Below are positions 1 to 64,000 of a stretch of DNA of 64,000 nucleotides, one piece after another; the stretch's first letter is position 1; every line of letters begins with the position of its first letter. Below the pieces are notes generated by a model that was given only the letters and a program-made list of their open reading frames with translations, had not been told where the DNA came from and searched no databases. The stretch is from Bifidobacterium asteroides (GTDB lineage: Bacteria; Actinomycetota; Actinomycetes; Actinomycetales; Bifidobacteriaceae). The stretch lies in NCBI RefSeq assembly GCF_003202695.1, contig NZ_QGLL01000009.1, positions 1 to 64,000 on the forward strand. The letters are read 5' to 3'. Position numbers and translations under genes: made by a program.

Positions 1-43
1 GCGATCCGGCGCAGGGGAGCCAACAAGCACTGACAGGAAGAAC

Positions 44-85
44 GGCCTGGCTGGCCAGTCACTGAAAAGACCAGCCAACCAGGCC
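44..85. terminator. Hairpin at left edge
   Basis: Imperfect inverted repeat GGCCTGGCTGG / CCAGCCAACCAGGCC with a loop of about 16 nt. It may be a terminator for a gene outside the window or a decayed intergenic hairpin. There is no clear T-tract in either direction, so its function is uncertain. Confidence 0.3.
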
Positions 86-490
86 ATGAACACCAGCAAC
101 AACGCTGTTCCCGCAAATACATGAGAACCGGCCGAATCCCCCAACCAGGGATCCGGCCGATTCTTTTATTACCTCGGGATCGATTCTCTGGCACGTGTTG
201 AAATCCTTGGAGCCCAGATACCGGTGGGTGCTGGCCTGAAGGGCCCGTGCCTCCGGATATTCGTTCAGATTCTGCAGATCCAAGAAGACGAGCAGGAGCC
301 GACCCTTCCCGCAACGGCATTCCAGCAGCTGCGTCATGGGTCGCAGGTAGGCGTAGCTGTCCGTCTTGGTGATGATGGACTGGTAGCGCTCGGACAGGAC
401 GATGGCCCGCTGGACAGCCATGGGCCACCACTGCCGGTCAGCGTACGAGTCAGTAGGAAAATCGGCGAAAACAGGTGATCGGCCTGAATG
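59..490 (-). pseudogene. C-terminal remnant of a GH2-like beta-glycosidase
   Basis: A minus-strand frame reads FADFPTDSYADRQWWP near its upstream end and then a 'ECRCGKGRLLLVFLDL ... EYPEARAL' stretch. I recognise this as the usual C-terminal end of GH2-type beta-glycosidases, a GKG-containing strand followed by a 'PEAR' helix. Nothing resembling the catalytic barrel lies upstream and no plausible start precedes the fragment, so it is a truncated remnant. The frame also runs through a hairpin at 128-159 that probably lay 3' of the original stop: a TAATAA in another frame sits just before it. The family call is from motif memory. No active protein is expected. Confidence 0.5.
128..159 (+). terminator. 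Rho-independent terminator-like hairpin
   Basis: Arms GGCCG(A)ATC and GAT(C)CGGCC surround a loop of about 11 nt and are followed on the plus strand by TTCTTTTATT. Minus-strand transcripts ending at the decayed GH2-like gene could also use the hairpin. No intact gene reads into it in this window. Confidence 0.45.
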
Positions 491-811
491 AACTACCCCA
501 TGGTGCCGCTCTGGTCCTTGAATATCTCCACTGAACAGAAGTCCGTGGAGATCGGATTCTTGTCCGGTTTTTCAATCCCATGAGATGGAATCGTAAGCTC
601 TGTGTAACCTTTACTGTGCGCCCATAGTCATCAGCCACTTGTCGGCTCAGTAAAACTGTATATATTCGCTCTCGGTTCATAGGCGGAATCGGCCCTCAGA
701 ACTGTATGAATTATTTAAAAATACTAAAAATTGCTCCTAGGTCAGTACGTCTGACCAGCACTTGTTGGACTCGGGATGACTGGAGAAAATGGCCGAATAC
801 CTACCACGAAA
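491..811. other. Gene-free stretch
   Basis: No convincing coding frame was found on either strand. Short open frames lack ribosome binding sites and family resemblance. The 690-740 part is AT-rich and could have held a promoter for the lost gene to its left. Nothing further can be supported. Confidence 0.5.
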
Positions 812-837
812 GGGTCGGCCCATCGAAGGACCGACCC
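812..837 (-). terminator. Terminator of the ABC exporter operon
   Basis: Inverted repeat GGGTCGG / CCGACCC with a 12-nt loop, 75 nt downstream of the exporter stop codon. On the minus strand it is followed by TTTCG, a short T-run. Confidence 0.5.
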
Positions 838-911
838 CTACACTGGCTTTCGCTTAATGCTGGATCATGCCTTCCTGCGTCTTCTTCCACCGTCAGGCAT
901 TCCTGGTGAGC

Positions 912-2924
912 CTATTCCAGTTCCAGGGCTCCGGTGTAGAGCTGGTAGTACTCACCATGCCTGGCTATCAGCTCATCATGGTTGCCGCGCTCGATGATCC
1001 GCCCATGATCCAGAACCATGATCACATCGGAGTTGCGGACCGTGGAGAGTCGGTGGGCGATGACGAAGACCGTTCGGCCGCGCATCAGTGCATCCATGCC
1101 TTGCTGGACCACTTCCTCGGTCCTGGTGTCGATCGAGGAAGTGGCTTCGTCCAGGATCATGGCCGGGGGATCCGCCACAGCCGCCCTGGCAATGGAAATC
1201 AGCTGGCGCTGACCCTGGGACAGTCCGCTTCCATCCCCCTCAAGAACCGTCTGGTAGCCCTGGGGAAGCATGCGGATGAAGCTGTCTGCGTTGGTCATCC
1301 TGGCCGCTTCGATGCACTCCTCGTCCGTGGCATCCAGGCGCCCATAGCGGATGTTGTCCAGGACGGTGCCGGTGAAGAGGTTGACATCCTGAAGGACGAT
1401 GCCCAAGGAGCGGCGGAGGTCAGGCTTGCGGATGTTTTTCACATCGATACCGTCATAGAGGATCTGCCCCTGCTGGATGTCGTAGAAGCGGTTGATCAGG
1501 TTGGTGATCGTGGTCTTGCCGGCACCAGTGGCACCGACCAGCGCCACCTTCTGCCCGGGCTTGGCGAACCAGGTGATGTCGTGCAGAACAGGCTTGCTCG
1601 GATCATACCCGAAGCTGACGTCAGTGAATCGCACATCCCCCTGGAGGAGGGTGTATCGCCCGTCAGGGGATGTGATGGCCTGATCCTTGGCCTTCAGAGC
1701 CACATCGCGCGCATCGCCTGGAAGCTTCATGGCGGCCTCCAGCGAGCGCCTGCCATCGTCATCGGCCTCGCGCTTCCAGGCCCAATGCCCTGTTTCATGG
1801 TCGACGGGGGTCATGGTCCGGCCGTCCGAGGCCAGTTTGACGCTGACCAATCTGACCGTGCCCTGGTCGGACTCGACAGGCTGGTCCATCAGGTCGAAGA
1901 TCCGGGAGGCGCCGGCCAGGGCCATCATGACCATGTTGAACTGCATGGAGACCTGGCCGATCGGGTTGATGAAGGAGCGGGAAAGGGTCAGGAGGGAGAC
2001 GATGGTTCCCAGGGTCAGCGGCCCTGCCCCGGTCAGTCCTACGTTGCCCATGCCCGCGATGCCGGCCAGACCGCCGACGATGGCCAGGATGACATAGAGC
2101 AGGTAGCCCATATTGCCCACGACCGGCATAGTGACGTTGCCGTAGGTGTTGGCCTGGGCCGAGGCCTGGAAGAGCTCCTCGTTCCTCTCCTCGAAGACTT
2201 TGGCAGTGGCATCCTCGTGGTTGAAGACCTTGATGATCTTCTGTCCGTTGACGGCCTCTTCCACGAAAGCGTTCACCTGGCCCAGATAGCGCTGCTGGTG
2301 AACGAAGTACCGGCCGCTTCGGGTGACCAGAACCCGGACCACCACAATCAGGACCGCCGCGAAAACCAGTGTCAGAACGGTGAGGGGGATGGAAAGCCAG
2401 AGCATGGAGATCAAAGCGGCCAAGGCGGACAGTACCGAGGAGACCATCTGCGGGAAGGACTGAGAGATGGCCTGACGGAGGGTATCCGTGTCATTGGTGT
2501 AGCGGCTCATGGTGTCGCCGTGCTCATGGGTGTCGAAGAAGCCGATGGGCAGCTCCTGCTGGTGGGCGAACATCTGGTCGCGGATGGTCTTCAGGGTGCC
2601 CTGTTCCACCTTGACAATCAGCCAGTTCCAGAACCAGGAGCAGAAGGTTCCCACCGCATAGAGGCAGCCCATCAGGATCAGCGTCCTCATCAACGGTCCC
2701 CAATCGGGGTCAGCGGCCCCAACCAGCGGCAGAATATAGTGATCGATCAGCGGCTGAAGGAAGAAGGCCGATGCGGCCTGGGCTCCGGCGCTGATGATGA
2801 TGCAGACCACGATCACCGCCAGCTGCCAACGGTAGGCCAGCAAATAGCTCAGGATCCGACGGGTCGTTCCCGGAGCGGCCTTGTCCAGGCGGGGCTTGCG
2901 GTCCTTGAATGATCCGTCACTCAT
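912..2924 (-). CDS. ABC exporter, catalytic half-transporter
   Basis: A 670-residue fused membrane/ATPase half-transporter of the multidrug/lipid exporter type (ABCB/MsbA-like). Six membrane segments span about residues 30-330, followed by a nucleotide-binding domain from about 435. Its ATPase motifs are canonical: Walker A GATGAGKTT, Walker B MILDEATSS with the catalytic Glu, and AHRLS with the H-loop His. The signature is slightly unusual (LSQGQ). About 75 residues of charged sequence separate the membrane and ATPase domains. The gene follows and overlaps by 8 nt the second half-transporter (2917-4791). That partner has a degenerate ATP site, so the two probably form a heterodimer in which this subunit supplies the Walker motifs of the active site. 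The substrate is unknown; drug or lipid export is inferred from the family only. Confidence 0.92.
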   Translation of the reverse strand: MSDGSFKDRKPRLDKAAPGTTRRILSYLLAYRWQLAVIVVCIIISAGAQAASAFFLQPLIDHYILPLVGAADPDWGPLMRTLILMGCLYAVGTFCSWFWNWLIVKVEQGTLKTIRDQMFAHQQELPIGFFDTHEHGDTMSRYTNDTDTLRQAISQSFPQMVSSVLSALAALISMLWLSIPLTVLTLVFAAVLIVVVRVLVTRSGRYFVHQQRYLGQVNAFVEEAVNGQKIIKVFNHEDATAKVFEERNEELFQASAQANTYGNVTMPVVGNMGYLLYVILAIVGGLAGIAGMGNVGLTGAGPLTLGTIVSLLTLSRSFINPIGQVSMQFNMVMMALAGASRIFDLMDQPVESDQGTVRLVSVKLASDGRTMTPVDHETGHWAWKREADDDGRRSLEAAMKLPGDARDVALKAKDQAITSPDGRYTLLQGDVRFTDVSFGYDPSKPVLHDITWFAKPGQKVALVGATGAGKTTITNLINRFYDIQQGQILYDGIDVKNIRKPDLRRSLGIVLQDVNLFTGTVLDNIRYGRLDATDEECIEAARMTNADSFIRMLPQGYQTVLEGDGSGLSQGQRQLISIARAAVADPPAMILDEATSSIDTRTEEVVQQGMDALMRGRTVFVIAHRLSTVRNSDVIMVLDHGRIIERGNHDELIARHGEYYQLYTGALELE

Positions 2925-4791
2925 GGTCCTTGTCCTCCTCGCCCTGGTTCCTGGTCTGTGATTCGTAGATGGATCGGTACTCCTGACATGTTCGCAGGAG
3001 CTCCTGGTGCGTGCCCTGGTCGAGAATCCTGCCCTCCTCCAGGACCACTATCAGGTCGGCATCCTCCACAGAGGCCAGACGCTGGGAGATGATGATCTTG
3101 GTGGTGTCTGGGATTTCCTGGCTGAAAGCACGGCGGATCAGCTGGTCGGTCTTGGTATCCACGGCGCTGGTTGAGTCATCCAGAATCAGAATGTCGGGTT
3201 TCTTCAGAAGGGCCCGTGCTATGCATAGACGCTGTCGCTGGCCGCCAGAGAGGTTGGTGCCGCCCTCGTCCAGGTAGGTCTGATAGCCATCGGGAAACTC
3301 CCTGACAAAACCGTCGGCCTGAGCCAGGGTGCAGGCGCGCACCAGCTCTTTGTCCGTGGCTTGGGGATTGCCCCAGCGCAGGTTCTCGGCGATGGTCCCG
3401 GTGAAGAGGACATTCTTTTGGAGCACCATCGCCACCTGGTCGCGCAGGACGGTCAGGTCGTACTGGCGTACATCCACCCCGCCCACCTGGAGGGACCCCT
3501 CGGTCACGTCGTAGAGACGAGGGATGAGCTGGACCAGGCTGGACTTGGAGGAGCCGGTCCCGCCCACGATGCCCAGGGTGGAGCCCGAGGGAACGTCCAG
3601 ATTGATATGGCTCAGAACGGGACGTTCGGACCCATTCGAGTAGCGGAAGGTCACATCCTGGAAGCTGATGGAGCCGTCGGCCACCTTCATCACCGGCTTG
3701 GCGGGATCATGCACGGTGCTGACCTCGTTCAGCACCTGGCAAATGCGCTCCGCCGAGGCCTGGGATATAACGACCATGACCACGATCATGGAGACCATGT
3801 TCATCGCCATCATGATCTGGATGGCATAGGTGACCAGGGCGGTCAGATCGCCTGTGGTCAGCCCCAGAGCGGCATTATTTCCTGATGCCACAATCTGGGA
3901 GGCGCCCATCCAGGATATGACCAGCAGAGAGGCGTAGATGCAGAAGTTCAACAGCGCCGGGTTCAGGCTCATGATCCGCTCGGCCTTGCAGAAGGCCCGG
4001 TAGATGGCCATGGAAATACCGTTGAATTTGTGCTCCTCGTAGTCCTCCCGGTTGTAGGACTTGACCACTCTGATGCCCTGAAGGTTCTCGTCCACCACGT
4101 TGTTGAGATGGTCGTAGGTGTGGAAGACGCGCTCGAAGATAGGGTGAACCAGCAGGGACAGACCAATCAGACCGAAGCCCAGGATGGGAATGGCGATCAG
4201 GAAGACCAGGGATATGGGCTTGGAGATCTTATAAGAAAAGAGCCAGGCCACGATGACCATGATCGGCGCCCTGACCCCGACCCTGATGACCATCTGATAG
4301 GCGTTCTGCAGGTTGGTCACATCGGTGGTCAGCCTGGTGATGATGGATCCGATGGAGAAACGGTCGATGTTGGTGAAGCTGAAGGACTGCACCTTGGCGA
4401 ACAGATCGCTGCGGACATTCTTGGCCAGTCCGGAAGAGGCGATAGCCGCATACCGACCGGACATGAACCCGGAGAACAGGGAGACGGCCGAGCAGGCCAG
4501 CAATATCAGCCCGAACTTGAAAATGGCCGGCATGGACCTCCCCGAGACTCCCTGGTCGATCAGGGATGCCATGATGGTCGGGATTACAATCTCAAGGACG
4601 CTCTCAAGAAAGACGAAGGCCGGAGCCAGAAAGCTGGCCTTCCGATATTCGCGCAAGGAGCGCAGAATGGTTCGGATGGTATGCTTCGAACGCGCTGGTT
4701 CCTGTTTATCCGATCTGACCACGGATGCCGTAGACCCCTTCAAATGGACCTCTTCTGTTTCTGAACTGAATGCTCTATCTTTTGCAGCCAA
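2917..4791 (-). CDS. ABC exporter, degenerate-site half-transporter
   Basis: A 624-residue ABCB-type half-transporter. The first 40 residues are polar; six membrane segments span about 55-350, and the ATPase domain starts near 390. Walker A is GGTGSSKSS, with Ser in place of the usual Gly before the Lys. Walker B reads LILDDSTSA, so the catalytic Glu is Asp. The H-loop reads ISQRLAS, so the His is Gln. The signature LSGGQRQRL is canonical. These substitutions are what is expected of the degenerate partner in heterodimeric exporters such as BmrCD or TM287/288. It is first in the operon and overlaps the catalytic partner by 8 nt. Several Met codons lie near the start, so the exact start is not certain. 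The transported compound is not evident. Confidence 0.9.
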   Translation of the reverse strand: MAAKDRAFSSETEEVHLKGSTASVVRSDKQEPARSKHTIRTILRSLREYRKASFLAPAFVFLESVLEIVIPTIMASLIDQGVSGRSMPAIFKFGLILLACSAVSLFSGFMSGRYAAIASSGLAKNVRSDLFAKVQSFSFTNIDRFSIGSIITRLTTDVTNLQNAYQMVIRVGVRAPIMVIVAWLFSYKISKPISLVFLIAIPILGFGLIGLSLLVHPIFERVFHTYDHLNNVVDENLQGIRVVKSYNREDYEEHKFNGISMAIYRAFCKAERIMSLNPALLNFCIYASLLVISWMGASQIVASGNNAALGLTTGDLTALVTYAIQIMMAMNMVSMIVVMVVISQASAERICQVLNEVSTVHDPAKPVMKVADGSISFQDVTFRYSNGSERPVLSHINLDVPSGSTLGIVGGTGSSKSSLVQLIPRLYDVTEGSLQVGGVDVRQYDLTVLRDQVAMVLQKNVLFTGTIAENLRWGNPQATDKELVRACTLAQADGFVREFPDGYQTYLDEGGTNLSGGQRQRLCIARALLKKPDILILDDSTSAVDTKTDQLIRRAFSQEIPDTTKIIISQRLASVEDADLIVVLEEGRILDQGTHQELLRTCQEYRSIYESQTRNQGEEDKDHE

Positions 4792-4896
4792 TCACCGACA
4801 TACAATACCCTCGAAAGAGGGTCTGAATGCACCTAGGCTATCATCCTGTCCGCCAGGGATGGGCGGACGCGCGGGGATTTCCGCCCTGCACAAAAA

Positions 4897-4930
4897 GAAG
4901 CTGTCACGCCCCTTGGGGTCATGCAGCTTC
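4897..4930 (-). terminator. Rho-independent terminator of adk
   Basis: The minus strand forms GAAGCTG..ACCCC-AA-GGGG..CAGCTTC, followed by TTTTTG. It lies 128 nt downstream of the adk stop and closes the secY-adk unit before the ABC exporter. Confidence 0.8.
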
Positions 4931-5057
4931 TATGCTCCTGCGAGTCTTACCAGCGAGTCTTATCAGTGTGTTGCGAACAAGGCATTCACAGTCTTGCTCA
5001 TTGCCTAGCATCGGTTGATTGAGCCAGTGGCAGGCATCTTATCTGACAGGCTGTAAA

Positions 5058-5630
5058 TTAGCGCTCGTCCAACTTGGTGATGATCTCCTTGGAGATCTGG
5101 TCGACCTCGCCCTGGCCATCCACTGCGACTAGAAGGCCGCGGGACTTGTAGGTGTTCAACAGGGGGGCAGTCTCCTTGGCATAGATATCCAGACGCTTGG
5201 CAATCGCCTCGGGGGTATCGTCTGCCCGCCCCTCTTCCTTGGCCCGCTTGGCGATGCGTTGCATGAGCACGTCATGGTCAGCATCCAGGGCCACCACAGC
5301 CGTCAGCGGAGTGTCCAGCTCCTGGAGCATCTGGTCCAGCGCCTCGACCTGGGAGGCCGAACGGGGGTAGCCGTCCAGAATCCAGCCCTGGGCGACATCA
5401 TCCATACCAAGACGGTCCTTGACGATCTTGTTGGTCAGCTCGTCTGGCACCAGCTCACCCTTGTCGGTGTAGGCCTTGGCCTGTTTGCCCAGTTCGGTTC
5501 CGTTCTTCAAGTTGTAGCGGAAAATGTCGCCGGTGGAGATGGCCGGAATCCCGTAATGCTTGCTGAGCAAGGCCGCCTGAGTGCCCTTGCCAACACCTTG
5601 AGGTCCCATGATCAACAGTCGCTGTGCCAT
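5058..5630 (-). CDS. adk: Adenylate kinase
   Basis: A 190-residue kinase interconverting ATP + AMP and 2 ADP in the cytoplasm. The N-terminal P-loop is GPQGVGKGTQ; AMP-site motifs follow, including 'STGDIFRYN' and 'DGYPRS' further on. The LID is short and lacks the four-Cys zinc site of Bacillus enzymes, as in other actinobacteria. I chose the start at MAQRLL (5630) because AGGA lies 6 nt upstream; an in-frame ATG at 5648 has no ribosome binding site. The gene follows secY after about 250 nt and is followed by its own terminator. The secY-adk order is typical of the spc operon. Confidence 0.97.
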   Translation of the reverse strand: MAQRLLIMGPQGVGKGTQAALLSKHYGIPAISTGDIFRYNLKNGTELGKQAKAYTDKGELVPDELTNKIVKDRLGMDDVAQGWILDGYPRSASQVEALDQMLQELDTPLTAVVALDADHDVLMQRIAKRAKEEGRADDTPEAIAKRLDIYAKETAPLLNTYKSRGLLVAVDGQGEVDQISKEIITKLDER

Positions 5631-5795
5631 TCCCAATCCTTTGTTCAATGTTTGACGCTCTTGACTCTCCGGTCCCGGACGGTCTTAGCAGTCTTAGCCG
5701 CGCAGAACCCTCATTTATGTATGCTAGCGGCTACCTGACCCAATACAGCCTCCACTCGCTAAACCCATGCAAACTATCTTTCCGAGACAAAAAGA

Positions 5796-5830
5796 ATCCG
5801 GCCCCATGCCACCAAGGACCAGGGCCGGAC
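5796..5830 (-). terminator. Terminator between secY and adk
   Basis: On the minus strand GTCCGGCCC pairs with GGGCCGGAT across a loop of about 16 nt, followed by TCTTTTT. It lies about 50 nt past the secY stop. adk may therefore be partly uncoupled from secY and driven by its own promoter in 5650-5790. Confidence 0.75.
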
Positions 5831-5881
5831 CTTCATCTGTTTTAGTCTGACACCACTTGCTGATGTTTGAGCGCAGTGTCC

Positions 5882-7210
<1,329 letters not shown>

Positions 7211-7324
7211 CTAAGTTCCCTCCCTACGCGCCCGCGCGTTGGTCCCGGTGCATCGCACCTTCTTGCTCCGACCAGCTTAACCGATGGCTCCGTCAAATTC
7301 CGACGGCACCCGAGTCGGAAACGA

Positions 7325-7363
7325 ATTCCGGCCCCGCCCGCTTGGAGCGGGGAGGGCCGGAAT
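7325..7363 (-). terminator. Terminator-like hairpin between rplO and secY
   Basis: ATTCCGGCCC pairs with GGGGCCGGAAT across a GC-rich loop, followed on the minus strand by TCGTTTCC. It lies about 30 nt downstream of rplO. It could end the ribosomal protein transcript or only attenuate it before secY. Confidence 0.6.
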
Positions 7364-7394
7364 CATCTGCCTTGCGGTCTGTCCCCTCTGAGCA

Positions 7395-7859
7395 TCAGTC
7401 TTCGGAAACGGATCCGCCTGCGGCTTCTATCTTGCTTTTTGCCGATGCCGAGGCCTTGACGCCCTTAAGGGTGAAAGCAGCCTTGACGTCGCCGTCACCC
7501 AGGATCTTGACAGGATGGCCCTTGCGGACCGCTCCCCTGTTGACCAGATCCTCGACGGTAACCTCGCCGCCCTTGGGGAAGAGCCCTTCCAGAGCGCCCA
7601 GGTTGACCACCTGGTACTCCTTCTTGAAGGGGCTCCTGAACCCGCGCAGCTTGGGCAGCCTCATGTACAGGGGCAGCTGGCCGCCTTCAAAGCCCGGGCG
7701 GACCTGGTAGCGGGCCTTGGTGCCCTTGGTGCCACGACCGGAGGTCTTGCCCTTGGACCCCTCGCCACGACCCACACGGATGCGGTCGCGCTTGGCGCCC
7801 GGAGCCGGACGCAGGTCATGCATCTGCAGGATGGTGGGCTCTTGCTTGTCGCTGGCCAT
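7395..7859 (-). CDS. rplO: 50S ribosomal protein L15
   Basis: A 154-residue large-subunit protein that helps late 50S assembly around 23S rRNA. It has the L15 N-terminus '[20 protein letters not shown]' region, the Gly-rich [13 protein letters not shown] loop, and the C-terminal fold ending in ALKGVKAS. It starts 2 nt after the rpmD stop and is the last r-protein gene before secY. Confidence 0.97.
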
Positions 7860-7861
7860 AA

Positions 7862-8050
7862 TCAGTCTGCCTCCTCTACGTTCACCAGGTGGCGGACCTT
7901 GTCGGCCATCCCCCGGTAGACGGGGGTGTCCTCACGCAGGACTGTCTGGCCGATTTTGTGAAGGCCCAGAGACCTGACGTTCTCCTTCTGGCGCTCGGTG
8001 GCATGAGCCACGCCCTTGACCAGGGTGATCTTGATCTGCTTGGTCATCAC
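7862..8050 (-). CDS. rpmD: 50S ribosomal protein L30
   Basis: A 62-residue protein with the L30 signature: KITLVKG at the N-terminus, then GLHKIGQTV and '[11 protein letters not shown]'. The start codon overlaps the rpsE stop, giving translational coupling. Two consecutive Met codons (8050 and 8047) make the first residue ambiguous by one. Confidence 0.96.
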
Positions 8051-8808
8051 TCACCTGCCTTCGACTGCTCGTCAGCCTTGGCCTTGGCCTCTTCGCGCTC
8101 CTTGCGCTCGTCGGCAATGCCGGCTGCACGTGCACGCAGGAGGGAGTCAGGGGCGACCTCCTCCAAAGGCAGACCGCGGCGTGCTGCGATCTCCTCGGGC
8201 TCCTCAAGTTGCTTCAGAGCAGCCACAGTGGCCCGCACCATGTTGACGGCCGTGGCCGACCCCATGGACTTGCTGAGAATATCGGTGATGCCAGCGCACT
8301 CCAGGACTGCGCGAACCGGACCACCGGCGATAACACCGGTGCCTGGTGCTGCAGGCCGCAGGAGAACAGTTCCCGCCGCATCGTGGCCGATCACCGGATG
8401 GGTGACAGTGCCACGGATCCGGGGAACAGTGAACATGTGCTTTTTGGCGTCCAGCTGACCCTTGGAGATGGCTGCGGGAACCTCGCGGGACTTGCCGTAG
8501 CCAACGCCCACGGTGCCTTTGCCGTCGCCCACGACCACCAGGGCCGCGAAGCTGAAGGTTCGCCCGCCCTTGTGAACCTTGGACACACGGTTGATGGTCA
8601 CGACCCTGTCGAGCATGTCGTCACGGTCATCGCGGTCACGACGACCACGACGGCCATCCCTGCGGCCGTCACGGGAACCGCCCCGACGACCACCGCGGCG
8701 ATCATCGTTCCGGTCGTTCCGGTCCCTTCTGCCACCCTGGCTGGACTGAGCGTTTGTTGAATCTTCAGTCACCTGGGTTGTTTCCTTTGTCGTTACGTTG
8801 TCGCTCAC
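8047..8808 (-). CDS. rpsE: 30S ribosomal protein S5
   Basis: A 253-residue S5, much longer than the usual 165-170. The first 60 or so residues are an Arg/Asp/Gly-rich low-complexity tail (repeated RRDRNDR and GGRRGG blocks), typical of actinobacterial S5. The conserved double-stranded-RNA-binding fold then starts at '[18 protein letters not shown]', and the decoding-fidelity domain follows. A charged Ala/Lys/Glu tail closes the protein. It overlaps rplR by 4 nt. Confidence 0.97.
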
Positions 8809-9176
8809 AGTGCCAAACCTCCCTCACGGGCGCCTTCCGCAACCGCTGCGACCCTTCCGTGGTACTTGTTGCCACCACGGTCGAAGACCACGGTGGTGAT
8901 GCCAGCCTTCTTGGCCTTGGCCGCAATCTGCTCGCCCACCTTGCGGGCGGCTTCGGTCTTGGTGCCCTTGAAGGAGCCATAGTCCGAAGCCATAGTCGAC
9001 TCGCTGACCAGGGTGACGCCCCTGGTGTCGTCGACGATCTGGGCGATCATATTGCGGTTGGTCCGAGTGACCACCAGACGGGGACGCTCTGCCGTGCCGG
9101 AGACGTGCTTGCGCAGACGGGCATGGCGGCGCAGACGGGCGATCTTCTTGCCTTTGCCTAGTATCGAGACCGTCAT
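8805..9176 (-). CDS. rplR: 50S ribosomal protein L18
   Basis: A 123-residue 5S-rRNA-binding protein. The L18 fold is clear: [20 protein letters not shown] at the N-terminus, then '[21 protein letters not shown]' spacing, and '[14 protein letters not shown]' at the end. I start it at MTVSIL (9176); the frame stays open further upstream but only as a shadow of rplF. It begins 1 nt after the rplF stop. Confidence 0.97.
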
Positions 9177-9177
9177 A

Positions 9178-9717
9178 TCACTTACCAGCCTTTCCAGCCT
9201 TGCGCAGGATGTGCTCATCGGCGTACTTGATGCCCTTGCCCTTGTAAGGCTCGGGAGCACGCAGGGCGCGGATATTGGCCGCAGCCTGGCCGACAGCCTG
9301 CTTGTCGATGCCGGAGACGACCACTTCGTTGGCGTTCGGCGTCTCGAAGGTGATGCCCTCCGGGGGGTCGACAGTGATGGTGTGCGAGTAGCCCAGCGAG
9401 AACTCAAGGGACTTGCCCTTGGCAACCACGCGGTAGCCGGTGCCGACGATCAGCAGGTGCTTGCTATAGCCCTTGGAGACGCCTTCGACCATGGAAGCCA
9501 CAATGGAGCGGCTCAGTCCGTGCTTGGCCTTGGTAGGGCGGTCCTCGTCGGCGGGGGTCATGATGATCTCATTGCCCTCGACCTTGCCGGTGATGCCCTC
9601 AGGCAGCGTGTACTCGTCGGAGCCCTTGGGACCCTTGGCGGTGAATTCCTGGCCCTTGAAGGCCACCTCCACACCTGCCGGAACGGCGATGGGGAGCTTA
9701 CCAATATGCGATGCCAT
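9178..9717 (-). CDS. rplF: 50S ribosomal protein L6
   Basis: A 179-residue protein near the GTPase centre and sarcin-ricin loop. It shows the two related L6 domains, beginning [16 protein letters not shown] and ending with the L6 signature [19 protein letters not shown]. It sits in the usual place between rpsH and rplR. Confidence 0.97.
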
Positions 9718-9733
9718 GTTCAGCTCTCCTTTC

Positions 9734-10132
9734 TCACCATACGTAGGCGACGATTTCGCCGCCGATGCCCCTATCGAGGCATTCCTTCTGGGTCATCAGT
9801 CCCGAGCTCGTCGAGATGATGGCGATTCCCAGCCCGCCCAGGGGCATAGGCAGGGAATCCGACTTGGCGTAGCGGCGCAGGCCGGGCTTGGAGACGCGCT
9901 TGATTCCCTGAATGGACTGGCGTCCATCGGGACCGTACTTGAGCGTGATCTCCAGATCCTGCCCGACGCGCGCCTCCTTGGCGCGGTAATCGGCGATGAA
10001 ACCTTCGCGCTTGAGAATCTGCGCGATGTTCGCCTTGAACTTGGAGTACGGCATGTCGACTGTTTCATGCTTGGCCGCACTCGCATTACGCAGACGCGTC
10101 AGCATGTCTGCGATGGGATCTGTCATTGTCAT
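9734..10132 (-). CDS. rpsH: 30S ribosomal protein S8
   Basis: A 132-residue primary 16S-rRNA-binding protein. N-terminal [13 protein letters not shown] and the C-terminal signature [18 protein letters not shown] are diagnostic. In E. coli S8 is the translational repressor of the spc operon; whether that holds here is not visible in the sequence. Confidence 0.97.
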
Positions 10133-10212
10133 GTGGGCTTATGCCCTTCCTCGCCGTGGTTTCCGCCACCGGGCAGCAATCTGCCCCGGCCGCGGACCTT
10201 CAGCGTCGATCT

Positions 10213-10398
10213 TTACCAACTGGACTTCGTCACACCCGGCAGCTCGCCGCGATGGGCCTTCTCGCGAAGGCAGATGCGGCACAGGCCGAACTTGCGATAG
10301 ACGGAATGAGGACGACCGCAGACCTGGCAGCGCGTGTAGCCACGCACCTTGAACTTCGGCTTGCGTGCCGCCTTGTTTCTCAGAGCGGTTTTTGCCAT
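10213..10398 (-). CDS. rpsZ: 30S ribosomal protein S14, zinc-binding type Z
   Basis: A 61-residue short S14 of the C+ type. The zinc ligands are C24, C27, C40 and C43 (CQVC ... CRIC). Actinobacteria often carry an additional zinc-independent S14 elsewhere that replaces it when zinc is scarce; none is seen here. It starts 1 nt after the rplE stop. Confidence 0.97.
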
Positions 10399-10399
10399 A

Positions 10400-10972
10400 T
10401 CAGTTCTCCTTGAAGGGGAAGCCCAGCTGCTTGAGCAGCGCCCGGGCCTCCTGATCGTTCTTGGTGGAGGTCACCACGGTGATATCCATACCACGCTGGT
10501 GATCGATCTGATCAGGATCGATCTCGTGGAACATGGACTGCTCCGTGAGACCGAAATTGTAGTTGCCCTGGCCGTCAAACTGACGGTCGCTGATGCCGCG
10601 GAAGTCGCGGATGCGGGGCAGAGCCAGGGTCAGCAGTCGATCCAGGAACTCCCACATGCGCACGCCGCGCAAGGTAGCGAAGGCGCCGATGGCCTGTCCC
10701 TCGCGCAGATGGAACTGCGCCACGGACTTCTTGGCCTTGGTGATCTTGGGCTTCTGGCCAGTGATGGCCGTCAGGTCCTTGACCGCACCCTCGATCAGCT
10801 TGGAGTCGCGTGCAGCGGCTCCTACGCCCATGGAGACCACGACCTTCTCGATCCTGGGCACCTGCATGGGGTTGGAGAACTTGAACTCCTTCTCCAGCTC
10901 GGGCACAATGCTCTCGCGATACTGCTGCAGCAAACGAGGGACTGCCGGTGCTTCAACGGTGGTATCGCTCAT
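10400..10972 (-). CDS. rplE: 50S ribosomal protein L5
   Basis: A 190-residue 5S-rRNA-binding protein of the central protuberance. The body opens with [13 protein letters not shown]. It contains '[19 protein letters not shown]' and the '[16 protein letters not shown]' strand near the C-terminus. It overlaps rplX by 4 nt. Confidence 0.97.
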
Positions 10973-11304
10973 GACAGCTCCTTGCCTGACTTCTTAGCGA
11001 AGCGGGTGCGCACGACCTTGACCTTGCCGTCACGCGCCTCCTCCTTGATGTTCACGCCGATGCGGGTCGGCTTCTTGGTCTCCGGGTCGATGACCATCAC
11101 ATTGGAGCGATGGATAGGCGCCTCGGTCGGGACGATGCCCGACTCCTGACCCTGCTGGGTTGCCCGCACATGCTTCTTGACGATCTGTATACCCTCGACG
11201 ATCAGACGGTCCTTGGGCAGAATCCGCAGGACCTTGCCCTCCTTGCCGCGATCCTTGCCGCGGATGACCTTGACCTGGTCGCCTGTCTTGATCTTGGCTA
11301 CCAC
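10969..11304 (-). CDS. rplX: 50S ribosomal protein L24
   Basis: A 111-residue early 50S assembly initiator. The KOW motif is at the N-terminus ([20 protein letters not shown]). It starts 1 nt after the rplN stop and overlaps rplE by 4 nt. Confidence 0.97.
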
Positions 11305-11305
11305 T

Positions 11306-11674
11306 TCAGATCACCTCCGGTGCCAGGGACACGATCTTCATGAAGCGCTTGTCGCGCAGCTCACGACCAACCGGTCCGAAGATACGAGTGCCGCGGGGCT
11401 CACGACCGGTGCCGAGGATGACTGCCGCGTTCTCGTCGAACTTGATGTAGGAGCCATCGTGACGACGATGCTCCTTGACCGTACGGACGACGACCGCCTT
11501 GACGACCTCGCCCTTCTTGACCGACCCGCCGGGAATGGCATCCTTGACGGTGGCGACGATCACATCGCCAATGCCGGCATAGCGTCGCTTCGACCCGCCG
11601 AGCACGCGGATGGCCAGGATCTCCTTGGCACCCGTGTTGTCGGCGACCTGAAGCCGCGATTCCTGCTGAATCAT
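11306..11674 (-). CDS. rplN: 50S ribosomal protein L14
   Basis: A 122-residue protein at the subunit interface. It starts [19 protein letters not shown], with '[19 protein letters not shown]' and '[19 protein letters not shown]' as expected. An 80-nt gap separates it from rpsQ, the largest within this part of the operon. Confidence 0.98.
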
Positions 11675-11753
11675 TGATTCTCCTTAGCCGCGCTGGTTCT
11701 CCGCAGACACCCCACGCCAGGGCGGGATGAAATGCGGAGCCTGGCCGAACTTG

Positions 11754-12020
11754 TTACTTGGCGCGCTCGACGATGGAGTCGAGACGCCAGCGCTTGGTCT
11801 TGCTCAGAGGACGGGTCTCCATGATACTCACGAAGTCGCCCACATGGGCCTCGTTCTTCTCATCATGGGCCTTGACCTTGCGGTTGCTGCGGACGACCTT
11901 GCCGTACAGGGGATGGGTCGAACGCTGCTCCAGCTCTACGGTGATGGTCTTGTCCATCTTGTCGGACACGACATAGCCGCTGCGAACCTTGCGGAAGTTG
12001 CGCTCCTGCTTGTCAGCCAT
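11754..12020 (-). CDS. rpsQ: 30S ribosomal protein S17
   Basis: An 88-residue 16S-rRNA-binding protein with the S17 motifs [16 protein letters not shown], '[20 protein letters not shown]' and '[11 protein letters not shown]'. It starts 2 nt after the rpmC stop. Confidence 0.97.
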
Positions 12021-12022
12021 GC

Positions 12023-12286
12023 TTACTTCTCCTCAGCTTTGCTCTCGGCCTTTGCTTCGGCGGGCTCCTGGCTGATGCCCAGCTCGCGCTCGCGCAGGAC
12101 GGTGTACATCCTGGCAATGTCGTGCTTGACGGCCTTGAGGCGGGAGGTGTTCTCCAGCTGACCGGTGGCCGACTGGAAGCGCAGGTTGAACAGCTCTTCC
12201 TTGGACTTCTTCAGGAAATCCTCGATCTCCGCATTGGTCTTTTCATTCAGATTCTTGATGGAATACTCGGCTGTTCCGACTGACAT
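12023..12286 (-). CDS. rpmC: 50S ribosomal protein L29
   Basis: An 87-residue protein at the peptide tunnel exit. The core is helical: [20 protein letters not shown], then [16 protein letters not shown] charged Glu/Ala/Lys tail extends it past the typical 65 residues. The start codon overlaps the rplP stop by 1 nt. Confidence 0.97.
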
Positions 12287-12705
12287 CAGATGTCACCGCC
12301 TTCACGTGCAATAATCCGGCACTTCATGGGAAGCTTGTCAGTAGCGCGGCGAAGGGCCTCACGGGCCACATCCTCGCTCACGCCGCCGATTTCGAAGAGC
12401 ACCCGGCCAGGACGGACATTGGCCACCCAGAACTCGGGCGCACCCTTGCCGGACCCCATTCGGGATCCCAGGGCATGCTTGGTCAGGGGGCGATCCGGGA
12501 AGACCGTGATCCAGACGCGGCCACCACGCTTGATGTACCGGGTCATAGCGATACGGGCCGCCTCGATCTGCCGGTTGGTCAGGTAGGCCGGAGCCAAGGC
12601 CTGGATGCCGTAGTCGCCGAAAGCGATCTGGTTGCCGCCCTTGGACATGCCCGAACGGCCTGGACGATGCTGCTTGCGGTATTTAGTCCTCTTTGGGATA
12701 AGCAC
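12286..12705 (-). CDS. rplP: 50S ribosomal protein L16
   Basis: A 139-residue protein close to the A-site tRNA. It starts [19 protein letters not shown] and contains '[19 protein letters not shown]' and '[20 protein letters not shown]', the L16 signature. It starts 3 nt after rpsC. Confidence 0.98.
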
Positions 12706-12708
12706 GGC

Positions 12709-13554
12709 TCACTCCTTTGCTTCGGTTGCGACGGGGGCCGAGGCGGTCTGCTCCTGAGCCGCCGCCGGCGGCACGGCCACACCGCTGTTCTGCTTGGCTG
12801 CATCCTGCTCGCGGCGGGTGCGTCCCTCGGAGGGACGGACGCCACGACGTGGACGACGATCGCCGCGCCGACCGGGACGGTTGTTCTGCTGAGCCTGCTG
12901 CTCCTCGAACTGACGCTCGGTCATATCGCCCTTGTAGATCCAGACCTTGACGCCGATGCGGCCGTAGGTGGTCCTGGCCTCAAAGAAGCCATAGTCGATC
13001 AGGGCGCGCAGAGTCTGCAGGGGCACACGGCCCTCGCGGTAGAACTCCGACCGGCTCATCTCGGCTCCGCCCAGACGGCCGGACAGCTTGATCCTGATGC
13101 CCTTGGCACCGGCCCGCATGGCGTCCTGCTGAGCCTTGCGCATAGCTCGGCGGAAGGTGACGCGGTTGGTCAGCTGCTCGGCAATGCCCTGAGCCACCAG
13201 CTGGGCATCGATGGAGGCGTTCTTGACCTCGAAGATGTTCAGCTGGACCTGCTTGCCGGTGATCTTCTCCAGCTTGGCGCGCACGCGCTCAGCCTCGGCT
13301 CCGCGACGACCGATGACAATGCCCGGCCGGGCGGTGTGGATGTCGACGCGCACACGGTCACGGGTCCGCTCGATGACGATCTTGGAGACGCCTGCGCGCT
13401 CCAGATCCTTGTTCATCTCCTTGCGGATCTTGTCGTCCTCAAGTACGAAGTCGCTATAGCGCTCCCCCGCCTTGTTGGAGTCGGAGTACCACTTGCTGCG
13501 GTGCTCCTCGGTGATGCCGAGTCGGTACCCAAACGGGTTGATCTTCTGCCCCAT
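12709..13554 (-). CDS. rpsC: 30S ribosomal protein S3
   Basis: A 281-residue protein of the mRNA entry channel. It starts [18 protein letters not shown]; the KH domain includes '[19 protein letters not shown]'. The S3 C-terminal domain follows ('[20 protein letters not shown]'). A 65-residue Arg/Gln/Ala-rich low-complexity tail is added, as usual in bifidobacteria and relatives. It shares 1 nt with rplV. Confidence 0.98.
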
Positions 13555-13913
13555 TATCGGGCTCCTTCCTTGTCGGCCACCACGACGGTGATATGGCTGG
13601 TCCGCTTGTTGATGCGGGCCGCACGACCCTGGGCGCGGGCGCGGAACCGCTTCAGGGTGGTGCCCTCATCCACGTAGGTCTCCCGAACCACCAGCTCATG
13701 CTCGCGGAAGGGCTGGTTGGCCTTGTCCGCCTTGACACGCGCGTTGGCGATGGCGCTCTCCAGGCACTTGCGGACCGGAACGGCCGCGTCCTGGGGGGCG
13801 AATTTCAGAATAGTCACGGCCTCGGTCGCCTGCTTGCCTCGGATGAGGTCGACGACGCGGCGAGCCTTGCGAGGCGTCACGCGAACGTGACGTGCAATTG
13901 CCTTAGCTTCCAT
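13554..13913 (-). CDS. rplV: 50S ribosomal protein L22
   Basis: A 119-residue protein whose beta-hairpin lines the exit tunnel. N-terminal [20 protein letters not shown] and C-terminal '[20 protein letters not shown]' are diagnostic. It lies 21 nt downstream of rpsS. Confidence 0.98.
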
Positions 13914-13934
13914 GTGTCTCTACTCTCCCTCGCC

Positions 13935-14213
13935 TCAGCGGCGTGCTTTCTTGTCGTCCTTCACGTGACCCCTGAAGGTCCTGGTGGGGGCGAACTCGCC
14001 GAGCTTGTGGCCGACCATGGCCTCGGTGACGAAGACCGGGACATGCTTGCGACCATCGTGCACAGCAAACGTGTGCCCGATGAAGTCCGGGGTGATCATG
14101 GAACGACGGGACCAGGTCTTGATGACGTTCTTGGTGCCCTTCTCGTTCTGCTCGTCGACTTTCTTCTGCAAGTGGGCGTCGACGAATGGGCCCTTCTTGA
14201 TGCTACGAGTCAT
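13935..14213 (-). CDS. rpsS: 30S ribosomal protein S19
   Basis: A 92-residue 30S head protein. It starts [19 protein letters not shown] and contains '[20 protein letters not shown]' and '[15 protein letters not shown]'. It starts 15 nt after rplB. Confidence 0.98.
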
Positions 14214-14228
14214 CTTTCCGACACTCCC

Positions 14229-15059
14229 TTACTTGCGGTTCTTACCATTTGGACGACGACGCACAATCATCTTGTTGGAGGCCTTCTTGGGCCTGCGGGT
14301 GCGGACCTCGCCCTTGCCCCAGGGAGACACTGGCGGCTTGCCGCCGCGAGTGCGTCCGCCATGCGGGTGGTCGACCGGGTTCATGGATTCACCACGGGTG
14401 ATGGGTCTGCGTCCCATCCAGCGAGCACGTCCAGCCTTGCCTAGCTGGATGTTGGCGTGATCGTTGTTGCCGACCTCGCCCACCGTTGCACGGCAGCGGG
14501 AATCGACGTTGCGAATCTCACCGGAGGGCATACGCAGCTGGGCGTACGCCCCGTCCTTGGCCACCAGCTGGACGGCAGCACCGGCCGAGCGGGCGATCTT
14601 GGCGCCGCCCAGGGGCCGCAGCTCGATGGCGTGGACGATAGTGCCGGTGGGGATGTTGCGCAGAGGCAGGTTGTTGCCAGGCTTGATGTCGGCCTGAGGG
14701 CCGGTCTCTATGACATCACCCTGCTTGATGCCCTGCGGCGCAATGATGTAGCGCTTCTCGCCATCTGCAAAGTGCAGAAGGGCAATGCGGGCCGAGCGGT
14801 TGGGATCGTATTCGATCTCAGCCACCTTGGCGGGCACGCCGTCCTTGTCCCAGCGGCGGAAGTCGATGAGGCGGTACTGGCGCTTGTGCCCGCCGCCGCG
14901 GTGACGGCTGGTGACGCGACCATAGGAGTTGCGTCCGCCGGTCTTGCTCAGCTTGCGAACCAGCGACTTCTCGGGCTTGGAGCGCGTGATTTCGGCGAAG
15001 TCCGAAACCGAGGCGTTGCGACGGCCCGCGGTCGTCGGCTTGTATGTACGGATAGCCAT
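14229..15059 (-). CDS. rplB: 50S ribosomal protein L2
   Basis: A 276-residue core protein of the peptidyl-transferase region. It contains '[20 protein letters not shown]', '[17 protein letters not shown]' and the C-terminal '[19 protein letters not shown]', including the conserved His needed near the catalytic centre. Full family length. Confidence 0.98.
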
Positions 15060-15094
15060 AATCTAGTTCTTCCTTAACTTTTCTCGGCTAGCCT

Positions 15095-15397
15095 TCAGTT
15101 GTTGGTACCGAAGACATCGATCGACTGGCCCTCGGCCACCTTGACGATGGCGCGCTTCTCGGCGTTGCGACGACCCCAGCCCGTACGGGTCCGGGTTCGC
15201 TTGCCTTGCCGATTCAGGGTGTTGACCGATGTGACCTTCACATTGAAGATCTGCTCGATGGCCTGCTTGATGGCGACCTTGTTGGCATCAGGGTCCACCA
15301 CGAATGTGTACTGGCCGCGATCCGAGTTGGCGTAGCTCTTCTCGGAGACGACCGGACGCAGAATGATGTCGTGCGCTGGCTTGTGAATAGCTGCCAT
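15095..15397 (-). CDS. rplW: 50S ribosomal protein L23
   Basis: A 100-residue exit-tunnel protein that docks trigger factor and SRP. I start it at [10 protein letters not shown] (15397). The frame is open upstream only as a shadow of rplD. Motifs are '[20 protein letters not shown]', '[12 protein letters not shown]' and '[13 protein letters not shown]'. Confidence 0.97.
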
Positions 15398-15402
15398 GAA
15401 AT

Positions 15403-16077
15403 TCAGGCCTCCTTGACGGTCTCGGACTTGGCGCCGCCCTTGACGGCCAGGAAGGCATCGAAGCCATCCTTGCTGAAGACGACATCCTCGGCAGTGACCA
15501 CATCGTAGGTATTGAGCTGATCGGCGAAGAGAACGTGGACGGTGGGCAGGTTCCTCACGGAGAGCCACTCGTTGATGTTCTCACGGGACAGCACGACGGT
15601 GGTGAATCTGTTGTCGACCAGAGGCAGCAGGGCTGCCTTGGCGGCCTTGGTGGACGGGGTCTCGCCAATGCCGAAGTCGACCACGTGCACACGTCCGGCG
15701 TTGACCCGGTCGGACAGGACGTAGCGCAGGGCTGCAGCCTTCATCTTCTTGGGGGTGCGCTGGAAGTAGTCACGCGGCTGCGGACCGTGGACAATGGCGC
15801 CGCCGGTCCACTGGGGAGCGCGGATGGAGCCCTGACGAGCACGACCGGTGCCCTTCTGCTTCCAAGGCTTGCGGCCGCCGCCGGAGACGGTGGACCGGGT
15901 CTTGACCGAATGCGTGCCCTGGCGGGCTGCAGCCAGCTGGGCGACGACCACCTGGTGGATCAGCGGCACATGCGAGCGGACATCCTCCTCGGCGATGCCG
16001 AAGATCTGCTCGGGTGCATCCACGGTCCCGGTGTTCTTGCCCTGGGCGTCGGTGATGTTCAGAGTCAACTTAGCCAT
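15403..16077 (-). CDS. rplD: 50S ribosomal protein L4
   Basis: A 224-residue protein whose extended loop reaches the exit tunnel. Visible motifs are '[19 protein letters not shown]', '[19 protein letters not shown]' and 'VHGPQPRDY'. In enterobacteria L4 represses the S10 operon; that mechanism is not shown here. It starts 4 nt after rplC. Confidence 0.98.
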
Positions 16078-16081
16078 GGTT

Positions 16082-16735
16082 TCAGGCTCCCTTCACTGCC
16101 GAACGAACCAGGACGATGGCGCCGCGAGGCCCGGGCAGGGCACCCTTGATGGCGATGACGCCCTTCTCGGCATCTGCGGAGACGATGGTCAGATTCTGGA
16201 CGGTCGAAGTGTCGTGACCCATGCGGCCAGCCATCCGCTTGCCCTTGAGGATGCGGCTGGGCGTGGCGCAGGCGCCCACTGAACCGGGACGACGCTCGTT
16301 CTTGTGCGAGCCGTGGGTGCGGCGGTAGGACTTGAAGCCCCAGCGCTTGATGGTGCCAGCGAAGCCCTTGCCCTTGGTGGTGCCGGTCACGTCGACCTCG
16401 CTGCCCTCAGGCAGCAGGTCCAGGCCCAGCTCCTGGCCGGGCTGATAGCTGTCGGCATCGGCGGTGCGGACCTCGACCAGGTGACGACGCGGGGTCACTC
16501 CGGCCTTGGCGAAGTGCCCAGCCAGCGGCTTGGTCACCTTGGTGGGGTCGATCTGCCCGTAGCCGATCTGGATGGCCTGGTAGCCGTCCTTCTCCTGGTT
16601 CTTGACCGCGGTCACCACGTTGGTGGACACGTCCACCAAGGTCACCGGGACGAAGAAGCCGTTCTCGTCCCAGACCTGGGACATGCCCAGCTTGCGGCCC
16701 AGGAGAGCCTTGCGGTTCCTCTGCTCTTCAGCCAT
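16082..16735 (-). CDS. rplC: 50S ribosomal protein L3
   Basis: A 217-residue early 50S assembly protein. N-terminal [19 protein letters not shown] and central '[20 protein letters not shown]' with '[15 protein letters not shown]' are diagnostic. It starts 16 nt after rpsJ. Confidence 0.98.
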
Positions 16736-16751
16736 GCGGTTTCCTCCTCCC

Positions 16752-17060
16752 CTACAGCTTGATCTCGATATTGACGTCCGCCGGCAGATCGATATGCATC
16801 AGCGAATCCACAGCCTTGGGCGTGGGATCCACGATGTCAATCAGGCGCTTGTGGGTGCGCATCTCGAAGTGCTCGCGGGAGTCCTTGTACTTATGAGGAG
16901 AACGGATGACGACATACACGTTCTTCTCAGTCGGCAGCGGAACGGGGCCAACCACAGTTGCGCCCGCGTTCGTCACCGTCTCGACGATTTTCTTCGCCGA
17001 TTGGTCGATGACCTCATGGTCATAGGACTTTAGCCTGATGCGGATTTTCTGTCCCGCCAT
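16752..17060 (-). CDS. rpsJ: 30S ribosomal protein S10
   Basis: A 102-residue first gene of the S10-spc cluster. It starts [19 protein letters not shown] and carries '[20 protein letters not shown]' and '[20 protein letters not shown]'. Besides its 30S role, S10 (NusE) takes part in antitermination. The promoter should lie in 17061-17346. Confidence 0.98.
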
Positions 17061-17346
17061 TGCCGTCCGCCCTTTCTAGCGATCTATGAACTGATTACCC
17101 AGTCTGTTTCGAGGGCACGGAACGACGGCCACGAGGAGACATTTCTCCCGACAGGCCTCAGCCGGATCCATGCGCAGCCGTGGAGAATCCCGTGGGGATG
17201 GGACTCCTCGCTGCACCCGCTATTGTGATTGACAAAATGCGAGCCCAAAACAGGCAACTTTCTTATTAAAGCACGAGGGTTCCCCTAGAAGAATCCGGGC
17301 GTGTCGCGCCACTTCCAGGTAGACCCTCGGCGTAATTATGCCCCCT
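17061..17346. other. Intergenic region upstream of rpsJ
   Basis: No coding frame. It must hold the S10 promoter and leader, but I could not pick a decisive -35/-10 pair. A weak inverted repeat (CGAGGGT / ACCCTCG, about 44 nt apart) around 17270-17335 may mark the 3' end of adhE, which also reads leftwards into this region. Confidence 0.4.
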
Positions 17347-20130
17347 TCAGGCCCGCTGCGAGGCCTCCTGGACTACTTCCTCGCCCTGTCGGGAAACCCT
17401 CAACCGGCGGCCCTCCTCCTGGCTTACCCCATAGTAGGCGGCCACGGCAATGTCCTTCATGTCCTCAATCAGCGGAATGCGGGGGTTGGCGGGCGTGCAC
17501 TGGTCCTCATAGGCGCGCATGCCGATCTGATCCAAGGACTGCCAGTAGAGGTCCTCGTCCACTCCGGCAGCCTGGAAGGAGGAATCCATGCCCAGGCGTT
17601 CGTCCCTGTATGATTCCACGGCACTGGCCAGGAGCTCCACGCCCTCCTCGGGAGTAGCGGATTCGATGCCCAGCACATGGGCCATCTGCCTGTAGCGCTC
17701 CGGGGCCACATACTCGCTGTATTTGGGCCAGCTGGTCGGCTCGTCCGGGATCCGTCCATTATAGCGGATCACATAGGGCAGGAGGATGGAGTTGGCCCGC
17801 CCATGGGCCACATGGCAGAGGGCTCCGATGGTATGCGCCATGCCGTGGCACATGCCCAGGAAAGCCGACCCGAAGGCCATGCCGGCCATGGTTGCCGCAT
17901 TGTGCATCTTCTCCTGGGCGCGTACCTTGGCCTCGCCGCCGGCGGTGCCCACGGCAGGCTCCAGGTTGTCCCAGATCAGCTTGGCTGCGTGCAGGGCCAT
18001 GGCGTCGGTGTAGTCATTGGCATAGACCGAGACGAAGGCCTCCATGCAGTGCGTCAGGGCGTCAAAGCCCGAGTCGCAGGCCAGCCGCTTGGGCTGGGTA
18101 CGGGCCAGAACCGGGTCCACGATGGCCACGCTAGGGGTCAGGGCGTAGTCGGTGATGGGGTACTTGTATCCGGTCTTATGGTCGGTGATGACCGCGAATG
18201 GCGTGACCTCCGACCCCGTGCCCGATGAAGTGGGAATGCAGACCAGCCTGGCCTTGGTGCCCAGGGGCGGAATTTTGAAGGCCCGCTTGCGGATGTCGAA
18301 GAACTTCTCCCGAACATCGGCAAAGGAGATCTCCGGATGCTCATAGAGCAGCCACATGATCTTGGCTGCGTCCATGGGGCTGCCGCCGCCCACGGCAATG
18401 ATGGTGTCGGGGCCGAACTCATCACGCATCATGGCTGCGCCGCGCTCCACCGTCTCGACGCTGGGCTCCGGCTCTACGTAGTCGATGATGCGGAAGGTGA
18501 CCGGCTCAGGCCGAGACCGCAGCTGATCGATGACCTTGTCGACGATCCCCAGCTGCTCCATGACCTTGTCGCAGACGATGACGGCCCGGCGGATGCCGAA
18601 CATGTCGCGCAGGTAGCGGACGGAATCGGGCTCGAAGTAGGTTTTGGCCGGCACCTTGAACCACTGCATGTTATTGTTCCTCCGCGCGATCCGCTTGATG
18701 TTGATCAGATTGACCGCCTGGACGTTGCCCGAGACCGAATTGCCCCCGTAGGAGCCGCAGCCCAGGGTCAGAGAAGGGGCGATGGCATTGTAGATGTCGC
18801 CGATGCCGCCCAGGGAGCTGGGCTGATTCCAGATGATCCGGCAGGCGTGCATGCGCTGGCCATACTCGCGCACCAGCCTCTCATCATCGGTGTGGATGGC
18901 TGCCGTATGCCCGGCGCCGTAGCGCAGCATCTGCTCGCAGAGGGTGAAACCCTCTTCCTTGTTGCGAGCCTTGAGCACGGCCTGCACCGGAGCCAGCTTC
19001 TCCAAGGTCAGGGGTTCCATGGGGCCGACCTGGTCGCATTGGGCTGCCAGGATGGTCGCATCCTCAGGTATCTCGAAGCCGGCCTGACGGGCGATGAACT
19101 GGGGGGACTTGCCCGGAACCTCGGAGTTGAGCCTTGGAGCGGGAGCGTCGACACCGGCATGGGCCCGCACGCCGAACATGTACTCCTCCAGCCTGGCCTT
19201 CTCCTCAGGGTTGACGAAGTAAGCCTTGCGCCGCTTCATCTCCTCGATTACCCGGTCATGCACATCCTGATGGGCGATGATGGCCTGCTCCGTGGCGCAG
19301 ATCATGCCATAGTCGAAATGCTTGGACAGGATCAGGTCGTTGACGGCCCGAGGCACGTTGACTCTGCGGTCCACATATGCAGGGGCATTGCCGGCTCCTA
19401 CACCCAAGGCAGGCTTGCCCGAGGAGTAAGCGGCCTTGACCATGCCGGGACCGCCGGTGGCCAGTATGGTGGCCACGCCTGGGTGCTGCATCAGGGCGCC
19501 GGTGGCCTCCACTGAAGGGTGCTCGATCCACTGGATGCAATCCTGCGGAGCGCCTGCCTCGATGGCTGCGTCGCGGACAATACGGGCCGCCTCCACCGAG
19601 CAGCGCTGAGCATAGGGATGGAATCCGAAAACGATGGGACAGCGGGTCTTCAGAGCCAGGAGCGATTTGAAGATGGCAGTCGAGGTGGGGTTGGTCACCG
19701 GAGTCACGCCAGCCACGACTCCTACCGGCTCGGCTACCTCGATGATGCCATCCACGTCGTTCTCCCTGATGATGCCCACAGTGCGCTGCCTGGCCAGGTA
19801 GTTGGTTACGTGCTCGCAGGCGAAGATGTTCTTGGTAGCCTTGTCTTCCACCAGGCCGCGTCCGGTCTCCTCCACGGCCATCTGCGCCAGGGACAGGTGC
19901 TTGTTCAGGGCTGCGATCGAGGCCTTGGCCACGATCCGATCCACTTGGCCCTGGTCGAGCTTTTCAAAGGCGCGTAAAGCCGTCTGCGCTCGGACGACCA
20001 GGGCGTCCACCTCCATCCGGGCTAGTTCACCGCTGTCGGCCCGGCCGCCTCCCCTGCTAGCCTCCGACTCTTTCACTTGATATTGATGCTTCTGCTTCTG
20101 CGTTCCAGCCAAGATACTGGCCCTCCTCAT
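17347..20130 (-). CDS. adhE: Bifunctional acetaldehyde-CoA / alcohol dehydrogenase
   Basis: About 927 residues. It reduces acetyl-CoA to acetaldehyde and then ethanol, recycling NADH at the end of the bifid shunt. The N-terminal CoA-acylating aldehyde dehydrogenase domain (about 40-480) has the catalytic Cys in DYGMICATEQAII. The C-terminal iron-dependent alcohol dehydrogenase domain (about 490-900) has GGGSPMDAAKIMW, 'PTSSGTGSEVTPFAVI', and iron-site His in CHGMAHTIGALCH. I start it at MRRASIL (20130). An in-frame ATG at 20193 lies inside or beside the predicted promoter/Rex site and has no ribosome binding site; the Shine-Dalgarno at 20130 is also weak, so the start is uncertain. A Rex-like operator lies at 20202-20219. 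Confidence 0.95.
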   Translation of the reverse strand: MRRASILAGTQKQKHQYQVKESEASRGGGRADSGELARMEVDALVVRAQTALRAFEKLDQGQVDRIVAKASIAALNKHLSLAQMAVEETGRGLVEDKATKNIFACEHVTNYLARQRTVGIIRENDVDGIIEVAEPVGVVAGVTPVTNPTSTAIFKSLLALKTRCPIVFGFHPYAQRCSVEAARIVRDAAIEAGAPQDCIQWIEHPSVEATGALMQHPGVATILATGGPGMVKAAYSSGKPALGVGAGNAPAYVDRRVNVPRAVNDLILSKHFDYGMICATEQAIIAHQDVHDRVIEEMKRRKAYFVNPEEKARLEEYMFGVRAHAGVDAPAPRLNSEVPGKSPQFIARQAGFEIPEDATILAAQCDQVGPMEPLTLEKLAPVQAVLKARNKEEGFTLCEQMLRYGAGHTAAIHTDDERLVREYGQRMHACRIIWNQPSSLGGIGDIYNAIAPSLTLGCGSYGGNSVSGNVQAVNLINIKRIARRNNNMQWFKVPAKTYFEPDSVRYLRDMFGIRRAVIVCDKVMEQLGIVDKVIDQLRSRPEPVTFRIIDYVEPEPSVETVERGAAMMRDEFGPDTIIAVGGGSPMDAAKIMWLLYEHPEISFADVREKFFDIRKRAFKIPPLGTKARLVCIPTSSGTGSEVTPFAVITDHKTGYKYPITDYALTPSVAIVDPVLARTQPKRLACDSGFDALTHCMEAFVSVYANDYTDAMALHAAKLIWDNLEPAVGTAGGEAKVRAQEKMHNAATMAGMAFGSAFLGMCHGMAHTIGALCHVAHGRANSILLPYVIRYNGRIPDEPTSWPKYSEYVAPERYRQMAHVLGIESATPEEGVELLASAVESYRDERLGMDSSFQAAGVDEDLYWQSLDQIGMRAYEDQCTPANPRIPLIEDMKDIAVAAYYGVSQEEGRRLRVSRQGEEVVQEASQRA

Positions 20131-20201
20131 GTTCACCGGATTCCGATGAGGACCAGCAGACGGTCTCAGACCATGATGGTCCACAAAGGACATCCGTCAT
20201 A

Positions 20202-20219
20202 ACGTGACGAAAATCACAA
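20202..20219 (-). promoter_or_regulatory. Rex-like operator upstream of adhE
   Basis: The minus strand reads TTGTGA-N6-TCACGT, matching 10 of the 12 fixed bases of the Rex consensus TTGTGA-N6-TCACAA. A TATATT hexamer directly abuts it upstream, so bound repressor would cover the promoter. Rex senses NADH/NAD+ and adhE is a classical target. The regulator gene is not in the window. Confidence 0.6.
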
Positions 20220-20256
20220 TATAGACCGGAGGGGGAACCATTGAGCTCCAGGATGA

Positions 20257-20270
20257 GCGAACGTTCGCTT
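20257..20270. repeat. 14-bp perfect palindrome upstream of adhE
   Basis: AGCGAACGTTCGCT is fully self-complementary and lies about 130 bp upstream of the adhE start. It could be a second operator. No regulator family can be named from it. Confidence 0.3.
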
Positions 20271-20370
20271 GTCGCGTGTCGTGTGGGAATTCGTGGTTTT
20301 TCTGGTCATTTTGCGCACTCCAACGTGCGCTTTGCCGTTCGCTTCGGACGAGGGCGTCAAGACATGAAAA

Positions 20371-20400
20371 ATCCCCGAGGTCCATGAGAGCCTCGGGGAT
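20371..20400 (-). terminator. Rho-independent terminator of rplM-rpsI
   Basis: ATCCCCGAGG pairs with CCTCGGGGAT across a 10-nt loop, followed on the minus strand by TTTT. It lies 17 nt past the rpsI stop. Confidence 0.9.
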
Positions 20401-20416
20401 ATAGAAACTGCGAGCG

Positions 20417-20908
20417 TCAGCGCTTGGAGAACTGCGGGGCGCGACGGGCCTTGTGCAGACCGGCCTTCTTGCGCTCCACGACGCGGGCGTCACGGGTCAG
20501 GAATCCGGCCTTCTTCAAGGCGGGGCGGTTTGCGTCCCGGTCAATGGCGTTCAAGGCGCGTGCAACGCCCAGACGGACTGCACCGGCCTGGCCGGTCACG
20601 CCGCCGCCCTCGACGCGCACAACCACGTCGAACTTGTCCTCGAGCTTGAGCAGCACGATGGGCGAGTTGACCTCGCGCTGGTGTAGCTTGCTGGGGAAGT
20701 ACTCCTCCAGCGTGTGCCCGTTGATGCTCCACTTGCCAGAGCCCGGAATCAGACGAACGCGAGCGACTGCCTCCTTGCGGCGACCGGTGCCGTAGCCCGG
20801 CTCGATAGCGGAGGTGCCGGTGCCTGCACCGGCGTTGGTTTCGGAAGTGTAGGAAGCGCTGGTCTCCTCGGCATCAAGAACCGCGGAGCTGTTGTTGTTG
20901 TCAGCCAT
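20417..20908 (-). CDS. rpsI: 30S ribosomal protein S9
   Basis: A 163-residue S9. About 35 acidic/Ser-rich residues precede the conserved body ([19 protein letters not shown]). The C-terminal tail [14 protein letters not shown] reaches the P-site tRNA. It lies 20 nt downstream of rplM, the universal rplM-rpsI pair. Confidence 0.97.
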
Positions 20909-20928
20909 GGTGATTATCTCCTCTGGTC

Positions 20929-21378
20929 CTACTTGGCCTGCTGGGCGACCTGATGGATCTTGTACTCAATGGGCTGCTGCGAGGTGTGAGGATGCTCCTC
21001 GCCTGCGAAGACCCGCAGCCTGGTCAGCTGGACCTTGGCCAGCTTGTTCTTGGGCAGCATGCCCTTGACCGCCGTCATGATGATGCGCTCGGGATTGTGC
21101 TCCATCAACTGTCCGTAGGAATCGCGACGCAGACCGCCAGGACGGCCTGAGTGGGTGTAGAGCACCTTGTCGTTCTTGTTGCCCGTCAGCACCATCTTGG
21201 ACGCGTTGATGACGATGACGTTGTTGCCGGAGTCGGCGTAGGGCGCATAGGTGGGCTTGTTCTTGCCGCGCAGCAGATCGGCCACCTGGGCTGCCAGACG
21301 CCCCAGCACCACACCGGAGGCGTCGACGATATACCAGTCATGTGTCAGATCGGCTGGTTTCGGGGTGAAAGTCTTCAC
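20929..21378 (-). CDS. rplM: 50S ribosomal protein L13
   Basis: A 149-residue early assembly protein. '[20 protein letters not shown]' and '[14 protein letters not shown]' are diagnostic. First gene of the rplM-rpsI operon. Confidence 0.97.
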
Positions 21379-21581
21379 GATTCAACCTTTTCCTTGCATT
21401 GTGTTTCGGGCTCTCCGCGCCGCATGCTGCCATGCTGGCGGAAAGCCGTGTATTCCGTGGGCTCCCTGAAAGTCCTAGACGGCGAGTGGGAAAAGCGCTT
21501 TGAGGACCCCTTAGGGAAACACAACAATCCATTATTGTAACGCCTGAGTGCTGTTCGTCAAAATTCGCGTCGGCCCCAGTC

Positions 21582-22214
21582 TCAGCGGGAGTCGGCTGCC
21601 CGTGCCACCTGTCCGTCCGGGTCCTTGCGCAGGGCCTCAAGAGTCGCCTGCCCGGTATTGGGATTCAGGGCCACGGCCCGGCGAACCATGGCTGCCAGCA
21701 CATGGGGGGCGTCCTGCTCATCACGAGTGCCCAAAGCTGCCAGAAAATCCAGGGTATCGGCATCGGTGCGCTCGTCCTGGGCGCCCTCCAGACGCATCTT
21801 CCAGGAGGTCATGGGATTGGTCAGCGCGGCAGCTCTGACACCGGCGTCCTCGTCCTTGGTGAGCAGACCGGCCAGCCAGTTCTTGTCGTCCTTGTTGGCG
21901 GCCACCGCCCGGCGGACCTCCGGGCTGGAATCCTGGGAGAGCTTGACCAGAATGTTGGGGAAAGGCATGGTCTGCGCCAGATATACCCTGTCTTCCACCG
22001 GCGTGTGCTCGTTGCCGGCTACAGCTTCCAGCAGTGCCGTGAAACGGGAGAAGGCAGCCTGGTCGGACCTGTCAGGCAGGGGGCTGCGGGCGAATTCGTG
22101 CAGCTCGGCCGTATCCGTGGAATGCCTGAGCCTTTCATAGAAAACGGTCAGGGCCTCGTGGGGCTTGCCGGATGGCGGGGATTCGGTTTCCGGTTGGTCC
22201 TGGGGATTGGTCAT
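21582..22214 (-). CDS. HEAT/LRV-like repeat protein of unknown role
   Basis: A 210-residue soluble, acidic protein with no signal peptide. From about residue 85 it shows short helical repeats of the type 'SPEVRRAVAANKDDKNWLAG' then 'DAGVRAAALTNPMTSW', which resemble HEAT or variant leucine-rich repeats, so a protein-binding scaffold is likely. A Gly/Pro/Glu-rich N-terminus of about 25 residues looks disordered. It stands alone between rplM (convergent spacing about 200 nt) and the divergent yigZ-type gene. I cannot assign a pathway. Confidence 0.75.
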   Translation of the reverse strand: MTNPQDQPETESPPSGKPHEALTVFYERLRHSTDTAELHEFARSPLPDRSDQAAFSRFTALLEAVAGNEHTPVEDRVYLAQTMPFPNILVKLSQDSSPEVRRAVAANKDDKNWLAGLLTKDEDAGVRAAALTNPMTSWKMRLEGAQDERTDADTLDFLAALGTRDEQDAPHVLAAMVRRAVALNPNTGQATLEALRKDPDGQVARAADSR

Positions 22215-22322
22215 GCGGCCAGCTTAGGTCGCCTCCTTGATATCAGACTCAGCCCAGGACCCCCTCTAGCATGGAGACAGCGCAGGGCACTGAGGAAACG
22301 AAAGGCATAGGAGGCAAGCCGA

Positions 22323-22985
22323 TTGCTCACCATACTGGATACGCCGCAGAAACCGGCCACAGGCTCCCTGGCCGAGAGGAAGTCGGAGTTCATCGGTCAG
22401 GCATGCCATGTGGAGGAGCAGGAGGCAGCCATGGCCTTCGTCCAAGAGGTCCGCTTGCAGAACCCAAAGGCCCGCCACGTCTGCTACTGCGCGATCTGGG
22501 GACCGGAGGGCCGCACCAGCGAACGCATGAGCGATGACGGAGAGCCCTCCGGGACGGCCGGCAAGCCCATACTTGAGGTCATGCGTCGGCAAGGGCTGAC
22601 CGACTGCGTTCTGACTGTGACCCGATACTTCGGAGGGGTCCTTCTAGGGTCGGGTGGATTGATCCGGGCCTATTCCTCAGCAGCTTCGCTGGCGCTCAAG
22701 ACGGCAAGATCTGCACGTGTGCTCCCGACCCAGCGATTCACGATCACCGTGGACTATCCCGAGTACGATCCCCTGCGCCGTCTGATCCGGACCTCTGGAG
22801 GGCACGTGGAGACCGAGGACTTCGCTGATCGGGTCCAGCTGACTTACGACCTGGAGCCAGCAGCGGTGTCGGTCTTTCATAGTCGGCTGGACGACCTTCT
22901 GCAGGGCCGGGCCCAACCGAGTGCATTGGGCGAAGGCCGCAGGCTGATCCCCCTGTCTAAGGGCCAGGCTTTGTCTGCCTCGTGA
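22323..22985 (+). CDS. YigZ/IMPACT-family protein
   Basis: 220 residues. The N-terminal UPF0029 domain has the family motif SDDGEPSGTAGKPIL and 'VTRYFGGVLLGSGGLIRAYS'; a C-terminal ferredoxin-like domain follows from about 140. In eukaryotes the IMPACT homologue modulates GCN2; the bacterial role is unclear, with RNA or ribosome-associated functions suggested. I use the TTG at 22323 because AGGAGG lies about 8 nt upstream; no ATG competes. It diverges from the HEAT-like gene. Confidence 0.88.
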   Translation: MLTILDTPQKPATGSLAERKSEFIGQACHVEEQEAAMAFVQEVRLQNPKARHVCYCAIWGPEGRTSERMSDDGEPSGTAGKPILEVMRRQGLTDCVLTVTRYFGGVLLGSGGLIRAYSSAASLALKTARSARVLPTQRFTITVDYPEYDPLRRLIRTSGGHVETEDFADRVQLTYDLEPAAVSVFHSRLDDLLQGRAQPSALGEGRRLIPLSKGQALSAS

Positions 22986-23195
22986 CCTCCCGGACGGCCC
23001 ATGCAGCCCTTGTTCAGCTGCGGCTTTCCCTGCCAGGCAGACTCATGCCGCACGCCGTCGGTCCACTGCCAAGCGGACTGATGTCGTTCCAGGACTGAAC
23101 TCCGCAAGGGATATGGGAGTAAACACCCTTAGTAATGAATCCCGTAATAATGAATAAGACCGATGATCGTGCGAAATCAGCGATCATCGGCCATC

Positions 23196-23285
23196 TGGCG
23201 GAGACGAGGAGATTCGAACTCCTGGACCGCTTGCGCAGTCAACACCTTAGCAGGGTGCCCCTTTCGGCCACTCAGGCACGTCTCC
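23196..23285 (-). tRNA. tRNA-Ser (GCT)
   Basis: The minus strand folds as a class II tRNA: acceptor GGAGACG / CGTCTCC, long variable arm, TTCGAAT T-loop, anticodon loop CTGCTAA giving anticodon GCT, and an encoded CCA end. It reads AGC/AGT serine codons. Confidence 0.95.
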
Positions 23286-23511
23286 ATGCTGGCTCTCAAA
23301 CCAGGGACCTGACCCCAAAGTTGTGAGAACAAAACAATAGGATACCATGATTGACTGATCTGACTCGCCGGAACGGGAGGATCCGATGCGGCAGGGAACA
23401 GACTCGTTCATTTCCGTGGATAAAAACCAGGAAGATGACTCTTGCTCCAGAAGCCGCATTCGAGAATAATGTATTGCACTTTCCTCCGGGGTCACCTTAT
23501 ATCATGGAGCT

Positions 23512-24783
23512 ATGAGTACAGCACCAAGGCTTGCGGCCGCCAAGAGGGACTGGGGGCATGACGAGACCGGCTGCACAGTGCTGCATATTGACATGGACGC
23601 CTTCTACGCCTCCTGCGAAGTCGCCCGAAACCCCCGACTACAAGGCCGACCGGTCATCATCGGCACCGGACGACGATCAGTGGTCTCCGCGGCCAGCTAT
23701 GAGGCCAGGGCTTTCGGCATCAACTCGGCCATGCCCCTGGCACGCGCCAGAAGACTGTGCCCACAAGGAGTCTTCCTCCCGGTTGACATGGCCTATTACC
23801 GAAATATCTCACGACGAATTTTTGATGTGATTTTCTCACAAATCACCGATCAGATCGAGCAAGTCTCAGTGGATGAATGCTACATGGATGTGTCAGGGGC
23901 GCTCATACGCTGGGGCAAGCCCACCGCCATAGCCCGGTGGATCCGAGCCAGCGTGGCACGTCAGTTCCACGTGACCTGCTCAGTGGGCATCGCTACCAAC
24001 AAGCTGGTGGCCAAGATGGCCTCGACCAACGCCAAGCCCGACGGCATGCTGCTGATTCCCAAGGCCCGGCAGGCCGAGTTCGTCCAGCTGATGCCCCTGC
24101 GCGGCATTCCCGGCATCGGCCCTGCTCTGGAGAAGCGGCTCAACGCCTGGGCCATCAAGAATGTGGCCGACCTGGCTAGCATGAGCGAGCGGGATCTGAC
24201 CCGGGCCACAGGCTCGAACGTTACAGCCAGGAAGCTGACACAGGCCTCCCACGGGCTGGACGACGATCCGGTTCAGCCACGAGCACCTGAAAAATCCTTG
24301 GGCGCGGAACGCACCTTCCTGCACGATACCACCAGCATGAAGCAGGTCTGCGACCTCCTGCACGTCTGCAGCAACGAGGTGGCCACCGGGCTGCGAGCGC
24401 ATGACCTGATCGCTCGGACCATTACCGTCAAACTGCGCTTTGATGATCTGCGCTACATGACCAAGGCCCACACTTTGGAAACGCCGGTCAACTCGGCCAA
24501 TCGCATTTATCCCCAGGCCGTCTCACTGCTCAAGGCCATGCTAGGGCTGCCCGAGGGCGTGCCCATGGACACCTCGCTGCCTCGGCTGATCCGCCTTGCC
24601 GGTGTCAGCGCATCCGGTCTGAGCAGGGTGGAGGATACCCCTATCCAGCCATCCTTGGATGACATCATGCGCGAGAGCAAACGTCGCACCGGCAGCGAGT
24701 CCCAGCGCCTGGATCAGGCAGAGGCCACCATGGACTCCATCAGGAACCGCTACGGCAAGGGTTCAGTCAGCATGGGTCTTTAG
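23512..24783 (+). CDS. dinB: DNA polymerase IV (Y-family)
   Basis: A 423-residue translesion polymerase. Catalytic motifs are HIDMDAFYASCE (first Asp) and QVSVDECYMDVS (Asp-Glu pair). 'GIATNKLVAKMASTNAKPDG' and the helix-hairpin-helix 'RGIPGIGPALEKRLNAWAIK' follow. The little-finger domain covers about 245-365. The C-terminal about 50 residues are charged and do not end in a clear beta-clamp motif. The 3' end overlaps the convergent dapC gene by 17 nt. No LexA box was recognised upstream. Confidence 0.95.
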   Translation: MSTAPRLAAAKRDWGHDETGCTVLHIDMDAFYASCEVARNPRLQGRPVIIGTGRRSVVSAASYEARAFGINSAMPLARARRLCPQGVFLPVDMAYYRNISRRIFDVIFSQITDQIEQVSVDECYMDVSGALIRWGKPTAIARWIRASVARQFHVTCSVGIATNKLVAKMASTNAKPDGMLLIPKARQAEFVQLMPLRGIPGIGPALEKRLNAWAIKNVADLASMSERDLTRATGSNVTARKLTQASHGLDDDPVQPRAPEKSLGAERTFLHDTTSMKQVCDLLHVCSNEVATGLRAHDLIARTITVKLRFDDLRYMTKAHTLETPVNSANRIYPQAVSLLKAMLGLPEGVPMDTSLPRLIRLAGVSASGLSRVEDTPIQPSLDDIMRESKRRTGSESQRLDQAEATMDSIRNRYGKGSVSMGL

Positions 24784-25933
24784 CCGCAGTACGCAAACGC
24801 GCCAGAGCCAGCTCCAGCTGCTCGTCAGATATGGTGGATGAAAATCGCAAACGGCGACCATCCCCGTAGAACTCCCCAGGACTGGCCAGGATCCCCATAC
24901 GGGACAGGTCAGCCATATCGGCCCAGCAATCGCCCGAACGGGCTTGCGCCCAGATATAAAGGCCGCCCTGAGGCATGGCGGCATCGTACCCGTAAGTTGT
25001 CAGAGCGTGGGCCAAGGCTCGCAGGCGACGGGCGTAGACCTCGCGCTGGGCCACCACGGCCTCCCTGTCCTCCAGAGCGGCCCGCATGGCCCGCTGCACC
25101 GGGCCTGGCACAATCAGTCCCACCTGTTTGCGGCAGGCGGTCATGGCCTTCACCAGGTGAGCGTCTCCGGCCAGGATGGCTGCCCTGTAGCCGGCCATAT
25201 TGGACTGCTTGCTCAGCGAGTACAGGCAGAGTATCCCGCTGGCATCGCCACCACAGACTTGAGGCTCCAGGATGCAGGGCGAGGCCGGGATCGGCGCATT
25301 CTGCCCGGCTTGTGTGGGGCTTGACCAATCCAGCATGGCATAGCACTCGTCACTCAGGACCGTAGCCCCTATCGAACGGGCCGCCCGCACGATCTTAGCC
25401 AACGCGGCTCGGTCTATGACCTGACCACTGGGGTTGCCTGGCGAATTGATCCATATTGCTCGCACGCCAGGCAGATCCACCCATGAGTCCGTATCAGCCG
25501 GATCATCCACGGTCGTCACCTGGGCCCCGGCCAGCTGGGTTCCGATGGCATAGGTGGGATAGGACACCGCTGGTTGCACCACCCGGTCCCCCGGGCCCAG
25601 ATGCAGGAGGGAGGCCATGAGCGCCACCGCCTCCTTGGACCCTACTGTGGGCACCAGGTCCGCACCCAGAGCATCAAGATCGACCCCACGGCAACGACGG
25701 AACCATTCGGCGGCAGCCCGCCTCAGGAGACCATCACCGGTGGTTTTCGGATAGCCTCGGGCCTGGTCATCATCGGCAGCAGCCGCCAAAGCCTCCCTGA
25801 CCGATCTGGGCACCGGGTCCACCGGCGAACCCACCGAGAGGTCGACCAGACCGCCGAGGCACTGCTCAGCACGCCGCCTATAGGGATCAACTCTTGACCA
25901 GTCGTAGGGGGATTCAAAAGAGTGAAAACCCAT
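24767..25933 (-). CDS. dapC: Succinyldiaminopimelate transaminase-type PLP enzyme
   Basis: A 388-residue fold-type I aminotransferase. The PLP-binding Lys is in LYSLSKQSNMAGYRAA, with 'INSPGNPSGQVID' and 'TVLSDECYAMLDW' upstream. It is 70 nt downstream of fdxA, and the actinobacterial fdxA-dapC order is the main reason for naming it DapC (lysine and meso-diaminopimelate synthesis) rather than another aspartate-family aminotransferase. Sequence alone does not exclude a broader substrate range. Confidence 0.82.
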   Translation of the reverse strand: MGFHSFESPYDWSRVDPYRRRAEQCLGGLVDLSVGSPVDPVPRSVREALAAAADDDQARGYPKTTGDGLLRRAAAEWFRRCRGVDLDALGADLVPTVGSKEAVALMASLLHLGPGDRVVQPAVSYPTYAIGTQLAGAQVTTVDDPADTDSWVDLPGVRAIWINSPGNPSGQVIDRAALAKIVRAARSIGATVLSDECYAMLDWSSPTQAGQNAPIPASPCILEPQVCGGDASGILCLYSLSKQSNMAGYRAAILAGDAHLVKAMTACRKQVGLIVPGPVQRAMRAALEDREAVVAQREVYARRLRALAHALTTYGYDAAMPQGGLYIWAQARSGDCWADMADLSRMGILASPGEFYGDGRRLRFSSTISDEQLELALARLRTAAKDPC

Positions 25934-26003
25934 GACCCGTCCTTCTCTTATGAATAGGCCGCGGCGGGATGACTCCCATCCGCGGCTGGTCAGCCTTATT
26001 CAG

Positions 26004-26321
26004 CTACTTGTTGGGCGGCAGGGCCGCCACACCCTCCGGATCGTGATCGTAGGGGCCGACCGCAGCAGCGCCGCCGGCATCGCCCACCTGGGCGAAGAAG
26101 TCCGTCGCAGCGTCCTTGTACCAGGCCCACTCTTCAGGCAGGTCATCCTCGTAGAAAATGGCCTCCACCGGGCAGACCGGCTCGCAGGCACCGCAGTCCA
26201 CGCACTCGTTGGGGTTGATGTAGAGTGAACGGACGCCCTCGTAGATGCAGTCCACCGGGCATTCGTCCACGCAGGCCTTGTCCTTGACGTCCACGCAGGG
26301 CTGAGCGATGACGTAGGTCAT
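26004..26321 (-). CDS. fdxA: Seven-iron ferredoxin
   Basis: A 105-residue electron carrier of the actinobacterial FdxA type, with a 3Fe-4S plus a 4Fe-4S cluster. Cys motifs are [18 protein letters not shown] and [17 protein letters not shown]. The C-terminal 45 residues form the usual acidic/Trp extension. A strong Shine-Dalgarno (AGGAGGTAACCC) precedes the ATG. First gene of the fdxA-dapC pair. Confidence 0.96.
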
Positions 26322-26377
26322 GGGTTACCTCCTGAGTATGCGAATATCCACTCTACACTGCCGCACAGACCCTCACG

Positions 26378-27901
26378 TCAGTCAAGACCGGCCTGGGTGG
26401 CCTCGGATATCTTGTCGCTAAGCTGATGACGCCCGAGCATGGAATGCCGATAGGAATAGCCGAAGTAGATGGCCAGACCTGCAGCCAGCCAGACCACGAA
26501 CCGGATCCAGGTCAGCACAGTCAGGTTGAGCATGAGCCAGAGGCAGGCCAAGGCGATCAGAATGGGAACCCAAGGATTGCCGGGCATCTTGAAGGACCGA
26601 GGCAGATCCGGCCGACGCTTGCGCATGACGGGCAGGGAGATGGCCACCAGCAGGAAGGCCGAAAGCGTACCGATGTTGACCATGTCGGACAAGACGTCTA
26701 TTGGGAAGCAGGAGGACACCACGGCCACCACGATGCCGCCCAGGATCTGAATGCGTGCCGGGGTGCCATGACGGCCGGTGCGGGACAAGGAACGTGGAAG
26801 AAGCCCGTCGCGGCTCATGGCGAAGACGATGCGGGTCAGCCCCAGCAGGAGCACCATGACCACGGTGGTCAGCCCCACCACGATGCCGAAGGAGATGATC
26901 TTGGCGGCCCAGGGAGCTCCGACCATCTCGAAGCCGGTGGCCAGGGAGGGATTCTTGGCCTTGGCCAGATCCTTGTAGGAGACCATGCCGGTGGTGACGA
27001 CGGCGACCAGGATGTACAGGGTGATGACGATCAGCATGCCCAGGCCGATTCCGCGAGGAATGGTCTTATGAGGCTCCTTGGCCTCCTCGGAGGTGGTGGC
27101 GACGATATCGAAGCCCACGAAGGCGAAGAAGACCAGGGCAGCGCCTGAGAGGATGCCAGGGACACCGTAGATGGTGGGCTGCATGCCTGAAGCCCACTGC
27201 CAGAGAGGCTGTCCCATGATGCCTGGCACGCTGGCCCCCGGGACCGCCGAAGCCGGCTCGGAAGGCGGGATGAAAGGCCTGTAGTTGTCCATCTTGACGT
27301 AGAAGAAGCCCACCACGATGACGAAGACCACGATGCCGATCTTGAGAACGGTCAAGGCGCCGTCGAACCGGGCTGAAAGCTTGGTGCCCAGGACCAGAAG
27401 GACCGTGAAGAGGGCAACGACCACCAGCGGGGCCAGGTCCACATCCAGGCCGCCTACATGGAAGCTGGAGCTGAAAGAGGTGCCGCCCATCAGATGGATG
27501 AAGTCGTTCAGGTAGACGCCCCAGTACTTGGAGATGACCGAGGCGGCCATGAGCATCTCCAGAATCAGGTCCCATCCGATGATCCAGGCCACCAGTTCGC
27601 CCATGGTGTTGTAAGTGAAGGTGTAGGCCGAGCCTGAAACCGGGATCATGGATGCAAACTCCGCGTAGCACATGACGGCTGCCGCGCAGACGATGCCTGC
27701 GATGACGAAGGAGATGATGACGGCCGGACCCGCATGGAAGGCCGCTGCCTGGGCGCCCACCGAGAAGATGCCGGCGCCCACGGCCACTGCGACGGCCATG
27801 ATGGCCAGGTCCCAGGTAGTCAGCGTCCGCTTGAGCGACCTGCCCTCTTCCCCGGTCTCTGCCAGAGTCTGTTCAACAGATTTCTTCCTGAATAATTCCA
27901 T
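26378..27901 (-). CDS. APC-family amino-acid permease
   Basis: A 507-residue polytopic membrane protein with about 12-13 hydrophobic segments from residue 30. The N-terminal loop GAGIFSVGAQAA in TM1 and 'FAFVGFDIVATTSEEAKEPH' in the TM6 region are hallmarks of the cationic amino-acid transporter (YfnA/CAT) branch. It probably imports amino acids with H+ or exchanges them. The substrate is not determined. It lies 56 nt upstream of fdxA on the same strand, but no functional link is implied. Confidence 0.9.
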   Translation of the reverse strand: MELFRKKSVEQTLAETGEEGRSLKRTLTTWDLAIMAVAVAVGAGIFSVGAQAAAFHAGPAVIISFVIAGIVCAAAVMCYAEFASMIPVSGSAYTFTYNTMGELVAWIIGWDLILEMLMAASVISKYWGVYLNDFIHLMGGTSFSSSFHVGGLDVDLAPLVVVALFTVLLVLGTKLSARFDGALTVLKIGIVVFVIVVGFFYVKMDNYRPFIPPSEPASAVPGASVPGIMGQPLWQWASGMQPTIYGVPGILSGAALVFFAFVGFDIVATTSEEAKEPHKTIPRGIGLGMLIVITLYILVAVVTTGMVSYKDLAKAKNPSLATGFEMVGAPWAAKIISFGIVVGLTTVVMVLLLGLTRIVFAMSRDGLLPRSLSRTGRHGTPARIQILGGIVVAVVSSCFPIDVLSDMVNIGTLSAFLLVAISLPVMRKRRPDLPRSFKMPGNPWVPILIALACLWLMLNLTVLTWIRFVVWLAAGLAIYFGYSYRHSMLGRHQLSDKISEATQAGLD

Positions 27902-28374
27902 CCTGCTCCCAATCGAGACTCATCGTGTCACAAACCTCTCCGGCCCATAACTATAGGAGATGAGGGCACACAACTTCGCACTTTGCTCATTTCGGGATAT
28001 TGCCCGCTGGAAAACCTTCCGGGATCGGCGACTCGAATATGGCGCGACAATCCGCCAACACACAGGAAAACACCCCAGCCGTTACGACCAGGGTACCCAC
28101 TGGATGCAGCCAGACTCTATTCAGTCGGACCATCCTTGAATATGGCGTGTCCTGCATGCCGTTACCCTCATTGCAGGTCTGCTCGCCGTTGACCGCTGCA
28201 AGGACCTTCTTGCGAAAATCATGGAAAACCTGCTCTCCGGGCTCATCCAGAGGACGGCCGGCGTCAAAGTCAATCCAAGGATGTTCTCAAGCTATGTGAT
28301 AGAGAAATGGCCGAGGAATATGTTGCCGGTTGTTGCTTGTCCTGGCATTTTGATGGCATTTTTAAAAAAACAGG
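27902..28374. other. Gene-free stretch between permease and murB
   Basis: About 470 nt with no convincing coding frame. A 99-codon plus-strand frame (28000-28299) has no ribosome binding site and no family likeness. The 27930-27990 part probably holds the permease promoter. The rest may be gene decay, but I recognise no parent. Confidence 0.5.
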
Positions 28375-28402
28375 CCCTCGGATCCTTGCATTGATCCGAG
28401 GG
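28375..28402 (-). terminator. Rho-independent terminator of murB
   Basis: CCCTCGGATC / GATCCGAGGG with an 8-nt loop, then CCTGTTTTTTTA on the minus strand. It lies 29 nt downstream of murB. Confidence 0.9.
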
Positions 28403-28430
28403 TCGGAAGAAACGGAGCTTGAAGCAGGGG

Positions 28431-29669
28431 CTACCAGGCCAAGTCAATACCCGGAGTGACAGGTTCGGGAGTCAGACGGATGCCAAAAGTGGAATCCACG
28501 CCTTTCTGGATGGCACGGGCCAGGGCCACCATGTCGTCCGAACCGGCACCTCCCCGGTTGGTCAAGGCCAGTGTGTGCACGTCAGACAGAGCGGCAGCCG
28601 ACCCTTCCTCCAAAGCAAACCCCTTGTGGAAGCCTGAATGATCGATCAGCCAAGCCGCTGAGGTCTTGATCAATGACGCACCAGGAACTGGATAGCGAGG
28701 AGCATACGTCGGCAGGGCATCTGAGGCCTCAGGGCTGATTATCGGATTGGTGAAGAAGCTCCCGCAGCTGTGGCGGTCAAGCAGCACCCGTTCGCCTCTG
28801 GGCCCATGAAGGTCATCCTGAACCGCAGCCAAGGCCTCTTCCAGGTCGGGGGTCCGACGGCAGGATCCCATCCAATCGGTCAGGTACCGGTAGGGATCCT
28901 CCAGCATCCCCTTGCCTGCTCTGACGGCAAGAACCGCCTGACGGATCCGCTCAAGGGGAAGGGTTGCCCCGGGCTCCACGCCCAGCACCCTGGCCAGCTG
29001 GGCGGAACCCACCTGAGCGGCGGACCCGTGTCGCAGAACCAGGGTGACAGATAGAACCGCGTAACGAGGCGACGGGAAGAACCGCGCATCGGGCACGGCA
29101 GGTGCCTGGTACATGGTCTGCTTGAGCAGGGAGGTCCTGTACCCGAAAGCGAGATCAGAGGCTCTCAGATAGGCAGTGACCTTGTCCTGGCGGTCCCAGA
29201 CCTCGACCGAGTCGACAAGGCGTCCGACTTCCTGGCCGTAAGCGCCAATATTCTGCACCACCGAGGCCCCAACAGTCCCGGGGATGCCGGATAGACCCTC
29301 TACCCCGATCAGATGCATACGCACGCAGTAGGAGACCAGATCATCCCAGTTGGTCCCAGCCGTGGCATTGACGTGAACGACGGGAACGCCGCCATCAGGC
29401 GGAGCCACTTCGTCGGGGACGCTGATGTCCTGACGGGCGTCACGCACAACCACGCCGGGAAAGTCCTGGTCAGAGGCCAGCAGGTTGGATCCCCCGCCGA
29501 TCAGGCAGAGGGGCAACCCCTTGGAATCCGCGCCCTCTACAGCCTCGATCATGCCCACACGGCTTCGGGTCTGAACGAAAGCGGCCATGCTCCCGCCAAC
29601 ACCCACAGTGGTGATATCAGCAAAGGTCGGGGTGGTGTCTCTGGAGGATACATCAGACATGCAGTTCAC
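28431..29669 (-). CDS. murB: UDP-N-acetylenolpyruvoylglucosamine reductase
   Basis: A 412-residue FAD enzyme reducing UDP-GlcNAc-enolpyruvate to UDP-MurNAc with NADPH, in cytoplasmic peptidoglycan synthesis. FAD-binding motifs are LCLIGGGSNLLASD and 'GLSGIPGTVGASVVQNIGAYG'. The type I Tyr-containing region 'FGYRTSLLKQ' is present, and the C-terminal domain has 'SCGSFFTNPIIS'. It is longer than the 340-residue E. coli enzyme, with an extended middle, as usual in actinobacteria. It diverges from the methyltransferase operon. Confidence 0.95.
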   Translation of the reverse strand: MNCMSDVSSRDTTPTFADITTVGVGGSMAAFVQTRSRVGMIEAVEGADSKGLPLCLIGGGSNLLASDQDFPGVVVRDARQDISVPDEVAPPDGGVPVVHVNATAGTNWDDLVSYCVRMHLIGVEGLSGIPGTVGASVVQNIGAYGQEVGRLVDSVEVWDRQDKVTAYLRASDLAFGYRTSLLKQTMYQAPAVPDARFFPSPRYAVLSVTLVLRHGSAAQVGSAQLARVLGVEPGATLPLERIRQAVLAVRAGKGMLEDPYRYLTDWMGSCRRTPDLEEALAAVQDDLHGPRGERVLLDRHSCGSFFTNPIISPEASDALPTYAPRYPVPGASLIKTSAAWLIDHSGFHKGFALEEGSAAALSDVHTLALTNRGGAGSDDMVALARAIQKGVDSTFGIRLTPEPVTPGIDLAW

Positions 29670-29904
29670 TGTATCATCGTCACCTTAGAAGACCCTCAGC
29701 TGAACCGATGCCAGGACTGCAATGCTCCCTGTCGCCCTTGGCGAGAATCGATCGGCCATGAAGACCTGATCTCGCCCGTCCTTATCAAGTTTTCCTATAC
29801 CTTTTGCAAGACTCGCACAGGTTCAGGGAACGATTGGCGGCGATAGATATTACCTATATGCCGGATCGTTGACCAGCCTGCTACCTGGAGGTTTTATGTG
29901 ACAA
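29670..29904. promoter_or_regulatory. Divergent promoter region, murB / methyltransferase operon
   Basis: Non-coding, AT-richer than its neighbours (for example 29825-29865, with TATTACCTATATG). It must carry divergent promoters, but I could not fix exact hexamers. Confidence 0.4.
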
Positions 29905-30000
29905 GGCTTTGGAAAGGGGAATCGCCAAAGCCCGGTTTCCGGACGAAGCACCGGGAATATGTGGGCGCCTGACCGGGCGTCCGTAAGACACAAACCAGGA
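29905..30000 (+). ncRNA. Structured 5' leader of the methyltransferase operon
   Basis: Three nested or alternative hairpins can be drawn. GGCTTTGG / CCAAAGCC has a loop AAAGGGGAATCG (29905-29932). CCCGGT / ACCGGG (29931-29955) shares bases with the first. GGGCG / CGTCC forms near 29972-29991. The shared CC at 29931-29932 makes the first two exclusive, as in a switch. I could not match it to a SAM, cobalamin or other known riboswitch core. Folding was done by eye. Confidence 0.35.
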
Positions 30001-30012
30001 AATGAGAAAGAA

Positions 30013-31077
30013 ATGACAGAAGACAGACGGACCCAGTTCCATCAGATAGCCCGTGGTCCTGGCAACCAAGCCTGGCTGACCTCCGCTTGGCAGCACCACG
30101 TCGGACACGAGTACGGTGCCGAGAATTTTGCCGCAGCCACCTTGGATTTCGTCCGCAAGTGGGATTGGGACTGGGTCAAGATCAACCCGAGGGCCATATA
30201 TTATGCCGAGGTCTGGGACGCAGTCTACGACAAGGATCACTATGATTGGCTGATCCCGCGCACCGTCCGTACCGCCATCCAGGAGACAGGGGATATCGCC
30301 CGCATCGACTACCGCGACCCCGAAACCAACAAGGTGCTCCAAGAACAGATCCAGGCCGCCAGGGCCATCCGAGAAGGCCTGGAGGACCGAGCAGTCATCG
30401 GCACGGTCTTCTCCCCGCTCTCAGTCCTTCTTCAATTAGCTGATCTTCCCCTCTATCCCGAGGGGCAGGGCTCCGCGCAGGAGGACGACAGGGATCTGGA
30501 CAGACAGACGCTGATCTTCGACCAGCCCGAGGCGGCCAAGCGGGCGCTGGACAACATCGCCCGAACCCTTGCCGACTATGCAACCGTGCTGGTCAGCCCC
30601 AAGGAGCAGGGCGGGGCCGGCCTGGACGGCATCTTCTTCGCCGAGACCGGTCTGGCCAGCCATGGCTACTTCAACCAGGCGCAACTGCAGGAATGGGCCA
30701 AGCCCTATGACCGGATCGTGATCCAGGCGGTCAGACAGGCCAATCCGGAAGCCCTGGTCCTGGTGCATACCTGCCGGGAGGACGCCCATCCCGAAGAATT
30801 CACCGATCTGAATCCCGATTTTCTCCACTGGGACCAGTTCCGCTCAGGCAATCCTGAAATCAGCACCGACTTTCCTGCCGTACCCGTGGGCGGAGCCGAC
30901 TTCGAACTCTTCAACCCAGGCGGCGATGTGAACCAGATCCGCGAGGAATTGGACCAGACCATCCAGGCCCGTCAAGGCCGTCCCTTCCTCCTGGCACCCT
31001 CATGCACCATCCCGACGCCCGCCGATGAGGAGGCCCTGCGCGTGCTGAGCGGAACCCGGGCCCCCAAGGAACTCTGA
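30013..31077 (+). CDS. UroD-family zinc methyltransferase (MtaA/CmuA-like), not heme UroD
   Basis: 354 residues with the uroporphyrinogen decarboxylase/MetE-type barrel fold: 'DWDWVKINPRAIYYAEVWD' early, 'LDGIFFAETGLASHGYF' in the middle. The decisive feature is H252-T-C254 in LVLVHTCREDAH plus C331 in LLAPSCTIPTPADEEAL. This is the H-x-C...C zinc site of methyl-transferring relatives (MtaA, MtbA, CmuA), which activates a thiol. The Cys-to-Cys spacing of 77 is what I recall for MtaA. No heme genes are nearby. It is first in an operon with a three-gene ABC importer and MetY, so methyl transfer to homocysteine or another thiol is inferred. No corrinoid protein is encoded here. I start at MTEDRRT (30013); the frame opens at 29959, inside the structured leader. 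Confidence 0.75.
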   Translation: MTEDRRTQFHQIARGPGNQAWLTSAWQHHVGHEYGAENFAAATLDFVRKWDWDWVKINPRAIYYAEVWDAVYDKDHYDWLIPRTVRTAIQETGDIARIDYRDPETNKVLQEQIQAARAIREGLEDRAVIGTVFSPLSVLLQLADLPLYPEGQGSAQEDDRDLDRQTLIFDQPEAAKRALDNIARTLADYATVLVSPKEQGGAGLDGIFFAETGLASHGYFNQAQLQEWAKPYDRIVIQAVRQANPEALVLVHTCREDAHPEEFTDLNPDFLHWDQFRSGNPEISTDFPAVPVGGADFELFNPGGDVNQIREELDQTIQARQGRPFLLAPSCTIPTPADEEALRVLSGTRAPKEL

Positions 31078-31127
31078 AACCACAAACAACCCACCGACAT
31101 CAACCGTAAAACTCCAAGGGAGACATC

Positions 31128-32318
31128 ATGGTCATCACATCAGAACAGCACCCGCAGCATCGTGGCACCATCAGGGCAATGGTTGCCCTCATGATCACCA
31201 TGGCCATGGCCGGGGCGCTGTCGGCCTGCGGATTGGGAGGCGACCAGGGCTCCTCTGCAGGATCGTCGGATCATGTGACCGTCGCTGCCATTTACCCTAA
31301 GACCGGTCTCTACGCCGAGTACGGAAAGATGTTCCAGCAGGGCTTTGACCTGGCCAAGGACCAGGTCAACAAGAAGGGCGGCATACAGGGCAAGCGCCTG
31401 GACATCGACTACTACGACACCCAATCAGATGCCAAACAGGATGCCGCCGTCGCCCCAAAGATCGCCTCCGATAAATCAGTCATCGCCGTTGTGGGCGACT
31501 ACTCCTCACCTGCCTCATCAGCCGCATCGCCCATCTTCCAGCAGGCTGGGCTGGTCCATTACGGCTTCAACAACTCCTCGCCGACCTTCACGAATTCGGG
31601 TGATCATGTATGGACACCTCAGATATCGCAGAAGACCTACCAGGAAGTCAATGCCGAAGCGGTGTCCAAACGAGCCAAGAAGATCTCCGTCGTCTATATA
31701 GAAAACGACTGGGGGAAGGAATCCTTCCAATACTTCAAGGAGGCTGCGGAACGGCTTGGGGTGCAGATCGTCTACCAATCCTCTTATCTGCCCGATTCCA
31801 CGGACCTGACTCCGATACTGATTCCGGCCAAGAATGCTGCCCCCGAGGCAGTGGTGGACATCGGCTACGGGCCAGACGGGGCTCTGATCGCCAACACCCT
31901 GCGAGACAAACTGGATTATAAGGGACCCTTCTTCGGCGGTCAGGAGACCAAGGAGTTCCTCTCCTTGACTGGAGAGAACGCCCAAGGGGCCATCATTACC
32001 GGTGTCTTTTCGGCGACAGGCACCAAGGATGCGAAGGCCAAGGCTTTCGTCAAGAGCTTTGAGGATCGGTATCACACCGTCCCTGGCAACTTCGAAATCA
32101 CTGCCTACCAAGCCATCAAGGACCTGGCCTACGCGGGAGAGAAGACCAGCCCCACCAGGGAGGGCATCCAGGAGGCCTTAGGCAAGGTCAAGGACTTCCC
32201 GCTCTACCAAGGCCAGGGAGGAACTTTTCAGTTCAACACCCAGACTCGACGGGCGGATACGATCAAGCCCATCCTCCTTCAGGTGGATCAGGGCAAATTC
32301 AAACAGATCGAGGAGTGA
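31128..32318 (+). CDS. ABC importer substrate-binding lipoprotein (LivJ type)
   Basis: 396 residues. A hydrophobic signal (MVALMITMAMAGAL) ends in the lipobox LSAC near residue 29, so the mature protein is lipid-anchored outside the membrane. The body is a type I periplasmic-binding fold of the branched-chain amino-acid family: 'VTVAAIYPKTGLYAEYGKM', 'GKRLDIDYYDTQSDAKQ', 'VIAVVGDYSSPASSAASPIF'. It lies 50 nt downstream of the methyltransferase and 9 nt upstream of the fused permease. The ligand is unknown. Context suggests an amino acid or methylated sulfur/amino compound rather than plain leucine. Confidence 0.9.
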   Translation: MVITSEQHPQHRGTIRAMVALMITMAMAGALSACGLGGDQGSSAGSSDHVTVAAIYPKTGLYAEYGKMFQQGFDLAKDQVNKKGGIQGKRLDIDYYDTQSDAKQDAAVAPKIASDKSVIAVVGDYSSPASSAASPIFQQAGLVHYGFNNSSPTFTNSGDHVWTPQISQKTYQEVNAEAVSKRAKKISVVYIENDWGKESFQYFKEAAERLGVQIVYQSSYLPDSTDLTPILIPAKNAAPEAVVDIGYGPDGALIANTLRDKLDYKGPFFGGQETKEFLSLTGENAQGAIITGVFSATGTKDAKAKAFVKSFEDRYHTVPGNFEITAYQAIKDLAYAGEKTSPTREGIQEALGKVKDFPLYQGQGGTFQFNTQTRRADTIKPILLQVDQGKFKQIEE

Positions 32319-32327
32319 GCAGCGATC

Positions 32328-34148
32328 ATGGTCGAGACGCTCTTTTCCGGACTCATTCACGGCGGCGTATACGCCCTGGCCGCCGTGGGTATGTCCCTGG
32401 TCTTCGGAGTGACCAATGTGGCCAACTTCGCACAAGGGTCGCTGGTAGCGGTCGGCATGATGACAGGATGGTGGGTGGGCTCTACCCTAGGCTGGGGGCT
32501 CATCCCCACCATTCTGGCTGTCGTCCTGGTCACAGGCCTGGTCGGTCTGGTCACCAACCTTCTGGTCATCATCCCCCTGGAGGGCCGGCAGCCAATTGCA
32601 GCCCTCCTGGGCACCGTTGGCCTGGGACAGGTCCTGGATAACGGAATGCAGCTGATCTTCGGATCTCAGACCAGGGCCTTCCCCCAGCTGCTACCCACCC
32701 ACAACCTGCATGCGCTAGGCATCAGCTTCGGCACCTCCGACCTGGTCATGGGTCTGGTCGCCCTGGCCAGCATGGCTGCGCTCTGGGCCTTCTTAACCTA
32801 CGGCAGGACCGGACAGGCCATCAGGGCCACCTCCCAGGATCCCCAGGCCGCATTGCAGATGGGAGTACCTGTCACCTCCATTCGCACCATAGCCTTCGTC
32901 ATCGGCTCGGTCCTGGCTGGTATCGCCGGAATTTTCATCGGTCTGTTCAAGACGAACATCAACCCTATGGACGGCAACGCCATCGGCATGACGGCCTTCG
33001 TGGCCGCCGCTATCGGCGGGCTGGGCTCCATCCCCGGAGCCATTATCGGCGGCCTGGTACTGGGTTTGGCCGAGGCCGTAGGCGTAGGACTCTTTGGCGA
33101 TGGCGTGCATGATCTGATCACCTTCGGCACCCTCCTGCTGGTTCTGATCCTCGAGCCTTCCGGCTTCCTGGGTCGCAAAGCAGACATGGGCAAGGAGCCC
33201 ATGACCGGAACCCTCCCGGAAGCCGCCAGACCCATCCGACTGCCGCTTTGGGCCAATCTCGGCCTTGCAGCAGCCGCTCTGGCTACCCCCTTCATGTTCT
33301 CCGACCATCTGGCTGGCATCGGGACTCAGGTTGCCATATACGCCATTGCCGCAGTAGGCCTGACGCTGATCTCGGGCTCGGCCGGGCAGACCATCCTGGG
33401 CTTGGCGGGACCTGTGGCCGTAGGGGCCTACGCCTCGGCTCTCTTGACCATGCGCCTGCATTGGCCCTTCACGCTCTCCCTGCTGGGTGCGGCCGTCATC
33501 GCCGCTCTGGCCGCGTCCCTGCTGACGTTCCCAGTTTGGAAACTTAGTGGCCACTATGTGGCTATCGCCACCATAGGGGTGGGAGCAGTCATGGTCGCCA
33601 TCATCCGCATCTGGGAACCTCTGACCAGGGGATCGCTAGGTCTGCAAGGCATTCCCCTGCCAACATTCCTGGGCAAGCCGCTCTACACCCAGCAGATGCA
33701 GTACCTCCTGGATCTGGTCATCCTTCTTCTGGTCCTTGCAGTGACCTCCCGGATCCGGTCCTCACATCTGGGCCACGTCTTCGAAGCCATCGGCGAGGAC
33801 GGGCAAGCGGCCTGGTCCCTGGGAATCAGGACCGGGGCCTACAAGGCACTGGCCTACGCCCTGGCATGCGGTGCGGCGGGTATAGCAGGCGCCCTGCTGG
33901 CGCACCAGTACACCTATATCGACCCGACCCTCTTCAACCCGACCATGTCGACCCTGATTCTGACCATCATCGTCCTGGGTGGCATGAAGTCCCCGACCGG
34001 AGCCGTGATCGGCTCCCTGATCCTGGTAGGGGCTCCCGAACTGCTGCGCATCCTGCCCGAGGTGAGAATCATGGCCTACGGACTCGTCCTGATCATCTTT
34101 ATCATCTGCAGGCCACAGGGTCTGTTCTCAACCAAAAGGAGGGCATGA
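32328..34148 (+). CDS. Fused LivH-LivM permease
   Basis: 606 residues made of two permeases in one chain. The LivH half (about 1-285) begins ETLFSGLIHGGVYALAAVG and has 'AAIGGLGSIPGAIIGGLVLG'. The LivM half (about 305-600) has 'VGLTLISGSAGQTILG' and 'GGMKSPTGAVIGSLILVGAP'. Both carry the cytoplasmic EAA-like loop that contacts the ATPase. In most bacteria these are separate genes. The stop overlaps the start of the fused ATPase gene (ATGA), giving strict translational coupling. Confidence 0.9.
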   Translation: MVETLFSGLIHGGVYALAAVGMSLVFGVTNVANFAQGSLVAVGMMTGWWVGSTLGWGLIPTILAVVLVTGLVGLVTNLLVIIPLEGRQPIAALLGTVGLGQVLDNGMQLIFGSQTRAFPQLLPTHNLHALGISFGTSDLVMGLVALASMAALWAFLTYGRTGQAIRATSQDPQAALQMGVPVTSIRTIAFVIGSVLAGIAGIFIGLFKTNINPMDGNAIGMTAFVAAAIGGLGSIPGAIIGGLVLGLAEAVGVGLFGDGVHDLITFGTLLLVLILEPSGFLGRKADMGKEPMTGTLPEAARPIRLPLWANLGLAAAALATPFMFSDHLAGIGTQVAIYAIAAVGLTLISGSAGQTILGLAGPVAVGAYASALLTMRLHWPFTLSLLGAAVIAALAASLLTFPVWKLSGHYVAIATIGVGAVMVAIIRIWEPLTRGSLGLQGIPLPTFLGKPLYTQQMQYLLDLVILLLVLAVTSRIRSSHLGHVFEAIGEDGQAAWSLGIRTGAYKALAYALACGAAGIAGALLAHQYTYIDPTLFNPTMSTLILTIIVLGGMKSPTGAVIGSLILVGAPELLRILPEVRIMAYGLVLIIFIICRPQGLFSTKRRA

Positions 34149-35926
34149 TGACGGGCAGCCGGCGCATTCCCGAACCTGCAAGCGACAATCCTGATCAACC
34201 CCTGCTCAGCGTGCGCAATCTAGGCAAGAGCTTCCAGGGGCTGCAGGCAGTGGCCAATGTGAACATGGACCTGGCATCCGGCCAGGTGATAGGCATTATC
34301 GGCCCCAACGGATCAGGAAAGTCCACGACCATCAACCTGATCTGCGGCTTTCTCAAGCCTGACTCGGGCCAGATCAGTCTGAGGGGACGCACCGTGACCG
34401 GCCTGCCCGCCACGGCCATAGCCGAGCAGGGGGTGTCCCGAACCTTCCAGAACGGCAGGGTCTTTCCGACCATGAGCGTTGAGGAGAACGTGGCCGTAGG
34501 ATTCCATAGGCGCCTGGAAGCTCGCAGACCCTTTCGCCGTCTGGAGAAGTGGCCCATCCTGCGATGGATCCCCCTACTGGCGCAGACCTGGCTGACGCTG
34601 GTGCCCGGTCCCGCCTGCCGCAGGGAGACGGTCCTCGAGCGCAAGGCCGTCCAGTCCGAGATCGACAGATTCAGCGAGCGCCTGGAAGAGCATCGGACGC
34701 AGGCCGCCTACACGCTCTCCTACGCGAACCGGCGACGCACCGAGATAGCCAGAGCCCACGTCAGCTCCCCCAGCATCCTGGTTTTGGACGAGCCCACCGC
34801 AGGGATGAACCAGTCAGAGACGGCCGAGGTGCTGCAACAGCTCCTGGAACTCAAGGCCCAAGGTCAGACCATGCTTCTGGTTGAGCACAAGATCGACCTG
34901 ATCGAAGCGCTTTGCGACCGGGTCATCGCCATGGACGGCGGTCGGATCATCGCCTCCGGCCCTCCCAGACAGGTCAGCGCCGATCCCCGCGTCATTACCG
35001 CATACCTGGGCGACCGCAGACCCCGCAACGATGCCCCTATGAACGGGCAGGCAGATGTTCTGGCCCGGCAGAATGCCCTGACTCCCGCCACCGTTGCAGA
35101 ACAAGCCGATGGTCGAGATCATGACGGCGCGGAAACCAGTATGAAGGCCAAGGCAGAGGCATCCGGCAATAATGAGGAAAAGCCGTCAGCCGATGGGGAC
35201 CGGGCCTTGCTTTCACTGGATGCCATCGATGTGAGCTATGGCCCGGTCAAGGCCCTGGATCATGTCAGCCTTCGCGTTCCCCAGGGGGGCATCGTCTCCC
35301 TTCTGGGCGGGAATGCTTCGGGCAAGTCCACAACCATGAAGACCATCCTGGGCCTGCTGGCTCCAAAGGAGGGAACCATCCGTTTGGATGGACAGGAAAT
35401 CACCCACACCCCCACCAAGGATCGGGTCCGCTCCGGAATCGCCTCGGTCCCTGAGGCCAGAAGAGTCTTTGCAGCCATGAGCGTGGAGGAGAACCTGCGC
35501 ATGGGTGCCTACACCCAAAGGAAGCGCAATCAGATCGATCAGGATCTGGATGTCATCTATCAGCGATTCCCACGCCTGGCCGAACGCCGTGGGCAGCAAG
35601 CCGGCACTCTTTCAGGAGGCGAGCAGCAGATGCTGGCCTTCGGCAGGGCCCTGATGAGCCATCCCCGGCTGATATGCATGGATGAGCCGACCATGGGCCT
35701 CTCGCCCAAGCTGGTCGACCAGGTGCTTGAAGAGATCGCCTCCCTTCGTGACCAGCTGGGCATCTCCATCCTTCTGGTCGAGCAGCAGGCCGAGCTGGCC
35801 CTGTCCATTGCCGACTACGGGTACGTGCTGCAGAACGGTCTGATCCGTCTGGAGGGGCCCGCCCGACAGCTCTTGACTGACGAGCGTGTCCGCCAGGCAT
35901 ACCTCGGCAAGGCCTCCAATAACTGA
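34145..35926 (+). CDS. Fused LivG-LivF ATPase
   Basis: 593 residues with two complete ABC ATPases. The LivG half (about 20-280) has Walker A GPNGSGKSTT, a divergent signature LSYANRRRTEIARA and Walker B LVLDEPTAGMN. A hydrophilic linker of about 60 residues follows. The LivF half (from about 350) has Walker A GGNASGKSTT, signature LSGGEQQMLAFGRA and Walker B CMDEPTMGLS. I start at the ATG at 34145, which overlaps the permease stop; the frame is open further upstream only as a shadow of the permease. A LivG insert at about 120-170 (between Q-loop and signature) is longer than usual. Confidence 0.9.
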   Translation: MMTGSRRIPEPASDNPDQPLLSVRNLGKSFQGLQAVANVNMDLASGQVIGIIGPNGSGKSTTINLICGFLKPDSGQISLRGRTVTGLPATAIAEQGVSRTFQNGRVFPTMSVEENVAVGFHRRLEARRPFRRLEKWPILRWIPLLAQTWLTLVPGPACRRETVLERKAVQSEIDRFSERLEEHRTQAAYTLSYANRRRTEIARAHVSSPSILVLDEPTAGMNQSETAEVLQQLLELKAQGQTMLLVEHKIDLIEALCDRVIAMDGGRIIASGPPRQVSADPRVITAYLGDRRPRNDAPMNGQADVLARQNALTPATVAEQADGRDHDGAETSMKAKAEASGNNEEKPSADGDRALLSLDAIDVSYGPVKALDHVSLRVPQGGIVSLLGGNASGKSTTMKTILGLLAPKEGTIRLDGQEITHTPTKDRVRSGIASVPEARRVFAAMSVEENLRMGAYTQRKRNQIDQDLDVIYQRFPRLAERRGQQAGTLSGGEQQMLAFGRALMSHPRLICMDEPTMGLSPKLVDQVLEEIASLRDQLGISILLVEQQAELALSIADYGYVLQNGLIRLEGPARQLLTDERVRQAYLGKASNN

Positions 35927-36067
35927 AACCGGTTCGGAGGAGACCTCCCGATAGCAGGCGATAAGGAACGCCTATGAGCAGAGTCTTGCCTGCGACCTAG
36001 AAAAAAAGTTTCGATAGTGGGCTATAGAGGGATTTGCAACCGGATACAAGCAGAGGAACACACCCGC

Positions 36068-37399
36068 ATGAGCAAAGGATTCGCAACAAAAGCCGTCCAT
36101 GACGGCTATGACTGTCAAAGCCTGGGCGGAGGCGCGGCCAGCATCCCCATCTACCAGTCGGCCGCCTTTGACATGATCACCGCTGACCGGGGAGATGCCC
36201 TGGCCGCTGGCAAAATTCAAGGATTCTCATACTCCCGCCTGGCCAATCCCACGGTCAAGGTCCTGGAGGACCGCCTGGCCAGCCTGGAGGGAGGCAAGGG
36301 GGCTGTGGCCATGGCCTCAGGGATGGCTGCCGTCTCATCGGCCCTCATGTGTGCAGCCGAAGGCGGCGGGAGGCTGATCTCCCCTGTCGATCTTTATGGA
36401 ACCTCCGTGGACGCCATGAAGACTTTCTTCCCCAACTTCGGCATTGAAACGGATTTTGTAGACGACATCAATGACCTTGACGCGGTGGAATCCCTGATCC
36501 AGGACAACACCAGGGCTATCTTCGCTGAGTCCGTGGCCAATCCGTCCACAGCCATCGCTGACATCCCCGGCCTGGCTGACCTGGCCCATCGGCATGGGCT
36601 GGCCCTGATTATCGACAATACAGTGCCCACGCCGTATCTGCTCAACCCGATCGACTTCGGTGCCGACATCGTCGTCCATTCGACTACCAAGGGGATCAGC
36701 GGCCACGGCAATGCCCTGGGCGGGATCATCGTGGATGCAGGGCGATTCGATTGGGGCAACGGCCGCTTCCCGCAGATGAGCCAGCCCGAACTGATCATCA
36801 GCGACGAGCGACACGGATCCATGGTCAGCTTTCTGGATGCCTTCGGCAAGATGGCCTTCCTCCACAGGGTCCATACCAAGTACCTGCACACCTTCGGGGC
36901 TGTCATGAGTCCCTTCACCGCCTACCTGCAGCTGACCGGCCTTGAGACCCTGGCCCAGCGGGTCGCCGCCGAGGTGAAGACGGCGACAGCTCTGGCCCGC
37001 CACCTGCTGACCATCCCCCAGGTGGAGCAGGTCAACTATTCGGGAATTCCCGAGGGTCGGCACCAGGGCGTTGCCACCTTGCAGGACCGCCTGGCCTCGA
37101 CTCTGCTGCCTAAGGGCGTGGGCACGATCCTCTCCTTCAAGGTCCAAGGTGGCTACGAGCAGGTGAAGCGCATCGTAGACTCAGTGCGTCTCATGAGCTA
37201 CATGCCCAACATCGGCGACTGCCGCACACTGATTGTGGACCCGGCCAGGATCACCCACAGGGAAGTTCCGGGCCCCTACCGCCTGAGTGCCGGCGTGGGC
37301 GACGACCTGATTCGAATTTCCGCAGGCCTGGAGAACCCGGATGACCTGGTCGCCGACTTGGATCAGGCCTTTGCAGCCGCCTACCGGAATAATCTCTGA
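36068..37399 (+). CDS. metY: O-acetylhomoserine sulfhydrylase (Cys/Met PLP family)
   Basis: 443 residues; fold-type I PLP enzyme of the Cys/Met-metabolism family. The PLP Lys is K208 in HSTTKGISGHGNALGG. Other motifs are GFSYSRLANPTVKVLE and 'AVAMASGMAAVSSALM'. The length (about 440) and the 'NIGDCRTLIVDPARITHREV' segment fit MetY (OAH + sulfide to homocysteine, or + methanethiol to methionine) better than the shorter MetB/MetC. It lies 141 nt after the ATPase gene and probably belongs to the same unit or regulon. A shared terminator follows at 37495-37520. AGAGGAAC lies about 10 nt before the ATG at 36068. Confidence 0.88.
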   Translation: MSKGFATKAVHDGYDCQSLGGGAASIPIYQSAAFDMITADRGDALAAGKIQGFSYSRLANPTVKVLEDRLASLEGGKGAVAMASGMAAVSSALMCAAEGGGRLISPVDLYGTSVDAMKTFFPNFGIETDFVDDINDLDAVESLIQDNTRAIFAESVANPSTAIADIPGLADLAHRHGLALIIDNTVPTPYLLNPIDFGADIVVHSTTKGISGHGNALGGIIVDAGRFDWGNGRFPQMSQPELIISDERHGSMVSFLDAFGKMAFLHRVHTKYLHTFGAVMSPFTAYLQLTGLETLAQRVAAEVKTATALARHLLTIPQVEQVNYSGIPEGRHQGVATLQDRLASTLLPKGVGTILSFKVQGGYEQVKRIVDSVRLMSYMPNIGDCRTLIVDPARITHREVPGPYRLSAGVGDDLIRISAGLENPDDLVADLDQAFAAAYRNNL

Positions 37400-37494
37400 A
37401 GGCTGCATACCCCCTACATCGCCAAAACCCGTTCTGCTCCCAAGGCCATCCTTGGACAATGCGGAGCGGGCATATATGCAGATTTGCATAAAGA

Positions 37495-37520
37495 GGAACC
37501 CGACCATTTGGTCGGGTTCC
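37495..37520. terminator. Bidirectional terminator between metY and rpmG
   Basis: Perfect inverted repeat GGAACCCGACC / GGTCGGGTTCC with a 4-nt loop. It lies 95 nt past metY (plus) and 26 nt past rpmG (minus). On the minus strand it is followed by TCTTTATG. Confidence 0.85.
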
Positions 37521-37545
37521 TATGAAGCCAAAAGACGGAAAGAAC

Positions 37546-37713
37546 TCAGCGGGTCTCCCGATGCAGGGTATGCTTGCCGCAACGGGGGCAGAACTTCTTG
37601 AGCTCCAGACGGTCAGGAGTGTTACGACGGTTCTTGGTCGTAATGTAATTACGCTCCTTGCACACGGTGCACGCCAGCGTAATGCCAGGACGAATATCTG
37701 CGGCTTTTGCCAT
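37546..37713 (-). CDS. rpmG: 50S ribosomal protein L33, zinc-binding type
   Basis: A 55-residue protein with the C+ zinc ribbon: C15-TV-C18 and C42-PR-C45. Other L33 motifs are [19 protein letters not shown] and the C-terminal HTLHRETR. It lies just downstream of the tRNA-Met gene on the same strand, in the tRNA-rpmG arrangement common in actinobacteria. Confidence 0.97.
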
Positions 37714-37759
37714 GGTTCACCTCTATAGTCGTTGCACGACCGACGTATGTCGGCCACAG

Positions 37760-37833
37760 TAGCGAGGAAGAGACTCGAACTCTTGACCTTACGATTATGA
37801 GTCGTACGCTCTAGCCAGCTGAGCTACCCCGCC
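37760..37833 (-). tRNA. tRNA-Met (CAT)
   Basis: Acceptor GGCGGGG / CCTCGCT with two G-T pairs, D-stem GCTC, anticodon arm TACGA-CTCATAA-TCGTA, T-arm AAGAG-TTCGAGT-CTCTT. Anticodon CAT. It looks like an elongator tRNA; a lysidine-modified tRNA-Ile cannot be excluded without a search. Confidence 0.92.
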
Positions 37834-37837
37834 AGAG

Positions 37838-37909
37838 AGCCTCGGGTGAGAATCGGACTCACGACCTCTTCCTTACCAAGGAAGTGCTCTGCCACTGAGC
37901 TACCGAGGC
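37838..37909 (-). tRNA. tRNA-Thr (GGT)
   Basis: Acceptor GCCTCGG / CCGAGGC, anticodon arm CTTCC-TTGGTAA-GGAAG giving anticodon GGT, and T-loop GTCCGATTC. Four nt separate it from tRNA-Met. Confidence 0.95.
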
Positions 37910-37910
37910 G

Positions 37911-37992
37911 TGGCGGATAGAGGATTCGAACCTCTGAAGCATTACGCGGCTGATTTACAGTCAGCTCCCTTTGACCGCTTGGGAAATCCGCC
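37911..37992 (-). tRNA. tRNA-Tyr (GTA)
   Basis: Class II tRNA with a long variable arm. Acceptor GGCGGAT / ATCCGCC, anticodon loop CTGTAAA (GTA), T-loop GTTCGAATC. It is the first tRNA of the minus-strand Tyr-Thr-Met-rpmG array. Confidence 0.95.
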
Positions 37993-38063
37993 ATGCCGCA
38001 CTAGAACCGGAGCTCCGTACGGCAACTTGCCTATGATGACATGTTTTTTTGTTTTTCGCAAGT

Positions 38064-38099
38064 CCCACTCCGACGTCGTGTCCCTGGCGTCAGAGCGGG
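38064..38099 (-). terminator. Hairpin downstream of nrdF (class Ib)
   Basis: CCCGCTCTGACG pairs with CGTCGGAGTGGG (two G-T pairs) just past the stop. No T-tract follows on the minus strand, so it may act as a 3'-end stabiliser or a U-less terminator. Confidence 0.45.
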
Positions 38100-38108
38100 G
38101 CGGGCAGG

Positions 38109-39164
<1,056 letters not shown>

Positions 39165-39213
39165 TCAGTCTACCGCATGGGCGGACCCGAGCTGTGGACG
39201 CGGACCCGAAAGG

Positions 39214-39243
39214 GCCGGCACCGTTGCGAGAGACGGTGCCGGC
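39214..39243 (-). terminator. Intercistronic hairpin between nrdE and nrdF
   Basis: Perfect GCCGGCACCGT / ACGGTGCCGGC stem with an 8-nt loop, 31 nt after the nrdE stop, followed by CCTTTCGGG. It is either a partial terminator lowering nrdF relative to nrdE or an RNA-processing/stability element. Confidence 0.6.
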
Positions 39244-39273
39244 CAGGTTCTCCAATGCTTCAGGACATGCTCC

Positions 39274-41469
39274 TTAGAGCATGCAGCTGACGCAGCCTTC
39301 GACCTCGGTACCCTCCAGGGCCTGCTGGCGGATCCTGATGTAGTAGAGGGTCTTGATTCCCTTGCGCCAGGCGTAGATCTGGGCCTTGTTCAGGTCGCGG
39401 GTGGTGGCCGTGTCGGGGAAGAACAGGGTCAGAGAAAGCCCCTGATCCACATGCTGGGTGGCCTCGGCATAAGTGTCCACGATCTTCTTCCAGCCGATCT
39501 CGTAGGCGTCCTCAAAGTAGTCCAGGTTCTCGTTGGTCATGTAGGGGGCCGGGTAGTAGACGCGCCCGATCTTGCCTTCCTTGCGGATCTCGATCTTGGA
39601 GGCAATCGGGTGGATGGAGCTGGTGGAGTGGTTGATGTAGGAGATGGACCCGGTCGGGGGGACGGCCTGGAGGTTCTGGTTGTAGATGCCGTCCTTGAGG
39701 ATGGCCGCCTGAAGCTCCTTCCAGTCCTCAACCGTGGGGATATGGACCTGGTACTGGTCGAAGAGGTCCTTGATCCGCTGGGTCCTGGGCTCCAGGGAAC
39801 GGCTGCCATCGGTGTACTTGTCGAAGTAGTTCCCCTGGCCTGCCGGCTTGGCGTAGTCGGACTTGGCGAAGGAGGCGAAGGCCTTCCCCCGCTCGACGGC
39901 CAGGGCGTGGGAGGCTCTGTAGGCGTGGTAGGCCACGGTCATGAAGTACATGTCCGTGAAGTCCAGCCCCTCTTCGGATCCGTAGTGGATGCCCTCGCGG
40001 GCCAGGAAGCCGTGGAGGTTCATCTGACCCAGGCCGATGGCATGGCCTTCGTCATTGCCCCGCTTGATGGAGGGGACGGCCTCGATGTTGGTGTGGTCGG
40101 AGACGGAGGTCAGGGCCCGCACCGAGGTCTCGACCGTATCGGCCAGGCCGCCGTCCATGGCCTTGGCGATGTTAAGGGATCCCAGGTTGCATGAGATGTC
40201 GCGACCGATATGGTCGTAGTTCAGGTTCTCGGAGTAGGTGCTGGGCTCCTGGACCTGCAGGATCTCCGAGCAGAGGTTGGACATGGTGATCCGGCCGTCG
40301 ATGGGGTTGGCCTTGTTGACCGTGTCCTCGAAGAGGATGTAGGGATAGCCGGACTCGAACTGGATCTCGGCCAGGGTCATGAAGAAGTCACGGGCATCGA
40401 TGTACTTCTTGTGGATCCGCTTGTCCTTGACCATCTCCTCATAGTGCTCGGTGATGGGAATGTCCGCGAAGGGCTTGCCGTAGACCCGCTCCACGTCGTA
40501 GGGCGAGAAGAGGGCCATGGGCTCCTTGCGCTTGGCCAGCTCGAAGGTGATGTCGGGGATGACCACGCCCAGAGCCAGGGATTTGATGCGGATCTTCTCG
40601 TCCGCGTTCTCCCGCTTGGTATCCAGGAAGCGCATGATGTCGGGGTGATGGGCCGACAGATAGACGGCACCGGCACCCTGGCGGGCACCCAGCTGGTTGG
40701 CGTAGGAGAAGGAGTCCTCCAGGAGCTTCATGACCGGGACCACGCCGCTGGACTGGTTCTCGATATGCTTGATGGGCGCGCCCATCTCACGCAGATTGCT
40801 GAGCAGAAGAGCCACGCCTCCGCCCCTCTTGGACAGCTGCAGGGCGGCGTTGACGCCGCGGGAGATGGATTCCATGTTGTCTTCGATGCGCACCAGGAAG
40901 CAGGAGACCGGCTCGCCGCGCTGGGCCTTGCCCAAGTTCAGGAAGGTAGGGGTAGCGGGCTGGAAGCGCCCGGAGATGATCTCATCCGTGTACTTCATGG
41001 CGGCCTGCTCGTCCCCGTCGGCCAGCTCCAGAGCCACGGCCACGCAGCGCTGCGGGAAGTCCTCCAGGTAGCGCTTGCCGTCGAAGGTCTTCAGCGCATA
41101 GGAAGTGTAGAACTTGAAGGCGCCCAGGAAGGTCTCGAATTCGAAGCCGCTTTCGGCAGCATGCTGATAGATCCTGTCCAGGAACTCCGGGGTGTAGCGC
41201 TCGAAGACCTTCCGGTCGTAGTACTCGTGGTCCAGAAGATAGGCGATCCTCTCGGCCGTTGAGGGGAAGGTCATGGTGTTGGTCCGCACGTGCGTGTCCA
41301 TATACTGACGCTCGGCCTCGCGGTCCTTGTCGAACTGGATCCTGCCGTCCTTGTCATACAGGTTCAGCATGGCATTCAGGGCATGGTAGTCGTGAGCCGG
41401 ATCGAAGGTCTCCTCATCCTCGGATGCGGTCCTATCCAGGGCCAGGGACGTGTCCTCATTTGCTCCCAT
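39274..41469 (-). CDS. nrdE: Class Ib ribonucleotide reductase R1
   Basis: 731 residues. It is the catalytic subunit reducing NDPs to dNDPs. Active-site Cys are in [26 protein letters not shown] and '[15 protein letters not shown]', and the C-terminal redox pair is in EGCVSCML. There is no N-terminal ATP-cone, as usual for class Ib. I start at MGANED (41469), where AAAGG lies about 7 nt upstream; the ATG at 41484 has none. It is the only NrdE in the window and must serve both NrdF proteins. No nrdH glutaredoxin gene lies nearby, which is unusual for nrdHIEF operons. Confidence 0.96.
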
Positions 41470-41520
41470 CAGGTGTCCTTTCATGAGTATTGCGGTGATA
41501 GTGCGTGTAATGAAATTGGC

Positions 41521-42018
41521 TCAGGACTCTGGGTGGCTGCGGAAGAAATCCACAACCCCGCGGCGAACCTTCTTCTGGTCCTCCTTGGTGCCCATAAGCT
41601 CGAAATAGTAGAGGAAAGGCACATTGCACTTGCGGGAGATGATGTCCCCCGCCATGCAGAAGGCCTCTCCAAAGTTGGTGTTGCCCGAGGCGATGACCCC
41701 GCGGATGCCGGCCCGGTTGGCCGGATCGTTCAGGAAGCGCTTGATCTGCGGCATGACAGCCTTCTTGGCTGATCCGCCCCCATAGGTGGGGACAATCAGG
41801 ATGTAGGGCTGTCGAATGTTGAGCGGCGGGTCCTTGGGCCTCAGAGGGATGCGGAAGACGTCTATCCCCTCGTCATCCAAATGGCAGTTGGCGATGAACC
41901 GGGCGGTGTTGCGTGAGGCCGACGAGAAGTAGACCACAGCCCCCAGTCGCTGACCTTGGGCGGCGAACTCTGGAACGCTGAGCTCCGAATCAGTTCCGGC
42001 GGTCTGCTGTTGCTCCAT
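41521..42018 (-). CDS. nrdI: NrdI flavodoxin-like activator (class Ib)
   Basis: 165 residues. NrdI carries FMN and supplies the oxidant used to build the NrdF cofactor. Flavin-binding motifs are [27 protein letters not shown] and 'VIASGNTNFGEAFCMAG'. AGGAGG lies upstream of the ATG. First gene of nrdI-nrdE-nrdF, with paired NrdR-like boxes at 42111-42157. It differs clearly from the second NrdI (43254-43742), so each may serve its neighbouring NrdF. Confidence 0.94.
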   Translation of the reverse strand: MEQQQTAGTDSELSVPEFAAQGQRLGAVVYFSSASRNTARFIANCHLDDEGIDVFRIPLRPKDPPLNIRQPYILIVPTYGGGSAKKAVMPQIKRFLNDPANRAGIRGVIASGNTNFGEAFCMAGDIISRKCNVPFLYYFELMGTKEDQKKVRRGVVDFFRSHPES

Positions 42019-42110
42019 GCTTCCTCCTGATCAGGCATCCAGAACCTGTCTTGACGGTGGTGCCCGCCTCGAAGACGGATCTGTCAGGACCCGCCCAGCG
42101 CGAGCCTGAA

Positions 42111-42157
42111 CTACTATATGTGCTATTGATATTGAAAACAGTGAGCATATATAGGGT
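42111..42157 (-). promoter_or_regulatory. Pair of NrdR-like boxes upstream of nrdI-nrdE-nrdF
   Basis: Two 16-bp sites, CTACTATATGTGCTAT (42111-42126) and TGAGCATATATAGGGT (42142-42157), match the NrdR consensus acaCwAtATaTwGtgt at 10-11 positions. Their 31-bp spacing is the usual NrdR arrangement. They lie between nrdF2 and nrdI and imply ATP/dATP-sensed repression. Confidence 0.7.
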
Positions 42158-42192
42158 TTTCTGTGCCCAATATCACACCGGCTCCAACTCGC

Positions 42193-43257
42193 CTAGAAGT
42201 CCCAGTCGTCGTCGTCCGTGGATTCGGAGTGCCCCATGACGTAGGAGGAGCCCGAACCCGAGAAGAAATCATGGTTCTCGTTGGCCGAGGGCGACAGGGC
42301 CGCCAGAATCTCCGAACTGACATCGGTCTGGTCGGCTGCGAACCGGGCCGGGTAGCCCAGGTTCATCAGCGCCTTGTTGGCATTGTAGCGAACGAAGGCG
42401 AAGACGTCGTCTACGAAGGGGAAGCCCTGATAGATCTGCCCGGAATAAACCATCTCCAGATCGTAGAGCTTGTCCAGCAAATCATTAGTGAACTTCTCCA
42501 GCATGGCCTGGTCGGCCTGGGTCCTCTCCTCCAGACCCCGCTGATACTTGTAGCCCGAATAATAGCCATGGATGGCCTTGTCGCGCAGGATCAGCCGGAT
42601 CATGTCGGCCGTGTTCATCAGCTTGGCATGACTGGAGAAGTAAAGGGGAAGGTAGAAACCAGCATAGAGCATGAGCGAAGAGAGCATGGTGGAGGCCACC
42701 TTGCGCTTCAGGGGGTCCTCGCTGACATACTCGTGCAGGACCGTGTGGACGCGCTCCTGGAGGACGTCGTTGGCCACAGCCCAGCGATAGGCCTTGTCTA
42801 TCTCCTCACTGGAGCAGAGGGTGGAGAAGACCGAGGAATAGGAGCGGGCGTGAACCGACTGCATGAAGGCGATATTGGTGTATATGGCCTGCTCCTGCTC
42901 GGTGCGAGCATGATCGATCTGCACCAGCTCTCCGATAGTGGCCTGGGTGGTGTCCAGCATGGTCAGTCCGGTGAAGACTCGGACCGTAGTCTGGCGCTCA
43001 TGATCGGTCAGGGTGTTCCAGGATGGGATGTCGTTGGACAGCGGCACTTTCTCAGGCAGCCAGAAGTTGGAGACCAGACGGTTCCAGACCTCCAGATCCT
43101 TCTCATCGGTGATCTTGTTCCAATTGACCGGACGAATCCTGGCCTCGGGGCTGACCCGGTATTGGGGCGGGGTGATGGACTTGCGCATCATCTCGTCGTC
43201 GGCATAGACACCGACCTCTGACTTGGTGCTCTTTCGGGTACCTTCCTGCTGGCTCAT
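42193..43257 (-). CDS. nrdF2: R2 protein with QSK metal-free (class Ie) signature
   Basis: 354 residues, clearly homologous to the neighbouring NrdF. Three metal-ligand glutamates are replaced: Q133 (MQSVHARSY, where NrdF has MESVHAKSY), S193 ([11 protein letters not shown] against [11 protein letters not shown]) and K227 (RDKAIHGYY against RDEAVHGYY). D102, H136, Y140 and H230 are kept. Q, S and K at exactly these positions define the QSK group of class Ie R2 proteins, which hold no metal and store the radical on a Tyr-derived DOPA made with NrdI. The N-terminus is about 22 residues longer; the tail ends DDDDWDF as in NrdF. The start overlaps the nrdI2 stop (ATGA). It is probably used when Mn/Fe is scarce. 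Confidence 0.93.
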
Positions 43258-43742
43258 GACAAAACCGCCTTTCGTGAATCAGTCGACTGCCGCTGAAGCT
43301 GCACTCCCATTCCTGCCAGGATGGCCCTGACTGCTTGAACATCCTCCGAGGTGCCCAGTAGCTCGAAGCGGTAGAGCTCAGGGACGCCGCATCGGCGGGC
43401 TATCAGCGGACCGGCCGCGCAATAGGCGCTGCCGAAGTTTCGGTTGCCCGAGGTGACGACCCCGCGGATCAGCCCGCGGTTGATCGGATTGTTCAGGAAG
43501 TGGATGACCTGCTTGGGCACGGCCCCCTTAGCTGACCCGCCGCCATAGGTGGGCACCAGCAGAAGGTAAGGCGCATCCATGACGAGCATCGGCTGGCGCC
43601 GCTCGTACAGGGGGATGCGGAGAGGCTCCTCCACGCCCAACCGCTGCACAAAACGGTGGGTGTTATTGGAGACGCTGGAGAAATACACCAGCCTGGAGGC
43701 GCCATCGGGAGGATCGTGCCGATCCACATCTGCTAAGGACAT
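43254..43742 (-). CDS. nrdI2: Second NrdI, dedicated to the QSK NrdF
   Basis: 162 residues; flavodoxin-like. Motifs are [37 protein letters not shown] and '[16 protein letters not shown]'. I start at MSLADVD (43742), where AAGGAG lies about 12 nt upstream; the frame stays open to 43802 through the NrdR boxes, so an earlier start is unlikely. It is translationally coupled to nrdF2 (ATGA overlap). In class Ie systems NrdI provides the superoxide that oxidises Tyr to DOPA, which fits this pairing. Confidence 0.92.
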
Positions 43743-43764
43743 AGGGACTGCTGCTCCTTGGTAA

Positions 43765-43812
43765 ACACTATATATTGGATTGGTTTGGCCAGCCAACCAC
43801 AATATATAGGTT
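43765..43812 (-). promoter_or_regulatory. Pair of NrdR boxes upstream of nrdI2-nrdF2
   Basis: Sites ACACTATATATTGGAT (43765-43780) and CCACAATATATAGGTT (43797-43812) both keep the CwATATATwG core of the NrdR box and are 32 bp apart, about three helical turns. They begin 22 nt upstream of nrdI2. They match the consensus better than the boxes at 42111-42157. Confidence 0.8.
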
Positions 43813-43845
43813 TATCCAAGACGACACAAGCTCATCCAAGCAAAA

Positions 43846-43884
43846 CCGCCTCCGCTGTGACATTCCATACAACAGCGAAGGCGG
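43846..43884 (-). terminator. Rho-independent terminator of the HisC-type gene
   Basis: Minus strand CCGCCTTCGCTGT / ACAGCGGAGGCGG with a 13-nt loop, then TTTTG. It lies 36 nt past the aminotransferase stop and insulates it from the nrdI2 promoter. Confidence 0.85.
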
Positions 43885-43920
43885 CAATCAAATGCATTTA
43901 CGTTCGAGCCGATGCAACAT

Positions 43921-45060
43921 TCAATCGGGGATCGGATCTTGCGACAGACCTTCTCGGCGCAGGTCGGCGCAGACCTCCAAAACCCGATCGTTCGCCTCCC
44001 GCTCCCCCACGGTGATGCGGATGCCCTCGCCTGGGAATGTTCTGACCGACAGGCCGGCATCTCGGAAACGCTGATCAGCCTGCGCGGCGGCCCGGCCCAG
44101 AGGCAGCCAGTAGTAGTTCGCCCGAGGTTCAGGGATATTCCACCCCTGATCCTGCAAACCAGCCAGTATTCTGGCCCGCTCCTGCTTGAGCGCCTGGACC
44201 CGTTCGGACAGACGGTCCTGTGCGTCCAGGCTGGCCATTGCCGCCGTCTGGGCCACGTCGCTGACGCCGAAGGGCAGGGCCACCTTGTTCATGCCGGCAA
44301 TGATCGGCTCGGCAGCCACGGCATATCCGATTCGCAGACCTGCCAGTCCGTAGGCCTTGGAGAAGGTCCGGGCCACTATCACATTCGGATGCTCGCGCAT
44401 GAGCGCCAATCCGTCGGCTCGATCGGGGTCGTCGTTGAACTGTACATAAGCCTCGTCGAAGAGCACCGGCAGGTCTGCAGGCAGCGCTTGCAGCAGACGC
44501 TCAGCCTGGTCATGATCGACATTGGTCGCAGTCGGATTATTGGGATTGTTGACAATGACCAGTCTGGTGTGGTCGTTGACTGCGGCAATCATGGCCTCGA
44601 TGTCATGCCGTCCCTGCTTATCCAGGGGCACGGGTACCCCGGTGGCGCCGGCCATGGTGACGATGATGGGATAGGCTTCGAAACTGCGCCACGGATAAAC
44701 CACCTGATCGCCATGACCGGCCACCAGGTCAACCAGCTGGGTGATGACCTCAGTGGATCCGCATCCCAGCTGAATGCATGCGGGATCCACTCCATGCAGA
44801 TGGGCCAGACGCTCAACCAGAAGGGTGCCACGCATGTCCGGATAGCGGTTCAGGTGACCCAGAGCCTGCTCGAAGACAGTCTGGAGCACGCCGGGCAGGG
44901 GCGGGTATGGGTTCTCGTTGCTGGAGATCTTGTAGCTGGTCAACCCGGGAATGGCAGGTGCCGGGCTGCCCTGCCGGTAACCGGGCAGGGCATCAATGCT
45001 GGCGCGATGACGATAGTACATGGACACCATGCTAGCGGCCGCCGTATGCCCCTGAGGCAT
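43921..45060 (-). CDS. Histidinol-phosphate / aromatic aminotransferase
   Basis: About 379 residues; fold-type I PLP aminotransferase of the HisC/Pat group. Motifs are SYKISSNENPYPPLP, 'IQLGCGSTEVITQLVDL', 'VIVNNPNNPTATNV' and 'ARTFSKAYGLAGLRIGYAV', which holds the PLP Lys. It stands alone, with no his genes nearby, so an aromatic aminotransferase (Pat, phenylalanine/tyrosine formation) or a second HisC is possible. The start is uncertain. The frame is open back to a GTG at 45138, but that part covers a strong hairpin (45097-45127) downstream of groES. ATGs at 45060 and 45030 (MVSMYYRH) are more plausible; neither has a well-placed Shine-Dalgarno. Confidence 0.85.
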   Translation of the reverse strand: MPQGHTAAASMVSMYYRHRASIDALPGYRQGSPAPAIPGLTSYKISSNENPYPPLPGVLQTVFEQALGHLNRYPDMRGTLLVERLAHLHGVDPACIQLGCGSTEVITQLVDLVAGHGDQVVYPWRSFEAYPIIVTMAGATGVPVPLDKQGRHDIEAMIAAVNDHTRLVIVNNPNNPTATNVDHDQAERLLQALPADLPVLFDEAYVQFNDDPDRADGLALMREHPNVIVARTFSKAYGLAGLRIGYAVAAEPIIAGMNKVALPFGVSDVAQTAAMASLDAQDRLSERVQALKQERARILAGLQDQGWNIPEPRANYYWLPLGRAAAQADQRFRDAGLSVRTFPGEGIRITVGEREANDRVLEVCADLRREGLSQDPIPD

Positions 45061-45096
45061 CTGGTCCGCTGCACGGTCCTCCTGAGACACGCGAAC

Positions 45097-45127
45097 GGCC
45101 CCCAGTCCTGCTAAAGGACCAGGGGCC
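45097..45127 (-). terminator. Hairpin downstream of groES
   Basis: GGCCCCTGGTCC / GGACTGGGGGCC around a 7-nt loop, 41-71 nt past the groES stop. There is no T-tract. It probably ends or slows the groES transcript and argues against coding from the upstream GTG of the aminotransferase. Confidence 0.5.
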
Positions 45128-45167
45128 GCCATCACCACCGCGTGCGGCGGTGCAGAGCCAATGTCTT

Positions 45168-45461
45168 TTACTTGAGGATGGCCAGAACGTCGCGCGCGGA
45201 CACGATCAGGTAGTCCTCGCCGCCGTAGTTGACCTCGGTGCCGCCGTACTTGGAGTACAGAACCTTGTCGCCGACCTTGACATCCATGGGGATGCGCTCG
45301 CCCTTGTCATCACGACGGCCGGGACCTGCTGCCAGCACCTCGCCCTGCTGGGGCTTCTCCTTGGCGGTATCGGGAATGACCAGCCCGGAAGCGGTCTTGG
45401 TCTCCGCCTCAGCCTGCTTGATGACGATCTTGTCTTCCAACGGTGTGAGTGAAATCGACAC
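45168..45461 (-). CDS. groES: Co-chaperonin GroES
   Basis: 97 residues. It is the lid of the GroEL folding chamber. It begins with GTG ([15 protein letters not shown]), preceded by AGGAGG 7 nt upstream. Motifs are '[18 protein letters not shown]', the mobile loop, and '[16 protein letters not shown]'. No groEL follows, as in other bifidobacteria where groEL lies elsewhere. A perfect CIRCE element overlaps its promoter, so HrcA repression is expected. Confidence 0.97.
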
Positions 45462-45563
45462 TGTGGACCTCCTACATCTTGTGAGAACAGCCAATGAACC
45501 CACGCCGGAACGTCGATGAGAGGCTGACGAACACTCACCACGCATTCCTTTGCGCTACATGTC

Positions 45564-45592
45564 ATAGTAGCGCGAAATTAGCACTCTGCCAA
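45564..45592 (-). promoter_or_regulatory. groES promoter
   Basis: Minus strand TTGGCA - 17 nt - TACTAT. The -35 hexamer lies inside the CIRCE loop and the spacer includes one CIRCE arm. Confidence 0.6.
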
Positions 45593-45604
45593 CTTGAGTG
45601 CTAA
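45578..45604 (-). promoter_or_regulatory. CIRCE element (HrcA operator)
   Basis: TTAGCACTC-N9-GAGTGCTAA, a perfect match to the 27-bp CIRCE consensus, about 120 nt upstream of the groES start. HrcA bound here would block the promoter until heat or protein-folding stress. Confidence 0.95.
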
Positions 45605-45636
45605 CGCTGGTGGTGAAAGAATGCTCGACGATAGAT

Positions 45637-47016
45637 TCAGGGCTTGGCTGCCGGACGACGCCGGGCCAATATGGCATCCACGCCGATGGACAGGGAGTCC
45701 TCGCTGCGGTCAGGCGCCTCGACCTGGGCCTGCATCTCCTGCTTGTGAAAGTTATCAGGACGCCCGTCGGCCTTGGTCCGATCGGACTGCCGCTTTTCGG
45801 GGGGACGAGCAACGGAGACCTGCCTGGTTGACTTGATCTCCAGGCTGTGAGGACCCTCGTCCTCGTTATTCATGCCGTCCCTGTCCGATCCCTCGCCACC
45901 GGCCGATCCCAGGGAGAAGGAGATCAGATCCTGGCTCGCCGCCATGCCGAAGGCATCCAAGGCCGGAGAAGGACTGATTCGTTCGAGTTCATTGGTGGCA
46001 TCCTTCTGGGTGCTTGCTGAGGACGACGCCGCAGATTGGGAGGTCGGAGCCGACGAGACTGGGTGCTCACTGCCAGCAGGTGCCGGGGCTGATTTTGATT
46101 TACCTGAGGAGGCTGCGGATTGCACAGCTGCCGGCTGCGGCGAAATCGGCCGGGCGGCGGACTTGGAAGCAGCGGACCTGTCGACCGAAGACTTGAGCGC
46201 TGCAGGCTTGGAGGCTGCCATTGAGGCCTTTGCGGTTTTAGCAGTAGCCGGTTTGGAAGCCGTCTGTTGGGAGACTGCTTGCTTGGCGGAACCAGCGGAG
46301 CCCTTAGCCTCGCTACTGCTGACTACCGGCTTTGCAGCCTCGGCGGAATTGTGCTGCCTGGCCTTGAGGGCTGCTCGCTGATCGGCTTTGGCCTGGACCA
46401 GCGTTCGACGAATCTCGCCCTGATCCATCACATCCGTAGCCGTTTCAGTGCGGGCTTCGCGCTCGGCCTGTCCAGACCTGCCGGGAGTCTTGTCCGCAGT
46501 CAGGCTGGCTGCCTGCTGACGACGCCGACGATTGCGCCGCTGGGCCAAATTACGTTCCCAGGCTCGTGCCTGGGCCGAGGCATGCGCGCCAGCAGCCAAC
46601 ACCGCTATCAACAACGCCACGGGAATCAGAGTGAACCAAGCGCTGTAGTCCATAGGGAGGGAGAAACCGGCCACCAGCATGGCGACAATTAACAGAGCAG
46701 CAACCAGGATGCGGCGACGGCGTATGGCTGCACGGCGCAGCTGTCTGATCTGCCTGATCCGCTGGACCTGACTTCGTCGGTTGCCATCCTGCTGCCCTTG
46801 CTGCATGACCAACCCTTTCACTGTCCTCGACTGCCTGTCGCAGAACCTCATGCCGTCTTCTCCACCCACCATATGCAAGGAGGTGGAAAGCCTGTCCTGG
46901 CGATGCTCCGAGGCCCGCTTCATGCCCTTGCTGGTGCGAAACGGCAGCCAACCCAGCACCAGAATCACCGCAATCACCAAAACCACGATGCTGCTGAGTG
47001 ATTCATAAGCCATCAT
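45637..47016 (-). CDS. Membrane protein resembling GlpR (Glp receptor)
   Basis: 459 residues. There is an N-terminal TM at about 8-27, then a basic stretch, and two close TMs at about 105-147. A long Ala/Ser/Lys-rich, probably disordered tail follows; the C-terminus is charged. No enzyme motif is visible. The assignment rests on topology and neighbourhood: in mycobacteria and corynebacteria the Rv0996/GlpR membrane protein sits next to rimJ and near the 5-FTHF cyclo-ligase, as here. GlpR binds the FtsZ-interacting gephyrin-like Glp. No Glp (MoeA-like) gene is in this window. The tail has no homology I recognise. Confidence 0.6.
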   Translation of the reverse strand: MMAYESLSSIVVLVIAVILVLGWLPFRTSKGMKRASEHRQDRLSTSLHMVGGEDGMRFCDRQSRTVKGLVMQQGQQDGNRRSQVQRIRQIRQLRRAAIRRRRILVAALLIVAMLVAGFSLPMDYSAWFTLIPVALLIAVLAAGAHASAQARAWERNLAQRRNRRRRQQAASLTADKTPGRSGQAEREARTETATDVMDQGEIRRTLVQAKADQRAALKARQHNSAEAAKPVVSSSEAKGSAGSAKQAVSQQTASKPATAKTAKASMAASKPAALKSSVDRSAASKSAARPISPQPAAVQSAASSGKSKSAPAPAGSEHPVSSAPTSQSAASSSASTQKDATNELERISPSPALDAFGMAASQDLISFSLGSAGGEGSDRDGMNNEDEGPHSLEIKSTRQVSVARPPEKRQSDRTKADGRPDNFHKQEMQAQVEAPDRSEDSLSIGVDAILARRRPAAKP

Positions 47017-47092
47017 AGGTACTACGTTAGTTGACGGTATGCCCCAAGCGGCAAGTCAAGCCCAGCGTGTCGGCCATGTCCGCCGCTCGGGT

Positions 47093-47746
47093 TCACACAC
47101 TGGCAAGCAGATCCGGATCGAATTGGTCGCTGATCAAGGCAAAGGTCAGGTGGTCCCGCCACTGTCCATTGACGTACATGTAGCTGCGGCGCAGCCCCTC
47201 AGATTCCATATTCAGTTTTTGGACTACGCGCAGGGACCGCTTGTTTTCGGGCAGAATCGCCACCTCTATCCGGTGCAGATGGGGCCCGCTCCCATTCCGG
47301 AAAGCCCAGTCAGCAAGCATATCCAGGGCCAGGGGTGCGAAACCATGGCCAGTCCAGTCCTGATCCACCCAGTAGCCCGCCGTCGCCATGCGCATGGATC
47401 CGTAGCGGATGGCGCCCAAGGAGATCTGCCCCACAATGCTCTGATGGAACTCCATCAGGAAGACCGCTTCGGTGCCCTCCTGCCGTGCACGCTCCAGCTC
47501 CTGCATCCACTGGGTGTAGGTCATGCCGGGTCCGTGGCGAGGATCCCCGGATTCCCACGGGGCCAGCCACTCCCTGTTCTTCCATCGAACCGCATTCCAA
47601 GCCGCCTGGTCGTCCTCGCGGATGGGCCTCAGCAGGAAGTCCCCATGTCCTAGGGGCGGATCCAGACGATCAGGCAGATCCAGGGCATGCTCCGAACGTG
47701 TCCGGGAACCTTGCCATACCTGACGGAAAGTGTGCAGAACCGACAT
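47093..47746 (-). CDS. rimJ: GNAT N-acetyltransferase, RimJ type
   Basis: 217 residues with the RimJ/RimL-like GNAT fold: 'LRPIREDDQAAWNAVRWKN', 'FLMEFHQSIVGQISLGAIR', 'GYWVDQDWTGHGFAPLAL' (acetyl-CoA loop) and 'HRIEVAILPENKRSLRVVQK'. RimJ enzymes acetylate protein N-termini such as ribosomal S5; the substrate here is inferred. Its position next to the GlpR-like gene matches the actinobacterial synteny. Confidence 0.85.
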   Translation of the reverse strand: MSVLHTFRQVWQGSRTRSEHALDLPDRLDPPLGHGDFLLRPIREDDQAAWNAVRWKNREWLAPWESGDPRHGPGMTYTQWMQELERARQEGTEAVFLMEFHQSIVGQISLGAIRYGSMRMATAGYWVDQDWTGHGFAPLALDMLADWAFRNGSGPHLHRIEVAILPENKRSLRVVQKLNMESEGLRRSYMYVNGQWRDHLTFALISDQFDPDLLASV

Positions 47747-47825
47747 GACTCCATATTCTCACTGAACGACGATCGAAACAGACAGGCGTCCATGAGAGAG
47801 AGCTCCTGCTGGTAGAACTGAGGAC

Positions 47826-48503
47826 ATGAACGAGCAGGAAATCATCGACATGGACAAGCAGGATCAGCGTAACCGTCTGCTTGGAGCCCGCAGGCGCATC
47901 AACCGGGGTCAATGCATGGACGCAGGTCGCAAGCTGGCCGATCTTCTGGCTAGCCAGGTGCTGCCCAAGGTCGAACGCCCCCGGTGCCGCCAGCCTTTGA
48001 CAGTGGCTGCCTTTTCCTCAATTCGAGGGGAGATAGCCATGGATCCCAGCCTGGACCTCCTGCTGCGCCGGGACCATCAGGTGCTCATCCCCATGTTGGG
48101 CACGGGCAAGCAGGTGGGCTGGGGACGTCTGCGATCACGACAGGATCTGGATGACATGAAGCGGATTCCGGGCTGGCGGCCGGATGAGCCAGATACATCG
48201 GCCCAACCGGCGCAAGCCCTGAATCAGGCCGATCTAATCCTGGTTCCGGCGCTGGCCATCGACCATGCCGGCATTCGTTTGGGACGAGGCGGCGGCTGGT
48301 ATGACCGAGCCCTGACCCTGCGTGCGGATCGAACTCCAGTGGTAGGCATCTGCTGGCCAGACGAATTCGTTGATGCTCCACTGCCGCGCATGGACCATGA
48401 TCTTCCCGTGGATGCCGTTCTGACGCCCGAAGGCTTCACGCCTACAGCCACAGGCCTGTCTCGAAGCCCCAAGGCAGACCATAATGGGGATGAGCAAGGC
48501 TGA
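47826..48503 (+). CDS. 5-formyltetrahydrofolate cyclo-ligase
   Basis: 225 residues. It converts 5-formyl-THF to 5,10-methenyl-THF with ATP. 'QRNRLLGARRRI' is the N-terminal helix; 'DLILVPALAIDHAGIRLGRGGGWYDRAL' spacing and 'VGICWPDEFVDAPLPRMDHD' form the substrate/ATP site. It diverges from rimJ and heads a plus-strand row with fmdB, the SAF gene and mscL. Confidence 0.93.
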   Translation: MNEQEIIDMDKQDQRNRLLGARRRINRGQCMDAGRKLADLLASQVLPKVERPRCRQPLTVAAFSSIRGEIAMDPSLDLLLRRDHQVLIPMLGTGKQVGWGRLRSRQDLDDMKRIPGWRPDEPDTSAQPAQALNQADLILVPALAIDHAGIRLGRGGGWYDRALTLRADRTPVVGICWPDEFVDAPLPRMDHDLPVDAVLTPEGFTPTATGLSRSPKADHNGDEQG

Positions 48504-48604
48504 CGAAAGGCCCGGCCCCGATCCTTCTGGTCGAAGCCAGCACTAGGATATTGGGTGTTGAACCAATCGTCGAGCGAACCGACCATCAGCGGAGGGAAAG
48601 AACG

Positions 48605-48811
48605 GTGCCCACCTATCACTATCGTTGCAAGAGCTGCGGATACGACTTCACCAAGGAGCAGTCCTTCAACGACGAACCCATCACCATCTGCCCCAATTGC
48701 GGGCAGCAGCAGGTCCGCAAGATCTTCTCCGCAGTGCCCATTGAGTTCAAAGGCCATGGTTTCTACCGAACCGACGGAGCCTCATCCTCCTCTTCAAGCT
48801 CCGACAAGTAG
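48605..48811 (+). CDS. FmdB-family zinc-ribbon protein
   Basis: 68 residues. It begins with GTG (VPTYHYRC), with GGAGGGAAA upstream. Zinc ligands are C8-KS-C11 and C29-PN-C32; the tail is Ser-rich. The mycobacterial homologue Rv0991c beside the cyclo-ligase gene has been linked to proteostasis. The older name (formamidase regulator) is only a family label. It lies 101 nt after the cyclo-ligase gene. Confidence 0.9.
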   Translation: MPTYHYRCKSCGYDFTKEQSFNDEPITICPNCGQQQVRKIFSAVPIEFKGHGFYRTDGASSSSSSSDK

Positions 48812-48890
48812 CCAGTAGACCGAAAGGCACATTCGACCACATCGACCATGCCGATCCATATGCAGGCCGGCATCCTGGCAGGCTGGGAGC

Positions 48891-50990
48891 ATGGTCGATT
48901 TTTCTATTTTCACCCGCAAAGGCACACCCTCATCCGCCGCCGGATCCCTTAACCGTCGGCGGCGAATTTTTCGACTGCGGCGCATGGGAGCCGCCCTGGC
49001 ATTAGGACTGGCGGTCTTCTGCACCCTGCAGATCCTGATCCAGGTCCAAGGCCGCCTGCCTGTACTGGTCGCCGCGCAGCCTATTGCACGTGGTTCGGTC
49101 ATAGAACCTGCCATGGTTGAGACGCGGATCCTGCACAGCAGGGAGCAGCTGCCCGGCCTGATCTCCTCGTTTGGACAAGTACGCGGGCAGCGACTGACCA
49201 TTAGCGTTCATAAAGGGCAGCCGCTGACGACAAGCATGGTCAGCGGACGACCAGCACAGCCGCCCGGGACCACCCCGGTGACCGTCCTCCTGGCCGACGA
49301 TCCGGGTGACCTGCAGGCTGGCGACCAGGTGAGTCTGCTAGCCTCGGGGGACTGCCCGGCTGGCGCCGACCCGCATCCTGCCCAGCCGAGTTCTCAGTCA
49401 CAATCCTCCGCGCAAGACCGACAGGGTTCTGACGAGAAGCCAAGACTTCACCAAGTCCAGCAAGTCTACGACGCACGCACGCAGACATCCGGGCAGACCT
49501 CAGGCGGCGGGCGCTGCATGATAGCTGAAAAGGCACTGACTCTGCAACCGGCTCAGGCCATCGACAAGGATCGAACCGATCTAGCAGGACGGGAGAGCAG
49601 CCAAGTCCGGCAAGGATCCCAGTCCGTCTTCGCCCTGGATCCCAGTCAGGCTCTGCTTTTGCTATCACTGGATCCATCTACACCAGTCATTGCCATCCGC
49701 TCCGACAGAACCTCTGCACCGACACCCTCCAATCATGTCGGAAAACCGAAACCATCCTGGGCCCGCGATAATGGAGGAAGAAGGAGGCATGGGGTTTCCA
49801 TGCCTTACCACAGCTACGGAAGGATGCAGGATGGCCTCGATCAATCAAGCGGCGGCCAAGGATACCGCCGAAGCAGTCCACAAAATCTCGCAGATCAGCA
49901 ACAAGGGCATGCTGGGCGAATTCAAACAGTTCATCTCGCGTGGGTCCATGGTGGATATGGCCGTGGGCGTGGTCATGGGTTCAGCGGTGACCAGCGTGGT
50001 CAACGCCATCGTCAACAATCTGATCAGCCCCCTGATCGCCATGATCTTCGGCAAACCAGACCTGTCGGGGCTCCTGACCATCAGCTACCGGAACGCCACC
50101 ATCTCCTTCGGCGCCATTCTGACGGCCCTGCTCAACTTCCTCTTGATCGCCATCGCCGTTTACTTCTGCATCATCATGCCCATCAACAAGCTGCGACAGC
50201 TGAGCCGGGCGGCCTCCGGCATCAAGGACCAGCCCAACGCACCCAGCCCTCAGGACCAGAGTCTGCAGCTGCTGCGTCAGATCGCCGACGACATCCACCA
50301 GTCGACGGGTGCAGACAGCCAACAGCCTGGAAGCGGACTGCCCAAGGGCCAGAACTAGAACCGGCAGTCAGTCATCACGCTCGTTGGGGAAGAGTCCCCA
50401 GTGCGGCGGCAGCTCGCCCAGGATTCGCCGGTCATCCCCATCAATGCGATCCTGCGCACAAACCCGGTCCTGGGGATCCTCCTCGACGCCATCAACATCG
50501 AACCGTTCCCTGCCGGGGCGAACCACCCGACGATGCCGACGCGCAGGCGGAGATGCGGATTCGTCGACCTGATTACCACGGTCTTGCCAAGCTTGTGCCA
50601 TCAACGCGCCTGCCGATAGATATCGGCAAGTCGGGCAACGATCCTGTCAGCCTCCTTGTCAGGATTGACAAATGCCGAGACGCTCCAGACCGTCATGACC
50701 GACCACCCAAGATACTGCAGATCTTCGGTGGTGAACCGGTGGCGCTCCCGGGTGGACTGGGTGTGCATGAACTCGGCATCGTCAGTCAGCACAGCCAAAG
50801 CATAGGGCTTGTTCTTGAGCCCGACCACCAGCGGGATTCGGGGCGCCTGGTCGTACCCATAGCCCAGGGCTACGTCCAGCCCCCGGGTCCGCAGCCGCTG
50901 GGCCAGATCCCGGAAGAGCACGTTGGTGGACTGTTCGTCCTGCTCGGGCCGTACCGATTCAGCGTCGGGATGCTCGGCCCAGATCAATAG
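48891..50990 (+). CDS. SAF-domain membrane protein; frame runs on past mscL
   Basis: The first about 280 codons (48891 to about 49740) are convincing: a basic N-terminus, one TM at about 32-52, then a SAF/CpaB-like domain with 'LPVLVAAQPIARGSVIEPAM' and 'GQRLTISVHKGQPLTTSMV', and a terminal strand ALLLLSLDPSTPVIAI. Such proteins normally stop there. Here no stop appears until 50990, and the remaining about 420 codons are the alternate frame of mscL plus antisense of the next genes, with no protein-like character. A frameshift or lost stop near 49700-49770 is likely; another frame has TAA at 49769. SAF/CpaB proteins occur in flp-pilus assembly, but no pilus genes are near. Confidence 0.5.
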   Translation: MVDFSIFTRKGTPSSAAGSLNRRRRIFRLRRMGAALALGLAVFCTLQILIQVQGRLPVLVAAQPIARGSVIEPAMVETRILHSREQLPGLISSFGQVRGQRLTISVHKGQPLTTSMVSGRPAQPPGTTPVTVLLADDPGDLQAGDQVSLLASGDCPAGADPHPAQPSSQSQSSAQDRQGSDEKPRLHQVQQVYDARTQTSGQTSGGGRCMIAEKALTLQPAQAIDKDRTDLAGRESSQVRQGSQSVFALDPSQALLLLSLDPSTPVIAIRSDRTSAPTPSNHVGKPKPSWARDNGGRRRHGVSMPYHSYGRMQDGLDQSSGGQGYRRSSPQNLADQQQGHAGRIQTVHLAWVHGGYGRGRGHGFSGDQRGQRHRQQSDQPPDRHDLRQTRPVGAPDHQLPERHHLLRRHSDGPAQLPLDRHRRLLLHHHAHQQAATAEPGGLRHQGPAQRTQPSGPESAAAASDRRRHPPVDGCRQPTAWKRTAQGPELEPAVSHHARWGRVPSAAAARPGFAGHPHQCDPAHKPGPGDPPRRHQHRTVPCRGEPPDDADAQAEMRIRRPDYHGLAKLVPSTRLPIDIGKSGNDPVSLLVRIDKCRDAPDRHDRPPKILQIFGGEPVALPGGLGVHELGIVSQHSQSIGLVLEPDHQRDSGRLVVPIAQGYVQPPGPQPLGQIPEEHVGGLFVLLGPYRFSVGMLGPDQ
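49831..50358 (+). CDS. mscL: Large-conductance mechanosensitive channel
   Basis: 175 residues. It is a homopentameric safety valve opening under osmotic downshock. TM1 with the gate is in MLGEFKQFISRGSMVDMAVG and 'VVMGSAVTSVVNAIVNNLI'; TM2 is around 'FGAILTALLNFLLIAIAVYF'; the C-terminal helical bundle is 'QSLQLLRQIADDI'. About 26 residues precede the usual MscL start. I choose ATG 49831; an in-frame ATG at 49789 with AAGGAGG directly in front is possible. It is the last gene of the plus-strand row and overlaps the run-on frame of the SAF gene. Confidence 0.93.
   Translation: MASINQAAAKDTAEAVHKISQISNKGMLGEFKQFISRGSMVDMAVGVVMGSAVTSVVNAIVNNLISPLIAMIFGKPDLSGLLTISYRNATISFGAILTALLNFLLIAIAVYFCIIMPINKLRQLSRAASGIKDQPNAPSPQDQSLQLLRQIADDIHQSTGADSQQPGSGLPKGQN
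50368..50604 (-). CDS. Small charged protein, third gene of the FHA operon
   Basis: 78 residues, very rich in Arg and Asp, with no signal or TM. The second half (RVCAQDRIDGDDRRILGELP, then PHWGLFPN) looks constrained rather than low-complexity, which argues that it is a real gene. Its start overlaps the stop of the helicase-like gene by 4 nt, so it is translationally coupled to it. Function unknown; the product would be cytoplasmic. It converges with mscL, 9 nt away. Confidence 0.65.
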   Translation of the reverse strand: MMAQAWQDRGNQVDESASPPARRHRRVVRPGRERFDVDGVEEDPQDRVCAQDRIDGDDRRILGELPPHWGLFPNERDD

Positions 50991-53900
50991 CTCCTTGAGC
51001 AGACGCGGCCCAGGCTGATGAAGACGATCATCCTCCAGATCTTCAGCAGAGAACGCCGCAACGATGTCCAGATTCCGATCCGGCAGCGCAAGGGAATCCA
51101 GCAGCATGCCCTTGCCCCCTTCGCCTTCCAGATCGCCGAATTGCTGCAGGAGGCGGCCGTGGGCGGTCTTGGCAAAGCCTAAGGTCAGGATCGCGTCCGT
51201 TGCCCGCGCGCCGCAGACCTCGTCAATGCCGACGATGCGCACATGCCGCAGGAACTTGGCGAAAGCCCTGTCCTTGGCTGCTGCAGACTTGAGCTCGGCT
51301 CCCAGCCGAGAGCGATGGGTTGCGGACAGCGTGATCACAGTCAGCAGATAACTGCTAGGAACCAGAGAGAAGGATCTCGCCTTGCGTCTGAGCATGTCGA
51401 CAACAGCAGTGACCTCCTGTTGGCTGGACTCGACCAGCCCGGTGGCCATGACCGGGACACCAGCGCCATCCACCCTGGTCAGGGTTACCCTGCCAGGCTC
51501 ACGGCAATCGGGCACAGGTGCCGACAGATCCCCATACCCGTGATCCTTCAGAAAGGATTCCAATTGAATGGAGCGGCGCGAAGTACGAGCTTTGACGGTG
51601 ACCGGGACCAGATGATCGACCAGCTGCAAGAGGCCATCTGATGTGACGGTAGGTCGGTGAGCGATGACGGCCGCCTGCCGGGCGCGAGCCAGCACGGTCA
51701 GCACCTGAATGGAAGGCATATGGGCCCCGGCGTCGATGATGACCGTATCGGCCAGCTGTGTCGGGTTGGTCCTAGTCGCCAGCGTGGCAGGGGTCGCGAT
51801 GATGATGGGCTTGGCCGCCGAAAGTATGCCAGGGTGGGCCTGTTGGAAGACCGCAAGGGAGGCACCGGGGTTTCCGGCCAGCATGGTATGCAGCTGGTTG
51901 GCCTCCTGGGTGCGCGAGAAGAGCAGCTCGGACAGGCGCTTCTCGCTCTCTTGGGCAACCATAGGTCCTATGCTGGCCACATGCTGGGCATCCACCTGGC
52001 TGAAGCGGTCGGCTGCGTTGGATAGGGCGGAACCATCCTGGTTGGAGATGATCTGCGAAGAACGCATGATGTCGTCAAAGACGGTGGTCCACCAGGCCAG
52101 CTGCAGCTCGGCCCGTACCGCCTTGCCCTCCACCTGGCGATTGCGCAGGTCCTGGACCAGGTCCGCCAGCCCCGCCTTGCTGAATTCGCCCTCCAAAGTG
52201 CAACGCTCAGGCAAGGTATCCAGGGCTGTATGGTCGTCGAAGAGGGCCTTGAGCCGTTCCTCCGCCTTGTTGAAGTCCATGGTCTCCAGATCGCCGCCTG
52301 CCGGAGTCGAAGCCAGAACGGTATCCAGAGCCGTCATATCACGGATCAGGGATTCCTGTGTGTCGATGATGACATCCAGCTTAGGCGGCAGAACCGGCCA
52401 GCCGCCATGGGGCACAAAGGTCCGCCACTGCTCGGCCTGCTTGGAGACCACCACCAGCGACTTATGCAGATCCTCGACCTGAGCACCAGGCCTGAGCAGT
52501 CTCTTGGCTTCCTTGACCAGACGTCGGCGTTCCCAGAATCCCAGATTGGATCCGTTGGCCTTGCGATCATCCTTGGACTTGGTGGCTTCAATCATTGCAG
52601 GAATATCGCGTTCGAAGATAGAAGGCTGGAAAACATCCAGCACCCGGCGCAGGTTCTTGAGAACCACCACCTGCCGCCCCCAATCCTTGACGGATGCCGG
52701 CACAGGGAACCCACAGGTCTCTACAGTTGATTTGACCTGCTCACGGGTTTCCGGCAGAAGCCGCTGCAGAAGACGAACCACACGAGAGTACGCGTCCACA
52801 GCCTCGTTCTCGTTGATCAAGGTGGCACCGAACCAAGGAGTGTCCTGGGGGCCAATGACGAATTCGCCCAGCTTGGCAGCCCTCTCCAGCTTGTCTGCCC
52901 AGGTATCCAACTCGGGCTGCAGGTTGTGGGCCGTGGCCGCGCCCAGACGGACACGGGTGGCAGGATGCGTAGGCATATTGGCAATATTGGCCAGATTCTG
53001 AATGGTCTGATAGGCCGAAACCCCCCAGCTCGAATCCACCCCGTGCAGGTCCCCCAAGTAACGGGCCAACCTGGAACGGACACCAACAAGTTCGTCAGCC
53101 ACCTGGTCGAAGTGTTCGCTGGCCTTGCCGGGTTTGAACCCCACCGCATCGATCAGCCGCTGATCTAGGCTCCTGCCCAGCTGGTCGTCGGTCAGGTCAA
53201 GGGCCATGCTGGCCATTCCCGCAGCATCCAGACAATGTTGGAAGCGCCGCTTCTCCTCCACCACGCAGGGCACATAGAGCACGGTTCTGCCAGCTGCAAC
53301 ACAGCGCGAGGCAATGGCCAAGGCATCCTCAGCGCTGTGGCGGCCGGTCTGCTCATCCACAAGCACGCTGTGCCCGGTCGCCACCAACTGGGCGGCATAA
53401 CGGACCTGGTTGTCCACATCTCCTGCCTCGAACTCGCTGTGAGGGTCGGCATCAAAGGGGCTATAGCCGGGCACAGGTCCGCCCTTGATCCGCTCGGAGG
53501 CTAGCTGGTCGCCAGCCAAGGCATCCAGCAGGTCGTTGCCGGTGGACCCCGCGGTCATCCGGTCCAGAATCCGAAGGCTTTCACCCAACAGCTGGGCCGA
53601 TGGCTCGATAAAGCATCCCAGAACGATTTTCCGTTCGATGATGAAGTCGCTGATATGCGGCGTGATCAAGGCCGTCATATCCTTGAACAGCGATGAAGTT
53701 TCAGGTGTGCCGCCCTGATAGTGGGAGGCGGAAAACAGGCGGTCCGGATCCAAGGTGATGCCCCGCTCGCGCATGGCAGAGATCAAGGCAGGATTAAGGC
53801 CCACTTTACCAGTGAATCTGATGGAGGCTCTGGATGCCCCCTGCGTGCTCTCGTCAATACTCACGGGATAGAGCAGCACAGGCATGTCGCACCCCTGCCA

Positions 53901-54323
53901 GGCAGCAACCCCCACCACCATGGAGAGCTGTGCAAAACCGCTTGCACGTTCCTTGGCGGCCTGATCATCCAGAACCCGCTCCATGCGCCGATGGGCGGCA
54001 CGCAGCATGCCGCGGTCTCGGAAGAGCGCATCCAGATGGACCTGGCCGCTAGCGAAGAGCTGGGCAATTCCTGAAGGATGCGCATGCGTCAGGTCCATCT
54101 GCGCGGCCAGCTGCGACACATTCTCCAAAGGTGTCAGTCCCACTTGGTTCTGATAGTCCTGGCGCCATCCTCGAATTCGCTCCAGAGGAGTCAACGGAGC
54201 CTTGACCTGTTCGGCTGCGCGATCGGACAAAGAGCCGGCCGTTGATGCTTGTGCATCTTCAGCCCCTGTGCTCTGTTCCGATATCCCGGTGCTCATTACC
54301 GTATCGCTCATCCCTTCACTCAC
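50601..54323 (-). CDS. Degenerate helicase/nuclease homologue (DUF4011/MTES_1575-like)
   Basis: 1240 residues, cytoplasmic. The layout resembles the large SF1 helicase-nuclease proteins with a C-terminal Vsr-like (MTES_1575) domain: an N-terminal DUF4011-like part, a split helicase core, and a tail with 'RHRFTTEDLQYLGWSVMTVWS'. The expected motifs are lost. Where Walker A should be, near residue 330, it reads VDEQTGRHSAEDA. Where a DEAA-type Walker B is expected, it reads VIIDAGAHMPS. The nuclease ECDG-type strand reads AVLTDDAEF. I infer a scaffold or regulator rather than an active helicase. It is coupled by 4-nt overlaps to the FHA gene upstream and the 78-residue gene downstream. The family call is from architecture only. 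Confidence 0.65.
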   Translation of the reverse strand: MSEGMSDTVMSTGISEQSTGAEDAQASTAGSLSDRAAEQVKAPLTPLERIRGWRQDYQNQVGLTPLENVSQLAAQMDLTHAHPSGIAQLFASGQVHLDALFRDRGMLRAAHRRMERVLDDQAAKERASGFAQLSMVVGVAAWQGCDMPVLLYPVSIDESTQGASRASIRFTGKVGLNPALISAMRERGITLDPDRLFSASHYQGGTPETSSLFKDMTALITPHISDFIIERKIVLGCFIEPSAQLLGESLRILDRMTAGSTGNDLLDALAGDQLASERIKGGPVPGYSPFDADPHSEFEAGDVDNQVRYAAQLVATGHSVLVDEQTGRHSAEDALAIASRCVAAGRTVLYVPCVVEEKRRFQHCLDAAGMASMALDLTDDQLGRSLDQRLIDAVGFKPGKASEHFDQVADELVGVRSRLARYLGDLHGVDSSWGVSAYQTIQNLANIANMPTHPATRVRLGAATAHNLQPELDTWADKLERAAKLGEFVIGPQDTPWFGATLINENEAVDAYSRVVRLLQRLLPETREQVKSTVETCGFPVPASVKDWGRQVVVLKNLRRVLDVFQPSIFERDIPAMIEATKSKDDRKANGSNLGFWERRRLVKEAKRLLRPGAQVEDLHKSLVVVSKQAEQWRTFVPHGGWPVLPPKLDVIIDTQESLIRDMTALDTVLASTPAGGDLETMDFNKAEERLKALFDDHTALDTLPERCTLEGEFSKAGLADLVQDLRNRQVEGKAVRAELQLAWWTTVFDDIMRSSQIISNQDGSALSNAADRFSQVDAQHVASIGPMVAQESEKRLSELLFSRTQEANQLHTMLAGNPGASLAVFQQAHPGILSAAKPIIIATPATLATRTNPTQLADTVIIDAGAHMPSIQVLTVLARARQAAVIAHRPTVTSDGLLQLVDHLVPVTVKARTSRRSIQLESFLKDHGYGDLSAPVPDCREPGRVTLTRVDGAGVPVMATGLVESSQQEVTAVVDMLRRKARSFSLVPSSYLLTVITLSATHRSRLGAELKSAAAKDRAFAKFLRHVRIVGIDEVCGARATDAILTLGFAKTAHGRLLQQFGDLEGEGGKGMLLDSLALPDRNLDIVAAFSAEDLEDDRLHQPGPRLLKELLIWAEHPDAESVRPEQDEQSTNVLFRDLAQRLRTRGLDVALGYGYDQAPRIPLVVGLKNKPYALAVLTDDAEFMHTQSTRERHRFTTEDLQYLGWSVMTVWSVSAFVNPDKEADRIVARLADIYRQAR

Positions 54324-55888
54324 TCCCGCACCGTGTTCAGATATTTGTGGTACCCGTCATTGTTGCGCAGGGCCGCGTCGATGTCGCGATCGCCCTGAGC
54401 CTCCAGCCAAGCGTAAAGATCATCATAAAGAGACGGGTTCATAGCCAGGAAAGGCAGCAGCTGCCGATGCTTGGCCATGGCGAACTGCAGAGCGAAGTCC
54501 CCTGTGCGCTTGGCATCATCGGAGCTCATCCCGTCTACTTCGATGGTTTCCCGGTCATGGTCATAGTCACCCTTGGAGATCCGCTCGAAGACGGATCCGG
54601 GCTCAAAGGCCGGCTGATAACGCTGGGCGTCTTCATCCGGCTTATCCGCTGGCTCAGGACGCCGGGCCTGCTCCGATGCCTTCTTGGACAGGCGGGCCAG
54701 CTCCACAGCCCCTAGCGGAGTGAACCCCTGGACCGAGTCAGTTTCACCCCATCGGCCTTGTCTGGACTGGCCGGCTGCATAGCCCTTACGGCCTGAAGCC
54801 GAGCGACCATCGCGATCAGTGTTGTCATCGCCGCCTTGTTCAGTGGTGGGCTCAGCTGAACGGGAATGACGAGCATCAGCGAAAAGGTTGCGGTCGGCCG
54901 GCTGGCTGTTCTCCTCTTGCGTACCGACCAGCGGCAGATCCTGCTTGGATTCGTGCTCCTGCGATGGCAGAGATCGGCCGACTTCGGCACGAGAGCCCTG
55001 GGCCTGGGAGTACTTTCCAGGCCGGTCAACCCCACGATCTTCGAATTCCCTGCCATCCGGCTGAGCGGCATGAGCACCGTGATGGCCTGATGCCTGAGCG
55101 TCTGCCACGCCGGTATCAACAGGTCTTTCGGCGCTCTGACCCTGCTGGGCTGAATCGGGATGCTGCGCTTGTGAGCCTTGCGAATCTGCGGGTGCTGATT
55201 TATCAGTCAAAGGCGACGACGGATTATCCTCCAAACTGCGAGCGACGTGCGCAGGCTCTGAATGATCTTGCGAAATTCTGCTGGCCTCCTGGGACGAATC
55301 GTTTGCCTTGGCGGCCCCCAAGGCCATGTCGTGCAAAGCAGCGACCCGGTTGCGGACCCCATCAGCCTTGAAGATGCCAGTAGGCTCACCGGCGCGCATA
55401 TCCAGAATATCGTCGACGGACATGTCAGCGGCATCAGGCTCCACCATGCCACGGGGCTGTGCGGAGTATGAAAAGAGGTCAGACACATGGAACGAGGAAT
55501 TGGTCTGATCCTCTTCGGGATTGCTGATTCGCACGAAATCGACAGGAACATCGCCGAACTGGAATCGAGCCGAGCTGCCGGACAAGGGGAAGGCGGCATC
55601 CACAGGCAGCCTGACCAAGGATCCATCGGGCTGGACCAGATAGGAGCCGTTGGTGGAACCCATGTCGCGCAAGGTAGCCAGACCGTCCTGATCTATGGCG
55701 AAAACGGCATGCCGTTTGGACATGGATTTGGTGCTATCGGACACCTCCAGACGACGCCGACCGTCATCAGCCAGCGGACGCAGAGGCTTACGGCCAATCT
55801 CGACGGTCTCGCCGGGCTTGAGCCTGGTTTCTTCCGCCCCATGTAACTTGATTATCCACACCTGCCCCGGTCGCCGATCGTCACTCAC
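54320..55888 (-). CDS. FHA-domain protein
   Basis: 522 residues. The N-terminal FHA domain (about 10-120) keeps the phosphothreonine-binding residues: GRKP near residue 32, SMSKRHAVF (Ser and His) and GSTNGSYL (Asn). It should therefore bind pThr peptides made by Ser/Thr kinases such as PknB. About 250 Gln/Ser/Asp-rich, probably disordered residues follow. A conserved helical C-terminal part ends in 'LLPFLAMNPSLYDDLYAWLE', like the short helical-repeat segments seen after FHA domains in actinobacteria. First gene of a three-gene operon with 4-nt overlaps. The kinase and phosphoprotein partners are not in the window. Confidence 0.85.
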   Translation of the reverse strand: MSDDRRPGQVWIIKLHGAEETRLKPGETVEIGRKPLRPLADDGRRRLEVSDSTKSMSKRHAVFAIDQDGLATLRDMGSTNGSYLVQPDGSLVRLPVDAAFPLSGSSARFQFGDVPVDFVRISNPEEDQTNSSFHVSDLFSYSAQPRGMVEPDAADMSVDDILDMRAGEPTGIFKADGVRNRVAALHDMALGAAKANDSSQEASRISQDHSEPAHVARSLEDNPSSPLTDKSAPADSQGSQAQHPDSAQQGQSAERPVDTGVADAQASGHHGAHAAQPDGREFEDRGVDRPGKYSQAQGSRAEVGRSLPSQEHESKQDLPLVGTQEENSQPADRNLFADARHSRSAEPTTEQGGDDNTDRDGRSASGRKGYAAGQSRQGRWGETDSVQGFTPLGAVELARLSKKASEQARRPEPADKPDEDAQRYQPAFEPGSVFERISKGDYDHDRETIEVDGMSSDDAKRTGDFALQFAMAKHRQLLPFLAMNPSLYDDLYAWLEAQGDRDIDAALRNNDGYHKYLNTVRE

Positions 55889-55989
55889 GTTTTCGACCTC
55901 CCAAATCTGCAGCCGACTTCACTCGGTACTATCGCCTATTCTGTCATGAAACCCAGAGATAGAGTTGATTGCGTGCCGAATTGACTGAT

Positions 55990-56400
55990 AACGGACACAT
56001 GAGAGGCTTGCAGACATCACAGCGCAGCGAATTCTCCCCGCTGGGCCAGAGTCCAGGTCATGGCCGGCCAGGAGGGGCGTTGGAGGGTTCGTTCTGCACC
56101 GTAACAGCCCGGATAGGGATGCCTATGGCTTCCATCTCTTTGATGTAGCGGGCGAAATAACGAGCATGGACCCCCTCTATGGCTCCTCAAGTGGATCATA
56201 GCCGTTGCCGGTCCACTCGTTGAAGCGCAGATGGCCACCCTTTGTCAGGGTTGAACATGTCGTCCAGAAGGGCGTGTCTTTGCTGTACGGTCTGACCGCC
56301 CCCAGATCAGCGAGGCCGCGACATCGCTGATGGCGGCCACGGCCCTGATTCAGTGCTGATGACGCTGGCAGGGATCAATGACGATGGGCTCGGCGCTCAT
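55990..56400 (-). pseudogene. Remnant of a GH30-family glycosidase
   Basis: Pieces of a GH30-type protein (glucosylceramidase/beta-1,6-glucanase clan) can be read on the minus strand in changing frames: SAEPIVIDPCQRHQ, then RHALLDDMFNPDKG, then ARYFARYIKEMEAIGIPI followed by RAVTVQNEP, then PSWPAMTWTLAQRGEF. The order and spacing fit the N-terminal half of GH30, including the TVQNEP acid/base motif. Several frameshifts and in-frame stops separate the pieces, and the C-terminal half is missing. The gene is dead. Confidence 0.6.
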
Positions 56401-56749
56401 GGGCTTCTCCCCATTGGAGGGGCTTGCAGGGGCCGGCGTCGATCGGTCAGATCTTCCGGAGGCCACGATCCTGAGTAAAAGTTATGGTCATGATCGCCCT
56501 ATCGCTGTCATACCTGGGCATCGGCGTCACGGTCGATAGGGCAGGGGCTTAGCTTAGCAGCGGTTCCAAACATGAACACACTGTCTGGATCAACTTCGAT
56601 CATCGCAATTGGATAGTTGCGTCTATGCTCCTGAGCGGCCGAAACCACGATCGCTGCAACTGGGGCAGACCCGCCCATGCACACCTGTGTGGATCAGCTC
56701 TGCGCTGGGCAGCACAACCATTCCTGCGCGCACGTCCACACAGGATTAT
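56401..56749. other. Gene-free stretch between GH30 remnant and rplL
   Basis: No coding frame. It contains a 9-bp inverted repeat, GCCCTATCG (56496-56504) and CGATAGGGC (56534-56542). That could be an old operator or attenuator of the decayed sugar gene. Nothing else is supported. Confidence 0.4.
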
Positions 56750-56788
56750 GGAAAGCCCCGCACCGTCAGTGACAGTGCAGGGCTTTCC
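56750..56788 (-). terminator. Terminator of rplJ-rplL
   Basis: GGAAAGCCC(C)GCAC pairs with GTGC(A)GGGCTTTCC 30 nt past the rplL stop. The stem is long and GC-rich; the T-tract is weak. Confidence 0.7.
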
Positions 56789-56817
56789 CGGATGCAAAGG
56801 CTCAGAAGAGCCGATGA

Positions 56818-57198
56818 CTACTTGAGCTCGACAGTGGCGCCGGCCTCTTCCAGCTGGGCCTTGGCCTTGTCGGCGTCTTCCTTCTTGGCGCCTTCCAGGA
56901 CGGCCTTGGGGGCACCGTCAACCAGAGCCTTGGCATCGGCCAGACCGAGGTTGGTGATGGCCTTGACGGCCTTGATGACCTGGATCTTCTTGTCGCCGAC
57001 GGCGGAGAGGACGACATCGAACTCGGTCTTCTCCTCCTCAGCCGGAGCAGCAGCACCGGGGGCGGCAGCGGCCACGGCCACGGGGGCGGAGGCCTCGACG
57101 TCGAACTCGTCCTCGAACTTCTTGACGAAGTCGGACAGCTCGACCAGAGTCATTTCCTTGAACGCGTCGATGAGCTCGTCAGCGGAGAGCTTGGCCAT
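56818..57198 (-). CDS. rplL: 50S ribosomal protein L7/L12
   Basis: 126 residues. Stalk protein recruiting elongation and initiation GTPases, present as dimers on L10. It starts [20 protein letters not shown]. An Ala-rich hinge (about 38-52) is followed by the C-terminal domain '[20 protein letters not shown]' and '[16 protein letters not shown]'. It lies about 100 nt downstream of rplJ. Confidence 0.98.
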
Positions 57199-57299
57199 AA
57201 TGGCTTCCTTTCATTTGTGGCAACCGGCATTGACTGGTAGGCCGGTCACCGAACATCTTCTTGTATTTGCCGTATGAATCCAGGGGCGAAACCTTGGAA

Positions 57300-57821
57300 T
57301 CAGGCGGCCTTTTCCTGCTTCTCGCGCAGGGCGTCGAACGTGCGCACAGCCTTGGTAGGCACAGCGACGAACAGGTTGGCGGCCTTGGACATGGTGCCCT
57401 TGAGCGCGCCGGCCATCCGGGAGAGCAGAACATCGCGGGATTCCAGATCCGCGATCTTCTCCATGGCATCTGCGTCGGCAACGGCTCCATCGATGAAGCC
57501 GCCTTTGACGATCAGTGCCGGATTGTCCTTGGCGAAATCACGCAGCGTCTTGGCGGCATTGACGTAATCACCCTTGACGAAGGTGATGGCGCAGGGGCCG
57601 GCAAGCATCTCATCGAGACCCTCGACTCCGGCCTCTTTGGCCGCAATCCGGGCAAGCGTGTTCTTCGCCACGTTGTAGGAAGTATCGCGGCCTAGCTTGT
57701 TTCGCAGATCGGCGACCTGCGGAACACTGAGCCCGCGGTACTCGGTGAGGATGATGGCGTCGGCGTCACGGAACTTGTCCGTCAGCCTGGCGACAGCCTC
57801 TTCCTTTTCGGGCCTTTTCAT
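57300..57821 (-). CDS. rplJ: 50S ribosomal protein L10
   Basis: 173 residues. It anchors the L7/L12 stalk on 23S rRNA. Motifs are MKRPEKEEAVARLTDKFRDA, 'EYRGLSVPQVADLRNKL' and 'YNVAKNTLARIAAKEAG'. The leader upstream carries a hairpin with a T-run (57887-57909) and a promoter at 58018-58046. L10-controlled attenuation is plausible. Confidence 0.98.
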   Translation of the reverse strand: MKRPEKEEAVARLTDKFRDADAIILTEYRGLSVPQVADLRNKLGRDTSYNVAKNTLARIAAKEAGVEGLDEMLAGPCAITFVKGDYVNAAKTLRDFAKDNPALIVKGGFIDGAVADADAMEKIADLESRDVLLSRMAGALKGTMSKAANLFVAVPTKAVRTFDALREKQEKAA

Positions 57822-57886
57822 GGCGTTCCTTCCTAGACAGACCTATGGAGGGAGCCGGACGACCGAGCATGGCAGGCAAAAAGAAA

Positions 57887-57909
57887 GCCCTGCCGACAAC
57901 AGGCAGAGC
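57887..57909 (-). promoter_or_regulatory. Attenuator-like terminator in the rplJ leader
   Basis: Minus strand GCTCTGCC / GGCAGGGC with a 7-nt loop, then TTTCTTTTT, about 65 nt before the rplJ start and about 110 nt after the promoter. This is a complete intrinsic terminator inside the leader. It resembles the L10(L12)4-dependent attenuation known for Bacillus subtilis rplJL. Confidence 0.75.
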
Positions 57910-58017
57910 AAAAATAGGTCATAAGGACCGGCTTAAAACTCAACCTGTGCTGGCTCGATCAACCGAACTTAGGAGACCCAAGGGTCCCGACCAACGGTCT
58001 TTGGTATGCAAACGCTT

Positions 58018-58046
58018 ATAGTACACAGATCCATAAGGACCGTCAA
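58018..58046 (-). promoter_or_regulatory. rplJ promoter
   Basis: Minus strand TTGACG - 17 nt - TACTAT. It uses the same -10 hexamer as the groES promoter in this window. The transcript would have a leader of about 190 nt. Confidence 0.65.
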
Positions 58047-58059
58047 GTCTACAAATCTA

Positions 58060-58990
58060 TAAGTCTGTGAGTACGGCACCATCAGATGGTGATGGACGCA
58101 GAGCAGCGCATCCATAACCGGGGATCCTGCTCTGCAACGAATGCCGGCTACCCCACTCTCGGCGTCCAAGGCCTTCAGCATGATTGGCGACCCGTCCAGC
58201 AAGACTTCGACCCGGCCCCTAGTCTGACGCCGAGCACAGGAGGGATGACCAGATGACCCCGTCAGCCCTGGAGCACCCAGCAATTCCAGATCGATGCCCG
58301 GCAGAAGAGCGTACCCGGGCCTGGCATCCGCGCTTGCCTTGAAACTGTAGGACAGGTGGATGTCTCCAGTGGACACGGGCATGGTCGACTCGACCTGGGC
58401 CAGACCTCCAGGCTGAGAGGCCGCAACGACGATATCCGGGCTTCAATGGCCGCAGCCCCATCAGCCCGCTGGGAATCAGCCAGACAGGCGAGGCTGCTAG
58501 GGGTGCGAATAAGCGGTGTTGGATTTGGTCGATGGGTCCCAGGCCTTCATGGTGTCTCCAGCGCCCTGGTCCAGCATGTGCTTCAAGGTGCCCCAGCCCT
58601 CCCCTGCCGAGAACAGAGCCGGAACACCAGTCCCTCGGCCTGATCGATAAAGCCCACCCAGAAGCACAGCGGCCGTATAGGCGCTGCAGGCCATCCCGTT
58701 AGGCGCCGACCACTGGATCGTAGAGCCGCTCATCCAAGGCAAGCTGCATTTTCCGGGACGCCTCTGCCAGATGGGCGGATCGGCTGTGACGGCCAAACGC
58801 CCATAGGAGACGAGCCATGGCTTTATAGGCAGCACTGACCAGTGCGCTGACGACCGTGCCGACACGACCGAAGACATATCCATCGCGTTCAACGGGCGGC
58901 CAGTCGACCAGGTCGCCGCCCATCTGGCTGGAAGTCTTGAACTCAGGGGTCATATCCAAAGACCATCCTGCAAAGGTGATGATCGTTGTG
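58060..58990 (-). pseudogene. Remnant of an alpha-L-rhamnosidase (GH78-like)
   Basis: Minus-strand pieces follow one another in different frames: GGDLVDWPPVERDGYVF and 'GTVVSALVSAAYKAMARLL' (catalytic barrel), then MKAWDPSTKSNTAYSHP (the GATTTMEAW-type motif), then LMGLRPLKPGYRRC-like and ESTMPVSTGDIHLSYSF-like text of the C-terminal beta domain. Order and content match the C-terminal half of GH78 enzymes. At least three frame changes and a missing N-terminal half show it is dead. The sequence immediately upstream (58990-59290) is not recognisable. Confidence 0.65.
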
Positions 58991-59289
58991 GTCTTGCTGT
59001 CGAATCCATCGCTGCCTGAAGAGGCCGGACAAGGCGACCCTTCTCGCCTTCCGGATTCATCACAGTCCCTAGGTAAACCCTTGCTGGCTTACCTGCCCAT
59101 GATGGTTCCAAGCGACCAAACCGGTCGACACGGTGAACAAGCAAGAACCAGCTGCAGCGGAAGCGCCAAGGGCAAAACCAGCGCCGGCTTGCCAAGCCTT
59201 GCCATGGATCAATCCTCCAGCCAGGATAAAGCAGGTGTCGTTCGTAGAAGCCGGATCGGGATCCCTGCCTGAACCCAGCTTCATCTGAC

Positions 59290-60072
59290 CCTCAGCGACC
59301 GATGCCATCAGACGTATGACGGCCGAAAAATTCGGCATGAAGATCATTGCTCAGGAAACCTCCTATGAAACCCTTCCCGAGGCAGATATCCTGGATGATC
59401 TGGCTGACGATCCACAGATGCTTGGACTGATCATGGCCCCCACATCGAACCGAATGTCGCGCCGGAAACCTGGCAATGGCTGACCGAGAACCAACTGCCA
59501 GGTACCATTCTGGAGCGTCATCAGCCCCAATGTCTGACCGGATTCTTCGACTCGGTTCATGTCGACCACCCAAATCGGGGTTCGTCGAGGACTGCAACGC
59601 TTCCCGTCAGCACGGCCACCATCGGGTGGGAATGGCTCTGGGCAGCGCCCCCCACCGCAGGCGATATCAAGCTAGGCTGGCATATGATGATGAACGAGGG
59701 ATGCAGACCTGAACGGACCTTCCTGCTCAAGGGCAAGCAGCCATATGCCGCCGAGGATGCAGAACAGATCGTCCAGACGGTTCTGAAGACGCACACCACG
59801 CCTGTCCTGGTCCATCCTGACTACCTATCCATCGCTCTGGTCCAGACTCTGGAAAGACAGGGCTGCCGCATCCCCAACGATCTATTCATGACCACGATTG
59901 CGGCTGCACCGGACGCCTGACTGCACTGCAATCCTCGGCCCGGGCTCTGGCGATCGCCGCCCTGCGCCTGCAGGTGCGGCGGATACAAGACCCGGACCAG
60001 CGCATCGAGCACGTCTGCATAGAGCCCGCGCCCATTGACAGGGGATCAGCTGCCGATATGACTGACGAGTAG
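59290..60072 (+). pseudogene. Remnant of a LacI-family regulator
   Basis: Plus-strand pieces of a LacI-type sugar-binding domain appear in shifting frames: AEKFGMKIIAQETSYETLPE, 'TENQLPGTILERHQPQ', 'TTPVLVHPDYLSIALVQTLE' and 'RQGCRIPNDLFMTTI', then 'ALRLQVRRIQDPDQRIEHV' with 'CIEPAPIDRGS' before a TAG at 60072. No helix-turn-helix part is left. It probably once regulated the neighbouring rhamnosidase gene, from which it diverges. Confidence 0.6.
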
Positions 60073-60271
60073 GCAGCGTCTGCTCAGAGTCTGCATGGCG
60101 CAACTGACATCTGGCTGATCCAAGAGCCGGCCAAGGCCAAAGTGGCCGCAATAAGCAGGCCGCCAATGAATCATTAGCCAATGAGTGCGCAAGCGAAGGC
60201 CGCCAACCCACGGTCAACGGCCTTCGACAGGCATAAAGGCGCTCAAACAAGAAATCCTTGCCGGTCAGCGC

Positions 60272-61006
60272 TTAAAGTTCGCGTACGATACCCAGCACCA
60301 GTCTGGCGGCGGTATCGGCATATTCGGAGATGTCGAACTCTCGGAAGACCTCGTAGTCGGTATCGGCGTTGTCGCTCAGAGCGCGGATCACCAAGGCCGG
60401 GACCTTGTTGCGCGCCGCCACGTGGCAGACTGCCGCCCCCTCCATCTCGACCGCATCTGCTCCGGTCTGCTTCTTGACCTGGGCGGTCTTTTCCTGGCTG
60501 TCCACAAAGTAGTTGCCTGTCGCAATAGTGCCGACGATATGTTTGATCCCCATGGAGTCCAAGGTTCGGCCGGCAAGATCCAGAAGGCGGGGGTCCGAGT
60601 GGAATTCCTCAGTGCCGGGAGCCGACTGGGCCACCAATCGCATGTCGGTGTCCAGATAGCGCAGGGTGCCTCCAAGAACCACATCGTTGATGTGCAGGTC
60701 CTTATTCAGATTCCCTGCAATGCCGGAGAAGATGACAGCCCTGGGGTGGAAGGCATCAATCAGATACTGCGTGGTGGCTGCAATGTTGACGGTGCCCATG
60801 CCGCCTACAGTGGCAGCTAGCCGCACAGGACCGTGTGCTCCATCAAGGGTGCCGCATATGACCTTCAGCCCGGCATCGCCGGCATGGGGATCCTGATCCG
60901 CCTGATCCAGACCTCGACCGATCAGGGCCACCTCTTCTTCCATAGCTCCGATGACAGCAATGGGGCGTCGATTTTCGGCATCAAGAGGATCATCCGTTTC
61001 GCTCAT
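60272..61006 (-). CDS. mtnN: 5'-methylthioadenosine/S-adenosylhomocysteine nucleosidase
   Basis: 244 residues. It hydrolyses MTA and SAH to adenine plus methylthioribose or S-ribosylhomocysteine, feeding LuxS and methionine recycling. 'PIAVIGAMEEEVALI' is the N-terminal strand with the catalytic Glu. 'VIFSGIAGNLNKDLHINDVV', 'DAVEMEGAAVCHVA' and the catalytic Asp in ALSDNADTDYE follow. I start at MSETDD (61006), where AAGGAG lies 6 nt upstream; an ATG at 61024 precedes that ribosome binding site. A roughly 20-residue insert lies near residues 30-45. Confidence 0.93.
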   Translation of the reverse strand: MSETDDPLDAENRRPIAVIGAMEEEVALIGRGLDQADQDPHAGDAGLKVICGTLDGAHGPVRLAATVGGMGTVNIAATTQYLIDAFHPRAVIFSGIAGNLNKDLHINDVVLGGTLRYLDTDMRLVAQSAPGTEEFHSDPRLLDLAGRTLDSMGIKHIVGTIATGNYFVDSQEKTAQVKKQTGADAVEMEGAAVCHVAARNKVPALVIRALSDNADTDYEVFREFDISEYADTAARLVLGIVREL

Positions 61007-61071
61007 GCATGACTCCTTATCCATGATTTCATCCGCAACTGCGGCCCGACCAGCCTACTGCAGACCTCGCA

Positions 61072-62313
61072 TCAACGAGCCGAGCTTCGGCGACGGTCCA
61101 CTGCGCTTGCCAGCTCCTCCAGCAGCTCCTGAGTGTCCGGCCAGGAGATACAGCGGTCGGTGATCGAACACCCATAGACCAGTTGATCCAGCGGAGCCGG
61201 TTTTTGATTGCCTCCACGTATGAAGCTCTCCATCATCAGGCCGGTGACGCCCTCCTCGCCGTCGCCTATTCGCTGGGCAAGTTCGCGAACGACTTGGATC
61301 TGGCGCCTCTCGTCCTTGCCTGAATTGCCATGCGAGGCATCGATGATCAGTCCGTGGGCAGCCGCGCTATCCATGGGCATACGCTGGCGCAGCACGGCCA
61401 GAGCCGCCCGCACTGAATCCTGATCATAGTTGGGTCCGGACTTGGAGCCGCGAAGAACCAGATGGCAGTCGGGATTGCCCATGGTCGCCACGGCTGCGGC
61501 CTGGCCCTCATGGTCTATCCCGAAGAAGGTGTGGCGCTGAGATGCCGCGTAGCAGGAATCAATGGAAACATCCACACTGCCATCCGTAGCGTTCTTGAAG
61601 CCGATGGGCATGGACATGCCGCTGGCCAGCTGCCGATGCACTTGGCTTTCCGTGTTTCTGGCCCCGATGGCCCCCCAACTGACCGCGTCGGAGATGTACT
61701 GGGGCGATGTAGGCTCCAGAAATTCCGTGGCCGCCGGAAGTCCGGTTTCCAATACGCCCAGCAGGATGCGCCGTGCCAGGACCAGGCCCTTCTGGATATT
61801 ATGGCTGCCGTCCAGGTCGGGATCATTGATCAGGCCCTTCCAGCCGACCGTGGTCCTGGGCTTCTCAAAGTAGACCCGCATGACGATCAGCAGCCGATCC
61901 TTCAACCGCTCATTGACAGCCGCTAGACGACGGGCATAGTCCAGTGCAGCCTCCGGGTCATGAATGGAGCAGGGGCCCACAATGACCAGCAACCGGTCAT
62001 CCCGGCCATGCAGACAGCCCACAATCTCCTGCCGGGAGCGAATGACCAGATCCTTAGCCGATCCATTCAGAGGGTATCGGGTCAGCATCTGCGCAGGCGA
62101 AGGCAAGCGGTCAAGCTCAAAGACCCGTCTATTGACGATCCGACCTATGCCTACCTCGTCCTCCCACCTGGGCAGGTTCCCAGTCTGCAAGGGATTGACT
62201 CCGGCCGCCAGCGCCTTGTGCACCAGTTCAACCTCGTAGGCCTTGCTGGGTCGGGGCAGAGGCTCCTGTGGCTCATCCTTCATCCGACTCATGCCTTCTC
62301 CTTGTCCACCCAT
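61072..62313 (-). CDS. DAHP synthase, class I (second of tandem pair)
   Basis: 413 residues. It condenses phosphoenolpyruvate and erythrose-4-phosphate, the first step of the shikimate pathway. It is of AroF/G/H type: 'VIVGPCSIHDPEAALDYARRL', 'VMRVYFEKPRTTVGWKGLIN', 'DAVSWGAIGARNTESQVHR' and 'GLIIDASHGNSGKD' carry substrate and metal residues. The N-terminal about 70 residues, where feedback inhibitors act, differ from the neighbouring paralogue. The start overlaps the stop of the first copy (TGATG). The alternative start MKDEPQ is about 10 residues downstream. It shares a 110-nt identical tract with its partner. Confidence 0.95.
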   Translation of the reverse strand: MGGQGEGMSRMKDEPQEPLPRPSKAYEVELVHKALAAGVNPLQTGNLPRWEDEVGIGRIVNRRVFELDRLPSPAQMLTRYPLNGSAKDLVIRSRQEIVGCLHGRDDRLLVIVGPCSIHDPEAALDYARRLAAVNERLKDRLLIVMRVYFEKPRTTVGWKGLINDPDLDGSHNIQKGLVLARRILLGVLETGLPAATEFLEPTSPQYISDAVSWGAIGARNTESQVHRQLASGMSMPIGFKNATDGSVDVSIDSCYAASQRHTFFGIDHEGQAAAVATMGNPDCHLVLRGSKSGPNYDQDSVRAALAVLRQRMPMDSAAAHGLIIDASHGNSGKDERRQIQVVRELAQRIGDGEEGVTGLMMESFIRGGNQKPAPLDQLVYGCSITDRCISWPDTQELLEELASAVDRRRSSAR

Positions 62314-63476
62314 CAGGACCGGACCTCTCGACGAGCTTGGACGGCATCGGCCAGGATCTGCAGCAGTTCCTCGGTCCTGTCCCAGGAGATGCAGGCATCT
62401 GTGACGGATCTGCCGAAGACCAGCTGATCCAGTGGGGCCGGTTTCTGGTGGCCGCTCTCAAGAAAGCTCTCCATCATGATGCCCGACAGGCCCTGCTCGC
62501 CGTTGGCGAGACGGTCTGCCAACTCCTCGACCACCTGGGCTTCACGTACGGGGTCCTTGCCGCAGTTGCCGTGGGCGGCATCAACGATCAGACCCCGACA
62601 GGCGCCAGGGCCCAGCGGCGCCTGGTGGATGGCCTCCAGGGCGGACCGGACGGATTCGGGATCGTAGTTGGGACCGTGACTGGAACCACGCAGAATCAGG
62701 TGGCAGTCCGGGTTGCCCCTAGTCTCAGCAGCGATGACATGACCGTCCAGGTTGATGGACAGGAAGTGATGCTCAGAGGACGCAGCCAAGCAGGAATCGA
62801 CCGCAGCCTCTACGCTGCCCTCGGTCGAGTTTTTGAAGCCCATGGGCATGGACATGCCGCTGGCCAGCTCCCTGTGAACCTGACTCTCCGTGTTCCGAGC
62901 GCCGATGGCCCCCCAGCTGACCGCATCAGAAAGATACTGTGGAGTGATGGGATCCAGCCATTCCGTGGCCGCCGGAATCCCCTGGCCCAGGACCTGCCAG
63001 AGCACTTGACGGGCCAGGCGAATCCCCTTGCGAATGTTGAATGATCCGTCCAGGTCGGGGTCATTGATCAGGCCCTTCCAGCCGACCGTGGTCCTGGGCT
63101 TCTCAAAGTAGACCCGCATGACGATCAGCAGCCGATCCTTCAACCGCTCATTGACAGCCGCTAGACGACGAGCGTACTCCAGTGCAGCCTCCGGGTCATG
63201 GATGGAGCAGGGCCCGGTGATGACCAGAAGCCGGTCATCGCGTCCATGCAGAACTTCCCGGATGGCCTGGCGGGAATCACGGACAAGCCCCATTCGCTCT
63301 TGGTCCAATGGGCGCGAACGCAAAAAGACCCTGGGCGCTGGGATGGGATCCAACTGACGGATGTTGACATCCACCGTTTCGGGAAAGACGGCCGTATCGG
63401 CAAAATACTGCCGCTCCTCTTCCGGGATGATATCCGGTTCCTTGACGAATGCCACGGTCGCTCTCCTCTCTGTCAT
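62313..63476 (-). CDS. DAHP synthase, class I (first of tandem pair)
   Basis: 387 residues, the same family as the downstream copy: 'VITGPCSIHDPEAALEYARRL', the same FEKPRTTVGWKG core, 'GLIVDAAHGNCGKD' and 'EQGLSGIMMESFLESGHQKP'. The two copies probably have different feedback specificity (Tyr against Phe or Trp); which is which cannot be read from the sequence. They form one operon. No T-box or trp-type leader was recognised upstream of 63476. Confidence 0.95.
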   Translation of the reverse strand: MTERRATVAFVKEPDIIPEEERQYFADTAVFPETVDVNIRQLDPIPAPRVFLRSRPLDQERMGLVRDSRQAIREVLHGRDDRLLVITGPCSIHDPEAALEYARRLAAVNERLKDRLLIVMRVYFEKPRTTVGWKGLINDPDLDGSFNIRKGIRLARQVLWQVLGQGIPAATEWLDPITPQYLSDAVSWGAIGARNTESQVHRELASGMSMPMGFKNSTEGSVEAAVDSCLAASSEHHFLSINLDGHVIAAETRGNPDCHLILRGSSHGPNYDPESVRSALEAIHQAPLGPGACRGLIVDAAHGNCGKDPVREAQVVEELADRLANGEQGLSGIMMESFLESGHQKPAPLDQLVFGRSVTDACISWDRTEELLQILADAVQARREVRS

Positions 63477-63599
63477 ACTTCAACGATCATGCCCGAATTC
63501 CTTATGACCGCCCACATCCGGGCCACTGCAGACGGTCCGTTCCCGCGACCCTTAGAGACTCACGGGAACGAACAGTTATATGGAAATAGGTACAGTTGC

Positions 63600-64000
63600 T
63601 CAGGCCAAGGCACCCATGGGATCCCAGGCAGGCAGCATGATGGCCTCTTGGTCGAAGGCCTGACGATACTGGTCAGACAGCATGGACTTGGGCACGGCCA
63701 CCTCGTAGACATACTGGCTGAACCAGTCGTCGCTCATGGTGAAGTAGCCCTTGTTGGCGATGTCGCTCCCCCAGGAGTTCTCAACGCGCCAACGGTTGGT
63801 GGTACGGCCGTCGTCGGCCACATCCACTCCCACGAATGCCATGGCATGGTTTTGGGCCGAATCGCCGAAGCGCACCCGCTGCTCCTTGTCCATGTCAAAG
63901 TCCACACCGTAAACCCGGCCATACTCGAACAGGTCGGTGGCCCACTGACCGGCCTTGCGGTCCATCATGGGATGGCAATCGGCGCCGAACCAGACCGGCA
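63600..64000 (-). CDS. pepC: Aminopeptidase C / bleomycin hydrolase, 3' part
   Basis: The C-terminal about 133 residues of a C1B cysteine peptidase; the gene continues past the right edge. The catalytic His is in SAQNHAMAFVGV and the catalytic Asn in WRVENSWGSDIANKGYF. Upstream PVWFGADCHPMMDRK matches the family. The C-terminus ends AWDPMGALA; PepC proteins use their C-terminal arm in the active site to limit cleavage to one residue. The catalytic Cys lies outside the window. Confidence 0.93.
   Translation of the reverse strand, partial: PVWFGADCHPMMDRKAGQWATDLFEYGRVYGVDFDMDKEQRVRFGDSAQNHAMAFVGVDVADDGRTTNRWRVENSWGSDIANKGYFTMSDDWFSQYVYEVAVPKSMLSDQYRQAFDQEAIMLPAWDPMGALA

Follow-up and report, generated by a model that had tools for sequence, protein, structure and literature searches.

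A second NrdF of Bifidobacterium asteroides carries the residues of metal-free class Ie (QSK) ribonucleotide reductase and is encoded in tandem with a class Ib nrdIEF set

The best described relative of the protein studied here is the QSK-type class Ie R2 subunit (R2e) of Gardnerella vaginalis. The protein is metal-free in the structures 8RAG and 8RAH and holds only traces of Mn and Fe in solution, and the amine of a lysine sits in the Mn1 site (PMC11846895). DOPA is formed at Y150 upon co-production with NrdI, with higher yields in the presence of NrdH and of the whole operon, and CDP is reduced by the DOPA form only, together with reduced NrdI (PMC11846895). The same work counts 275 QSK genes in 266 genomes, all from four orders of Actinomycetota; its VPK genes come for the most part from Mycoplasmatales and Lactobacillales. 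It further reports 104 QSK nrdIF stretches and states that where a QSK stretch lacks nrdE, virtually every genome carries nrdE in another stretch, R1 being seemingly shared (PMC11846895). The family with its chemistry and the proposal of a shared R1 are thus already in print. The initial annotation of the gene had assigned the QSK group to mollicutes and some Gram-positive bacteria. Two points need correction: QSK genes were found only in Actinomycetota, and this kind of R2 is no longer uncharacterised, since DOPA, the lack of metal and activity in vitro were shown for the Gardnerella protein in 2025 (PMC11846895). Due to this distribution of VPK and QSK genes, Mesoplasma and Streptococcus, suggested as references, are the wrong reference group. 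Our literature search on QSK ribonucleotide reductase returned this paper as its sole match; the search on B. asteroides ribonucleotide reductase returned only an oxygen-shock study of B. longum, and the word “asteroides” is absent from the main text of a 2017 study of bifidobacterial ribonucleotide reductase indels.

The window, a stretch of 64,000 nucleotides from B. asteroides, encodes two NrdF proteins (Table 1). In a pairwise alignment QSK R2 and the neighbouring NrdF1 are identical at 192 of 331 positions; E110, E170 and E204 of NrdF1 align with Q133, S193 and K227, and D79, H113, Y117 and H207 recur unchanged as D102, H136, Y140 and H230. The ligand positions of QSK R2 are occupied by D102, Q133, H136, S193, K227 and H230, with Y140 as the radical Tyr. 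The three substitutions had been named initially with correct residue numbers, together with the retention of the Asp, both His and the radical Tyr, and the alignment bears this out. The C-terminal tail, through which R2 proteins contact R1, is nearly identical in the two aligned proteins, and the N-terminal extension known from Gardnerella R2e is also found in QSK R2. Among 116 NrdF rows (114 open reading frames from the loci, some of which repeat each other, plus both window proteins), 64 read D-Q-H-Y-S-K-H and 52 D-E-H-Y-E-E-H, and a third state is absent. Judged from these sequences, the substitutions are not due to chance or to a sequencing slip.

Table 1 Features of the QSK nrdF region in the B. 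asteroides window
Feature	Position	Strand	Remarks
hisC-like aminotransferase between groES and nrdI2	43921..45138	minus	NF002878, 446 bits
NrdR-type box pair upstream of nrdI2	43765..43812	minus	two 16-mers whose starts lie 32 bp apart
nrdI2, flavodoxin NrdI	43254..43742	minus	162 aa from ATG 43742 (chosen start); TIGR00333 148.6 bits on longer TTG version
nrdF class Ie, QSK type (R2e)	42193..43257	minus	354 aa, ATG 43257 to TAG 42193
Second candidate pair of NrdR-type boxes, preceding nrdI1	42111..42157	minus	21/32
nrdI1, native bifidobacterial NrdI	41521..42018	minus	165 aa
nrdE, class Ib/Ie R1	39274..41484	minus	736 aa
nrdF1, ordinary class Ib R2, all metal ligands	38109..39104	minus	331 aa

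Class Ib R2 proteins have four carboxylates and two His, and one of these four carboxylates remains in QSK R2; VPK proteins have Val, Pro and Lys at the three positions where the window protein has Gln, Ser and Lys. What was found corresponds to the QSK group, namely Q133/S193/K227, a place in the QSK clade, the kept Y140 and an NrdI gene at hand. The best NCBIfam match, above cut-off, is nevertheless “class 1b ribonucleoside-diphosphate reductase subunit beta”. Automatic annotation would therefore take the protein for an ordinary NrdF, as had been foreseen, and metal needs read from annotation would be wrong for QSK R2 because the standard family library says class Ib. The closest solved structures are 8RAG and 8RAH from Gardnerella vaginalis (E 1e-181), followed by a chain with ordinary ligands at E 2.9e-129; with an offset of +10, Q133, S193, K227 and Y140 correspond to Q143, S203, K237 and Y150 of the 8RAG/8RAH protein. 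In the same PDB search five chains that we take to be class Ib NrdF (9L6O, 8J4X, 3N37, 1R2F and 1KGN) rank above 6GP2 and 6EBO, presumably the class Ie VPK R2 proteins of Mesoplasma florum and Aerococcus urinae.

When the three diagnostic columns are left out, the 121 NrdF rows, comprising QSK and ordinary R2 and no VPK rows, split across a single branch with support 100 into 59 QSK and 62 ordinary rows. Tree placement, which the initial annotation had proposed as a check, puts the window protein inside the QSK clade (100), within a Bifidobacteriaceae QSK clade of 27 rows (100) that includes Gardnerella, whose QSK copies are 78% identical to it. In the careful 38-row tree, also calculated without the diagnostic columns, the 21 QSK rows form one clade (100/100). 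On this set a single clade of all bifidobacterial NrdFs was rejected (p-AU 1.4e-5, with the groups for the AU tests chosen after the quick trees were inspected). Since the split between QSK and ordinary R2 holds and the union of bifidobacterial NrdFs is rejected, QSK R2 is a separate lineage and not a mutated copy of its neighbour. Residues, tree and closest solved structure thus all back the class Ie QSK assignment.

The 121-row tree was built after setting aside repeat loci (L001-L019, L025, L029, L031-L034, L050), loci above L131 and matches shorter than about 250 aa; the quick NrdI and NrdE trees omitted the same loci and, in addition, matches below 100 aa (NrdI) or 500 aa (NrdE). Careful trees were calculated on subsets of 38 of 121 NrdF rows, 34 (versus 87) NrdI rows and 25 (versus 66) NrdE rows; for NrdE the trees were calculated under the simpler LG+G4 model. 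Warnings of long branches apply to the 121-row NrdF tree and to both the quick and the careful NrdI tree; the label “I-F” in the quick NrdI tree reflects how far apart stop-to-stop frames lie, and L045 at least is mislabelled.

Several other origins of the gene can be set aside. A recent duplication of nrdF1 is rejected by the p-AU of 1.4e-5. For a mobile-element origin we found no plasmid or phage record at QSK-level similarity among the matches listed (25 of 1211 plasmid and 15 of 871 phage records), which are 55–62% identical, the level of identity of class Ib; 5 of the 1211 plasmid and 23 of the 871 phage records with a match lie between 60 and 80% identity and the remainder below 60%. A foreign composition is unsupported, with GC contents of 0.582 for nrdF(QSK), 0.622 for nrdI2 and 0.607 for the window.

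The genes are transcribed in the order nrdI2, nrdF(QSK), nrdI1, nrdE, nrdF1. The stop of nrdI2 overlaps the start of nrdF(QSK) by 4 nt, and 174 nt lie between nrdF(QSK) and nrdI1. For nrdI2 the listed TTG start at 43802 is less likely, as it falls within the NrdR-type boxes. In the genome (99.98% complete), the large-subunit barrel family has a single match, the window nrdE; if QSK R2 works, NrdE is thus the sole candidate partner found for it. The genome further encodes a class III NrdD and one NrdR; nrdH is absent from the cluster, and an NrdH candidate lies about 115 kb off, just below the family cut-off (85.2 vs 85.75 bits). Between nrdE and nrdF1, positions 39213-39244 form a perfect 12-bp hairpin that lacks a T run; it is partly conserved in relatives and unseen in L123, and a separate promoter for nrdF1 may lie beyond it. 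On its own strand nrdF1 is followed directly by three tRNA genes (Met, Thr, Tyr; 37759-37992).

Upstream of nrdI2 the box pair reaches 27/32 against what we take to be the NrdR consensus, the best score among 40 resampled windows being 21, and its first box is identical in 13/13 sequences and its second in 12/13. The candidate pair upstream of nrdI1 is conserved among relatives, although its score equals the best resampled one and is at chance level. Box pairs also precede the QSK gene in two relatives without nrdI2 (L124 and L125, score 25) and in all five solitary QSK copies examined (L126, L127, L128, L041 and L042, scores 22–27); scores of 22, as in L128, are weak alone because a pair at 12207 in L036, away from nrd genes, scores 22 as well. 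Among 13 close sequences (78 pairs) the median dN/dS is 0.032 for nrdF(QSK), 0.022 for nrdF1, 0.031 for nrdE and 0.043 for nrdI1; for nrdI2, recovered by the motif used in 12 of the 13 sequences, it is 0.119 (66 pairs).

The relatives named at 97% are Bifidobacterium choladohabitans, B. mellis and B. apousia, which live in bee guts. An intact QSK gene (best E <1e-180) is present in 18 of 27 genus-group genomes, the window's own included, and an NrdF at the class Ib similarity level in 27/27, hence also in 18/18 of those with an intact QSK gene. The window order groES, hisC-like gene, nrdI2, nrdF(QSK), nrdI1, nrdE, nrdF1 recurs in all 12 close relatives fetched (L112-L123), and the hisC-like aminotransferase accompanies the QSK gene throughout this tandem clade. 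In L124 and L125 the stretches fetched show the same order minus nrdI2, with an intact QSK nrdF beside nrdI1; nrdE of L125 (G026) runs in two frames near its 5' end (5304-5425), either through an error in sequencing or because the gene is truly interrupted. In L126-L128 the QSK gene lies apart from the cluster, and each genome has one NrdI match, of the NrdI1 type.

Nine genus-group genomes are without an intact QSK gene. In five of them (L129, L130, L131, L137 and L140) groES lies 245–305 nt upstream of nrdI, which looks like an empty site, and in five relatives that are also without the QSK gene the search for the hisC-like gene in the groES-nrdI interval found none. In L139 nrdI is preceded by a hisC-like gene but no QSK gene, and in L138 and L141 only nrdF is visible in the stretch fetched. 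Insertion rather than loss is weakly favoured at the groES-nrdI site. Outside this group, groES is found 708 nt upstream of nrdI in Alloscardovia (L078), and no groES match was obtained upstream of nrdI in seven other Bifidobacteriaceae loci (L035, L036, L040, L073, L075, L083, L088). A remnant of QSK nrdF lies between the hisC-like gene and nrdI1 in L136 (G002, 5183-5613): residues 75–256 of 354, which span the three diagnostic positions, were not found, and the other pieces are in different frames. As this copy is broken and the class Ib nrdF is intact, QSK R2 can be lost in the window lineage while class Ib stays.

A different state is found elsewhere in the family. QSK R2 is the only NrdF found (E 1e-40) in 8/8 other Bifidobacteriaceae genomes checked (three Gardnerella, two B. 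thermophilum, B. boum, B. bohemicum and strain ESL0682; assembly completeness not given), each of which has one NrdE locus. The NrdE of Gardnerella, B. thermophilum and B. boum falls within the native Bifidobacteriaceae NrdE clade (100/100), and their NrdI is native as well (99 in the quick and 100/99 in the careful tree); uniting the NrdE of ten loci with QSK as the only R2 in one tree was rejected (p-AU 1.7e-6). B. bohemicum, compared by identity outside the trees, has an NrdE 83% identical to the window NrdE and an NrdI 66% identical to NrdI1, encoded together and far from the solitary QSK nrdF (L041, 6001-7044). The match of the latter to the window protein stops at residue 347, short of the acidic tail. 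In strain ESL0682 (L042, G066) the QSK nrdF at 6001-7028, a QSK row of the 121-row tree, is in two frames near its 3' end, nrdI is in two pieces and nrdE in three; three broken ribonucleotide reductase genes together suggest sequencing errors in this assembly. On the sequence evidence, QSK R2 would have replaced the class Ib R2 alongside native R1 and NrdI in Gardnerella, B. thermophilum and B. boum. If so, the partners being native, the activity published for Gardnerella (PMC11846895) already shows R1 and NrdI of class Ib lineage driving a metal-free R2, and metal-free R2s seem to plug into class Ib R1.

We therefore consider it very probable that the gene encodes a class Ie QSK R2 using a metal-free DOPA radical on the single NrdE that also serves NrdF1. 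Residues, clade, gene layout, the single NrdE, selection and the candidate NrdR site form the basis of this reading. Absence of metal, DOPA, radical and activity are ascribed to the window protein by analogy with the Gardnerella homologue, and we infer that it may share NrdE with NrdF1 and serve as a backup under low metal or oxygen stress. In the mechanism we propose, reduced NrdI (NrdI2, possibly also NrdI1) and oxygen would supply a reduced-oxygen oxidant to the ligand-depleted site, where K227 would occupy the place of a metal ion, and Y140 would be hydroxylated to a radical-bearing DOPA. The DOPA radical would then be handed to the cell's single NrdE, common to the metal-dependent NrdF1. 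Besides the anaerobic NrdD, the cell would thus possess a metal-dependent and a metal-free aerobic R2 that are interchangeable on one R1. The retention of class Ib in 18/18 genomes, the broken copy in L136, the distant NrdH candidate and the two relatives without nrdI2 count against this explanation.

The first two of these points would also suit a non-catalytic paralogue without a radical, a leftover or a regulator of NrdF1 or NrdE, which we nevertheless regard as very unlikely. A dN/dS of 0.032 over 78 pairs, three identical substitutions in 59 rows of many families and an NrdR-type pair that precedes the gene both at the tandem loci and at 5/5 solitary copies examined (one at 22) are hard to reconcile with it, as are the eight genomes in which QSK is the only NrdF found and the activity of the Gardnerella homologue (PMC11846895). 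That the protein is instead a class Ib R2 binding one or two metals through altered ligands is hardly credible. The kept Asp and both His and the NCBIfam label could be read in this way, but a Lys stands where the amine of the homologue's Lys fills the Mn1 site, and 8RAG/8RAH are described as metal-free with traces only in solution (PMC11846895).

A more serious, though still rather unlikely, alternative is that QSK R2 is functional as a specialised isozyme activated by NrdI2 only, and is not an interchangeable R2. The 4-nt overlap favours NrdI2 as the NrdI serving QSK R2. In the careful 34-row tree NrdI2 falls outside the native bifidobacterial NrdI clade (100/99), which speaks against a recent duplication of nrdI1; in the best tree it groups with the NrdI proteins from QSK loci outside the bifidobacteria (84/91, not starred, on a long branch). 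Its exact grouping is less certain, as a placement with native NrdI was not rejected (p-AU 0.166), and this weakens the specialised-isozyme reading. Also against it stand L124 and L125, where an intact QSK nrdF lies beside nrdI1 with no nrdI2 in the stretch, and three genomes (G004, G009 and G012) that carry both R2s with one NrdI match each, 68–72% identical to NrdI1. The NrdI of Gardnerella, which makes DOPA (PMC11846895), belongs to the native class Ib lineage. Together with B. bohemicum, these cases favour the view that native NrdI suffices for QSK R2.

Returning to an interchangeable QSK R2, we lean, if only slightly, towards the idea that R2, the half of a class I ribonucleotide reductase that makes the cofactor, is a swappable module in Bifidobacteriaceae: a QSK R2 separate by descent from the native class Ib R2 would have arrived between groES and the native nrdI under NrdR-type control, and the clades described above would represent stages. 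The window clade would be in a double state, L124 and L125 in a double state with the native NrdI alone beside it, and L136 in decay; Gardnerella, B. thermophilum, B. boum and B. bohemicum would stand at the end, with QSK as sole NrdF and a bifidobacterial NrdE. If this is true, one R1 gains two R2s of different chemistry. QSK R2 itself is one more clade in a proven family, and the tandem layout together with R2 replacement is a modest addition to it. The window layout is a natural side-by-side experiment, in one organism and on one R1, on when a DOPA radical is preferred over a metal-made Tyr radical, and bears on whether a class Ib R1 with NrdI can run both R2s.

Compared with known systems, the window protein is most similar to R2e of Gardnerella vaginalis (Bifidobacterium vaginale; 8RAG/8RAH), with which it has in common the Q/S/K swaps, the kept Asp, His, His and Tyr, the N-terminal extension and membership in one Bifidobacteriaceae QSK clade. 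Class Ie VPK R2 (6GP2, 6EBO) has the metal-free DOPA chemistry predicted for the window protein and, like it, descends from class Ib, but has V/P/K in place of Q/S/K. Class Ib NrdF (NrdF1; 3N37, 1KGN, 8J4X) resembles QSK R2 in its fold (by homology), radical Tyr, C-terminal tail and NrdI partner, but retains all metal ligands. In Gardnerella, QSK R2 is described as the only class I R2 and is encoded in nrdHIEF (PMC11846895), whereas in the window nrdI2-nrdF(QSK) precedes a full class Ib set of nrdI, nrdE and nrdF, with the nrdH candidate located elsewhere. Like the QSK nrdIF stretches reported in that paper, the window nrdIF is without its own nrdE and R1 is presumably shared; in those published stretches nrdE lies in another stretch (PMC11846895), whereas in the window the QSK and class Ib sets are adjacent on one strand.
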